DNA of 43,899 bases, taken from positions 1 through 43,899 of IMG/VR virus record IMGVR_UViG_3300017779_000024; one strand, 5' to 3'. How positions within the stretch are numbered: the first letter of the stretch is position 1; each line of letters starts with the position of its first letter. Positions 1-43,899 of the stretch are shown here, in pieces. Both the position numbers and the translations under genes were made by a program. The notes under the pieces were generated by a model. That model did no database searches. It saw only the letters and a program-made list of their open reading frames with translations, and was not told the DNA's origin. The DNA comes from a virus.

Positions 1-3000
1 CTTTCCCTGCAGCAACTCCTCAAGGTTAGCCATAACTCTTGGGATGATGGCGTCAGATAAAATAAGTTCCTTTTTATCTTCTGCTAACTCAGCACTATCC
101 TTAGCCAGCTCATCAAGTATAACCTCTAGATCTTGCACATTGTTTACGTCAAGGCCTAGCTTCTTTGCTGTATCCTCAATCTTCTTACGTGTAGGGCTTA
201 GCCTACTTCTCTGATACTTCTCCAGTAGAGCTGTATATTCTTCTGCAAACGTCGTTGACTTCCCAGCTTTCTTTGCCGCTTCAACAGCTTTTGTTGCCCT
301 AGCTCTGAAGTTTGCATCCCTTTCTGTTTCTTCTATAGCTTTAAAGTTTGTAGCTATAGCCATCATAGATTTTACTTCTTTGAGGTTTGACTCTGTTACA
401 ACGAGATTACCTTCTTCGTCTTTGCTAAACCTAGCCCTCTTCATACTGTTGTTGACGTCGTTAACAAAGTCAGAGAACGACTGCATTTGATCAACAGGGA
501 TAAGCGAAGCGTCTATCCCAGCTACAATTCTTGCAAGAGCACGGTATGCTCCAAAGTCTTTTTGTCTAGACTTTCTAACCAAAGTCTTCTGCAGGCTACG
601 CATACTCTTAACAAGGTTAAGGTGATCGTCCATCGCTTTCCTTGCATCTTGCTTATCGAATATAGTAGCTAGCTTATCGAGGAATGAGTCTATAATATCG
701 AGATCGTTTTCAGAAAGTTTCTTAGCTGAAGTTCGTGCCATCTGCCCAGCTATAGCGAAAAAGCTTTTTAGCTGTGTAGCACTAAACTTATTAGACGTCT
801 TCCTATCTTTCATACGTTCTTTGATAAGAGCCTGGGCTTTCTTAAAGAACTCCTGCAAACTTTTAGACTTGTCCTTAAGATTTTGCAATTCTTTACGTAG
901 ATTTTTAGCCTCTGTAGATAGATTGCCTTGTCTACGTCTAGCTTGAGAGGCTATCTTAGCTGACTCTTTCCTAGCAGCTCTCCTTCCCCTAGCAAACTGA
1001 ACAGCATTTTTGTATGTTTTTTCTGCCTGCTCTTTCTTCATACCGCTATCCTGAAGAACTTTAATTATCTCATCCTTCTTCATCTTAAACAAGTTGACTT
1101 GCTTAGATCGTTTTAAAACAAGCTTTTTGTTCTTACCCTTTCCCTCCATAACCAAGGTAAACCCATCCTCTGTAAGCATGTCAGCTACAGTTTCTACAAT
1201 CTTCTGTGCGCTCTTACCTTCCTCTGCTGTATTGTCATTTGATTCAGATTCATTTAAAGACTCTACCTCAGAAGCTATTGCTGGATCAGGCGTCGGCTCT
1301 GCTTGAGCTTCTTCAGCCTCATCATCAGTGGTTACTGTTGGTACGTCTTTCAGCCCCTCAGTAGCTTCGGCTAGCCTTTGCATGCCAGCAACACCAAAGC
1401 CTTCTGCCATAGTGCTAGTAACAAACTTAATAGCGTCAGCTACGTTCTTTAACGTAGGGTTTTTAAACTCTGCACCAAACAATCTACCTACATAATTTTT
1501 TAGTGATGAGATAAGACCTTGCTTATACTCCGCTGACAAATCACCGTTAGTGATGTCAGCGAGTATCTCCATAACAAGTTCCTTAGCAGCTTCTGGATTT
1601 TGCTCTACGATTTGTGACAACAACTTTCTAGCAAGCTCGTCTGTTACAGCTACCTCTGATAAAGCCTGTTGCTCTTCAGTAAGGTACTCGCTAATAAAAG
1701 CTAAATATCTTTTAGCATTAGGTAAAGCCATAGCAAACTGGCGTGCAAGCTTACGCAACGCTGTCCCTGCACCTTGCTTCTCATCGATCTGCATAGCAGC
1801 AGAGTGAAAAGCTTCGTGGTATGCTGTATTTGCTTTTAAAGCAGGTAAGAAAAGGTGCACTTGATTGCCATCCTTTAGATGAATACCTCTTGATACATCT
1901 GCCCCTGTAGCTTTTTCAAAAGCTTTAGCTGTACCATGAATGAAAACCTTACCTCCCTGACCTACGACAGTTTGTATTACTTTCTTTACGTTTTGAAGTC
2001 CACGTATAATTTCTTCACGAGAAGAAAACTTAGTAGATATAATTTTACCAGCGTTAATAATTCTATCTATAACGCTGTTAGCATTTTCACCAGTAAGCTC
2101 TACTGAATTTCCTCTACTCACTCTCCCGTAATCTGTTATATCTGGATCTACTCTACCCACCTCATCTATAACAGCTTGAGTTTCAGGATCTTCTAAGTTT
2201 TGATCTAGGAAAGATTGATTCTGTGAGTACTTACCTTCTATATTAAACTTAGCTTCAAAAGCTTGTTTTGTATCTGCTTGTAAAGCTGAAAGCTCTGCTT
2301 CGTACACAGCAACAGCATCCTCGTTGCCTTGGCTTCTTGCTTCCTCTAAGTTTTTTCTAGTATCAAAAGCTTTCCTTCTATTTTTTCTGATACGAGTATT
2401 ATACCCACTTATCTCCGTAAGATCCTCATCAGTAATATTTGCTAAAAAAGCCATGTCTCTAGCTGACACCCTCCACATCTGGTCCTGCGTCTCAAGCATC
2501 TCTTGTTTTATCTGAGCTTTCTTTTCAGAGTTTGTTTCTTTGGCTAATTTTTTTTGTAAAGCTTCATATTTATTTTCTAAAGCTAGTTGATCTTTAAAAT
2601 TAAACTTCGAAGCTATATAAGAGGGCGCTCTTACAATACCCATTTGTATACCTCCTGCTGCAGTACCTATAGCAAAAGCATCAAGGGTTTCAATATAGTT
2701 ATACTTTATATTAGTTTTCTCTATTTCTTTACCTGCTATCTGTGATCTTAAATTAGACGCTACGTCATCAGCTATGTCTTCTGTATTTAACCTTGTTTGT
2801 AAACTTGAAATCTCCCTATCTAAAGCTGTACGTTCAGCATAATTAGTAAGGTGCTGACTTGCAAAAGAAACCAACCCCTCCTCTATACCCTCTTCAAAAA
2901 ACTTAAACACTCTATTTCCCGTAGTTTTTCTCCAACCTGTCCCTATAGCTCCTAACACCCCCTTCCTTGCTGTTGTCTTTACTGTTTCTTGGGCAATATC

Positions 3001-4986
3001 TTTTACTCCTATGCCAAACATTCTACGTATAGCATTGGCAGAGATAACCTCTTGCTTCATAAATATTTTTTCTGACACATACTCAAACCCACCCATGAGA
3101 GAAGAGTATAAAATCTTTTCTGCCATAGTTAAATTTGGATTGTCTTTCATATCGCTATACGCACTTCCTGTAGTACTTCCAGCAAAACCAACTAACGCTA
3201 CCTCTGGAGCGCCTAAAACCGTCAGAACTATTTGTCCAGCAATCTGAGGTACAGCAGCTGCAACGCCATCTAAAAATAATGTAGCTGCTGCCTTTTCATT
3301 ATGATAAGGTCCAAGTGTAATATTTCCAAAAATACCTCTCTCTATTTCTTCAAGACTTAAACCCTCTCTTAGTTTTTTGTTTTGATCCATAGCTGCAGCA
3401 AGCTCATTCCAAGTAAACATGTCAGGCTCAAACTCCCTTCCGTATATGTCTCTAAACCCTCCTCCTGCTATCAGATTTCCACCCCTAATTTTTTGTGATA
3501 GAAGCATACTTTCAGAAGTTGCGTCAGTAAGTCCTATCATATTACCTAAATCAATAAACCCATAAGCAATCATGCCCCCTGTTGCATATAAGTTTTTCCA
3601 ATATGTTACGTCATCTAACTTCCTCCCATAATACTCAGCGCTTTGTCTATATCTATTTATTGCAGTATCGCCATTCATAAACACCTCGTCCATAGACATT
3701 TGCATAACCACATCAAAAATATCGTAAGCTCTTCTCTCTATTCCTAACACTTCATTTGCTTCGTTATATGTGGATATAACAGTAGCTTCACGATCTCTTT
3801 CTCGATTTAAAACAGCCTCTTGTTCAGCCCTAGTAGTAGCTGCAGAAAATTCATCTACAAAAATTTCTATGTGAGATTGAACCTTACCTTTATTATCTAA
3901 AGCTTCTATAACCTCAGATCTAGCTGTGTAATATCCAGCGACTTTATTGTACTCCTCTGCTGTTAACTCTTTTCCAAAAGCACTATAGTACTCAGATGCC
4001 TTTTCAAAAGTGTTTAGCTTTTCTGGCATCCCTCCCTGAGCTAAAGTTAACTCTTCTTCATTGGTGGGAATGTAAGATGTGTTAAACTCATTAAGGTGTG
4101 GCTCATAAAAAAAACTTGCTCCCTCTTCGGTATCTATTGTAGGCACCTCAGCTACAACAGCACTACTATATGTGCCTATGTCAAATGTATTAGAAACTAT
4201 AGCTTGCTTCCTCATCTCTACATTTAAAGTAGAGTTAGCATCCTCCATAAGCAATCCACTGTTTTGAATAATAGCTTCAAAGTTATCCGCTGTTGTGCCT
4301 GTGTTGGTTACATAAGAGTTAGTTCTAAATGTATCATAAATCTCGTTACTAAAGCTAGCAATATCACCAGGTCCTACGGGAGTGCCTAACTCTATTCCTC
4401 TGCTTGTTAACCATTTTTTTGCTAAGTGGTAGTTTTCGTAATCTACATTACTTAAGTCTCCCTCTGTGGCAACAAAACCGTTACCAACGGATTCAGAAGA
4501 AAACTGTTCGGCAATGTCCAACCTAGACTGCTCATGGAATCTATCCTTTTCTTCTGACCTTAATCCGCCTACACCAGTAAAGTTATCACCGTCTATGGGA
4601 TCTGTTCTACTCCCGAATATACCCTCAAAGAAATCACCTTGAAGAGCCTCTTGTCGTGACGCCAATCGTGACAGATCGTTCTCCCTTTGTGAAGGTGCAA
4701 TAGTACTGTCCGTTGGAACATCTAAACCTCCACCTTCTACACCATATCCTAATAGAGTAGAGTACTCTGCCGATAGCGCTGAATCTTTTTTTTTTGGGGC
4801 TACGCCAGCTAAGAAAATAAAATCCCTTTCGTTACCCTCAAAGCCAGCTTGTCTAACAAGATTAAACGTACTGTCAAAATATGTCTGCTGTTGCATCATA
4901 TCAAACAGCTGATCTTGGGTTCCTACGTATCCAGCGTCCTTTACAATATTGAATATATTGTTTTGATATTCTGTAAATCCGTTCAT
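1..4986 (-). CDS. Giant internal virion / DNA-ejection protein with zincin motif (partial)
   Basis: The ATG is at 4986 and the frame stays open to position 1, giving at least 1662 residues with no stop in the window. A zinc-metallopeptidase signature HEAFH is encoded at 1804-1818 (residues 1057-1061), inside a region reading ANTAYHEAFHSAAM. Hydrophobic, Gly/Ala-rich stretches lie at about residues 563-605 and 762-790, and charged coiled-coil-like sequence at about 1300-1400. Very large proteins with such mixed content at the end of the structural genes are usually packaged in the capsid and ejected with the DNA in podoviruses. The protease could act on peptidoglycan cross-bridges, host proteins or virion proteins; the sequence does not say which. 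The gene follows the 1183-residue virion protein by 10 bases. Role as an ejection protein is inferred from size, position and hydrophobic segments. Confidence 0.8.
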   Translation of the reverse strand, partial: MNGFTEYQNNIFNIVKDAGYVGTQDQLFDMMQQQTYFDSTFNLVRQAGFEGNERDFIFLAGVAPKKKDSALSAEYSTLLGYGVEGGGLDVPTDSTIAPSQRENDLSRLASRQEALQGDFFEGIFGSRTDPIDGDNFTGVGGLRSEEKDRFHEQSRLDIAEQFSSESVGNGFVATEGDLSNVDYENYHLAKKWLTSRGIELGTPVGPGDIASFSNEIYDTFRTNSYVTNTGTTADNFEAIIQNSGLLMEDANSTLNVEMRKQAIVSNTFDIGTYSSAVVAEVPTIDTEEGASFFYEPHLNEFNTSYIPTNEEELTLAQGGMPEKLNTFEKASEYYSAFGKELTAEEYNKVAGYYTARSEVIEALDNKGKVQSHIEIFVDEFSAATTRAEQEAVLNRERDREATVISTYNEANEVLGIERRAYDIFDVVMQMSMDEVFMNGDTAINRYRQSAEYYGRKLDDVTYWKNLYATGGMIAYGFIDLGNMIGLTDATSESMLLSQKIRGGNLIAGGGFRDIYGREFEPDMFTWNELAAAMDQNKKLREGLSLEEIERGIFGNITLGPYHNEKAAATLFLDGVAAAVPQIAGQIVLTVLGAPEVALVGFAGSTTGSAYSDMKDNPNLTMAEKILYSSLMGGFEYVSEKIFMKQEVISANAIRRMFGIGVKDIAQETVKTTARKGVLGAIGTGWRKTTGNRVFKFFEEGIEEGLVSFASQHLTNYAERTALDREISSLQTRLNTEDIADDVASNLRSQIAGKEIEKTNIKYNYIETLDAFAIGTAAGGIQMGIVRAPSYIASKFNFKDQLALENKYEALQKKLAKETNSEKKAQIKQEMLETQDQMWRVSARDMAFLANITDEDLTEISGYNTRIRKNRRKAFDTRKNLEEARSQGNEDAVAVYEAELSALQADTKQAFEAKFNIEGKYSQNQSFLDQNLEDPETQAVIDEVGRVDPDITDYGRVSRGNSVELTGENANSVIDRIINAGKIISTKFSSREEIIRGLQNVKKVIQTVVGQGGKVFIHGTAKAFEKATGADVSRGIHLKDGNQVHLFLPALKANTAYHEAFHSAAMQIDEKQGAGTALRKLARQFAMALPNAKRYLAFISEYLTEEQQALSEVAVTDELARKLLSQIVEQNPEAAKELVMEILADITNGDLSAEYKQGLISSLKNYVGRLFGAEFKNPTLKNVADAIKFVTSTMAEGFGVAGMQRLAEATEGLKDVPTVTTDDEAEEAQAEPTPDPAIASEVESLNESESNDNTAEEGKSAQKIVETVADMLTEDGFTLVMEGKGKNKKLVLKRSKQVNLFKMKKDEIIKVLQDSGMKKEQAEKTYKNAVQFARGRRAARKESAKIASQARRRQGNLSTEAKNLRKELQNLKDKSKSLQEFFKKAQALIKERMKDRKTSNKFSATQLKSFFAIAGQMARTSAKKLSENDLDIIDSFLDKLATIFDKQDARKAMDDHLNLVKSMRSLQKTLVRKSRQKDFGAYRALARIVAGIDASLIPVDQMQSFSDFVNDVNNSMKRARFSKDEEGNLVVTESNLKEVKSMMAIATNFKAIEETERDANFRARATKAVEAAKKAGKSTTFAEEYTALLEKYQRSRLSPTRKKIEDTAKKLGLDVNNVQDLEVILDELAKDSAELAEDKKELILSDAIIPRVMANLEELLQGK

Positions 4987-4996
4987 GCTTATTTAA

Positions 4997-7900
4997 TTAT
5001 CTAGTTGATTCGCCTTCTGGAGCAACAGCACCTCCTTGTACAGCTAATATACTTATTGCTTCAGCTTCTGCTGGATTTAATAAAGGAGCAGTGACTCTTC
5101 TAATAGAAATAATTCCTGTGCGAACTGTGTCATTTTCAACTTGAACCCCATTTTCCATTTTAGTTTCTTTTGCGTTTTTATACTTCATCTCAAATGGAGT
5201 TACTCTTATTAAAGAAACTTTATCACCTTGATTACCACCGAAAAGTAATACATCCCCATCCTCTGTCATACCAGCATATAAACCAACGTGATTTCCTCCA
5301 TACTCATTTTTCATCACAACAACATCTCCTACTCTAGCTCCTGCAGATGTAATAATTTGATCATTGTTATCTTGAATATCTAGGCTAGGATTATCAAAAA
5401 TATTATCTCCTACACTTGCATAAGCTTTCGCTCTAACAGCACCAAATCTATCTCCACTTACATCCTGAGGAATATCTTGCTCTGGATCAGCTTGCAACAT
5501 TAAATCACCAATGAAAATAGCGCACCATGCCATTACTGGATCAACGTTATAATATTCTTTTTTCTTCGCCGCTTTTAAAGTAGTATCTGTTTCTTGTTTA
5601 TAATCTTGGTATTTAAGAGCTTTTTCTTCTGCTAATTGATCTACAGAATTATCCCAATAAGTTTGAGCTTCTGCTTCCGTTGAAAATAAAGGGTTAGTAG
5701 GATCTGCCGTTGTTACATTTAAAAACATCTGCTCAATATCCTCCACTATATCTCCTTCTGTTTCCCCTAAATTAAATACGTTAGTCAGAAGAGATAGAGC
5801 TTGCTTTTCTTTAGACTCATTAAAGTCTATAAAATCACTTAATGGTGCTCCTCTATTAATTAGAGTAGCCGTGTTAGGCATTGCTGCACCAAACTCTGCT
5901 GTTGTAATTCCATACTTGTTTATGTCAAGAGCTTGCGCAGCTTCGTAGTGCTCTGTTCCTTCTCCTGGCATTCCAAATCTTAAAATCATATTAGCCAAAT
6001 CAAACTCATAAGTATCTGAGCCTTGAGCTAAAAGTCCTGCATTATCATACTGCTCTTGGTTGTCAGGATTAAATGGATTTGGTACAAGCCCCTGTAAATA
6101 ACCCCCCATAAACTCAGTAATTTTTTCATCAGACATTGTTAAGCCATTTGCAATTAGAGCTTTCTGCTCTTCAATACGCTTTGCCTCAGCTTCAATTTCA
6201 GCTTTTTTATTTTCAGCGTTTAAAGCGACTTGCTCTGCTAAAGTTTCCTCGAACTCTTGCTTAAACTCATCAATAACTTCCTGCCCCCCTGCTTCCTTAG
6301 TCATCCTAGCTATGTCTTTATCATCTCTTTTACGACTCCTTTTTGCTTTTCTTTTTTCTTTTCTTGTAGGCTCGTTATAAGAAACTATTTGAGCAAGAAG
6401 GTTTGGCGTTTCAACACCAGTATCTATAGGGCCTGCTTCCTTACCTGGGAGTACTTCAGGAGCTAATGGTCGATTAAGAATATCTTCTATAACAGGCTCA
6501 TCTATCTGTTCTTCGTCGGTTATCTCCACCATATTCCCTGAAACAGGATCATATCTCATGTTAGGGTTTACAACAGTTTCTAACTCTTCTGAGTCTTTCT
6601 CCTTTACTGGAACCATTTTCCCTGAAACTGAATCATATCTCATGTTAGGGTTTACAACAGTTTTTAACTCTTCTGAGTCTTTCTCCTTTACTGGAACCAT
6701 TTTCCCTGAAACTGGATCATACTTCATCTTCTGATCACCGTTCTTTTTTTTTTGATCACCGTTTGTCTCGTCATCACCATTGGTCCCTCCAGGAATTACA
6801 CCTCCTTCTTCTAAAGGATTTGCTCCTCCAACTCCTTGGTTTAAGTTGTTTATGTTTTGATTTGATTGGCTTTGATTTTGCTGTTGAAGGATAGGGCCAA
6901 GCTGACTCATAGCTTGACCTAGTAAAGTGTTGTATGTAGAAGCCTTACCTGTCCTTTCCTGTCCTTCTAGCTGCTGCTTTATGTTATTAAATGCAGCGCT
7001 GTCTGTTTCAGAGTTTACGTATATATCAGCCTCTTCCGTAAGCAGCGCTAACAAATCTGTTTGGCTTTGTGTACGGCCTTGCATACTCTGTAATCTATCT
7101 ATAAGTTCTTGATCTTTAGCAATCTTATAACCTATCACTTGCCCTGTAGATAAATCTATAATAGCTTTTTCTACGTCTATACCAACGTTACTTACTGTTA
7201 CAGATTTAAAGTTTCCGCCACTAGCTATACTACCTACAGTCATGTCTGGATATGTATTCGCTAAAGTAGGATCTGCAGCTGGTTGATCATCAGCGTTATA
7301 CGCTGTAAATATTGTTCTAGTAAGACCAGTAGGACCTGTCGTCGCCCCCGATAGCATTTCTGCTACAGCATCTTCGTCTACCTGAGGGAACTGACCACGT
7401 ATAGTATTGTAGTATTCTCTTGCATGGACAGTCTCTCCGTTTCTAAAGTTGTTTATTTCATCCATGGTTATACCTGAAGGAAGACTTGCGGGCTGTCCAG
7501 TTGCAGCGTCAATAAACTGCATTTCACCGCTTGCAATACCTGCTTCTATGTCTTCTGTGCTTAGAGCATATATAGGAGTCCCGTCAGTTTCAAAGCCTGT
7601 AACTTTAGATATAGAGACACCCTTACTGTTTCTTAAGCTAAACAGCTCTGGGTGCATCGTGTTGTTTATAGCATTTAAATCTCCAGACTGCAAGTCTCTA
7701 TTGCCTGCGTACATAGACTTATACCCCTCCATAGCAGAGGCGTTCCACATAGTACGGTTGTTTTTAGCAAATACATTGTATTGATCTGCTACGTCTGCAG
7801 AAAAACCCTCCTCGTCAAAACCGACAACGACAGGTTGGCTAATGTTTGGTACAATTTGCGTTTCTTGATATCCACCTTGCGAGGCGCTCAAGCCTTTTTT

Positions 7901-8548
7901 AGTAGCAAACTGCGAGTTAAAAACTTCTTTACCTACTGCACTACCTAAAAACTTATAATCACCTACTATAGATCCTGTTTCGTAAAACAAGTTGTCTGCA
8001 TTGGATGCCGTTATGCCTGAAGTAAAATAATCTTTTGCGTCAACACCTTGCCCAACCATAACTACGTTACCCTGCCTTGTATATACAGGAGGCACAGCAT
8101 ACTCGTTAATAGCATTTATGTTAGACTCTAAAAGACCTTGCTCAGCAAGCTCAGTGTTGCCTTTTATCTCAGCAGTTTTCTTAGCTATAAACTGTGTCCC
8201 AAACTTAGCGTCTTCAACAATGCTTAAGTATTGATTTTTAGCCTGTGCAAAAGCCGCTTCGTTATCACCGCTAGGATCTAACTCAAAATTTGTAGCAGCC
8301 TCTTGATATATGTCCAAAGCCAATTGTGCTGCACCCTGATACTTTTGATTGATCTGTCCTGGTACAGCCTCTCCTGCAGCACCCATTGGGTTTAATGCCT
8401 TCATCTTAGCGTCCCTTTGCACAGCTCTTTCTTGAGCTACAGCAAGAATAGGGTTAGCAAAAGAAGCCGCTACACCTTGACCGATAGCTCCGTAGTCTAT
8501 GTTGGGTGCTAAAAACCCTGTTTTAAATCGTGTACCTTGTTCAGACAT
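4997..8548 (-). CDS. Virion-associated protein with C-terminal NlpC/P60- or CHAP-like peptidoglycan hydrolase
   Basis: This 1183-residue protein is probably a virion component that helps open the cell wall during DNA entry. The last 185 residues look like a papain-like cysteine hydrolase of the TIGR02594/CHAP type: Cys1009 in MAWCAIFIGDLM, His1087 in GGNHVGLYAGM, and Asn1106 in FGGNQGDKV would form the active site. Residues of the middle region contain three copies of a 28-residue repeat (YDPVSGKMVPV...VNPNM), followed by a highly charged Lys/Glu coiled-coil stretch. The N-terminal part is not recognised. The start overlaps the end of the upstream gene by 8 bases, which supports translational coupling. 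Hydrolase call is by motif reading; a lysis role instead of an entry role is possible but less likely given the size and the neighbours. Confidence 0.8.
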   Translation of the reverse strand: MSEQGTRFKTGFLAPNIDYGAIGQGVAASFANPILAVAQERAVQRDAKMKALNPMGAAGEAVPGQINQKYQGAAQLALDIYQEAATNFELDPSGDNEAAFAQAKNQYLSIVEDAKFGTQFIAKKTAEIKGNTELAEQGLLESNINAINEYAVPPVYTRQGNVVMVGQGVDAKDYFTSGITASNADNLFYETGSIVGDYKFLGSAVGKEVFNSQFATKKGLSASQGGYQETQIVPNISQPVVVGFDEEGFSADVADQYNVFAKNNRTMWNASAMEGYKSMYAGNRDLQSGDLNAINNTMHPELFSLRNSKGVSISKVTGFETDGTPIYALSTEDIEAGIASGEMQFIDAATGQPASLPSGITMDEINNFRNGETVHAREYYNTIRGQFPQVDEDAVAEMLSGATTGPTGLTRTIFTAYNADDQPAADPTLANTYPDMTVGSIASGGNFKSVTVSNVGIDVEKAIIDLSTGQVIGYKIAKDQELIDRLQSMQGRTQSQTDLLALLTEEADIYVNSETDSAAFNNIKQQLEGQERTGKASTYNTLLGQAMSQLGPILQQQNQSQSNQNINNLNQGVGGANPLEEGGVIPGGTNGDDETNGDQKKKNGDQKMKYDPVSGKMVPVKEKDSEELKTVVNPNMRYDSVSGKMVPVKEKDSEELETVVNPNMRYDPVSGNMVEITDEEQIDEPVIEDILNRPLAPEVLPGKEAGPIDTGVETPNLLAQIVSYNEPTRKEKRKAKRSRKRDDKDIARMTKEAGGQEVIDEFKQEFEETLAEQVALNAENKKAEIEAEAKRIEEQKALIANGLTMSDEKITEFMGGYLQGLVPNPFNPDNQEQYDNAGLLAQGSDTYEFDLANMILRFGMPGEGTEHYEAAQALDINKYGITTAEFGAAMPNTATLINRGAPLSDFIDFNESKEKQALSLLTNVFNLGETEGDIVEDIEQMFLNVTTADPTNPLFSTEAEAQTYWDNSVDQLAEEKALKYQDYKQETDTTLKAAKKKEYYNVDPVMAWCAIFIGDLMLQADPEQDIPQDVSGDRFGAVRAKAYASVGDNIFDNPSLDIQDNNDQIITSAGARVGDVVVMKNEYGGNHVGLYAGMTEDGDVLLFGGNQGDKVSLIRVTPFEMKYKNAKETKMENGVQVENDTVRTGIISIRRVTAPLLNPAEAEAISILAVQGGAVAPEGESTR
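6530..6735 (-). repeat. 84-bp direct repeat inside the 1183-residue virion protein
   Basis: The stretch CATGTTAGGGTTTACAACAG begins at 6557 and again at 6641, a period of 84 bp (28 codons); a third, partial copy extends toward 6735. The two full copies are almost identical at DNA level, so the duplication is recent or kept uniform. It encodes the linker-like module containing DPVSGKMVPVKEKDSEEL. Confidence 0.9.
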
Positions 8549-9500
8549 CTTTCTCGAATCTTAGTAATAATTTTAATAAATATTTATGCAGCGGAGTATC
8601 ACCTTTTTTTGCTAACTTAAATAATGTTTCAGACTGCTTTGGATTAAATACATACTCTCCCCCAGTAAGCTCTGCTTCCTTTACTCCGCTTTCCTCATCG
8701 ACAACAGCTTTTTTGTTTGTGTCGTGATCGAACTCCCCTTCTGTAACAAATGGAGCTTCTTTAGTTTTACCGCCCACTCTGTAACCCACCATACCTCCGT
8801 CTTCCATACTAAGACCTACAGCTGCACCAGCAATACCCCCAATACCACTAGCTACGTTAGCAAAGTTTTGTGTTCTTTGCTGATTAGCTTGGGCTACCCT
8901 TGCCTCGCCTAAAGCTTTAGCGTCGTATGCATACTGTAAATCTTGCTGACTACGAGCCTCTCGTAACTGAGTAGTTCTTTCTTGAGCAGCCCCTAACTGC
9001 ATAAGAGCTTGAGACTGAAGCTTCTGTTGAGTAAGAGCCTCTTCCCTTTGCGACCTTTGAGCTTGTGATGTAGCTCCAGCTAAAGCACCTAACCCCCTAG
9101 CGCCAAACTGTGTAGCAGCTTGCGTTGTAGTAGCTAACGATCTATTTATATCGTCCATCCTCATCTGCAAAAGCCTTTGATCATACGCCCCTTTTACACC
9201 TTCGTAGTAAGCTGACGGTGTAGATAAAGACGGTTGGCTTGCACGAGCTTCACGCAATTCTGCTAACGCTGCATCTAAAGAAGCTGTAGCATCAGCTTCT
9301 AACTGCCCTTGATTCATCATGCCAGCAATACCTCCAACAAGCGAGCCTAATCCTGCAGCTCCCCCTGCTATTGCTGACGCTTGCCCTTGTGTTATCCCAC
9401 CTCTTCTTCCTGAACCACCTCCGCCACCACCGCTACCGCTATCATCTGTAGTTGTTTCTTCTGATGTAGTTCCGTTTTGTTCTTCTTCTCCGTTAGTCAT
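8541..9500 (-). CDS. Small internal virion protein, Gly-rich
   Basis: A 319-residue protein with a poly-Gly segment (residues 24-29), two Gly/Ala hydrophobic stretches (about 42-62 and 213-231), a Gln/Ala-rich helical middle part and a C-terminal motif GGEYVFNPKQ (280-289). That motif, with a following Lys-rich helix, is common in tail-tip or internal virion proteins of podoviruses. It lies between the tail-tube protein and the hydrolase-bearing virion protein and overlaps the latter by 8 bases. It is probably packaged and may insert in membranes during ejection. No enzymatic motif is seen. Confidence 0.7.
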   Translation of the reverse strand: MTNGEEEQNGTTSEETTTDDSGSGGGGGGSGRRGGITQGQASAIAGGAAGLGSLVGGIAGMMNQGQLEADATASLDAALAELREARASQPSLSTPSAYYEGVKGAYDQRLLQMRMDDINRSLATTTQAATQFGARGLGALAGATSQAQRSQREEALTQQKLQSQALMQLGAAQERTTQLREARSQQDLQYAYDAKALGEARVAQANQQRTQNFANVASGIGGIAGAAVGLSMEDGGMVGYRVGGKTKEAPFVTEGEFDHDTNKKAVVDEESGVKEAELTGGEYVFNPKQSETLFKLAKKGDTPLHKYLLKLLLRFEKDV

Positions 9501-9503
9501 TTT

Positions 9504-12500
9504 TTATTTTTTATTTTGCGATGGAATTGACGAATTATTATGTAAAGGAGAAGACTTGTACACCATGTTTACAGCAAACAACTCTACTGGTGTAGTAGCT
9601 GTATTTGTCAAAGCAACTTGAGCATGGTAGTCTCTCATTTTATCTCCGTTTATACTTGCTGTTGAGACAGCCATAACTGTATCTCCTGCAGACAGGTTAG
9701 AAACAGTACCACTAGCAGTAACTTCCTTCCTCCCTGATACAGAAGCAAGAGTAACGCTAAGGCTTGTCTCTGATGAACTTTCTAATTTAAACAAAGTGTC
9801 TCCAATTCCAAACGGCAAGTTACTAATTTTTGAAGTAAATGTTACAGTAGATCCACTAACAGATGCAACCTGACCTAACACTACTTTGTGAGATGTATTG
9901 TTTGTAGAATCTGCTGTAGCGTCTTTTTCTATTTGCCTGTAGTACATACCCTCTCGTTCTTCAAACTCTGTCGAAGCCATAGCGCCTGTAGTCTGTTCTG
10001 TATTAGACACCACAGCGCTCCAAGAAGAATTTCCCTCTAAACTCATAGCGTCATATACTTTCACATCGCTAGGGTTAGCCCTTGATATCATATTTAAAGT
10101 AGAAGAATATTGAACCCCGTAAAAATTATTTCTAGTTTCATTAACATTATGCCTATACATCTGGCCTAATTGGAAAGAGAAAAATCTATTATGTAAATTT
10201 TCATATAACGATGGAAGAAAAGAGTAGAATGTTAACCAAAACTCTTTCTTTGTAGAATAAGCCAACGTTTCTGGAGATGCATGATTGTCTGTACCCGTAA
10301 TAGTAACGTTAATAGAACTGCCATCAGATTGTTTTGTTACAGTTGACGGGATATCTATAGAGTTATCTTTTAATGATAAAGAACCATAACCTATTAAAGC
10401 CCCATTGCCTGTCATAAACTTTACACTTATAGAACTTGTGCTTGCCCTGTAAGAAGTATCTACATATGCGCTGCCTTTTTCTCCTAGCTTATCTAAGAAC
10501 ACTACGCCATTACCAGAGTCTTCCCAATTAGACTCATCTAATTGAAAATTATCTGCGCAAAGCTCCCATGTATTTTGACCTCCTTTTTTATACACTACAT
10601 CTACCAATCCATCACTAAACGTAGTGTTTGATTGTGACGCTGTAGAAACAGTAGATTTTTGCACAGTACTTAATGTCCCACCATGATCAGAGGGCACGCT
10701 AACCCTAGCAGTGTGAATATCAGCTATCGTTAATATATACTCGTCATTATCTGGATCATAGCCTCCAGGCAGTTTTAAGGTTTGCGACAAAGACGATAGC
10801 TCAGAAAACTTATCAGAAAAATAAGACTCCATACTAGCGGAACTAATAGTTTTTATTCCTTTGCCGCTAATTTCTACAACAACGCCACTAGAAACATCTG
10901 CAAAATAAACTTTACCAAAAACATGTTGTACACTTTCTGGCTGCATACCTGGACCGTACTCCCCTGCATAAAAAGTATCTGTACCTAACACATTTGTTGA
11001 CGTCACCAACTGTCCACCTCCAGCGTCCTCTATTAAAGTTCTACCTATAGGAGTGCTTACAACTTTGTTTTCTTGAAGCACCATAATCGTTTCGTTCTGA
11101 TCTACGATGTAACATATAGAACCATGTGATGTGTTGTAGTCTTTAAATGGAAACAAAGACGGATTGAAACTTGAATAAAAGTTTCTTAAAGAATCAGCTG
11201 GTGTTACATCGCTATATGTTATAGAAGATATTCTTTGCACCTCTCCAGCGTCAGGCATTTCTATGTGAGCCCTACCTATATCTACAGCTTTAGAATCAAA
11301 AAAATCGCTTGCGCTGAAGTCTTCTATAAAGAAAGCGTCATACTCTTGTTGATCTACTTTTCTTGGATCATACTTATAATTTAAATCTTGTAAAACCCCT
11401 AGGTATGACTGCTGCCCATTTACAAGCATTTCTCTGATTCTATAATAAACGTCACCCCTGTCTAATGTAATAACCCCTGGGAATATACTGTTGTTGTTAT
11501 TCACATCATCAATTACCTGCGCAGCAACCAAACCTGTAACAGTTGTGCTAAGAGGATTCGATGGGTGTACTATATATGTAAACTCATTTGGAGCAGTCAT
11601 TATTATATTACTTATAAATATATGACCTGATGCAGAGGCTGATGTTGTTACCTTGTCTCCACGGTAAAGCCTATGGGTAGTTGAAAAACTACTTGCAGAC
11701 CCACTTAAGATCATAAAGAACGGTAGAGAAACAGAATTACTTCTATCGCCCCCATGTGTTCTAAAACCTTCTGGCACTGTTATTATATCAAACTTTTTAC
11801 CTATCTCATAATAAACCCTTTGCTCTACACTTTGTTTAGGCCTATATATTTCTACTATACACCTTTGTGAAAAAAAGTCAGCCCCGTTTATAATATCGTT
11901 TCTTGTAAAGCCAGGTATTTTGTTGTCTTTAATACTTAACCACCATCCCGTTCTTCTGTAATCTTGTTCATCGTCAGGCTGAAGGGCTCCATCTATAGAG
12001 GTGTCCGAAAGCTTTATAGGGTTTTCATCGTTGTCTTGATAGAATTTATACGATGTTATTTCAAAATCAAAATTAGGTCTTTGTAAAACATTATTTTCAT
12101 CCCGATATCTTAAGACCCTTAAGACATCCCCCTCTTTATATTCATACGATTTAAGGCTAGCTTTAAACTCTTTATAAGAATTTACTTTACCCTCTAAAGG
12201 CCTCATAGATAAATATATCTTAGAGTCTACGCCATTAAGTAACCCTTCTGTAATTTTTTCTGTACTACCTTCATATATCCCCCCGTCAAAAGTAATTGTT
12301 CTCCCTAACGCAGCTTCTGCTACAGGCAATTGTAAAACTGTTTCGTACGTGGTATTTAACCCATATACAGGAGCCCATTTAGTAGCCCAGTATGGGGGTT
12401 CGTGTAGTACTCTTATATCTATATGTGTAGGCCCATTGTTACCAAATCTTTTATGATGACCAAATGGAAACACGTTAACATCATCTATTTTTTGAACAGA

Positions 12501-14921
12501 AGAAGGTCTGTTTCTATGATCAAAATAGACAATCCCTAGTTCATGTGTAGCTGCCGCTTTAAAAGAAAGGGTGGCCTCACCTCCTGTTTGTGTAACAATA
12601 ACGTCACCTCCTTTACACGCATAATTCCTCCAATATGTTGTTATTTTTTCATCAAAAAATGCAGCGCCAGCAGGGGCATCTATTGCATGGTTATCTCTAA
12701 GGACGTCACCCAACCCATTAAGATCTTGACCGCCTATACTGCATGTTATTTGAGCCCCATTAAATACTTGACCTTGTGCAGACCCAAAATTTCCAAACAT
12801 TGAACCCACCGTGCCGTCACCTGATAAGCTTGTACCGCTTATAATAAAACTGTTATTGGTTAAAGTCTCTCCTCCCACATTTTGAGTCTGATCTGCTACA
12901 CCCCTATAAGCCTGAAGATCTGCAAGCTGCATTCTCACCTTGCACCTAAGGTGTTGAGTCTCTGGCTGAAAAGAAGTTTGATATATTTCAAACCTTAACT
13001 CTCCCTGCAGCCACAACCAAATTCTTCCAAGTGTACTTTGCCCCGCCTGCCCTAAACTTCTGTCTAAACATGTAGAGGCTCCAAGGTACATTTGGAGAAA
13101 TTCATTAGGGCTTTCATTTAATTCAAAGGGAGACGGGCTTTTAACAGAAACTATTGCAAGTGCACCTATAAGTCCGTTTGAAATAGAATTAGCAAATTCT
13201 TCTGTCGTGCTATCAGACCCATCATACGCTATCGTCTCATTAAAGGTAACAGGCGATTGTGGAATTAAATTATTTATATTGTTTCTTTCGTTGTTTGGAT
13301 CTAAATAATGAACCTCAAAAGTAGTACCACTACCCGCTAAACTTGGATTCGTAGTTACCGTGCAATTTGTTGTAAAAGCAAAGTTAGCTCCATTAAAACT
13401 TCCATGAGATGCTATCATAAACTCATCACAAGTTAATTGCGTAGAAACAGAAATACTGCCAGGGTTAGGGTTTTCTAAAACCTCTTGTATGTTAGACAAG
13501 TCTATTTCAAAATGCACTCCGTCAGTATCAGCATCAAAGGTGTCTTGAATGTTTGTAGCAACATCTATGTCTTGAAAAGGCCCTGTAAACACTAAAGGAC
13601 TATCGGTATTATCGTGTTGATTAACTAGACCAAACTCCGCATACACTTTATATTTATACTCTTGAAAACCAAAGTTAGCAGAAGGTATAGCAGTATCGTA
13701 CGAGGTAAATGGATCGGTTTGATCTAATACTTGCCCGTTTATAACAATAGTATCAACAGGAACTGTCCCCTGATTTGTAAAATCAAGTGCATTGGGAGTG
13801 AGGTTAGCAAGGCCATTACCTATGTCTATATTAACAAGACCTCCTGCTGCAGTTTCAGGAAAAAAAACAGGGTAGCAAAAAGTGTCAGTAGTTATATTAT
13901 CAAAACCCTCTAGATAATTACCATAAAAAATTCTGTTGTTGCTTATGGCTTGAGTAAAAGCTTTTCTTGGAACAGAGTCATACAGTTTATTTACTTCTTG
14001 GTCTGGAGCAAAAGTATACACCCCATCGTTTCTGAACAAAAACTGTTGGGTTCCTGGTCCAAAATTATCTATTTCTCCGATACGGAAAAAAGCTCCTTCA
14101 TTATTTCTCCTAGCAAAAATTCTTATTTTCCTTACAGGCCCGTCAGACATTGTTACAGTTAGCTCAAGCTGATTGTCAAAGCCTTCTAAAAACTCTTGAC
14201 CTCCTGCAGTAAACGCCATATGAGTATTACTTGCAGCTATTTGAGAATACATAGAAAGAGCGCTTACCTCGCCATCATCGTACACGTACTGGTATGTAAA
14301 CTGAAAAAGATCGTTTTTTAGATTGTTAGGAATATCTTCTACGGTTTGAAACTCAAATGTAATAGGTGTCTGCGGCGGTTGCTTACACACAGTAAGGTAA
14401 AGCTCTGCGCTAGCCGCTGTTTGAATGCTAGGGCTATAACCTCCTTCTAAAGCTCGTGTAGCATTTATCTTTCGTGGCTCGTTTCTATTGTCTGTAAAGT
14501 ACAGTAAGTGTTCCCCAAACTGATTTATTACTACGTCAGCCTTTACAAAGTCGAGGTAGTTAAAGTTTAGAATACTGTTCTCATAAACTTTGAAGTATGT
14601 ATTTGTAGTATGCTTATACTGATATATTCCGTGAGTTCCACCAATATTGCATAAAAAGAAATATATACACTTACCTTTTTCACTAGCAACAGATCCTATA
14701 ACAACGTTAATACCATCAAACCCCGACCCTGTAGGTATAGCGTCAGCAGCAGAGTTTGCTGCTATAGCAGTATTGCCAAGGATATTTTTTAATATACCTT
14801 GATCGCCATCCGACTCATGAGATACACGCACGTTAAGTGCGTCTGACATCTCCACTCCTTTAATAAGTCTAGCGTCCTCATCCTTATTAAGGTATTGAGG
14901 TATTAGTTTATCAATAGCCAT
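9504..14921 (-). CDS. Very large tail-tube / stabilization protein
   Basis: An 1805-residue protein starting MAIDKLIPQYLNKDEDARLI and containing YFTDNRNEPRKIN near residues 140-155, an arrangement seen in T7 gp12/P22 gp10-like tail nozzle or stabilization proteins and in the large tail proteins of crAss-like phages. The rest is beta-rich and Asn/Ser/Thr-rich, with no signal peptide and no membrane segment. It follows the connector genes directly (1-base overlap of stop and start), as expected for the part that closes the tail after the ring proteins. It is more than twice the length of T7 gp12 (about 790 residues), so it probably carries additional domains for receptor contact or fibre attachment. 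Confidence 0.72.
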   Translation of the reverse strand: MAIDKLIPQYLNKDEDARLIKGVEMSDALNVRVSHESDGDQGILKNILGNTAIAANSAADAIPTGSGFDGINVVIGSVASEKGKCIYFFLCNIGGTHGIYQYKHTTNTYFKVYENSILNFNYLDFVKADVVINQFGEHLLYFTDNRNEPRKINATRALEGGYSPSIQTAASAELYLTVCKQPPQTPITFEFQTVEDIPNNLKNDLFQFTYQYVYDDGEVSALSMYSQIAASNTHMAFTAGGQEFLEGFDNQLELTVTMSDGPVRKIRIFARRNNEGAFFRIGEIDNFGPGTQQFLFRNDGVYTFAPDQEVNKLYDSVPRKAFTQAISNNRIFYGNYLEGFDNITTDTFCYPVFFPETAAGGLVNIDIGNGLANLTPNALDFTNQGTVPVDTIVINGQVLDQTDPFTSYDTAIPSANFGFQEYKYKVYAEFGLVNQHDNTDSPLVFTGPFQDIDVATNIQDTFDADTDGVHFEIDLSNIQEVLENPNPGSISVSTQLTCDEFMIASHGSFNGANFAFTTNCTVTTNPSLAGSGTTFEVHYLDPNNERNNINNLIPQSPVTFNETIAYDGSDSTTEEFANSISNGLIGALAIVSVKSPSPFELNESPNEFLQMYLGASTCLDRSLGQAGQSTLGRIWLWLQGELRFEIYQTSFQPETQHLRCKVRMQLADLQAYRGVADQTQNVGGETLTNNSFIISGTSLSGDGTVGSMFGNFGSAQGQVFNGAQITCSIGGQDLNGLGDVLRDNHAIDAPAGAAFFDEKITTYWRNYACKGGDVIVTQTGGEATLSFKAAATHELGIVYFDHRNRPSSVQKIDDVNVFPFGHHKRFGNNGPTHIDIRVLHEPPYWATKWAPVYGLNTTYETVLQLPVAEAALGRTITFDGGIYEGSTEKITEGLLNGVDSKIYLSMRPLEGKVNSYKEFKASLKSYEYKEGDVLRVLRYRDENNVLQRPNFDFEITSYKFYQDNDENPIKLSDTSIDGALQPDDEQDYRRTGWWLSIKDNKIPGFTRNDIINGADFFSQRCIVEIYRPKQSVEQRVYYEIGKKFDIITVPEGFRTHGGDRSNSVSLPFFMILSGSASSFSTTHRLYRGDKVTTSASASGHIFISNIIMTAPNEFTYIVHPSNPLSTTVTGLVAAQVIDDVNNNNSIFPGVITLDRGDVYYRIREMLVNGQQSYLGVLQDLNYKYDPRKVDQQEYDAFFIEDFSASDFFDSKAVDIGRAHIEMPDAGEVQRISSITYSDVTPADSLRNFYSSFNPSLFPFKDYNTSHGSICYIVDQNETIMVLQENKVVSTPIGRTLIEDAGGGQLVTSTNVLGTDTFYAGEYGPGMQPESVQHVFGKVYFADVSSGVVVEISGKGIKTISSASMESYFSDKFSELSSLSQTLKLPGGYDPDNDEYILTIADIHTARVSVPSDHGGTLSTVQKSTVSTASQSNTTFSDGLVDVVYKKGGQNTWELCADNFQLDESNWEDSGNGVVFLDKLGEKGSAYVDTSYRASTSSISVKFMTGNGALIGYGSLSLKDNSIDIPSTVTKQSDGSSINVTITGTDNHASPETLAYSTKKEFWLTFYSFLPSLYENLHNRFFSFQLGQMYRHNVNETRNNFYGVQYSSTLNMISRANPSDVKVYDAMSLEGNSSWSAVVSNTEQTTGAMASTEFEEREGMYYRQIEKDATADSTNNTSHKVVLGQVASVSGSTVTFTSKISNLPFGIGDTLFKLESSSETSLSVTLASVSGRKEVTASGTVSNLSAGDTVMAVSTASINGDKMRDYHAQVALTNTATTPVELFAVNMVYKSSPLHNNSSIPSQNKK

Positions 14922-15730
14922 TAATACTTAGGTGATTGTTTAAAGTTCTTACGAATAGTTTTAAGAGCCTCTTCTTTAGCAAACGACTTTAACCTAGCGT
15001 TAGCTTTTCTACGCTCGTTATAGTACTCTGAGCGTGCCCTAGACTTCTCAGCCATGGGGACGCTACTCTTTCTTTCTATAATTCTAAAGTAGATATATGC
15101 TCTAAGAGCTTCTTCAGCCTGGATATGTACCGTAGGATTTATTGATCTAGCTTCGTCAGCAATATATTCTATTACTATTTCGTTAACACTACTGTTCGAA
15201 GAAAACTCTATTCTGTTTTGGTCTAGGTTAAGCCTATACTCCCCTTCGTAAAACCCACCACCTAAACCGTAGATCTGACCTATGTTGTTTTGGTATATGT
15301 AGTTAGAGAATACAATGAAGTCATCTGCACCAAACACACCGCCAGTAGCTACCCCACCTTTGGAGTCTACCCTATCAAACACCCCGTCCCCATCACTATC
15401 TATGGAGTTTCCTGCAGCATCAGTTCTGTAAGCCTGAGAGTAGTTTATGTTTTTGTTTTCTCCGAACACATGCACCAACCCGTCGCTACCTACAATACCT
15501 ACTTTTACCAAGTCTACAAAATCATCTGGCAGTTCAACAGTATTGTTAGATCCTGCTGTAAGCTTTATAGAGCGTATTCTTTGAAGTAAATCAAAACCCA
15601 TCTCCCTAATACCACGCAGGGCGTAGTTGTGAATAAGAGTGTCGGAGGCGTTGTTTGCGTAATCATCACCCTCTAGCGTAAGAACAAAGTCATTGACTAC
15701 TTGATCTACTGTAACTAAATTTCTTGCCAT
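14921..15730 (-). CDS. Head-to-tail connector / ring protein
   Basis: A 269-residue protein with an N-terminal helical part (ALRGIREMGFDLLQRIRSIKL), a beta-rich centre with a DSDGDGVFDRVD calcium-loop-like segment (about residues 112-123), and a C-terminal helix with many Lys/Arg. This order is typical of the T7 gp11/P22 gp4-like adaptor family that joins the portal to the tail tube; crAss-like phages have several such ring proteins. The neighbours (another connector upstream, tail tube downstream, 1-base overlap) fit. Assigning it to a specific ring needs a structural comparison. Confidence 0.65.
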   Translation of the reverse strand: MARNLVTVDQVVNDFVLTLEGDDYANNASDTLIHNYALRGIREMGFDLLQRIRSIKLTAGSNNTVELPDDFVDLVKVGIVGSDGLVHVFGENKNINYSQAYRTDAAGNSIDSDGDGVFDRVDSKGGVATGGVFGADDFIVFSNYIYQNNIGQIYGLGGGFYEGEYRLNLDQNRIEFSSNSSVNEIVIEYIADEARSINPTVHIQAEEALRAYIYFRIIERKSSVPMAEKSRARSEYYNERRKANARLKSFAKEEALKTIRKNFKQSPKY

Positions 15731-15733
15731 CTC

Positions 15734-16474
15734 TTATCGTCTTTGTTGTGTTTGTTGTCCTCCTGTAGCATATGCATATACATCTCTATCACGAAGGTTT
15801 ACCCCTATAAGTTTACCCATTTCTACAACCAACTCAGAAGTGTAGTGCTCTGGCAATTCAAAGTCTACTGACGTAGCAGCGTTGTAAGCTTCTTTACCAT
15901 TTGATAAAGTAAATCCAAACATAGGTAGAGCAACAGTTCTTGCTCCAGTAGTGGGGCTTAACCCCTCTGGCTGCTTGTAGTAGCGCATTGTAATTCTGTT
16001 TACGCTTGTCGGGAATACAGTTATTGTATCCCTTACAAGCGCAACAGGCTTTGTTCTAGTCGGTGCTGAAAGGCTGCTTAAAAGTATTCTGTCGATCTTC
16101 TCCTCATCGTACACTGAGTCTATCATAACAGAGTTTGTTACGTCAAGCAGCACATCACCAAATGTCTTAAGGCTAATCAGTCTAGCAAAGTCGTCAGGCT
16201 TAGCAAACGATCCGCTTGCCTTAGCGATGTTTGACTGTACAGAAAAGACAGCAAGGTCTTCTTTGATCTGCTTACTTCTAGACTTATCTCTTGCGGGATC
16301 TACGTTTCTTTTACGTAGAGCCTCTACACTAGTAAGCTCTTGAAACAGCCTGTTAAATATATTCTGTTGTGCTATAGGGGCAAAAGAGTTGAACTCCGTA
16401 GGAGTAACAAACCCTCGCTCATCTTTATTAGCTAAATCGCTTAATGCGTTATATACCTCTCTTACGCTTGCCAT
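15734..16474 (-). CDS. Second connector / ring protein
   Basis: A 246-residue protein starting MASVREVYNALSDLANKDERGFVTP. Its beginning, with FNSFAPIAQQNIFNRLFQEL, resembles small portal-adjacent ring or adaptor proteins of crAss-like and related Bacteroidota podophages. The C-terminus is Gln/Arg-rich. It is the first gene of the connector-tail block, preceded by a candidate promoter and an intrinsic terminator, and followed after 3 bases by the next connector. Function is inferred mainly from position and general shape. Confidence 0.6.
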   Translation of the reverse strand: MASVREVYNALSDLANKDERGFVTPTEFNSFAPIAQQNIFNRLFQELTSVEALRKRNVDPARDKSRSKQIKEDLAVFSVQSNIAKASGSFAKPDDFARLISLKTFGDVLLDVTNSVMIDSVYDEEKIDRILLSSLSAPTRTKPVALVRDTITVFPTSVNRITMRYYKQPEGLSPTTGARTVALPMFGFTLSNGKEAYNAATSVDFELPEHYTSELVVEMGKLIGVNLRDRDVYAYATGGQQTQQRR

Positions 16475-16493
16475 TAGATTTATAGTTGTATGG

Positions 16494-16502
16494 CAAATAT
16501 AA
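16494..16502 (-). promoter_or_regulatory. TATATTTGC -7 box upstream of the connector-tail block
   Basis: Reading the minus strand, TATATTTGC sits about 20 bases before the ATG at 16474 and matches the Bacteroidota -7 consensus TAnnTTTG. No TTG is visible at the -33 distance because the terminator hairpin fills that space. The same 9-mer precedes four other block starts. Confidence 0.55.
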
Positions 16503-16527
16503 GAAAAAGGGGGCAGTGCCCCCTTTT
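16500..16527 (-). terminator. Intrinsic terminator before the connector-tail block
   Basis: AAAAGGGGGC-AGT-GCCCCCTTTT is a perfect inverted repeat at 16505-16527. On the minus strand it is followed by TTTTTCTT-like sequence, the form of a rho-independent terminator for transcripts from the 284-residue gene. Confidence 0.8.
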
Positions 16528-16556
16528 ACCCTCAGCTATGAGTTTGTGAAATGTAT

Positions 16557-17411
16557 TTAAGCAATCTCTTCGAGCTGCCTGTTTATTTCATTGAGAACAG
16601 ATGAACCTTTATCTGTCAAGCAAAAGCGTGTCATCGTGTCAATTGCATCTTGTCCTACAGGTACCGAAACTACGAGTTTTCCTGTATCTGACCAAACAAT
16701 TACTCCCTTTTTTTCTGATATGATCTGGAAGTCCATGGCTTGCATAACGCTAGTTCGTGCGTGAACAAGTGGGTTATCGAACATTTCGATAAACTTTTGT
16801 GGCGTTTTGCGAGCGTACATAACTAAAGCTCTTTTTACCTGTAGGTCTTGTTGATCTGTGCTTATGTTTAATGACATAGCTACAGGCAGCAACTCTTCTA
16901 TAGGTCTAGCTTTGATTAAAGATATAGCATCGTGTACCAAGAACTCATTATCTATATCCTTTTGATGATCAATTTTATTGTCAACAAGCCTAAATGCACC
17001 TCCTCCATTTACAGCGTTGTCTGGATGTTTATCTAAATACTCTCTAAGAGAAGGTTGATCGTAACGAACAATTAGCATTTTGTTTCTAAAAATAACATGC
17101 TCTCTTATAGCTTGATCTGACTGCTCGTCCACATAAATAGATGGCTCTCCTGGACAGTATCTAATTGCTCTTCTCTGACCTGTTTCATCATCAAATACAG
17201 TAAGCCTGTTTGCTCTTAGTTTAAAAAATATACCACCTCTTCTTCCTAGTGTTTCATAAACTTTAGGTAGCTTTTCGGTGTCAGGAATATTTCTTTTAAT
17301 GGTAGCCTTCTTAGCTTTTACAGCTTTCTTTGGCGCTGCCTCTGGAGCAGGGCTAGTCTCTTTGCGAGCTATAGGACGGCCTCGCTGTACCGTAGTTTTT
17401 TCTTGTGTCAT
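16557..17411 (-). CDS. Unknown protein with AT-hook-like basic N-terminus
   Basis: A 284-residue protein not recognised by family. The first 40 residues are rich in Lys, Ala and Pro and include the AT-hook core RGRP (residues 10-13, in QRGRPIARK) and a KKAVKAKKATIK stretch, suggesting nucleic-acid binding. The remainder is a mixed alpha/beta domain (FKLRANRLTVFDDETGQRRAIRY). It lies between the capsid block and the connector block, with an intrinsic terminator on each side, so it may be expressed at a level of its own. It could be a DNA-binding internal head protein or an assembly factor; the sequence does not decide. Confidence 0.65.
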   Translation of the reverse strand: MTQEKTTVQRGRPIARKETSPAPEAAPKKAVKAKKATIKRNIPDTEKLPKVYETLGRRGGIFFKLRANRLTVFDDETGQRRAIRYCPGEPSIYVDEQSDQAIREHVIFRNKMLIVRYDQPSLREYLDKHPDNAVNGGGAFRLVDNKIDHQKDIDNEFLVHDAISLIKARPIEELLPVAMSLNISTDQQDLQVKRALVMYARKTPQKFIEMFDNPLVHARTSVMQAMDFQIISEKKGVIVWSDTGKLVVSVPVGQDAIDTMTRFCLTDKGSSVLNEINRQLEEIA

Positions 17412-17430
17412 AATTAAATCGTATTAAATT

Positions 17431-17468
17431 AAAAGAGAAAGTGGGGAGAGCCATTCCCTCCCCCTTTC
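17431..17468 (-). terminator. Intrinsic terminator after the head module
   Basis: The stem GAAAG/CTTTC plus GGGGAG/CTCCCC (17437-17468, one bulged base) is followed on the minus strand by TCTTTTAATTT. It lies just downstream of the last head-module gene. Confidence 0.7.
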
Positions 17469-17484
17469 AAAAATAGATTGCCTG

Positions 17485-17877
17485 TTACGAAACAGCAGCA
17501 GAATCAGAAGTATTCAGGATGCTAACAGCCGTTACTTGCTCAACATCATAGTCTGAATTAACATCATCAAATTTAATAAATGCAGTTTTAGACTTGTTCA
17601 TAAGCGTAGCAATACGCTCAGCAGCCGTAGGGATGCTTGCGTTTGCTACTGTAAGAGTAACAACCAGCTTGGGGAAAGCCTGCTTCGAATCGCTACCCGA
17701 CTGAAGAGCTTCCTTGTCCTTCGCATCATCGAAGTACAATTTTAAACCTCCGTTAGTAGCAGCCATCTTAGTCAACTTATGCTGTGGAATTACCACATAA
17801 TCATTGTGCGTTGCAGCAGCATTTTCTGTAGCAGTATCACCGTCGATAGCGCCTGAGTGAAATATAAATGTTTTCAT
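17485..17877 (-). CDS. Small probable head-associated protein
   Basis: A protein of about 130 residues directly downstream of the major capsid gene. The ATG at 17877 (MKTFIFHSG) is preferred to an upstream TTG at 17889, because it leaves a normal short gap after the capsid stop. The sequence is beta-rich with Ala/Thr/Asp and has no motif I recognise. Position suggests a capsid decoration or head-completion protein. The terminator that follows makes it the last gene of the head transcript. Confidence 0.6.
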   Translation of the reverse strand: MKTFIFHSGAIDGDTATENAAATHNDYVVIPQHKLTKMAATNGGLKLYFDDAKDKEALQSGSDSKQAFPKLVVTLTVANASIPTAAERIATLMNKSKTAFIKFDDVNSDYDVEQVTAVSILNTSDSAAVS

Positions 17878-17897
17878 ATGTTCTAGCAATTAAAAGA

Positions 17898-19343
17898 TTA
17901 AACAGTTCCTTGAATAAGAACGTGCTGGTTAGCAGCTCTTGTTACTAGACAACACTCTGAGCGGTAGTGGAACTTAGCGATATCTGTTGTATCGTTAGTG
18001 AATCCAAGAACGCCACCACCAGTTACCCAGTGCTCCATCTCACGATCATAACCGCCAGCAGACTTATAGTTCATCTCTAGAGCAGGAGCTCTTTCACCTG
18101 AACGTGGATCTACTACGTTAGCAAGAGGAATCATCACACCAGCAGCTAATCTGTTGTGAACATCGTCGCTACCAAGAAGTGTTGGATCGTTAAGAAGCTT
18201 GAAGCTGTTCTTGTGGAACGTATATCCGCCACGAGAGAAAGACTTAAACCCAAGGTTTAGAGCCATGTCTCTGTCGTTGTTGAAAGCTCCGAAGCTTGCA
18301 GCAACACCTGCAGTAACGTTAGAACCAGCACCAGCACCAGCAACCATATCGTCAAGAAGAAGGTCTTGGCGAGTAGATGAGTAAACAGCGTATTCAGCAG
18401 GACATCCGTTCTTATCCATCTCCTTAATTAGAGCGTCTAAGTCGGTAAGACCAGCAGAACCGATAAGGTCTGAAGTTACCATACCACGATCTTCTAGTGC
18501 TGAGAAGTATCCCTCAGTACCTTCAATAGTAGTAATATCTCCAGTGTTAGTTACCTTCTGTCCAAGAAGCATTACCATCTCACGCTTATCCATAAAGCGC
18601 TGACGAGTATCTGACTCTCCTTTAATGTAGTAACGGTAGTCACCACCACCTACATCGATATAGCCGATGTTAGTAGCTTGTGATCCAGAAACTTCGTATG
18701 ACTCCTTTACGATAGCGTAAGGGTTAGTTCTCTTAACAACGTTAGACTCTAAAAAGTCACCTGGCTGATCTGTTCCTTGAGCGAACATATTACCTATAAT
18801 CGGCATGTCAACAACAGCATTGTCAGCTAAGGCAACAGTTGCTGCAGTCAATGGTGTGCACTGAAAAGAAGTTGCTGAAGCAGCATCATTAGTAACCAAT
18901 AGACGGTCAACACCATTTAATAAAAGAATGTCTCCGTTACGGACAACCTTTTGAAGTGAAGAACTAGAGTCAGCGTCAGTAAAGCCTGAAGCGTCAGCCT
19001 CTACTAAACCGTCAAAAGTAAGAACGTCGTGATCAGCAACAGAAAGAGCTCCGTCAAGGACTCCTCTTTGAACCTGGTGTAGACGAGCTTCCTCGAAAAA
19101 CTGAACACTATCTGCAGTCCCATTAGACTTGATAGCTCCAGTCATTTGTAAAAATCCAGAAATGCCTTGATTACCAAAAGTCTTTGATAATTTAGCACGT
19201 ACGTCTGGGGCGTTAACTTCTTTAATGAAGTCGTATAGAGACGTATACTTTGTAGGATCCGATAACGTAAAAGCGTTATAGTTAACGCCTTTCGGAGCAG
19301 ATCCAAAAGTAAACTCTCTACCTGAGCTTTGTGAAATAGCCAT
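17898..19343 (-). CDS. Major capsid protein (HK97 fold, crAss-like type)
   Basis: A 481-residue protein in the expected place directly after the scaffold gene. The start region with LYDFIKEVNAPDVRAKLSKTFGNQGISGFLQMTGA, and then FEEARLHQVQRG, resembles the N-arm and early part of crAss-like capsid proteins. A Thr/Ser/Asp-rich segment (about residues 105-190) may be an inserted surface domain. A region with QRFMDKREMVMLLGQKVTN (about 245-265) fits the spine helix. It should build the icosahedral head together with the scaffold. The assignment rests on neighbourhood and pattern, and the fold itself cannot be proven by reading. Confidence 0.82.
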   Translation of the reverse strand: MAISQSSGREFTFGSAPKGVNYNAFTLSDPTKYTSLYDFIKEVNAPDVRAKLSKTFGNQGISGFLQMTGAIKSNGTADSVQFFEEARLHQVQRGVLDGALSVADHDVLTFDGLVEADASGFTDADSSSSLQKVVRNGDILLLNGVDRLLVTNDAASATSFQCTPLTAATVALADNAVVDMPIIGNMFAQGTDQPGDFLESNVVKRTNPYAIVKESYEVSGSQATNIGYIDVGGGDYRYYIKGESDTRQRFMDKREMVMLLGQKVTNTGDITTIEGTEGYFSALEDRGMVTSDLIGSAGLTDLDALIKEMDKNGCPAEYAVYSSTRQDLLLDDMVAGAGAGSNVTAGVAASFGAFNNDRDMALNLGFKSFSRGGYTFHKNSFKLLNDPTLLGSDDVHNRLAAGVMIPLANVVDPRSGERAPALEMNYKSAGGYDREMEHWVTGGGVLGFTNDTTDIAKFHYRSECCLVTRAANQHVLIQGTV

Positions 19344-19361
19344 GATTTACAATTTTTGTAG

Positions 19362-20444
19362 TTATACTTTAAATGTCATGCCAGCATTACCTCCGAGTGC
19401 GCTTAATAATTGTTCTTCAAGTTTATTTCTTTGATCTGGTTGTTGATTGATATTTGGTCTGCTCGCATCAACATTTGCTGCTTGTGACACAACACCTCTT
19501 GTACCGTCACTCAATCCTTGGTTATAGATTGACGAAATGATACCGTCGATATTGTCTACAAGAGCTCTGTGTGCATTGAGCTTATCAAAATCCCAATCTC
19601 CAGAATCACTTACGTAATCGTTGAAGTACTCATCAAGCTTTGAGTTTTTTTGTACAAGCTGCTTTCTGTAGTTGTCATCAATACCAAATTTAAACGTTTC
19701 GTTTCCTGGTAAATCAAACTCTAGATAACCGAAGTTATTTGTTCTAGCAGACATACTCTTAACCCAATCCTCATCGATAGGACTATCCATGTTGCCCGTT
19801 TCTGTTGCAGGAGCTTCGTATGAAGATCTTAATTCTGTAACAGATTTACGAGCTTTTTCCGCATCCATCTTAAGCTGAAGCTTAGACAACTTTATCTCGT
19901 CTTCACTATGAAAATCTTCGTCTAGCTTGTACTTGTTTTTAAGTAACAGAGCTACATCATCAGATGTAAGACTAGGGTTTTCAGCGGAAACTTGCAAACG
20001 CACTAAGGACATCTCATCCATTTCGGATGGATCTAATGATTGGTATCTATACCACTCCTCTGGTGTTCTACCAGTTTCTACGACGAATTTGTTGATCGCT
20101 GCTACACGCTCATCAATTTCTACGGGTTTATAAGAAATAGCTTCAGAAATAGAATCAAAACTATCGAAGTCTTTACCCAGCCTTTCGCTTAGGAATTGAA
20201 GAACCTCTTGGTCTACATTTATGTCTTCTGCTTTCGCTTCTTGTTGTACAGGCTGTTCTGCCTGTGGTGCTTCTACCTGTTGAGTCTCTGGCTGAGGCTC
20301 TGGGGTAGGTGTTGAAACCTCGGCGTCAGGTTGTGCCTGAACCTCGGTTTCTTGTGGCTCCTGTGTAGGAGCTTCTTGCGTAGGTGGCGCATCGCTAATA
20401 GCGAAGCCAGCTGACGCCATTGCTTCTTCTAAGTCTTTATTCAT
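19362..20444 (-). CDS. Capsid scaffolding protein
   Basis: A 360-residue acidic protein immediately upstream of the capsid gene. Residues 19-75 are a low-complexity Pro/Gln/Glu tract; the middle is charged and helical, and the C-terminus is Gln/Asn-rich with a short helix LEEQLLSALGG. Acidic, helical, low-complexity proteins directly before the capsid gene are usually scaffolds that guide prohead assembly and then leave. No protease domain is seen, so maturation proteolysis would need another gene. Confidence 0.75.
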   Translation of the reverse strand: MNKDLEEAMASAGFAISDAPPTQEAPTQEPQETEVQAQPDAEVSTPTPEPQPETQQVEAPQAEQPVQQEAKAEDINVDQEVLQFLSERLGKDFDSFDSISEAISYKPVEIDERVAAINKFVVETGRTPEEWYRYQSLDPSEMDEMSLVRLQVSAENPSLTSDDVALLLKNKYKLDEDFHSEDEIKLSKLQLKMDAEKARKSVTELRSSYEAPATETGNMDSPIDEDWVKSMSARTNNFGYLEFDLPGNETFKFGIDDNYRKQLVQKNSKLDEYFNDYVSDSGDWDFDKLNAHRALVDNIDGIISSIYNQGLSDGTRGVVSQAANVDASRPNINQQPDQRNKLEEQLLSALGGNAGMTFKV

Positions 20445-20471
20445 ATTACATTAAATTTATTTATATACGTT

Positions 20472-20993
20472 TTAGTACTCTACATGAAGGTGGATCTTCA
20501 CGTTATCCGTTCCGTCAAAGTCTGGTGCTCCTACATGAACAACCCCAGCCACAAATATTTCAAAAGAACCTGAGTGGCCTTTAAGTATCAAAGGGATAAA
20601 TGGACCTTCACCACTATTATTAGCTCCTTTTTGCTGTGATCCAGAAGGATAATACAAAGCAGTAGTATCTATAACATCATTGTCTAAACCTGCACCAGCA
20701 TCTGTTAGAGCTAAAAACGATTGACCGATATATTTATTAGAGGTAAAGTCTGCATGACCAATATCAGCTGTATCATCTAAAGTACCTAAAGTAGCTTGTG
20801 TATTTTTTTTGAAAAACAAAATACCAAGCTTAGTATCATCCTCTCCACCACCGTTAGCAACCTCCATGTGAACACTTAAAAGTTTACATGCTCTTGCAGG
20901 AAGAGTAATCGATGTAAGATTAAAAAATACATCTCCTGCTGCATGAGCTCCGTCTACCGTTGTTGGGTTTATTGTTATAATATCAAATGCCAT
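20472..20993 (-). CDS. Minor structural protein, head module
   Basis: A 173-residue beta-rich protein starting MAFDIITINPTTVDGAHAAGDVFF. No signal peptide, no membrane helix, no catalytic motif. It is in the same transcription block as scaffold and capsid, downstream of another small beta-rich protein. Proteins of this type with FFNLTSITLPARACKLLSV are frequent in marine phages as head fibre or decoration proteins. Assignment is by context only. Confidence 0.6.
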   Translation of the reverse strand: MAFDIITINPTTVDGAHAAGDVFFNLTSITLPARACKLLSVHMEVANGGGEDDTKLGILFFKKNTQATLGTLDDTADIGHADFTSNKYIGQSFLALTDAGAGLDNDVIDTTALYYPSGSQQKGANNSGEGPFIPLILKGHSGSFEIFVAGVVHVGAPDFDGTDNVKIHLHVEY

Positions 20994-21006
20994 AGTTTCT
21001 TAATTA

Positions 21007-21411
21007 TTAAGCTAGTGTTCCAAATACCGCAAATTCAACCACGGTTCCGCTTGTTGATGTGTAGGCTTTGAGACTTAGATCACTTGAGCCTGGCATGTAT
21101 GCAAACTGTCCACCATGTAGTTGCAACACATGCGTATCTGTGCCGTCGCCATCAAAATAACAGTATATTACATTATCACTAGCATGGTAGTCATGAGTGT
21201 TCTTTATATATATAATGCTAGGAGAACCGAACTCATCTGCGGTGTCTATAGTCACCTGACCCGAAGCTGTCCCTACAGCTGTAGAGGTAATCGCCTTACG
21301 GGCTATGCCGCTAGTATGAGTACATGTGAACGGTGTGCTGGTAGATAAAGACAGCGTGTCACTAGTTATGTCTGAACTTGATAATGATAATGTTGATGTT
21401 AATGTTGCCAT
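21007..21411 (-). CDS. Small structural protein, first gene of the head module
   Basis: A 134-residue Ser/Thr-rich beta protein (MATLTSTLSLSSSDITSDTLSLST) with a segment IIYIKNTHDYHASDNVIYCYFDG. It resembles small phage decoration or tail-accessory proteins in composition but I do not recognise the family. It opens the head module, 30 bases behind a candidate promoter. Confidence 0.6.
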   Translation of the reverse strand: MATLTSTLSLSSSDITSDTLSLSTSTPFTCTHTSGIARKAITSTAVGTASGQVTIDTADEFGSPSIIYIKNTHDYHASDNVIYCYFDGDGTDTHVLQLHGGQFAYMPGSSDLSLKAYTSTSGTVVEFAVFGTLA

Positions 21412-21439
21412 CTTATTTTAATTTCTTCTTTTGTATAGT

Positions 21440-21448
21440 GCAAATATA
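21440..21448 (-). promoter_or_regulatory. TATATTTGC -7 box upstream of the head module
   Basis: On the minus strand TATATTTGC lies 30 bases before the ATG at 21411, in the 53-bp gap between the envelope cassette block and the head block. There is no TTG at a -33 position. Confidence 0.55.
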
Positions 21449-21464
21449 GGGAATCTAGGAAATC

Positions 21465-21788
21465 TTATTTTTTACCGAATGTCTTCTTCTGACTCTTCGG
21501 TGGGCGCTTACTGTGCCCTCCTGCTTTCCATAAAAATCTGTTAGCCCAATATGCGGCACTACCTTTACGTTTAATATTTTTTGCGTGTCTACTCTTAAAA
21601 GCTTTTCGTGCTTCAGGGCTGTAGTTGTTCCCCATCTTCTGATCACCAAAACGTACTACCTTTCCTCCCTCTTGCCCAGGCCCTATTGTAGAAAGAACTA
21701 CAGCTTTTTTTGTAGAGTGGTTTCTTGTGAGCTTTGGTTTGTTAACTCCTTTAAGACCAAGCTTTTTTAATTTGTCTTTTATAGCCAT
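21465..21788 (-). CDS. Small very basic phage protein
   Basis: A 107-residue protein rich in Lys/Arg starting MAIKDKLKKLGLKGVNKPKLT and holding the block FKSRHAKNIKRKGSAAYWAN near the C-terminus. I know this block as a recurring signature of an uncharacterised protein family in many marine and Bacteroidota phages. The charge suggests nucleic-acid or capsid-interior binding. Its start overlaps the stop of the thioredoxin-like gene by one base (TGATG). It is the last gene of the portal-envelope block. Confidence 0.7.
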   Translation of the reverse strand: MAIKDKLKKLGLKGVNKPKLTRNHSTKKAVVLSTIGPGQEGGKVVRFGDQKMGNNYSPEARKAFKSRHAKNIKRKGSAAYWANRFLWKAGGHSKRPPKSQKKTFGKK

Positions 21789-22156
21789 CAGAAGTCGCTC
21801 ATTATAATTTCATCAATAGCACCTTGAACGTCAGACTTATTTACCTCCATCGTCATCATAATATTCGCCTGGAAGCGATCCACCTCCTCTCCGTTGTTGA
21901 ACACAACGATTGTTGGTACCACGACGATCTTGTGCTCCATCTGTAATTCTGGAGCATCTGCAATGTCTACACGAGTTGTTGTGCAGTCGTTTAATTTTTC
22001 TATCCAAGGCACACTGTTCTGAGAGTTAAACGAAGCGTTAAACTCAGCAACACATATGCCGTCTTGATTAATTTCTGGGGCACTCTCCAGAGGAGATACA
22101 TGCACCACCATTAACAAGGATAGAAGCGATAATACAGACAGTAGAGCAGTTTTCAT
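21788..22156 (-). CDS. Exported thioredoxin-fold protein lacking CxxC
   Basis: A 122-residue protein with an N-terminal hydrophobic segment (residues 3-20) that reads as a signal peptide or membrane anchor. The rest matches a thioredoxin fold: a first strand CVAEFNASFN, where the usual WCGPC is replaced by ASFNSQNS, then the strand TTRVDIADAPEL, the cis-Pro loop VVVPTIVVFNNGEEVDRF, and a final helix. With no CxxC it cannot be a classical disulfide reductase; it may bind partners as a structural thioredoxin. It would act outside the cytoplasm. It is coupled to the basic protein by a 1-base overlap and lies 6 bases after the membrane/coiled-coil gene. Confidence 0.75.
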   Translation of the reverse strand: MKTALLSVLSLLSLLMVVHVSPLESAPEINQDGICVAEFNASFNSQNSVPWIEKLNDCTTTRVDIADAPELQMEHKIVVVPTIVVFNNGEEVDRFQANIMMTMEVNKSDVQGAIDEIIMSDF

Positions 22157-22162
22157 TATTCA

Positions 22163-22447
22163 TCATTTCAGTTTATCTATTTTTTCTTCGATGCGGTCTA
22201 AATCTTCTTTTAATTCAGACACATCTTCTTGAGTTGTCATAATTGTTTGTCGTACAAGTTGATCTTTCATATCAAACTCCATACGAGTAATTTCTGGATC
22301 TGTCGGTTCGGGAAGCTCCATAGCTAAGGCTATATCAGCTTGCAAAGCAAACCACATTCCTATAAGAGCTGCTAGCCCCGCTACACCCATACCTATTGTT
22401 TTTAGGTCTAGTGTTACTTTAGTATCCTCTCCAATTTGTTTAGCCAT
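22163..22447 (-). CDS. Membrane-anchored coiled-coil protein, holin-like
   Basis: A 94-residue protein with one membrane segment (about residues 18-38, IGMGVAGLAALIGMWFALQ) and a C-terminal charged coiled coil (VSELKEDLDRIEEKIDKL). The single-span plus coiled-coil layout fits small holin-like or spanin-like proteins, and similar ones are frequent in marine phages. It would sit in the inner membrane. Start and stop overlap with the beta-barrel gene (TAATG). Lysis function is inferred from shape only; no endolysin lies next to it. Confidence 0.6.
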   Translation of the reverse strand: MAKQIGEDTKVTLDLKTIGMGVAGLAALIGMWFALQADIALAMELPEPTDPEITRMEFDMKDQLVRQTIMTTQEDVSELKEDLDRIEEKIDKLK

Positions 22448-23520
22448 TACAGTATTACATAATTTAATCCGACAGTAAAGTCATGCCATTCTCGATTCCA
22501 ATACTTATTGTATTTACCTTCTAAGAAAACACCAAGACTCTTGTTTAATCTCCACCCAAAGATAAGGCCTGCACCGTAATCGATCCATTGCTCTCCGTTA
22601 GTGGTTTCAAAATAAGAATATTCACCCTCCGTCTTTAAATGATAAGGCATTACGCTAACCCAAGAATGCAGCCAAAAGTCCTTTGTAAACTGATAATAGT
22701 CGTAACCTAAAACAACAGAGTAGTTCCATTGATTGGGCAGTTCACTGCGCTTACGATCTACGTAATCGTCTATGACTTGAGGGACAACAACTTGTTCCCA
22801 AACGTCAGAACTATTGGCTATAAGCTCTCCGCTGGGAGTAAAGTACTCTTCAGCCTGAACATCAACAGTATACCCTTCTTGTAAAGCAAGGCTTGTGTAG
22901 TGCAAGTTACCGTTAGGCAACACCCATTCATCCAAAGGGTTGTATCCATAGGGCTCTGATATACGCTGTGCTACACCAACATTAAAACTAAGCTTACTGT
23001 TTACATTTAACCTAAACCTTTGAGAACCTTCAAAGTATTCTACATCAGCAAAACCGTCTTGTAAGTACTCGGCTTTAGCTATCCAATTTTTTGCTACATA
23101 ACGCAAGAAATAGTCTTGATCTAAGAACTGCCTTCCTTGCTGTCTGCGCCAGTCGGCTTCGAAAAGAAACTCAAATCCTTTTACTTTTCCGACATTTGCT
23201 GCATCACTGTAAGATCTTTCGGTTCCGTTGTAAAAAGTGTTGGCTCTGTTTTCATAACCAAACCTTGCAATTTTTCTAACGCCTAAAGTAAAAGAGTAAT
23301 CAAAAGGGGTTTCAATAATATCAGCCTGCAATCCGTTTGTAACAGAATAAAGATTATCATCAGCTACAGAATTACCACCACTTACAGCAGCGTAAAATGT
23401 AGCAAACTTAAATGTTTTTTTTAGCGTTTGACTTTTAGCTTCAAGTGATGATCCTAGTATAAATACTACAATCATAATTAAAGCATAAGTAATTATCGTT
23501 AAATCCCTTTCTTTTTTCAT
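22447..23520 (-). CDS. Outer-membrane beta-barrel-like protein with signal peptide
   Basis: A 357-residue protein with an N-terminal Sec-type signal (hydrophobic residues 9-24, IITYALIMIVVFILGS, then SLEAKSQ). The mature part has alternating hydrophobic and polar strands rich in Tyr, Phe and Trp, for example FLFEADWRRQQG, WNYSVVLGYDYYQF, GAGLIFGWRLN and a last strand HDFTVGLNYVIL, the layout of an outer-membrane barrel. Such a protein would be placed in the host outer membrane. It follows the T9SS cargo gene through a 49-residue ORF and precedes a membrane/coiled-coil protein. It could be a surface anchor for the cargo, a pore, or a receptor blocker. Family not recognised. Confidence 0.7.
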   Translation of the reverse strand: MKKERDLTIITYALIMIVVFILGSSLEAKSQTLKKTFKFATFYAAVSGGNSVADDNLYSVTNGLQADIIETPFDYSFTLGVRKIARFGYENRANTFYNGTERSYSDAANVGKVKGFEFLFEADWRRQQGRQFLDQDYFLRYVAKNWIAKAEYLQDGFADVEYFEGSQRFRLNVNSKLSFNVGVAQRISEPYGYNPLDEWVLPNGNLHYTSLALQEGYTVDVQAEEYFTPSGELIANSSDVWEQVVVPQVIDDYVDRKRSELPNQWNYSVVLGYDYYQFTKDFWLHSWVSVMPYHLKTEGEYSYFETTNGEQWIDYGAGLIFGWRLNKSLGVFLEGKYNKYWNREWHDFTVGLNYVIL

Positions 23521-23669
23521 TACACTTCGAACCCAAAGTTTAGAATCATAAATCTAAAGCTTTTTGCGTAACGTATTTCTAGAACAGTAACCGTTCCTAG
23601 CCTCCATTCTAAATGATACTTTTCTTTTTTGTTGCCAGCCTTCCAGCTGTTAATCCAATCTATTTTCAT
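23520..23669 (-). CDS. 49-residue coupled ORF between T9SS cargo and beta-barrel
   Basis: The ATG at 23669 overlaps the cargo stop as ATGA, and the stop at 23522-23520 overlaps the barrel ATG as TAATG. The product starts MKIDWINSWKAGNKKEKYHL and ends MILNFGFEV; it is basic, without signal peptide. The double overlap is good evidence for a real gene although it is short. Function unknown; it might also serve mainly to couple translation of the two neighbours. Confidence 0.65.
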   Translation of the reverse strand: MKIDWINSWKAGNKKEKYHLEWRLGTVTVLEIRYAKSFRFMILNFGFEV

Positions 23670-25882
23670 GACTTTATAATTTTCTTTTTTATAATTCTAG
23701 AGTTGTGTTGTATAACGACCTCATACACACCGTTTGAAAGGTGTGAGAGGTCTATTGTTTTGTTTATAGTATTTTCTATTACGATCTGTCCAAAGACATT
23801 GTAAACGCTTGTCAAAGACTCAGAGGGTGCCTGTACATTTAATATTTCGTTTATAGGGTTAGGGTATACATTATATACATCGTGTATATCATATACTCCT
23901 TGTGGCCAACCCTGCTCGCAGTAAGAGTACAAATCAACACAGGTTTCATCCCAAGCAACTTCACAACAGTAAGGATCTATATCTATAATCCAAGCATAAC
24001 ATCCATCGTTTAGCCAGTAGGGCTCACCAGGACCTCCTATACATCCTGCATCATATAAGCAAACCTCTTCATCTGGAGTGTTTGCTAGCTCATTGTAATT
24101 AAAAGCATCGGGGTCCATACAGTCTACTACTACCTCTATACAAGAGTCTTCTAGCTCTGTGTTAGCATCAGGGTTGTAGTTAAATGCATCTGGATTCATA
24201 CACCCATATATATAAGGTATACAGCTTCCGTTTTCTGTATTTGCTTCTGCATTATAATTAAACTGTGTGGGATCAGTACATCCAAAAATTACTGGCACAC
24301 AATCCCCAGCGTCTGTTGCTAAAGGGTTGTAATTAAATGCCAACGGGTCTTGACAGCCTGCAACTTCTAGCTCATCACACACACCGTCAACATCATAGTC
24401 ATTGACACACATGTTTTCACAGTCGTAATACTGTACTGGATAATTACACTCAGAGTTTGTGTTAGCATTATCATCGTAGTTACACGCTGTTTCGTCAGTG
24501 CACCCATATACATAAGGTATACAACTATCACCGCAGTATGGCGTAAAGTGATATACCGTCCAGTTAGGCCCCGTAAATGGTTGAAGGGCACCTTGTCCGT
24601 TGTTTATAAATGGGTTACTGCCTTCAGACAATAAAGTATCTCCAGCTTCGTTAAGAACATATACAGAGTTGTGAAGCGTTTGAAAGGCAAGCTCCTGAGA
24701 TGACTGCTGCTGGTTACCAGCTTGGAAGTAATATATATCAACCTCCTCATCAGAGTCCAACACAATATCCCATGATTGATAAAACTCCCCAGGCCCTACA
24801 GTAAATAGCCACTGCTGTTCTCCCTGCACCATACCTATCTTAGAGTTGCCCCACCCATCAGCTGCGTCATCTTCAAGCACAATATTCAAGGTACATGGAC
24901 CAACAAGATCTGCTATCGTTGCCGTGCTGTCGTAATTTAGTGCTTCAGAATTTGTACAGCCCCAAGTGTGTAGTGTTTCACAAGTATCTGGCAACTCAGC
25001 ATCTGGGTTGTAATCTACATAATCATCATCCATGCACCCATAAACAGGAAGTGCTGGAGGACACGGGTCAGGGAATATAGCTCCTGAATACATTGTATTG
25101 CCGCCATCAAATTCTGTAAAAGCAAGATCCTCTAACTCCCATATGATGCTATCGCAAGACGTTATAACACATGCTCCGTCTTGTCCACCTGAAGCGTAAC
25201 CATTTAACCCATCCCCAAACTCATCTACCAAGATTAACTCAAATCCTAAGCTAACACAGAAATCGTAAGTGTATGTAGCATTTTGATCTCCAAAGTCAAA
25301 TTCACCTGGAATAACCTGATCATATGGCTGACCATCAGCTATGTTAACCAATGTAAAGCCAGTCTCGCCAGGCCATGTATCTAGTGTAAGATTCATAGAA
25401 ACAAGAGTCTCGGTAGAATCACATTCAAACACATTGCAGCTACCGTTATCAGTATTAGCCCAAGGATTGTAGTTATTTGCAATAGGATTAGTGCAACCAG
25501 GAAGAGGAGGTGTGCATGGATTAAGAGTAAAAGGTATAGTGTCTAATGCTGCATCAAAGTCATATACTGCTGTATCCAACCCACATGTATTGCTTATCCT
25601 ATACCAACCTTCTCCAAACTCACAACATATACCGTCTCCAAAAGAATCCATCATTACAAACTCATAGTCCCCCGATGGCAAAAACACCATATAGTTTTGC
25701 AAAGTGCTGTTTTGGAGTGGCGGGCTAACGGCTACAATATTTGAATCGCTAAGTATTTGCCACGAATTTTCACCAGCATACTGATCTGTTTGAACCTGAA
25801 CATCCAACCAGCTTCCTTGGCCTAGCATGCATGATGCTAGTATCCAGAATAAAAATACTAGTAGATAAGATTTTCTTTCCAT
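23666..25882 (-). CDS. Cys-rich secreted protein with type IX secretion sorting domain
   Basis: A 738-residue protein with an N-terminal signal (YLLVFLFWILASC, residues 6-18; LASC is also lipobox-like). Eight Cys-framed repeats of the form GCTDPxAxNYNxxANxxxxSC lie at about 129-149, 282-301, 308-330, 460-479, 509-528, 534-554, 560-581 and 587-608. Three acidic modules (DSFGDG at 79-84, DEFGDG at 220-225, DDAADGWGNS at 338-347) and a CYAW...DPYCCEVAWDETC module (628-648) complete it. Residues 668-738 are a T9SS type A sorting domain: VYPNP, VFGQIV, IDLSHLSNGVY and a Lys-rich end (TIGR04183 family). The protein should be exported through Sec and T9SS to the host surface. Being Cys-rich and exported, it is unlikely to be assembled in the virion. 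It lies in the portal-fibre operon. Confidence 0.9.
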   Translation of the reverse strand: MERKSYLLVFLFWILASCMLGQGSWLDVQVQTDQYAGENSWQILSDSNIVAVSPPLQNSTLQNYMVFLPSGDYEFVMMDSFGDGICCEFGEGWYRISNTCGLDTAVYDFDAALDTIPFTLNPCTPPLPGCTNPIANNYNPWANTDNGSCNVFECDSTETLVSMNLTLDTWPGETGFTLVNIADGQPYDQVIPGEFDFGDQNATYTYDFCVSLGFELILVDEFGDGLNGYASGGQDGACVITSCDSIIWELEDLAFTEFDGGNTMYSGAIFPDPCPPALPVYGCMDDDYVDYNPDAELPDTCETLHTWGCTNSEALNYDSTATIADLVGPCTLNIVLEDDAADGWGNSKIGMVQGEQQWLFTVGPGEFYQSWDIVLDSDEEVDIYYFQAGNQQQSSQELAFQTLHNSVYVLNEAGDTLLSEGSNPFINNGQGALQPFTGPNWTVYHFTPYCGDSCIPYVYGCTDETACNYDDNANTNSECNYPVQYYDCENMCVNDYDVDGVCDELEVAGCQDPLAFNYNPLATDAGDCVPVIFGCTDPTQFNYNAEANTENGSCIPYIYGCMNPDAFNYNPDANTELEDSCIEVVVDCMDPDAFNYNELANTPDEEVCLYDAGCIGGPGEPYWLNDGCYAWIIDIDPYCCEVAWDETCVDLYSYCEQGWPQGVYDIHDVYNVYPNPINEILNVQAPSESLTSVYNVFGQIVIENTINKTIDLSHLSNGVYEVVIQHNSRIIKKKIIKS

Positions 25883-26439
25883 TACGTTAATGTTATTGAC
25901 CCTGTTTTAGTTGTTGTAACTGGACTCTTACCGCTAGTGTCTGTTTCTACTACCGTTATAGGTAAACTATAAGTAGTTGTTTTACCTGAAACAGTTGTAG
26001 TAAATTCACCAAAAGTAATAGCTGTTGATTTGTTTGCGTCAGCTACCCTAGTAACCACGTTAAGTTTACTACCAATAGCTGTGCTAGCTGTTATCTCGTT
26101 AGCTTGAGTTGTAGATATTGTGGTAGTATCACCTGCTAAAGCCGTAGACCCGCTAGTTCCTAAAGTCATACTAGTCTTAGCTGTGTTGGCTGTAATAGCG
26201 CTTGCTTGACTTGTTGTTATACCAGTCTTATCGTTGTTAGTATCTATTAGACCTCTAAGATAATCAAGCTCTTCTTGCAGCATTCCAACCTGATACATAA
26301 TAGCTGAGATTAAAGGCTCTTTGTCAGGTATTAGTGCTAGCCTTTGAGCATGACCAGCATCAAACTCATCTTTGAGCTTGTTTTTGTCGTCACCAGTTTG
26401 AGTGTGTATAGATGTATATTTTGCGGTTTGTAATGCCAT
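25882..26439 (-). CDS. Probable fibre-associated protein
   Basis: A 185-residue protein with an N-terminal helical part (DEFDAGHAQRLALIP and an MYQVGMLQEELDYLRGLID coiled coil) and a Thr/Ser/Ala-rich C-terminal part with ITANTAKTS and ITASTAIGS repeats, as in trimeric phage fibre shafts. It follows the collagen-like fibre gene by 4 bases and overlaps the T9SS cargo start by one base (TAATG). A fibre or fibre-chaperone role is likely from composition and place. Confidence 0.6.
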   Translation of the reverse strand: MALQTAKYTSIHTQTGDDKNKLKDEFDAGHAQRLALIPDKEPLISAIMYQVGMLQEELDYLRGLIDTNNDKTGITTSQASAITANTAKTSMTLGTSGSTALAGDTTTISTTQANEITASTAIGSKLNVVTRVADANKSTAITFGEFTTTVSGKTTTYSLPITVVETDTSGKSPVTTTKTGSITLT

Positions 26440-26443
26440 AGTA

Positions 26444-28654
26444 TTAAGTTGTTAAGTTAAACACTAGTTCTATAGTCATGTTTTGACCACCATCAGGATC
26501 TTCAGTTGGATCTATCCTGATAGCCATAGACTCACCTTGAACAAACGTGTTTGTTACAGAAGTAAAATCAAGCTCTACGGTAGCTTCTGCACCAACACTA
26601 TCAGTAAGAGCTCCTTTGGCTGTACTAACTTGATTGCCAGCTGTGCCTCCATACAATTTTACCTCTGTACTTCCCATATCAGTTTCGCTTCTTAACCAAA
26701 TGGTTTTAACAAACCCGTCGTAAGGAAATGTAAAGTGCGTATACTCTGGTGAAGATGTAGATGTATTTTGTTCACTAATACTTCCATTTAGAGGTACGTA
26801 TCTAGCAAAAGGAAAGTTTAAGAAAAAACCAGAGTTAAGAAAGTGATGGTGAACATTTGTTGTCTGTATTTCATTACCCTCAATAGTAACTTTACCAGCA
26901 GCTGATCTAGCTATAGTAGTATCTAACGCACCACCTATTTCTATTGTGCCGCCTAGTTTTAATCCACCAGGAACGTCTAAAAGTCCACTTTGAGGATTAT
27001 AAACAAAACCAGATGTATCATCTAAAAGATTGTTTGACTCGTCATGAAACACTACAGGAAAATCAGTGTCAGCATTGCTATCGGCAACACTAACCCCACC
27101 TGCAACAGCTGCGATACGATCATTAATAGCAGCAGATGTCATTAGGTGTTCATCAGAATCTACAAACTCACCCGCTAAATCTATATCATTAACAGCATGA
27201 CCGCCCAGCTTAAGTGCTGTTGTTACTGTTAGGTTTCCAGATATCGTAGTAATTGAGGCAGCTCCGCTAGCTACGGTTACATCAATCTCTGCGTCAGCAT
27301 CGCCATCTACAAGAATCAACCCGCTTTCAAGGTTTCCACCAGGACCATCGTGAGAAGCTACTTGTAAGCTAAGCTTACCCCCTTCAGATCCAGCATCAGA
27401 CTCTTCAATCTCAGCAAGTATCCTAGCATAATTATTTATGCCGTCACCAGTGTCGCTTGCTGTAAACTCTATCAACCCAATATCAAATCCGTCTGTTTTT
27501 GAAGTGCTTTTCTTAAGTCGTATAATACAAGGAAGGCTACTAGCATTAGTATTGTCCAGTTCAAAAGTAGGCCCTCCTACAGAGCCAGCGCCAGTTAATG
27601 TTAACTTCTCAGAGCTAGAGAACCCAGCAGGGGCAAAATGTAAGTTAGAATAAGATTGAACAGCGCTAGTTCCGTTTCCAACAAGAATTTGACCTGATGT
27701 ATAATCTGTACCTCCTGTACCGCCATTGGCAACACTTAAAGCCGTGCCCAATGTTAGACCTGTTGTTACTGAAAGATTCCCAGCTACCGTAGTAAGCGAA
27801 GCAGACCCATTACCAACAGTTACATCAACCTCACCGCTAGCGCTTCCATCTTGTAATACTAAACCATTAGCTAAAGTTCCGTCATGAGAAGCTACTTTAA
27901 GCTCAAGCTTTCCTCCTTCTTGACCATGTGTTGCCTCAGCAATAGACCCTACTATTTTCACATAATCTTGATTGGCATTACCTGAAGCATCATCCCCATT
28001 CCACTCTATAGTTCCTAACACATCGCTATTTGCTCCGTCTGAAGGGTTAGAAAATAGCAACAAACCACCACCGCTAGCATCATTAATACTATTTAAAGAT
28101 AAAGTTGGCGCTGTAGATGCATCAATTCCAGTTATTTGCAATAGACTAGCAGTGCTAGTAAAAGTTAAAAGACTTGAAGTTTCTACTGCGCTTGTTCCAT
28201 TGCCTATAAGAATATTAGCATCTGTTAAAGATGTAGCTCCTGTACCTCCATCGCTAACTGATAATGTTCCAGTAATAGAAGAAGCCCCAAGATCAACAGC
28301 TAACTTATTTGACTCTATAACTAAACCTCCGTCAGATTTTAAGTCAGTAGATAAAGTACCTGTCGTCAAGTCTAAGCCGTCACCAGCTGTAAATGTAGTT
28401 CCTGCAGCACCTGCTGCACCAGTAGCGCCAGTGGCACCAGTAGCACCAGTAGCACCAGTAGCACCAGTTTCTCCTTGAGGTCCTTGTGGTCCTTGTGGAC
28501 CAATACCGACATCTACAGATAAAGTATTCTGGGTTTGTATAGCTGTAGTATGCACATTGGTAGTGCTAGATAAAGCTAAGTTTACCTCGTCACTGCCTAC
28601 GGCCTGCGTAAGCACATTAGTGCCTGTCGATATGCTTAAATTTATATCGCTCAT
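26444..28654 (-). CDS. Tail fibre with collagen-like segment
   Basis: A 736-residue protein. Residues 52-84 are 11 Gly-X-Y triplets (three GPQ, then GET, repeated GAT and GAA), a collagen-like trimerisation stalk. After it, two similar units each contain GGTG-x(n)-LVGNGTSAV and EGGKLxLxVASHDG...DVTV...SGNLTVTT, showing an internal duplication of about 200 residues. The C-terminal part (about 650-736) is beta-rich and may bind the receptor. The ATG overlaps the upstream gene by 4 bases (ATGA). Fibre identity is well supported by the stalk, the repeats and the position after the portal. Confidence 0.8.
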   Translation of the reverse strand: MSDINLSISTGTNVLTQAVGSDEVNLALSSTTNVHTTAIQTQNTLSVDVGIGPQGPQGPQGETGATGATGATGATGATGAAGAAGTTFTAGDGLDLTTGTLSTDLKSDGGLVIESNKLAVDLGASSITGTLSVSDGGTGATSLTDANILIGNGTSAVETSSLLTFTSTASLLQITGIDASTAPTLSLNSINDASGGGLLLFSNPSDGANSDVLGTIEWNGDDASGNANQDYVKIVGSIAEATHGQEGGKLELKVASHDGTLANGLVLQDGSASGEVDVTVGNGSASLTTVAGNLSVTTGLTLGTALSVANGGTGGTDYTSGQILVGNGTSAVQSYSNLHFAPAGFSSSEKLTLTGAGSVGGPTFELDNTNASSLPCIIRLKKSTSKTDGFDIGLIEFTASDTGDGINNYARILAEIEESDAGSEGGKLSLQVASHDGPGGNLESGLILVDGDADAEIDVTVASGAASITTISGNLTVTTALKLGGHAVNDIDLAGEFVDSDEHLMTSAAINDRIAAVAGGVSVADSNADTDFPVVFHDESNNLLDDTSGFVYNPQSGLLDVPGGLKLGGTIEIGGALDTTIARSAAGKVTIEGNEIQTTNVHHHFLNSGFFLNFPFARYVPLNGSISEQNTSTSSPEYTHFTFPYDGFVKTIWLRSETDMGSTEVKLYGGTAGNQVSTAKGALTDSVGAEATVELDFTSVTNTFVQGESMAIRIDPTEDPDGGQNMTIELVFNLTT
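28395..28500 (-). repeat. Short tandem repeat encoding the collagen-like stalk
   Basis: On the plus strand the 9-mer CACCAGTAG-like unit is repeated several times at about 28417-28468, and GGTCCTTGT repeats follow. It encodes the Gly-Ala-Thr and Gly-Pro-Gln triplets. Such repeats change length easily, so stalk length may vary between phages. Confidence 0.75.
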
Positions 28655-29010
28655 ACTGTAACATCCTCATTTACTTGTAACACGCCATGAAGCCATGTTT
28701 GGGTTACACCAGACACTATAGTTTGCAGATCGTATGTGTACAGCCCGCTAGCAATCACAGCCATAACACTTGATGATATAGTAATCGTAATGACACCAAG
28801 CGAAGTACCAGTAATAGTTAACTGATCATCTGTTATAGTAGAGTCCTCAGAGGTATCTGTAGCACGCACCTCCATCTTAAAAGAGTACGTAGTAAGATCT
28901 ACTACTGCACCAGCAGCGTCAGTGACATTTATAACAAGAGAAAACGTATCGCCTTTTCTGCAGGTAACGTCTAATCTTTTGGATACATCTAGGTTTACTA
29001 CTGAACTCAT
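28651..29010 (-). CDS. Small Ig-like structural protein
   Basis: A 119-residue beta-sandwich-like protein starting MSSVVNLDVSKRLDVTCRKGDTFSLVINV, followed by DAAGAVVDLTTYSFKMEVR. This reads like the N-terminal domain of phage baseplate/fibre-attachment proteins (BppU-N type). It lies between portal and fibre with 4-base overlaps on both sides and may attach the fibre to the virion. Family call is tentative. Confidence 0.6.
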   Translation of the reverse strand: MSSVVNLDVSKRLDVTCRKGDTFSLVINVTDAAGAVVDLTTYSFKMEVRATDTSEDSTITDDQLTITGTSLGVITITISSSVMAVIASGLYTYDLQTIVSGVTQTWLHGVLQVNEDVTV

Positions 29011-31457
29011 ATCATTGATTGTAAAAAGTTTTGTATATCTTGATTGTCAGACTCTACATCTGCTAAGGGGGCACGCTCACCTTTCCTTTGAGAGATAAGT
29101 TTAGATTGTTCTACAGCTTGCTTTTTAACCCTGCTGTCTTTTCTGTCGTCTTTCATCGTTTCTAGCTTCTCTCTAAACATCTGCTCTCCAGAGCGAGAGC
29201 CTCCAGCCATTTGAGCCTTTAACTGCTCTAGCTGCATACTCATCTGATGCATAGCTTGAGCTACTTGCACATCTACCTGACCTTTAAGCTGGATCTGTTG
29301 AGCTTCTAGCTGAGCCTGCATCTGCATCTCTTGTTGCTTAGATTGCGAAGCTGCCTGAGCTGCCTGAGCATTAGCTTGTGCTTGTGCCTGCATATTCTGC
29401 TGCTGCTGCTGTTGCAATTGCTTAACTCTTCTTTTTCTTCTTACAACAAGAAGCTTTTGAGCTTGGTCTATATCTTTTAATTGACGCACAGCCATAGCGT
29501 CTTCTAGATCTATTTCTCTCTGTGCTAAAGAAGCCTGTAAGTTTTGCTCTAAGAAAACACGGTCATCGTCGGACATTGTTTTAACAACCCTTACCCCAAA
29601 GTTATACATAGGTAAATCTTTAAACGAAGAAAGAATTTCCATGCTATGTTTACCTATAGCCTTTTCATATACAGAAAAAAGAACAGATCCCTCTGGAACA
29701 ATTTGCAAACACTTTACAATATCTGCACAAACTTTTCTGTACAAAACAAGAGAGGCGTTTGTAATATCATACAGTGCGTTATTGCCAGCCGCAATAGCCT
29801 GCTGCTGCACTCCAACCAAAGCGTCTCCTTTAGGAGTTGACGCATCCATAACTTCGTTAATACCAGTAGCGTCACGAATCATACGTAAGTAATGGTTGTA
29901 AAGATTTATGTACGAATTTATATTTCGTATTTGATTGTCTATAGAACGTATCGGGGGGTTCTGAAAACCTCCCTCTGGGTTCTTAGAACGGTAATACATA
30001 ACACCAGTTTGCTCGTATATATCCTGTATCTCTAAAGGACTAAGCTCACCACCTCTACCTAGCTGTACATTTTCTAACCCTTCTATATCTATAATCAATC
30101 CATCAGGCTTTGCCTTAGCTATAGATTGTTGAATCTTTAAATGAGTAAGCTGAAGCTGATCAGCAAATCCAGTAACACTACCTACCAAAGACTTTGGCAT
30201 CATTCGCCTAACGTTTGTACAAGCTATGCTGTAAGACAACGTAGCTCTAGAAAGATCGTGAACGTTTTTAGGTATGTTCTTTTGTTGAGAGTAATTAAAA
30301 AGCCTACCTGTATCAACAATATAGCAACCTCCATACACGGTTTCTACATCCATCTTATATGGCTTTCTGTCGTAAACAGAATCACTAACTGGCTTGTATT
30401 CGCTACCCTTAAAGTAAAAACCTACATTTCCAAACTGAGACTCTTTGCTTTCGTAGTAAACTTCATCTACGCTTTTAAACTCAAACTGCAATACGTCTAT
30501 AAGGTAATCGTCATACCCATACGTCATCTTTCTACCACTCCTATCGTAACCTCCGCTAGCAAACTTTCCAGAATCGTTATAGCTTTTATGCATAACCTTC
30601 TGCGCCATTTCCTCATACTCCTTCTCAGTAAAATCATCACCCGCCATGCGCTTTAGATCCATAATAGACATACGCTTTACGTGACCTGCATACACAATGT
30701 CCTCCATGTTGGGATCGTCTGTATAGCTATGGACAAAATAAGAAGGATCTACATACTCTTCTGTAATACCGTAATTAGGATCGTTGTTTCTTTTAGTAAC
30801 ACCAACACCGCATACCACTAAGTCTTCAACGCAACGTCTATATATATTGTCGTCAAAGTTGTTCCAGTCGAGAGTTAAAGACGTAGCTAGTTGAGCAGCT
30901 ATCTCTGCACTGGTTTTAATATTTTCATCTAAGAAAATTTCAGCTTCTTCTGTTGTGTCTGGCACACTCTCTGGATCAAGCTCCATAGACAAACCTAACT
31001 GCTTTGCTTCGGTAAAATCTTTTTTGTTTTTTATCGTAGAAGTTATCTTGGCCTTTTGCTTCTCTTTTTCCTGCTTAGATACAGGATCGATAGCTTCTAA
31101 AGCTGGATATGGTTTACGAGAAAGAACTCTGTTTACAACAACCTTTACAAACTTTGGTACTATAGGTACTGGAGACCAATCTAAATTCAATAAAGTTCCG
31201 TCACCATTGTTCGGATCAAGAGAGTTTAATATTGATTTATATATAGATGTATCTTGAGTTCCGTTAGCGTAGTCTCGATTTTTTTCAAACTCATACATCC
31301 TACGGTTTAGTAGAGATGAAGAGTCTTCGCCAGAGCCCCACTGCCCGTGGATAGCTTTAGCGTACTTTAGTCCATAATCATTTGAAGCCTTTTCTACGGG
31401 ACTTGCAAATGGATCTGGGAAGTTGCCGTATGTTCCTTTACTTTGTCCGTACTCCAT
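29007..31457 (-). CDS. Portal protein
   Basis: An 816-residue protein directly after TerL. The N-terminal half shows features of portal proteins of crAss-like phages (VPIVPKFVKVVVNRVLSRKP near residue 100). From residue 682 to about 751 there is a Gln/Ala/Met-rich coiled coil that begins with a poly-Gln run, then a charged tail ending NFLQSMI. The portal ring is the DNA entry channel and binds terminase and connector rings. It is preceded by a candidate promoter and overlaps the next gene by 4 bases. Length is large for a portal but usual for this phage group. Confidence 0.87.
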   Translation of the reverse strand: MEYGQSKGTYGNFPDPFASPVEKASNDYGLKYAKAIHGQWGSGEDSSSLLNRRMYEFEKNRDYANGTQDTSIYKSILNSLDPNNGDGTLLNLDWSPVPIVPKFVKVVVNRVLSRKPYPALEAIDPVSKQEKEKQKAKITSTIKNKKDFTEAKQLGLSMELDPESVPDTTEEAEIFLDENIKTSAEIAAQLATSLTLDWNNFDDNIYRRCVEDLVVCGVGVTKRNNDPNYGITEEYVDPSYFVHSYTDDPNMEDIVYAGHVKRMSIMDLKRMAGDDFTEKEYEEMAQKVMHKSYNDSGKFASGGYDRSGRKMTYGYDDYLIDVLQFEFKSVDEVYYESKESQFGNVGFYFKGSEYKPVSDSVYDRKPYKMDVETVYGGCYIVDTGRLFNYSQQKNIPKNVHDLSRATLSYSIACTNVRRMMPKSLVGSVTGFADQLQLTHLKIQQSIAKAKPDGLIIDIEGLENVQLGRGGELSPLEIQDIYEQTGVMYYRSKNPEGGFQNPPIRSIDNQIRNINSYINLYNHYLRMIRDATGINEVMDASTPKGDALVGVQQQAIAAGNNALYDITNASLVLYRKVCADIVKCLQIVPEGSVLFSVYEKAIGKHSMEILSSFKDLPMYNFGVRVVKTMSDDDRVFLEQNLQASLAQREIDLEDAMAVRQLKDIDQAQKLLVVRRKRRVKQLQQQQQQNMQAQAQANAQAAQAASQSKQQEMQMQAQLEAQQIQLKGQVDVQVAQAMHQMSMQLEQLKAQMAGGSRSGEQMFREKLETMKDDRKDSRVKKQAVEQSKLISQRKGERAPLADVESDNQDIQNFLQSMI

Positions 31458-31478
31458 TATGCTTCAGTTGTCATATCT

Positions 31479-31487
31479 GCAAATATA
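31479..31487 (-). promoter_or_regulatory. TATATTTGC -7 box upstream of portal
   Basis: On the minus strand TATATTTGC is 22 bases before the portal ATG at 31457, in the 37-bp gap after TerL. No clear -33 TTG. Confidence 0.55.
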
Positions 31488-31494
31488 CTGTTTT

Positions 31495-33639
31495 TCACTT
31501 TTTTATAATTGAGGGTCCTGAAGAGTTGTACTTATATCTCCTGAAAAACTTCTTATCTTCAAAATTAGTTCTTTTTTCTTTAGCCTTTACTTTCTGTGCA
31601 GCAAGCAAAGCAAGGCCTGAACTTATGGTAAGGTCATACTTGGTTCTGTCATTTATCTTAAAACCAATCCAGTCTTCTAACGTTCTATTAAAATACATCT
31701 TTCCCATATCACCTTCTTCGTTATACCCAACATGCTGATGTATGTAATCTTCTACAGCTTGAGCATGAGCTTGTAATACATCTTGTGAGTTAGAAGGGAT
31801 GCCTTTTGTTTTAACATTGGTACTATAACTAGATGACTTTAAATGATCTGGTCTATCTAAAACATATCCGTCATAACCACGCTCCTCAAAGTAGCGTACT
31901 ATACCATACTTATTATTCTCAATAAGTAAAGGATACCCATAAAAGAAAGAAGCCATAAGTATATCCTCGTAGAATATTTTAGCCATAGGTGGGCGACTCA
32001 TATATTCTGCAACAAACATGTTAGAGGGGTGCACCATATTAAACTTGTTAAACAAATGGCACGCACCTTTAGACCCCCTTCCATCAACAGTAGCGTCAAG
32101 ATCGTAGGAGTCAACGCCCCCACAACCGAATGAAGCGTTTGGCGCAACAAGCTTTCCTCTTTCGTAAGTTCTTTTGTTCTGCATTTCTGATGGAGGCATC
32201 CAAGCTACCCTCCACCTTCCGTCAGCCATAGGCCTAAACGCAACCCTCCCGTCACGCTTTCCATCTACCCACACAAAGTTTCCTTGAACAACAGGGTTAG
32301 GGTATAAGTTGTCATTGTTTTCTATTTGCTCATAAATCTTCCCTATGTTAAATAGACTACCTTCTATACTGTCTCTAAAAGCTTCTTCAGGAGAAAAGGG
32401 AAATTGACGGATAAATTCATTAAGCTCCCTAGCGTCAGTCTTCATAGCAGACCTTTCATTTTTCAAAAAAGTCTTAGAGCCAAAAGCCACTACCTCTCCA
32501 TCGATACCTTCTACTGGAGACTTAGGGTCTTCTATAACGGGATCTCCGTGGATGTCAAAGAATCCTTCTAACGCATCGTATGCTGGGACAAATAGTCTGT
32601 ATAAACCAGAAACGGTTCTTCCGTTAGCATTGCGCATACACGGATCAGAATCATCCCATAACTTTTTATACTGCTTACCACCTTTGTCCATAGGGTTGAC
32701 TGTACTACCCACTAAAGACTTCCCCACTATCTTTCTACCTACAATAAGGCAAGTCCTTTGTATCCTCCAAGCCTCCTTTATATCGGTAGGCTTTTCCCAC
32801 TTACCTGCCTCATCAAGATACAATAGGTGTAGCTTTTCCCCGTCATATGCGTTGTTAGTGGTATTCTTCCAATTGATAATCGTATTCAATGCCTCACCTT
32901 TTGCAGAAGTTTTATTGTTTTTTGTAATACGTTTTGACGGCTCTCGGAAAGCTAACTCCATACGTGGGTTTGTTGTACCGTCCTGTATCGGTTTAAAAAA
33001 GAAAGGGTACGATTTAAAAATCGGGACCACCTTTTTCATAAAGATGTTTTCCTGAGCGTCTTTACCTGTTTTCGACTGGATCCCCAAAAGCTTGTCTTTA
33101 ACCTGTGTAGCTTCGTCCACAAGAACAGAAGCACAGATATTGGTATAGCCAGAGCGACGACACTTAGTATATAGCTGACCGATACAGCGAGGATCAGACT
33201 CGCACGCACACATGTGTAAATAGATTTCACGTTGGTAAGAAAGATACGACGGGTAGCCTATATCTATTCTGGACCATTGTAGGAACATGTAATGACGCCC
33301 CGATATATATGTAGGTGTGCCGTTATTATAAAACCAAAAACCCTGACGCCTACGTCTATACTCTTCTTCGACATACGGACGAAACCTTTTTCTAAACTCG
33401 CTCGGCGCCTCCATCCACTCGTCCATGCTGCGAATCCTAAGCAGCTCTTTGGGTAGTTCTTGACGCCTCCAATATTGATCCTCCTGCGGAAGGTCGTGGA
33501 AGGCAATATCGGAATCGGCTGGTTGTTTGGGAAGCATAATGTGTAGACCACTGATTGTGACAACTTCACCCTGCGTATCATCGGGGCATATGCTAATAGC
33601 TTGTTCATTATATTCTTCTATGTTTATTAAATTACTCAA
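31495..33639 (-). CDS. terL: Terminase large subunit
   Basis: A 714-residue DNA-packaging motor. The ATPase part has a Walker A-like element KCRRSGYT (159-166), a Walker B LLYLDEA (272-278) with the catalytic DE, and a coupling motif VGSTVNPM (310-317). The nuclease part carries GVDSYDLDATVDG (508-520), whose first Asp (510) and the later DLT (669-671) fit the RNase H-fold metal site. The style resembles crAss-like terminases. The start overlaps the zinc-ribbon gene by 4 bases. No small terminase is recognised; the 95-residue coiled-coil gene upstream is one candidate. Confidence 0.92.
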   Translation of the reverse strand: MSNLINIEEYNEQAISICPDDTQGEVVTISGLHIMLPKQPADSDIAFHDLPQEDQYWRRQELPKELLRIRSMDEWMEAPSEFRKRFRPYVEEEYRRRRQGFWFYNNGTPTYISGRHYMFLQWSRIDIGYPSYLSYQREIYLHMCACESDPRCIGQLYTKCRRSGYTNICASVLVDEATQVKDKLLGIQSKTGKDAQENIFMKKVVPIFKSYPFFFKPIQDGTTNPRMELAFREPSKRITKNNKTSAKGEALNTIINWKNTTNNAYDGEKLHLLYLDEAGKWEKPTDIKEAWRIQRTCLIVGRKIVGKSLVGSTVNPMDKGGKQYKKLWDDSDPCMRNANGRTVSGLYRLFVPAYDALEGFFDIHGDPVIEDPKSPVEGIDGEVVAFGSKTFLKNERSAMKTDARELNEFIRQFPFSPEEAFRDSIEGSLFNIGKIYEQIENNDNLYPNPVVQGNFVWVDGKRDGRVAFRPMADGRWRVAWMPPSEMQNKRTYERGKLVAPNASFGCGGVDSYDLDATVDGRGSKGACHLFNKFNMVHPSNMFVAEYMSRPPMAKIFYEDILMASFFYGYPLLIENNKYGIVRYFEERGYDGYVLDRPDHLKSSSYSTNVKTKGIPSNSQDVLQAHAQAVEDYIHQHVGYNEEGDMGKMYFNRTLEDWIGFKINDRTKYDLTISSGLALLAAQKVKAKEKRTNFEDKKFFRRYKYNSSGPSIIKK

Positions 33640-33824
33640 TACGTTTTACCATAACGGTTAGACTTAAAACTAGCTATCCCAGACTTGGGGTTAGCTAACT
33701 CCATATACTTTCCACACTCATCGCAAAGGACATCATGGATAATACCTTTCCCCTCTACAAACTTAATAGTAACACCTGATTTATTTATAACTGTATCGTT
33801 ACAGCTGCATTTATAATCTGCCAT
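33636..33824 (-). CDS. Small zinc-ribbon-like protein
   Basis: A 62-residue protein with Cys6, Cys8, Cys34 and Cys37 (YKCSC ... LCDECGKYM), which could bind one zinc. It overlaps the TerL start by 4 bases. It may be a small DNA- or protein-binding cofactor of packaging; this is inferred from position only. Confidence 0.7.
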   Translation of the reverse strand: MADYKCSCNDTVINKSGVTIKFVEGKGIIHDVLCDECGKYMELANPKSGIASFKSNRYGKTY

Positions 33825-33827
33825 TGT

Positions 33828-34115
33828 TTATTTTTTAGAAAAACGTTCTGCAAAACCACTACTGTAATCAACCTCTTCTTCTATCTTTCCGTTGCTAGAA
33901 AGATCTTTTAACATCTGCTCTAGCTTCTGGCGCTCTATAAGAAGCTCTTTACAATCTATAGCAGTTTGCTTTATAGACTGAAGCTCAGCCTTACGTGCAC
34001 TACCATTGATTTCTTGATCGACGGGTTTTTTAATCTCGCTGATCATATTATCTATAGCTTGCTCCATAGAGGTCATAAGCCTCTTAGCTGCACTCGCTGT
34101 CGTGAACTTTGGCAT
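33828..34115 (-). CDS. Small coiled-coil protein, possible terminase partner
   Basis: A 95-residue mostly helical protein (ELLIERQKLEQMLKDL), N-terminal Ala/Lys-rich. It lies two genes before TerL and overlaps the end of the GroES-like gene by 32 bases. A small terminase role is possible since no other candidate is near, but it is short and no DNA-binding motif is visible. Confidence 0.55.
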   Translation of the reverse strand: MPKFTTASAAKRLMTSMEQAIDNMISEIKKPVDQEINGSARKAELQSIKQTAIDCKELLIERQKLEQMLKDLSSNGKIEEEVDYSSGFAERFSKK

Positions 34116-34689
34116 ATACTATATCGTCTACTCTCATTCTATAAACTACATCGCCATTATCTAGCTTTATTTTATAGTCAGAGTTTTTATCAAAAACCAC
34201 AATGTCTCCTGGCTTTACGCCTTGAGCTTCTAACTCAGGATGAGGCATATATATCTCAGCTTCATTAGCCAACTCTTTCTGTGTAGCGAGTTCCGTTATG
34301 ATACCACTTTCAGTGACATCATCCTCCCTTTCATCTACAGGCAAAACAAACAGCCAGTCACAAAGCATATGTAACTCACCAGAATCCTTTTCTCTATAAG
34401 CTATAGCTTGGCTCATCCTACCGTTTTCTGGATCGTAAAGAACAAGGTGTCTTTTGTCCCCTAAGTTTAGAGCTGGGTTTGTCGTTACGTGATGATGAAA
34501 TATAAGAGTATCGCCAGGCTTACACTGTAGCTCTGGGTGTTTCATAGGTCCCGTGATAATTTCTCCGTAGGAAATCCTATGCTCAAACTCGTTAAATTTA
34601 TTTTCTAGGAATATTTCTTTATCCCCAACCTTTAAAGTGTCCTCAACTTTCTTTGGGACACTTACAATAAAATGGTATACAGCCTTCAT
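34084..34689 (-). CDS. Tandem GroES-like (co-chaperonin) protein
   Basis: A 201-residue protein that reads as two GroES-like halves. The second half is clear: LFVLPVDE at the start, then HPELEAQGVKPGDIVVFDKNSDYKI and MRVDDIVYAKV, matching the GroES end with V-GD-V-F and the final DI-A strand. The first half has the parallel HPELQCKPGDTLIFHHHV, so the protein is an internal duplication. A single GroES chain is about 97 residues. It may cap the host GroEL to help fold the capsid protein, as phage T4 gp31 does; that role is inferred. It is placed two genes before TerL. Confidence 0.72.
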   Translation of the reverse strand: MKAVYHFIVSVPKKVEDTLKVGDKEIFLENKFNEFEHRISYGEIITGPMKHPELQCKPGDTLIFHHHVTTNPALNLGDKRHLVLYDPENGRMSQAIAYREKDSGELHMLCDWLFVLPVDEREDDVTESGIITELATQKELANEAEIYMPHPELEAQGVKPGDIVVFDKNSDYKIKLDNGDVVYRMRVDDIVYAKVHDSECS

Positions 34690-34691
34690 GT

Positions 34692-34931
34692 CTATTCAAA
34701 TTTACAATCATATTCAATTAATACTGGTTGGTTCTCAACCGTTTTCCAAAGGTAAGTAGAATCTTGATCTTCTATAAAGACCTCATATCTACGGACGTTG
34801 TATTTGTACAACGACTTTTCGTTTTCCATAATAGCTGACACCCTTCCGTCACCTGCACGCATGCCTACATAATAAGCCATAGCGTCTTTGGGATTGGGGC
34901 CAACAATTATCTTTCTGATAATGTTTGCCAT
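34692..34931 (-). CDS. Small conserved phage protein of unknown function
   Basis: A 79-residue protein starting MANIIRKIIVGPNPKDAMAYYVGM, then a beta-rich part (YKYNVRRYEVFIEDQ). I recognise no function. No signal peptide or membrane segment. It lies 2 bases before the GroES-like gene and follows another unknown by 12 bases. Confidence 0.65.
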   Translation of the reverse strand: MANIIRKIIVGPNPKDAMAYYVGMRAGDGRVSAIMENEKSLYKYNVRRYEVFIEDQDSTYLWKTVENQPVLIEYDCKFE

Positions 34932-34943
34932 ATGTAATTAATT

Positions 34944-35222
34944 TTAATTTAGTGATATATTATTTAATAACTCCCACTTCCCGTCATCACGGCTGTGGTA
35001 AGCATTTTCTAGTATAGTAATTATAGCATCAAACTCTTTTTTACCCTCTGTACTCCAAGAGTATCCTGCCGTGTATTCCGTTTCAAAAACATTAGTAGCT
35101 ACAGGTACAGCGCAGCAGAACACATAAGCAAACTCATCTTCTAATTCGTACTTAGATATAATTTCGTTGAGTGTATCTAGTACTTCAGCTATCTCTTCTA
35201 TGGCGTCGTGCTTGCTACTCAT
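34944..35222 (-). CDS. Small acidic protein of unknown function
   Basis: A 92-residue acidic protein with an N-terminal helix (AIEEIAEVLDTLNEIISKYELE) and AYVFCCAVPVATNVF in the centre. Function unknown. It overlaps the upstream structural gene by one base (TAATG) and so belongs to the TerL block. Confidence 0.6.
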   Translation of the reverse strand: MSSKHDAIEEIAEVLDTLNEIISKYELEDEFAYVFCCAVPVATNVFETEYTAGYSWSTEGKKEFDAIITILENAYHSRDDGKWELLNNISLN

Positions 35223-36097
35223 TATGAAGCGCCTATTACTGCTACACTTGATGGAGTTGTGTGAGTTGTTCTTATTACAGCCCTAACCAACCAAGCCGTA
35301 GTGCTTGTCCCGAAAAGCTCTATAACGTCACCTACTAAACCTCCGCTTGTAGCAGAGTCCCCATCAAAAGAAAGAGTGTCATGATTTTGTTCAGCAGCTG
35401 CGGCAGTAGAGGAAGTTACTCTTTGCGAAGCTGTCTTGTCATCTGTTAAGCTAATAGTACTTACAGTACCATAGAAATAATTTGTTGTATCCGTAGTTGC
35501 ACTGTGATCGCTAGTAGATATTTTAAAAGGACTACCTGAGTCGCTTGTAAGAACAAACTTAAAATAAAGTCCAGCAGCACATGTTGGTAAAATAATTCTT
35601 CCAGAACCGAGAGAAGTAGCATCTATGTAAATAAGCTTTCCTGAATCACCTACAGTAAGGCTGCCAGTAGCAGAAACGGTATTTATCGTTTCCGAACCCT
35701 TTCCAATCGTAATTACATTTGCAGACTGTGCTATAGACAAACCGCTACCAGCAGCAAATTGAATTGCAGTAGAGTTTCCTGCAGAATCAGCTATTGTAAT
35801 CGTAGGATCTGCAGCGCCAGTTACAGTAGTTGTTATAGGATCAAATATTGGGAGAGCTCTTTTAGAAACTGCTTTAGTAGAGCTGTCCCAAACAAGTACA
35901 GTGCTAGATGAGCCAGAAGCTACAGTATTAATTTCTAAAGTTTCGACTTTAACAGCTGCTGTAGAAAGTGATAAAGCACTATCCACTCCAGTACCATCTT
36001 CTATTACCTTTAGCACAGACGTAAGTGCGCCAGCATCAGTAGTTTTTAATAAGCCCTGATAAGTATTTTTTATTGCGTTTCCAGAAAGAGTTCCCAT
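35222..36097 (-). CDS. Fibre-like structural protein
   Basis: A 291-residue Ser/Thr/Ala-rich beta protein starting MGTLSGNAIKNTYQGLLKTTDAGAL, with repeats like SGLSIAQSANVITIG and ATGSLTVGDSGKLIYID. The opening is typical of phage tail-fibre or head-fibre N-termini. It is first in its block behind a candidate promoter and divergent from the winged-helix gene. It may be an early-transcribed fibre part, although no anchor domain is recognised. Confidence 0.62.
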   Translation of the reverse strand: MGTLSGNAIKNTYQGLLKTTDAGALTSVLKVIEDGTGVDSALSLSTAAVKVETLEINTVASGSSSTVLVWDSSTKAVSKRALPIFDPITTTVTGAADPTITIADSAGNSTAIQFAAGSGLSIAQSANVITIGKGSETINTVSATGSLTVGDSGKLIYIDATSLGSGRIILPTCAAGLYFKFVLTSDSGSPFKISTSDHSATTDTTNYFYGTVSTISLTDDKTASQRVTSSTAAAAEQNHDTLSFDGDSATSGGLVGDVIELFGTSTTAWLVRAVIRTTHTTPSSVAVIGAS

Positions 36098-36112
36098 GTT
36101 CTTATTTTTACA

Positions 36113-36121
36113 GCAAATATA
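36113..36121 (-). promoter_or_regulatory. TATATTTGC -7 box upstream of the TerL block
   Basis: On the minus strand TATATTTGC stands 16 bases before the ATG at 36097. It also overlaps the leader of the divergent plus-strand regulator (ATG 36127), so a protein bound here could affect both. Confidence 0.55.
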
Positions 36122-36126
36122 ATAAA

Positions 36127-36558
36127 ATGAGTAGATATCATAAAGGACGTAAGATACGAGAGTTTAGTTATCTAAATGATAGGTACGTAGGAAAGAACTA
36201 CATGAAGTACTACAAACACGCTATACGTGACATATCTGATAGCACAGATCTTACTATGAACGAGATCAACGTTTTAATATTTATGTACGACTACGAGTTT
36301 TTTACAGCCAACCATATGGCTGATGCGTTGTATCAAAGCCAACGTAAATTCAAGAATAAAATTCTGTATCCTTTACAGAAACGTGAGTGGATAGAAAAAG
36401 CCTTTGACAAAACCAAAGTCAATGAGATGTCTTTTTCTGAAGCTCTATTCCACGAAAGAAGAAACTACAGAAACAGATATACTATATCTCAACGTGCTAG
36501 GCTAACAGTACAAAAATTCTATAGAAAGCTAGAGGGGTTAGAGCAGATTGTTATTTAG
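36127..36558 (+). CDS. Winged-helix / MarR-like DNA-binding protein
   Basis: A 143-residue basic protein. The ATG at 36127 (MSRYHKGRKIREFSY) is preferred over an upstream in-frame ATG at 36073, which lies inside the divergent gene. The middle part reads as a winged helix: LTMNEINVLIFMYDYEFFTANHMADALYQ, then a recognition-helix-like FKNKILYPLQKREWIEKA and a wing ending YTISQRARLTVQKFYRKL. This is the pattern of MarR-type regulators. It is the only regulator-like gene on the plus strand inside the minus-strand block and its end overlaps the next minus gene by 8 bases. Likely regulates the divergent TerL block; inferred. Confidence 0.65.
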   Translation: MSRYHKGRKIREFSYLNDRYVGKNYMKYYKHAIRDISDSTDLTMNEINVLIFMYDYEFFTANHMADALYQSQRKFKNKILYPLQKREWIEKAFDKTKVNEMSFSEALFHERRNYRNRYTISQRARLTVQKFYRKLEGLEQIVI

Positions 36559-36811
36559 ACATAGCTTTTTTAGCTAGACCTAAAGCTGGGCCTATAAGCA
36601 TGCCAGCAAATCCTTTAGGGTGAGTCACAACTTTAAACTTAGCTTTTTCTACAGCGCCGTCATGAGGCTGGTACTTTCCTTCCATAAGGTAAAATCTTCC
36701 AGACTCCTCCATCCAGTGATATCCTTCAGGGGCGTCTACCTTAACACTTTTGTTTGTCATGGTTAGCTTGCCGCCTTCCTTTAATTTTTTACTTTTCTTA
36801 CCGTACCTCAT
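36551..36811 (-). CDS. Small basic protein of unknown function
   Basis: An 86-residue basic protein (MRYGKKSKKLKEGGKLTM) with PEGYHWMEESGRFYLMEG in the middle and a hydrophobic, Gly-rich end (GFAGMLIGPALGLAKKA). The N-terminal YGKK...GGK style resembles that of the 387-residue protein nearby, so both may be virion-associated. It is convergent with the winged-helix gene. Function not recognised. Confidence 0.6.
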   Translation of the reverse strand: MRYGKKSKKLKEGGKLTMTNKSVKVDAPEGYHWMEESGRFYLMEGKYQPHDGAVEKAKFKVVTHPKGFAGMLIGPALGLAKKAMSK

Positions 36812-36832
36812 TTGTTAAAAACATTTAAAAAC

Positions 36833-36864
36833 TTGACTCGTATTAAATAAAAACCATATACTTG
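36833..36864 (+). promoter_or_regulatory. Plus-strand promoter of the exported small protein
   Basis: TTG at 36833-36835, 21 bases, then TATACTTG at 36857-36864, one base from the Bacteroidota TAnnTTTG consensus. The ATG follows at 36890. The same TTG/21-base layout precedes the first gene of the right-hand plus-strand array. Confidence 0.55.
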
Positions 36865-36889
36865 AATCAAACACAAATATATAAAAGCT

Positions 36890-37237
36890 ATGAAGAACTT
36901 ATTTTTAACACTCGCCCTAGTATTTAGCGGCACACTTTTCTGTCAAGAAACAAACGTTGACGTAACTCTAAAAGGAGTAGAAGACTCTATGTGGATGTTT
37001 GGACTCTTAAGCGACAACTACTACAAAGGATATAACTACGAAGCAGCAGACTTTACTGGTGAAGGATTAATAAGAGAAGGGAAAACAATAGACTTTAATA
37101 TCACAAAGCCAGGTGCTTACTTTGTAACAATGAAGACTTCAAAGTTTCAAAAAGTAACTTTAGTACACATCATTGTTGAAGAAGGTGAAGACTACAAAAT
37201 TGTACAAAGAGTACGCAATAAGCAGTTGTACTTATGA
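36890..37237 (+). CDS. Exported small protein, moron-like
   Basis: A 115-residue protein with a clear Sec signal peptide (MKNLFLTLALVFSGTLFC, cleavage likely before QETN). The mature part is beta-rich and ends with a Lys/Arg segment (KIVQRVRNKQLYL). It stands alone on the plus strand between minus-strand genes, with its own promoter, and its stop region overlaps the stop of the convergent 387-residue gene. A separately transcribed exported protein of this kind is what phage morons look like; it may alter the host periplasm or outer surface. Family not recognised. Confidence 0.72.
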   Translation: MKNLFLTLALVFSGTLFCQETNVDVTLKGVEDSMWMFGLLSDNYYKGYNYEAADFTGEGLIREGKTIDFNITKPGAYFVTMKTSKFQKVTLVHIIVEEGEDYKIVQRVRNKQLYL

Positions 37238-38395
37238 TCTAGGGAATCTAAAGACAGTACGTCTAGCCATCTTTGCTCCTTGATTAGCTCTACGCATTCT
37301 CCCCCCAAAATTCATTTGATAAGGCACAGCGCCCTCCTCTCTTGTACGTGGAGGTGCGTCTGGTCCTGGGTTTGTAGTTCCCTCACCGAATCCTGGCGTT
37401 TGTACAGCGTCTGGGTTTACCTGAATAGTTTCTCCTTCGGGAGTAGTTATAGTTTCTCCAGGCTTATTCTGATCTTCAGAAAATACTTGTTTAGAAACTA
37501 TTTCAGATGGCTCGTAAACTTTACTTCCAAATCTACCACTTTCCTTGTCTGTTACAGATTTTCCTGAACGAAAAGTAACACCTCTTTGTTTTACTTCTCC
37601 TGTCTCTGCATTCTTAGTCGTTCTTGTATTTTGAATCCTATCGCTACCATAAGGTGTAACACCTGATATTACATTTTTTGTTTTATCCTCATAAGGATTT
37701 AAAACAAGCCCCATAAGACCTGCATCCCCAGTATTCAAAGCTGTTTCTATAACAGCCATGACTTCAGATTTTTTACCAGCAGAAGTGCCCGCTCCTGAAG
37801 TAGACATAAAAACTCCTTTTTCCGCTAGCTCGTCTTCACTTATTACAGCACCCTGACCATCAATAGGTTTACCTTCAAGATTAGTTTTGTATCCTCGTAG
37901 CCCAACATATTTATTCAATGTCTCTTCGTCAATACCATTTATAGCTAAACCTACACCTTCCTTACCTGCATTCTCTTCAATGTAATCATATATTACACCT
38001 GGTTTTGTAACTTTTGTAGAGAACGTTCCTTGCTGACCTTCCTGTACTTGGAAAAAACCACCAGCTTCTACGTCAAAATATATCTCACCTTTTGGTCTAT
38101 CTTCAGGATCACTTCCCTCTTGCTTTTTCACCTTATCACCCTTTTCCATATACTTCATTCCGTCTTCACCGACTTTAATAACAAGCATAGGCTCTCCATC
38201 ATTCATGCCTCCGTGCCCCATAGTCTTACCACCATACTCCATCTTACCCTTACCGTCAGCTGCATAGAAAGGAACCATTTCGCCCTTATCATTTTTCACC
38301 ATAGGTAGTTTACCCCCAGCTTTCATGTAATCGTAAAGGCGTCCACCTTTATTCATTTTTAGGTGTCCTCCACCTGGCATTTTTCCGTATTTCAT
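37232..38395 (-). CDS. Gly/Lys-rich protein, probably virion-associated
   Basis: A 387-residue protein with a low-complexity, Gly/Lys/Met-rich N-terminus (MKYGKMPGGGHLKMNKGG ... MEYGGKTMGHGGMNDGEPML) and a basic C-terminus (MRRANQGAKMARRTVFRFPRS). The middle is charged and not recognised. YGGK-type starts are frequent in internal or structural proteins of marine Bacteroidota phages. It lies 1 base after the next small basic gene. Structural role is a guess from composition. Confidence 0.55.
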   Translation of the reverse strand: MKYGKMPGGGHLKMNKGGRLYDYMKAGGKLPMVKNDKGEMVPFYAADGKGKMEYGGKTMGHGGMNDGEPMLVIKVGEDGMKYMEKGDKVKKQEGSDPEDRPKGEIYFDVEAGGFFQVQEGQQGTFSTKVTKPGVIYDYIEENAGKEGVGLAINGIDEETLNKYVGLRGYKTNLEGKPIDGQGAVISEDELAEKGVFMSTSGAGTSAGKKSEVMAVIETALNTGDAGLMGLVLNPYEDKTKNVISGVTPYGSDRIQNTRTTKNAETGEVKQRGVTFRSGKSVTDKESGRFGSKVYEPSEIVSKQVFSEDQNKPGETITTPEGETIQVNPDAVQTPGFGEGTTNPGPDAPPRTREEGAVPYQMNFGGRMRRANQGAKMARRTVFRFPRS

Positions 38396-38396
38396 A

Positions 38397-38789
38397 TTAT
38401 AAGTCTGTATCGTGTTTTTTAGATCCTCGAATAAAGCTATTCACTCTTCCCATAGCCCAAGCAGCCATAGGTATACCTTTTCTACTACCGCCAGACATCC
38501 AAGCTCCTTGGCCCCTGCGGTACACCTTTGCTAAAGTGCCGTATGATTTACCTGACTTCTTAGCTTTAGCTTGTAAAGTTTTCTTTACTGCAGCACTCAA
38601 AGCTTTACGTGAAACCTTCCCACCTTTTTTAGCGACCAAACTTAAGTCGATCTTCTTTCCGTCTTCGTATGCTTTTTGTCGTGCTCTCATTTTTGCTGCA
38701 TGTGTTTCATCAGAACCAGCACTATCGTCCCCTTGTGTAAAATATCTTTTAGGGAAACCTAGTTTATATGGCTGCGTTCTTTTGCCCAC
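38397..38789 (-). CDS. Basic conserved phage protein
   Basis: A 130-residue Lys-rich protein (GKRTQPYKLGFPKRYFTQGDD) whose second half ALSAAVKKTLQAKAKKSGKS...VYRRGQGAWMSGG...AWAMGRVNSF matches an uncharacterised phage/virion-associated family (DUF5824/DUF5872-like by memory). The given start is GTG at 38789; an ATG two bases upstream is in another frame and stops soon. The -7 box is only 5 bases upstream, so the mRNA may be leaderless or the real start may lie further in. Confidence 0.7.
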   Translation of the reverse strand: MGKRTQPYKLGFPKRYFTQGDDSAGSDETHAAKMRARQKAYEDGKKIDLSLVAKKGGKVSRKALSAAVKKTLQAKAKKSGKSYGTLAKVYRRGQGAWMSGGSRKGIPMAAWAMGRVNSFIRGSKKHDTDL

Positions 38790-38792
38790 ATC

Positions 38793-38801
38793 GCAAATAT
38801 A
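38793..38801 (-). promoter_or_regulatory. TATATTTGC -7 box before the basic conserved gene
   Basis: On the minus strand TATATTTGC ends 4 bases before the GTG at 38789; a TTC (not TTG) lies 21 bases upstream. It divides the four small genes at 39854-38813 from the downstream block. Confidence 0.5.
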
Positions 38802-38812
38802 ACCATATAATA

Positions 38813-39133
38813 TTAATACGGTGAATACATATGACCAGACACATAATCGCCATGAATGCTATAGTATCTGCTTATATTGTAAGCTTCATTCTGCGTAAAG
38901 AGATACATAAACTTATCGTATAAAGATATCTCGTTCCATAAAGAGTTAGCGTTAGTTTCTGCAAACGTAAGAAGCAACTCCCGCCTTCTATTCTTAACTA
39001 GAGACTTAAGAAGCTTTCTTTCTGTATTGCTCATGTTAAGGTATGAGGTTTGGAGATCTCTACAGTAAACTTTCTTTCCATTACGCAAAGCGTATATCGT
39101 TTGCTTAATACTTTTTGCTTTTGATTCAGCCAT
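38813..39133 (-). CDS. Small basic protein of unknown function
   Basis: A 106-residue protein, Lys/Arg/Asn-rich, starting MAESKAKSIKQTIYALRNGKKVYCRDLQ and ending with Tyr/Ser/Gly (GHMYSPY). No motif recognised. Start overlaps the upstream stop by one base (TAATG). It ends the early-type minus-strand group. Confidence 0.6.
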   Translation of the reverse strand: MAESKAKSIKQTIYALRNGKKVYCRDLQTSYLNMSNTERKLLKSLVKNRRRELLLTFAETNANSLWNEISLYDKFMYLFTQNEAYNISRYYSIHGDYVSGHMYSPY

Positions 39134-39336
39134 TAGTACGCATCTTTAATTCGTGAGTAAAATTCTTCGTCGATATCTTTTATAGGGTTAATAAAGTTTA
39201 CCCTACAGTATCTATTGATCTCTTTCCTTTTTGTCTTAGAGTTCGTCATACAAACATTAGCTGCTTGATATGATGCATTCTTAGAAAGCAAAGAATCAAC
39301 TCTCTTCTTTGTTGTCTTGTTCGTTTTGTAACTCAT
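39133..39336 (-). CDS. Small basic protein of unknown function
   Basis: A 67-residue basic protein (MSYKTNKTTKKRVDSLLSKN) overlapping the end of the upstream gene by 41 bases in another frame and the next gene by one base. No motif recognised. The long overlap is unusual but the ATG and the coupled stop/start support it. Confidence 0.55.
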   Translation of the reverse strand: MSYKTNKTTKKRVDSLLSKNASYQAANVCMTNSKTKRKEINRYCRVNFINPIKDIDEEFYSRIKDAY

Positions 39337-39583
39337 CTTTATTCAATTTAAAAAATTCTTCAACACGTTTCTTATCTACAGACTTTTGATATTCCTCAAG
39401 GTCAACACCATCCATACTTGCAAAATCTTCCTGCAAATCATCTAATTGTTTTTTGTATTGACCAGCAGTAATCTCCCAAGCGATAGCTTTTTCTAGAAGC
39501 TGGCTTTTCGTATGCGCCTTTAATAAAGCTTTGATTTGTTCTTTACTAAGAACGTTCTTTAGTTTAAACTCTTGATCACTCAT
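39296..39583 (-). CDS. Small helical acidic protein of unknown function
   Basis: A 95-residue acidic, helical protein (LSKEQIKALLKAHTKSQLLEKAIAWEI ... DLQEDFASMDG). Starts within the end of the upstream gene (8-base overlap). Resembles small phage host-interaction proteins only in size; function unknown. Confidence 0.6.
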   Translation of the reverse strand: MSDQEFKLKNVLSKEQIKALLKAHTKSQLLEKAIAWEITAGQYKKQLDDLQEDFASMDGVDLEEYQKSVDKKRVEEFFKLNKDELQNEQDNKEES

Positions 39584-39854
39584 CGCTACCCTCTATTGTA
39601 AATGTAGGATCAGTGCAGTAAACAAAGATTGGTGTCTTTGGCCCTACATAACTCCCAGCAATATTATAATCGAAATGCTCCATGGCATCTTCACGAGTCA
39701 TCCCATCGTCTCTTTGAAGGATATCTAAAACCTGGTCTATATCGTAGACAGCTTTAGTTTCTAACCCATAACTGAAACCTATGAGGGCTTCATCAAATCC
39801 AGTGGCAACGAGGCATTCGTTGTCTTCTAGGATCTCTAGTATGTATTTATTCAT
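39576..39854 (-). CDS. Small conserved phage protein
   Basis: A 92-residue protein starting MNKYILEILEDNECLVATGFDEALIGF, then VYDIDQVLDILQRDDGMTREDAMEHFDYNIAGSYVGPKTPIF. The GMTxEDAxEHFxxNxxGxYVGxxTPIF pattern recurs in many phages of unrelated hosts, without known function. It is the first gene of the leftward array, next to the gene-free region. Confidence 0.72.
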   Translation of the reverse strand: MNKYILEILEDNECLVATGFDEALIGFSYGLETKAVYDIDQVLDILQRDDGMTREDAMEHFDYNIAGSYVGPKTPIFVYCTDPTFTIEGSDE

Positions 39855-40069
39855 ATGTATTTAATTTAATTATATAGCTATCCCTAGTCACTACTTATCA
39901 TATACTAGACAAGTAATATAAGACTCTAATCGGTAGTAGGAGTATATTTAATTTACTTACGTAATCTACCTCTGAACAACCCAGGTCAAAGTCCTTAAGA
40001 CCTTTGGCCATATGGTTGTGACTAAAGTCGTAGCAAAGTTACTACAAAAAATTTAAAAAGTCAAGTCCT

Positions 40070-40126
40070 AAAAAAAGAATCTTCGTGGTCGGCACGTTTT
40101 AGGTGCCTCCCCTACGATTCTGTTTT
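40070..40126. terminator. Bidirectional terminator or attenuator hairpin
   Basis: Arms AGAAT (40076-40080)/ATTCT (40117-40121), CGT/ACG, GG/CC and GGCAC (40091-40095)/GTGCC (40103-40107) make an imperfect 15-bp hairpin with a 7-base loop. It is flanked by seven A on the left (T7 on the minus strand) and TTTT on the right (plus strand), so it can work both ways. It may terminate transcripts meeting in the control region. Confidence 0.65.
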
Positions 40127-40143
40127 GTTACACCACAACGTCA

Positions 40144-40155
40144 TAGCAATTGCTA
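40144..40155. promoter_or_regulatory. 12-bp palindrome, possible operator
   Basis: TAGCAATTGCTA is a perfect 12-bp palindrome between the terminator hairpin and the plus-strand array. Dyads of this size are typical operator half-site pairs; the binding protein is not known. Confidence 0.4.
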
Positions 40156-40210
40156 ATATTGCGTACACTAAAAATATTATTATACAAGTCATATTCAATT
40201 GTTTGTTACA

Positions 40211-40219
40211 GCAAATTTA
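40211..40219 (-). promoter_or_regulatory. TAAATTTGC -7 box, minus strand
   Basis: On the minus strand TAAATTTGC fits TAnnTTTG followed by C, as in the five late boxes. It could start a transcript that meets the hairpin at 40076-40121 before the small conserved gene at 39854. No -33 TTG visible. Confidence 0.35.
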
Positions 40220-40513
40220 ATGAAAACACCCTTTACGAAGTGTTAAAAAAAATATCAGCTATACAGATCCTGGGGATTATACATACCTACAGCCGTTGGC
40301 GCACGCAAACCCAAACGCATCTGCAACCCCACCCCCCTGCAAATGCTTGGCTACCTGTCAAAACTTTTAGCTTTTTGCCCTTACAACTTTACAGCGACTT
40401 ATCCAAGTTTATTCTGTTAACAAACGCAAAGACAAAAAAGTCTGTGACAATCCCACCCCTGAACCGTTCAACCTGGCGAGCCACCCCCGACGGGGTGCGC
40501 TATACAAAAACTA

Positions 40514-40584
40514 TTTGACCTGTGCAACTATTTAACAAGTCTTCACATCTGTACCCCTATACAACTTTTTTTTGACCTGTGCAA
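40514..40584. repeat. 14-bp direct repeat TTTGACCTGTGCAA
   Basis: Two exact copies start 57 bp apart, at 40514 and 40571, upstream of the DnaA-box-like site and the rightward promoter. They could be operator or replication-initiator sites. Confidence 0.7.
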
Positions 40585-40649
40585 GGCCATTAACATTTGT
40601 TAACGTCAATTGTCTATATATCGCCTAATATGTTAAATCCATGTTAAAG

Positions 40650-40658
40650 TGTGGATAA
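40650..40658 (-). promoter_or_regulatory. DnaA-box match
   Basis: TGTGGATAA is the exact reverse complement of the consensus TTATCCACA. It is preceded by two ATGTTAAA copies at about 40630 and 40641 and lies 65 bases before the first rightward ATG. Functional use by the host DnaA is inferred. Confidence 0.5.
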
Positions 40659-40661
40659 AAC

Positions 40662-40693
40662 TTGTATTTATCAAAGTGATGTGCGTATATTAG
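40662..40693 (+). promoter_or_regulatory. Promoter of the rightward small-gene array
   Basis: TTG at 40662-40664, 21 bases, then TATATTAG at 40686-40693, close to TAnnTTTG. The ATG at 40715 follows 21 bases later with AAAGGA before it. It has the same layout as the moron promoter. Confidence 0.55.
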
Positions 40694-40714
40694 TACCAAG
40701 AAACAAAGGAACAA

Positions 40715-40906
40715 ATGAAAGTACTAAGCACCATACTACATGACAAACGCTACAGGCGTGAGTACTCTAACAAGACTTACAGCAGTAGCAAAGGCCAAAA
40801 GTCATCGAGGGCAAGAGCCATCACTGACCGCCTAGAGTGTGCATACTCTGACCGCATCGAGCGAGCAGATGAGCAACGCAACCAAAGACGCCGAGCGAGA
40901 GCATAA
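40715..40906 (+). CDS. Small Arg-rich protein, first gene of the rightward array
   Basis: A 63-residue basic, Ser/Arg-rich protein (MKVLSTILHDKRYRREYSNK ... RADEQRNQRRRARA). The gene has a promoter and an AAAGGA sequence 8 bases before the ATG, one of the few Shine-Dalgarno-like sites here. First genes of such arrays are often expressed right after infection; the charge suggests binding to nucleic acid or to a host complex. Family not recognised. Confidence 0.6.
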   Translation: MKVLSTILHDKRYRREYSNKTYSSSKGQKSSRARAITDRLECAYSDRIERADEQRNQRRRARA

Positions 40907-40922
40907 GCGCCGACAACATACG

Positions 40923-40944
40923 AGCCCGCCGAGATACTCGGGCT
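40923..40944 (+). other. Stem-loop after the first rightward gene
   Basis: AGCCCG (40923-40928) pairs with CGGGCT (40939-40944), with an alternative inner CGAG-ATA-CTCG. No T-run follows, so it is not a plain terminator. With the next hairpin it forms a structured 99-bp leader between two genes. Confidence 0.55.
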
Positions 40945-40967
40945 AGTGGAGACCACACGATAACAAC

Positions 40968-40990
40968 GGACACGGTGTAAAGCCGTGCCC
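40968..40990 (+). terminator. Weak terminator or leader hairpin
   Basis: GG-A-CACGG and CCGTG-C-CC pair around TGTAAAG, followed by TAAATTTTAA. It could thin out transcription after the first rightward gene or be a structured leader of the next one. Confidence 0.45.
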
Positions 40991-41005
40991 TAAATTTTAA
41001 TAGAT

Positions 41006-41152
41006 ATGAAAACTATAGATACACTTAACAAGCTAGCTATTGAGCTACATAGCAACAAGTATGAAGAATTAACTGACCGCCAAAAGCGAAAGGTATTAAG
41101 AGTAATAAATGAATATGTATACCCTAAAATTAAACTTAAAGAAACATGCTAG
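41006..41152 (+). CDS. Small helical protein of unknown function
   Basis: A 48-residue protein, MKTIDTLNKLAIELHSNKY and then DRQKRKVLRVINEYVYPKIK. The leader is AATAGAT directly before ATG. It overlaps the next gene by 7 bases (ATGCTAG). No motif recognised. Confidence 0.55.
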   Translation: MKTIDTLNKLAIELHSNKYEELTDRQKRKVLRVINEYVYPKIKLKETC

Positions 41153-41256
41153 AAATACTTAACAACATAGCGCAAGACTTATTCGATAAGAACTACGCCG
41201 ACCTATCCGACGCACATGAAATTAAAATCGTATTGAGTACACTATTTAATAAATAA
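41146..41256 (+). CDS. Very small protein of unknown function
   Basis: A 36-residue protein, MLEILNNIAQDLFDKNYADL and so on, coupled by overlap to the upstream gene. Its similarity in style to the preceding gene (helical, Leu/Ile and Asp-rich, same size class) supports reality, but it is short. Confidence 0.45.
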   Translation: MLEILNNIAQDLFDKNYADLSDAHEIKIVLSTLFNK

Positions 41257-41271
41257 AAACCTTTTTCAATT

Positions 41272-41373
41272 ATGAGTAAAAACCAATTACCAAACGTACA
41301 AGATATCGCACTACAGCAAGCGCTCCTAGATATGGGCGCAGAGTTCGACTTAATTAATTTTGATAATGTATAA
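41272..41373 (+). CDS. Very small protein of unknown function
   Basis: A 33-residue protein starting MSKNQLPNVQDIALQQALLD, ending with an acidic and hydrophobic stretch. It overlaps the next ORF by 8 bases. Only its setting in the array supports it. Confidence 0.4.
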   Translation: MSKNQLPNVQDIALQQALLDMGAEFDLINFDNV

Positions 41374-41449
41374 TAATGTCAACAACCCTAGCGTTTTAGA
41401 AATGACGCTGTTAGTTATAATCATGTTGCTATGCTGTTGCGTATGGTAA
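41366..41449 (+). CDS. 27-residue membrane micropeptide
   Basis: MYNNVNNPSVLEM followed by TLLVIIMLLCCCVW: a polar head and one hydrophobic span with three Cys. The ATG overlaps the stop of the gene before (ATGTATAA). It could be a tiny inner-membrane regulator or toxin-like peptide; nothing more is seen. Confidence 0.4.
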   Translation: MYNNVNNPSVLEMTLLVIIMLLCCCVW

Positions 41450-41465
41450 CGAAAACCAATAAGAG

Positions 41466-41684
41466 ATGAAAATAGTAAACGACAACCTGAGCTTAAGAAA
41501 CTTTGAAGCGTGGAGCGGTGCAAAAAGCACCAAGCAGCTAATCCTTGATAATAACAAAGAAGATGACTTTGAATCCATGATTGAGGACTTATACCCCGAT
41601 GGGATGACGGATACGCAACTAAACGATATCCTATGGTTCGAGGAAGATTGGATTTGTGAAACACTTGGGATTGACAACGAATAA
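41466..41684 (+). CDS. Small acidic conserved phage protein
   Basis: A 72-residue acidic protein, with LSLRNFEAWSGAK and MIEDLYPDGMTDTQLNDILWFEEDWI. The FExWSGAK ... LYPDGMTxTQLNDxxWFE pattern recurs in small proteins of many phages and mobile elements, without known function. Preceded by AAACCAATAAGAG. Confidence 0.72.
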   Translation: MKIVNDNLSLRNFEAWSGAKSTKQLILDNNKEDDFESMIEDLYPDGMTDTQLNDILWFEEDWICETLGIDNE

Positions 41685-41696
41685 AACCAATAAAAA

Positions 41697-41864
41697 ATGA
41701 AGAAAGTTATCAAACAACTAGAGCAAGAAGTTACATTGTTGAATGACGTTTTGAATATCCCCAAACAAACAGGAGTGCTTCTGTCGAGTCATCAACAAAA
41801 ATTGTTAGAGCAAATGATATCGGAAAAGGAGCACACGATTAGAATGTTAACAATGCAAGATTAA
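41697..41864 (+). CDS. Small coiled-coil protein of unknown function
   Basis: A 55-residue protein (MKKVIKQLEQEVTLLNDVLNIP) that is helical throughout. AAACCAATAAAAA directly before the ATG. No motif recognised. Confidence 0.6.
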   Translation: MKKVIKQLEQEVTLLNDVLNIPKQTGVLLSSHQQKLLEQMISEKEHTIRMLTMQD

Positions 41865-41876
41865 AACCAATAAGAA

Positions 41877-42023
41877 ATGAATACATTAAAAATACAAGCG
41901 CTCGTAAACGAATTAGCTAGCCGCACGATAGACGATGAGCGCAATCACTTTGAAGAGTGCGACTGTCCAAGCGACCACACATACCTTATCCTAGATGAAT
42001 TAGTAAAACTTGTAAACCAATAA
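41877..42023 (+). CDS. Small protein of unknown function
   Basis: A 48-residue protein, MNTLKIQALVNELASRTIDD, with HFEECDCPSDH in the middle, a possible metal-binding Cys/His group, and a stop inside the leader motif of the next gene (…VNQ, TAA). The leader AAACCAATAAGAA abuts its own ATG. Confidence 0.6.
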   Translation: MNTLKIQALVNELASRTIDDERNHFEECDCPSDHTYLILDELVKLVNQ

Positions 42024-42026
42024 GAA

Positions 42027-42170
42027 ATGAAAAAGATAATGGGATTAGAGCGACACAGATACGCTCCTGAACTTAATAGATTATGGTACACTGACAATAC
42101 TTACGATAGTGTACCTCAATGTACAACGCTTGAGCAAGCAGAAAACTATGTAGCAAATAAAACTAATTAA
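42027..42170 (+). CDS. Small protein of unknown function
   Basis: A 47-residue protein, MKKIMGLERHRYAPELNRLWY and then TLEQAENYVANKTN. Leader AAACCAATAAGAA directly before the ATG. No motif recognised. Confidence 0.6.
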   Translation: MKKIMGLERHRYAPELNRLWYTDNTYDSVPQCTTLEQAENYVANKTN

Positions 42171-42171
42171 T

Positions 42172-42321
42172 ATGAAGAAATTAATCATTATCAGAATCGC
42201 TAGACTTATCAGAAAAAAAGTTTACGTTGCAAAGAATATGAAGCTAAAACACATAAACTATATGTATCAGTACAACTACTTCAGACTGCTAAAGTCTTAC
42301 CTCAGAGTGCTAATGCTATAA
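42172..42321 (+). CDS. Small very basic protein of unknown function
   Basis: A 49-residue protein, MKKLIIIRIARLIRKKVYVAK, then Tyr-rich and Lys/Arg-rich sequence ending SYLRVLML. Amphipathic and strongly positive, with degenerate leader AAACTAATTAAT before the ATG. It could bind nucleic acid or membrane. Confidence 0.55.
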   Translation: MKKLIIIRIARLIRKKVYVAKNMKLKHINYMYQYNYFRLLKSYLRVLML

Positions 42322-42331
42322 ACTAATAGAT

Positions 42332-42961
42332 ATGAAACAATTTACAGAAACACAAAAGCTAGTGTATGCTATGCTTATGGAAAACACAGGCACTCACATG
42401 TGTGATAGTGGAGGAGCAAATGGTAGAATGTGGCAACGCAATCAAGCCAAGACCATTAAGGACTTTGACGATGAATTAGAGGCAACGATTGAGAAGTCTG
42501 AATGGACTGACAAAGATGGGAAGGTACACACCGAATACGAGCGCACCGTTTCAGTATTTCACTACCTAAGCGAACTTGAATCCGATCACGTTTGCGATAA
42601 GTTCAACGAGTTAAACACTGACTGCAAAGATTGGGATGGTGATTTTGCTTGGGGTGTATCTCAAGCAGGTGCTGACTTCCTTGAGTTAATCAATATGGAA
42701 AGCAAATACCAATTCAATACTTACAACGGGGATAGCGACCTGTCTCAAGTGTTGCAAGGTTCGTGGCTAGAGATGGATGGTGAGACGTACCTACTCTTGC
42801 AAATACATGGAGGTGCGGATGTGAGAGGCGGTTATACCGATGCTAAACTATTCAAACCAAGTGATGATTGGATAATACACCCGTACTTACAAGAGTACAT
42901 TGATAGTGATGAAATTGAAGAAGAATACGAATTATACCATGAAGAAAACCAATCAACATGA
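42332..42961 (+). CDS. Conserved phage protein of unknown function
   Basis: A 209-residue acidic protein. NTGTHMCDSGGANGRMWQRNQ (about residues 18-38) is a signature I know from unnamed proteins in phages of several hosts, as part of a domain that also contains HYLSELESDHVCDKFNELN. The function is not known. Preceded by AAACTAATAGAT and coupled to the next gene by ATGA. It is the longest gene of the rightward array in view. Confidence 0.72.
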   Translation: MKQFTETQKLVYAMLMENTGTHMCDSGGANGRMWQRNQAKTIKDFDDELEATIEKSEWTDKDGKVHTEYERTVSVFHYLSELESDHVCDKFNELNTDCKDWDGDFAWGVSQAGADFLELINMESKYQFNTYNGDSDLSQVLQGSWLEMDGETYLLLQIHGGADVRGGYTDAKLFKPSDDWIIHPYLQEYIDSDEIEEEYELYHEENQST

Positions 42962-43194
42962 AAACATTTGAAATAGAAGTGGTGCGTTCATACACTACCA
43001 CAATCGAGGTAAATCTACCTGACACCTATACGCCGTCAGACGTTGAAAGAATAACGATAGGCGACTCTTTAGGCAAGTTAGACGGCTTGTATACTGAAAA
43101 CGAGGCGTACTATGAGATATGGGATAAGCTAGGCGAGGCAGAACTTGAGCAATGCGATACCGATATGCAATCAGTAAAAGTAAAGAAACTATGA
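42958..43194 (+). CDS. Small acidic protein of unknown function
   Basis: A 78-residue protein with beta-rich start MKTFEIEVVRSYTTTIEVNLPD and an acidic middle. It overlaps the genes on both sides by 4 bases (ATGA). No motif recognised. Confidence 0.62.
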   Translation: MKTFEIEVVRSYTTTIEVNLPDTYTPSDVERITIGDSLGKLDGLYTENEAYYEIWDKLGEAELEQCDTDMQSVKVKKL

Positions 43195-43454
43195 AGTACG
43201 CTAGACAATGCTCAGTAACGGGCGAAGGAATGAATGAAGGATACCTTGTGCATGATGATACATGTGTAAAGTATGAGAAAGACCTTATTACCCTTATACG
43301 TTCTTGGGGAGACAAGGAATTTAACTCTGCGTCAGACGAGTATATCTTAGATGAGAGTTACGGATTAGAAGAATACTTTTGGACTGCATGGGAAGACGAG
43401 AGCGAGTACCAATACGAAGAAGTGAATGGAAAACTAATTGAAATAAACCAATAA
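43191..43454 (+). CDS. Small conserved phage protein
   Basis: An 87-residue acidic protein starting MKYARQCSVTGEGMNEGYLVHDD; the ATG at 43191 is preferred over an upstream in-frame one at 43152, because it gives the ATGA coupling. The CxVTGEGMNEG beginning, with later DESYGLEEYFWTAWED, is shared by uncharacterised proteins in Bacteroidota phages. Confidence 0.7.
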   Translation: MKYARQCSVTGEGMNEGYLVHDDTCVKYEKDLITLIRSWGDKEFNSASDEYILDESYGLEEYFWTAWEDESEYQYEEVNGKLIEINQ

Positions 43455-43464
43455 AATATACATC

Positions 43465-43722
43465 ATGAAATCATTACTAATCAAATCAAAACTATTCGGG
43501 GACTTAGTGATACCCGCAGGCGACTTCGAAGAGAGCAGAGATATATGGGATAGCTTATGCCCATACATAGACATCAACGTATTCGGTGATGTACTCTTAA
43601 AGAACGGAGAGGATTTTGGCATACAAGCTAACATATACCCCGTAAAGGACGGACTAATATGTACTGACAGAGAACTCGAAGTTATAGAAAACGTAGAACT
43701 AATTGTAGACTTAACATCATGA
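43465..43722 (+). CDS. Small protein of unknown function
   Basis: An 85-residue protein, MKSLLIKSKLFGDLVIPAGDFEESRD, alternating beta and acidic parts. Preceded by AAACCAATAAAA with an 8-base gap. It overlaps the next gene by 4 bases. No motif recognised. Confidence 0.6.
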   Translation: MKSLLIKSKLFGDLVIPAGDFEESRDIWDSLCPYIDINVFGDVLLKNGEDFGIQANIYPVKDGLICTDRELEVIENVELIVDLTS

Positions 43723-43899
43723 AAAGATTCAAACAATCAAGCATTGACTACATCGTCAATCAAGACTATACACGAGAGCAACTAGCAGAGCAACTTGTTG
43801 AAGCTAGATACCATTCATCAAAATACCAAGCAGAGGCAGAGTGGTTAGATGAACTAGCCTCACACTACCGAGACAATCAAGGTGATGGTGACTATGGAA
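43719..43899 (+). CDS. Small helical protein (partial, runs off the window)
   Basis: The ATG at 43719 overlaps the stop of the gene before (TCATGA). Sixty residues are in view, MKRFKQSSIDYIVNQDYTRE and then a long helix (AEQLVEARYHSSKYQAEAEWLDELASHY) that suggests a coiled coil. The stop lies beyond position 43899. Function unknown. Confidence 0.55.
   Translation, partial: MKRFKQSSIDYIVNQDYTREQLAEQLVEARYHSSKYQAEAEWLDELASHYRDNQGDGDYG

Follow-up and report, generated by a model that had tools for sequence, protein, structure and literature searches.

A conserved single-copy DNA element between divergent gene blocks is a candidate replication origin core in an uncultivated Bacteroidetes-type phage

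Our analysis favors a model in which an 860-bp intergenic region of an uncultivated marine phage (positions 39855–40714 of the window, by which we mean the whole 43,899-nt virus record analysed, for which there is no completeness estimate) combines an early/late switch with, as we infer, a probable replication origin whose core is a conserved DNA element at 40246–40319. We give this composite reading, drawn from sequence comparison, a probability of about 0.45. The element was overlooked in a preliminary description of the region and is its strongest feature. Under this model, late transcription would start near 40027 and run leftward, insulated by a terminator from the transcript of a small open reading frame, and early transcription would start near 40699 under the control of paired GTTAA boxes serving as operators for the product of the first early gene. 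The element between the two promoters would form the origin core, to which a DnaA-domain-IV-like protein made by the phage itself would bind; this protein would in turn recruit the primase-helicase encoded beside it.

The leftward structural (late) genes reach 39854 and small rightward early genes begin at 40715, and the flanking arrays are thus divergent, as the preliminary description had stated. As read from the DNA, the layout (Table 1) is that of a phage of Bacteroidetes type with a single control region serving both directions. For comparison we assembled 80 relatives through a terminase search and eight loci through an early-gene search; one of the latter, L082, matches the window without a difference from 40335 onwards and continues past its end, for a combined length of ~52.4 kb. 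The whole region is present in three relatives (L084, L006 and G001) at 83–84% identity, and the first late gene is 92–98% conserved in the closest relatives. In distant relatives the terminase is 72–75% identical, and the intergenic DNA outside the element can hardly be aligned.

Table 1. Features in and beside the divergent region (window coordinates)
Feature	Position	Strand	Basis or remark
First gene of the leftward late/structural block	39576..39854	-	92 aa, phrog_13182 (unknown function)
Late-block promoter, TTG-N20-TAACTTTG, Bacteroidetes sigma-A type	40034..40064	-	Both boxes kept in all aligned relatives
Long hairpin followed by U-run, read as intrinsic terminator, upstream of late promoter	40066..40128	-	Folding, alignment
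Hidden 26-aa ORF MTCIIIFLVYAILAIAMTLWCNKTES, hydrophobic	40112..40192	-	Conservation, pN/pS
TAAATTTG, possible -7 box of the small ORF	40212..40219	-	Conserved in relatives; no clear -33 box
Single-copy conserved DNA element, core TGGGGATTATA - CG - ACCnAAACGCA, fixed spacing	40246..40319	+	Pattern scan, matrix
Second conserved block of the element, CTTTTAGCTTTTTG	40364..40377	+	~92 nt after GGGG
TGTTAACA box	40415..40422	.	Motif count, alignment
Short GC hairpin ACCCCCGACGGGGT	40478..40502	+	z -3.8; stem kept in relatives
Direct repeat copy 1, CTATACAA...TTTGACCTGTGCAA	40500..40527	+	Missing in L084
TTAACA box	40532..40537	-	Motif count, alignment
Direct repeat copy 2	40557..40584	+	Alignment
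TTAAC direct-repeat pair, 10-bp period	40590..40604	.	Alignment, spacing count
GTTAA direct-repeat pair, 11-bp period, immediately upstream of early promoter	40631..40647	.	Alignment, spacing count
Exact DnaA box TTATCCACA	40650..40658	-	Not conserved; relatives TGTCGATAA
Early promoter candidate, TTG-N21-TATATTAG	40662..40693	+	Alignment
First early gene	40715..40906	+	63-aa basic (R-rich) leader protein; candidate GTTAA-pair ligand

Comparison with distant relatives revealed a constant order of blocks around 40272: an A-tract, AGnnATA, TGGGGATTATA, CG, ACCnAAACGCA, a C-rich stretch in most sequences, and ACTTTTcAGCTTTTTG. The C-rich stretch may bear some resemblance to mitochondrial CSB/R-loop sites, a likeness on which we place no weight. 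A scan of viral contigs with the pattern GGGGATTATA-N27..35-AAACGCA, in which the counts at other gaps served as an internal control for chance, returned 62 viral stretches with a gap of exactly 31 and one to five at every other gap; the perfect conservation of both cores is partly owed to the search pattern, and single core bases can vary (G018, G006, G005 and L084). We derived a position matrix covering 74 positions from 43 dereplicated copies. In 13 near-complete genomes, of which the window is one, it gives a single match of 54–90 bits per genome, and no further match exceeds 12 bits. Eight of the 13 (G001, G005, G006, G010, G012, G018, G020 and G021) had been found through their terminase and not through the motif. 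In all 13 genomes the element lies, in the same orientation, in the divergent gap between mainly leftward and mainly rightward genes. It is thus a single-copy conserved non-coding site in genomes that share a replication module, as would be expected of a phage origin. In L084 (positions 8574–8630 of that contig) AT-rich sequence stands in place of the element's middle part, with the flanking blocks kept (29.6 bits); part of the element may be dispensable, or the contig may be odd.

We consider the element to be a DNA site because it has neither RNA structure on either strand nor an open frame. The alifold energy is 0 on both strands, the mean single-sequence z is ~0 and Rfam has no match in the region, and we therefore rejected a structured non-coding RNA; a coding origin was rejected because most sequences have stops in every frame. 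Beyond this phage group, a search of 257 Gb of cellular genomes gave 60 pattern matches over all three allowed spacings, none of which passes the matrix, so that we attribute them to chance. Isolated phages gave no meaningful blast match to the element, a matrix scan found it in neither Flavobacterium phage elemo nor Manatee Spring podovirus MW202828, and a literature search with the core 10-mer returned no phage paper among the matches listed.

A single-copy site in one orientation, common to phages of the same terminase family, could also be the place where the terminase acts, that is, a pac or cut site, possibly with short direct terminal repeats of ~190 nt. The contig ends lend some weight to this idea: 17 of 74 contigs break within 300 nt of the element on its early (downstream) side as against one on the late side, the ends favor the interval 76–266 nt downstream, with six at 193–202 nt, and the G010 contig, whose two 189-nt ends are identical, has its first base 7 nt inside the core and its last 195 nt past it. 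However, the contig ends share no common motif, in other complete genomes the point of closure is elsewhere or the sequence continues across the element, and a weakly P22-like portal favors headful packaging. Moreover, known pac and cos sites lie within or beside terS/terL, whereas the element is beside neither and sits 6–12 kb from the terminase large-subunit gene. On balance we regard a packaging site as unlikely. In the set L157–L245, the interval 76–266 nt past the element on its early side has ~5-fold more contig ends than the DNA beyond it; the excess may come from differences between strains, from structure or from physical ends.

The candidate initiator is a 118-aa early protein whose gene overlaps that of a BT4734/DnaB primase-helicase. 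The window's protein itself has no Pfam or PHROG match and falls below the threshold of Bac_DnaA_C (PF08299). An iterated profile search nonetheless finds its family in all near-complete relatives whose sequence includes the replication block; G012 and G011, in which neither this family nor the primase-helicase was found, both look truncated in that part. Homologues in G006 and G021 and the DnaA_C protein of G005 exceed the Bac_DnaA_C cut-off, and the best PDB match of the family profile is 1j1v, domain IV of E. coli DnaA in complex with a DnaA box (E 0.0011). An AlphaFold model of the protein (pLDDT 84.8) has DnaA domain IV complexes as its first two PDB neighbours, again with 1j1v at the top (TM 0.50–0.67, with weak E values of 0.5–0.6). 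Each of these lines is moderate, but because profile, homologues and predicted fold carry joint weight we think it likely that the protein is a stand-alone DnaA domain IV. Its link to the element is one of co-occurrence only. The resemblance to bacterial DnaA domain IV extends to the helix-turn-helix motif (GRDHTTV there, GMDRTTM here), the fold and the adjacent primase-helicase; in contrast to bacterial DnaA, the domain stands alone without an AAA+ module, and the canonical DnaA box is not conserved in the region. These features raise a bolder proposal, namely that in a widespread group of uncultivated Bacteroidetes phages replication begins at one previously undescribed element, a site no longer recognisable as a canonical DnaA box, through an initiator that has retained just the DNA-binding module of DnaA (a stand-alone domain IV) and acts with a primase-helicase; we regard this full form as doubtful.

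The preliminary description had also placed a replication origin here, partly on the strength of an exact DnaA box and with GC skew and motif conservation in related phages among its checks. The box exists: TGTGGATAA / TTATCCACA occurs at 40650 and nowhere else in the window. The relatives read TGTCGATAA at this place, and the weight given to the box was therefore misplaced; lacking conservation, it is ruled out as the key feature. An oriC-type origin would have several conserved DnaA boxes (TTATNCACA), and no box cluster was found in the genomes scanned. The sequence TGGGGATTA agrees with the DnaA box TGTGGATAA at seven of nine positions, which by a rough estimate is not significant for the length searched. 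GC skew does not help to place an origin because it turns where gene orientation turns: in six genomes the cumulative maximum coincides with the convergent gene end 10–16 kb away and not with the antipode 27–33 kb away, and none of the six has a skew reversal independent of gene orientation. We have accordingly discarded skew as origin evidence. An origin thus remains plausible through the element and the DnaA-like protein, although the box and the skew both fail: the evidence originally named does not hold, better evidence adjoins it, and the earlier account had the place right and the meaning half right.

TGTTAA/TTAACA motifs fared better: the condition set in the preliminary description, that a lack of conservation would count against its reading, applies to the box but not to them. 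All those listed in the preliminary description are present, together with one it missed at 40241, giving eight sites in 860 bp where 1.7 are expected, a number that none of 2000 dinucleotide shuffles matches. The region is the densest place for this motif within the window, and the motif is conserved in related phages, with most GTTAA boxes kept in the alignment; in an unbiased k-mer scan TGTTAA also forms the strongest cluster in G006 (13 in 400 bp). Across four lineages (the window's, G005, G006 and G010) there are 14 same-strand GTTAA/TTAAC pairs at 10–11 bp, 13 of them at exactly 10, compared with a mean of 1.2 and a maximum of 7 in 5000 random placements. Among 44 dereplicated loci, pairs occur at nine of the ten with the leader-gene family and at two of the 34 without it (Fisher P 7e-7, over loci that are not independent). 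The exceptions are L205, with a leader and no pairs, L202, with pairs and no leader found, and G006, where the pairs accompany a divergent arginine-rich leader.

Because the 10-bp direct repeats co-occur with the first early gene, the GTTAA pairs look like operators of the leader protein rather than iterons. Their period is near the helical repeat and iteron-like, and all carrier genomes searched encode the DnaA-like protein, which could mean that this protein binds them as iterons and that they mark the origin. Yet the repeats are absent from most relatives that have the DnaA-like protein, and they track the leader gene instead, which makes an iteron origin quite improbable. The claim of an early switch, on the other hand, has good support in the divergent promoters and in direct repeats that look like operators and are kept in relatives. 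Indeed, the element and the GTTAA boxes could all be sites for phage regulators of the early/late switch, with replication starting elsewhere. The position of the element between divergent promoters is consistent with such a purely transcriptional role, as are GTTAA repeats that resemble tandem transcription-factor half-sites and follow the leader gene. Against it, at least ~200 nt separate the element from either core promoter, and its conservation extends across ~75–110 nt with fixed spacing; it also occurs once per genome and is kept where the leader gene and the GTTAA boxes are replaced. We consider this alternative rather unlikely from the sequence comparisons, and prefer an origin core embedded in a switch.

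The same part of the region contains the duplicated 14-mer reported earlier, which we recovered as exact TTTGACCTGTGCAA at 40514 and 40571 within longer 28-nt direct repeats. L084 has lost one 28-nt copy by deletion between the repeats, and that copy is therefore dispensable. In the gap past the first early gene (40906–41006) are two hairpins, AGCCCG..CGGGCT and GGACACGG..CCGTGCCC, the former of which is also kept in G005.

On the late side, the promoter assignment draws on the Bacteroidetes sigma-A type -7 consensus TAnnTTTG (PMC9723704). E. coli-type sigma-70 promoters and terminators were rejected as a description of the region, their counts being no higher than in shuffles. The long hairpin noted previously is confirmed at 40066–40128: on the minus strand it folds with -20.4 kcal/mol (z -4.1; none of 200 shuffles is equally stable) and it is kept in the alignment of relatives. 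Between this hairpin and the promoter-like TAAATTTG at 40212 sits an open reading frame of 26 codons, MTCIIIFLVYAILAIAMTLWCNKTES in the window and MTALIVFSVYAILAIGMTLWCGEES in relatives, whose stop codon falls inside the terminator stem. Its six distinct sequences give a pN/pS of 0.28 and vary in length by a 3-nt indel, and the differences by codon position number 50/33/95, summed over non-independent pairs. Third-position bias, pN/pS and the 3-nt length difference together indicate that the region is therefore not gene-free, as had been thought, since it contains this conserved minus-strand frame at 40192–40112. The product is probably a single-pass membrane peptide; a search of distant relatives did not find it there.

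Several known systems resemble this arrangement in part. Like lambda O-type iteron origins, it has direct repeats and AT-rich stretches in one small early-block region; unlike them, its repeats track the first early gene and not the initiator, the initiator gene is ~8 kb away, and in place of repeats the universal element consists of one composite site. Divergent control regions such as that of lambda immunity share the divergent promoters and the operator-like sites between gene blocks, whereas here no repressor or integrase was recognised and a large universal DNA element lies between the promoters. Further parallels are Elemovirus (Flavobacterium phage elemo) and MW202828, with terminases 39–47% identical and two divergent gene blocks; elemo has an initiator gene beside its primase-helicase and MW202828 a small gene annotated dnaA, but they differ in that neither has the element.

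For a large group of marine phages that metagenomes have chiefly brought to light, these findings provide a precise candidate origin (or packaging or control site), and they add candidates for the initiator and for an early regulator. If the domain IV reading is true, it illustrates how phages can strip DnaA down to the domain that binds DNA and direct it to a new target. Since all near-complete members examined have one copy, the element can also serve as a compact diagnostic marker of the phage family.

A promoter for a virion RNA polymerase was considered and set aside, the giant late protein of G001 having no D.D.D motif, which is a weak test. Six copies of TATATTTG (window 16494, 21441, 31480, 36114, 36874 and 38794) all lie on the late (minus) strand, 5–63 nt upstream of late gene starts and with no TTG -33 box at the normal spacing, and the same strand bias recurs in G001 (8:1), G006 (8:1), G005 (12:2) and G010 (5:1); these copies are possible activator-dependent late promoters. 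Short tandem repeats at 28416–28461 belong to a long late gene that has a GATGATGATG stretch of collagen type, and a gene for a GroES-like co-chaperonin (34084–34689) lies in the late block near the terminase, as in elemo phages.
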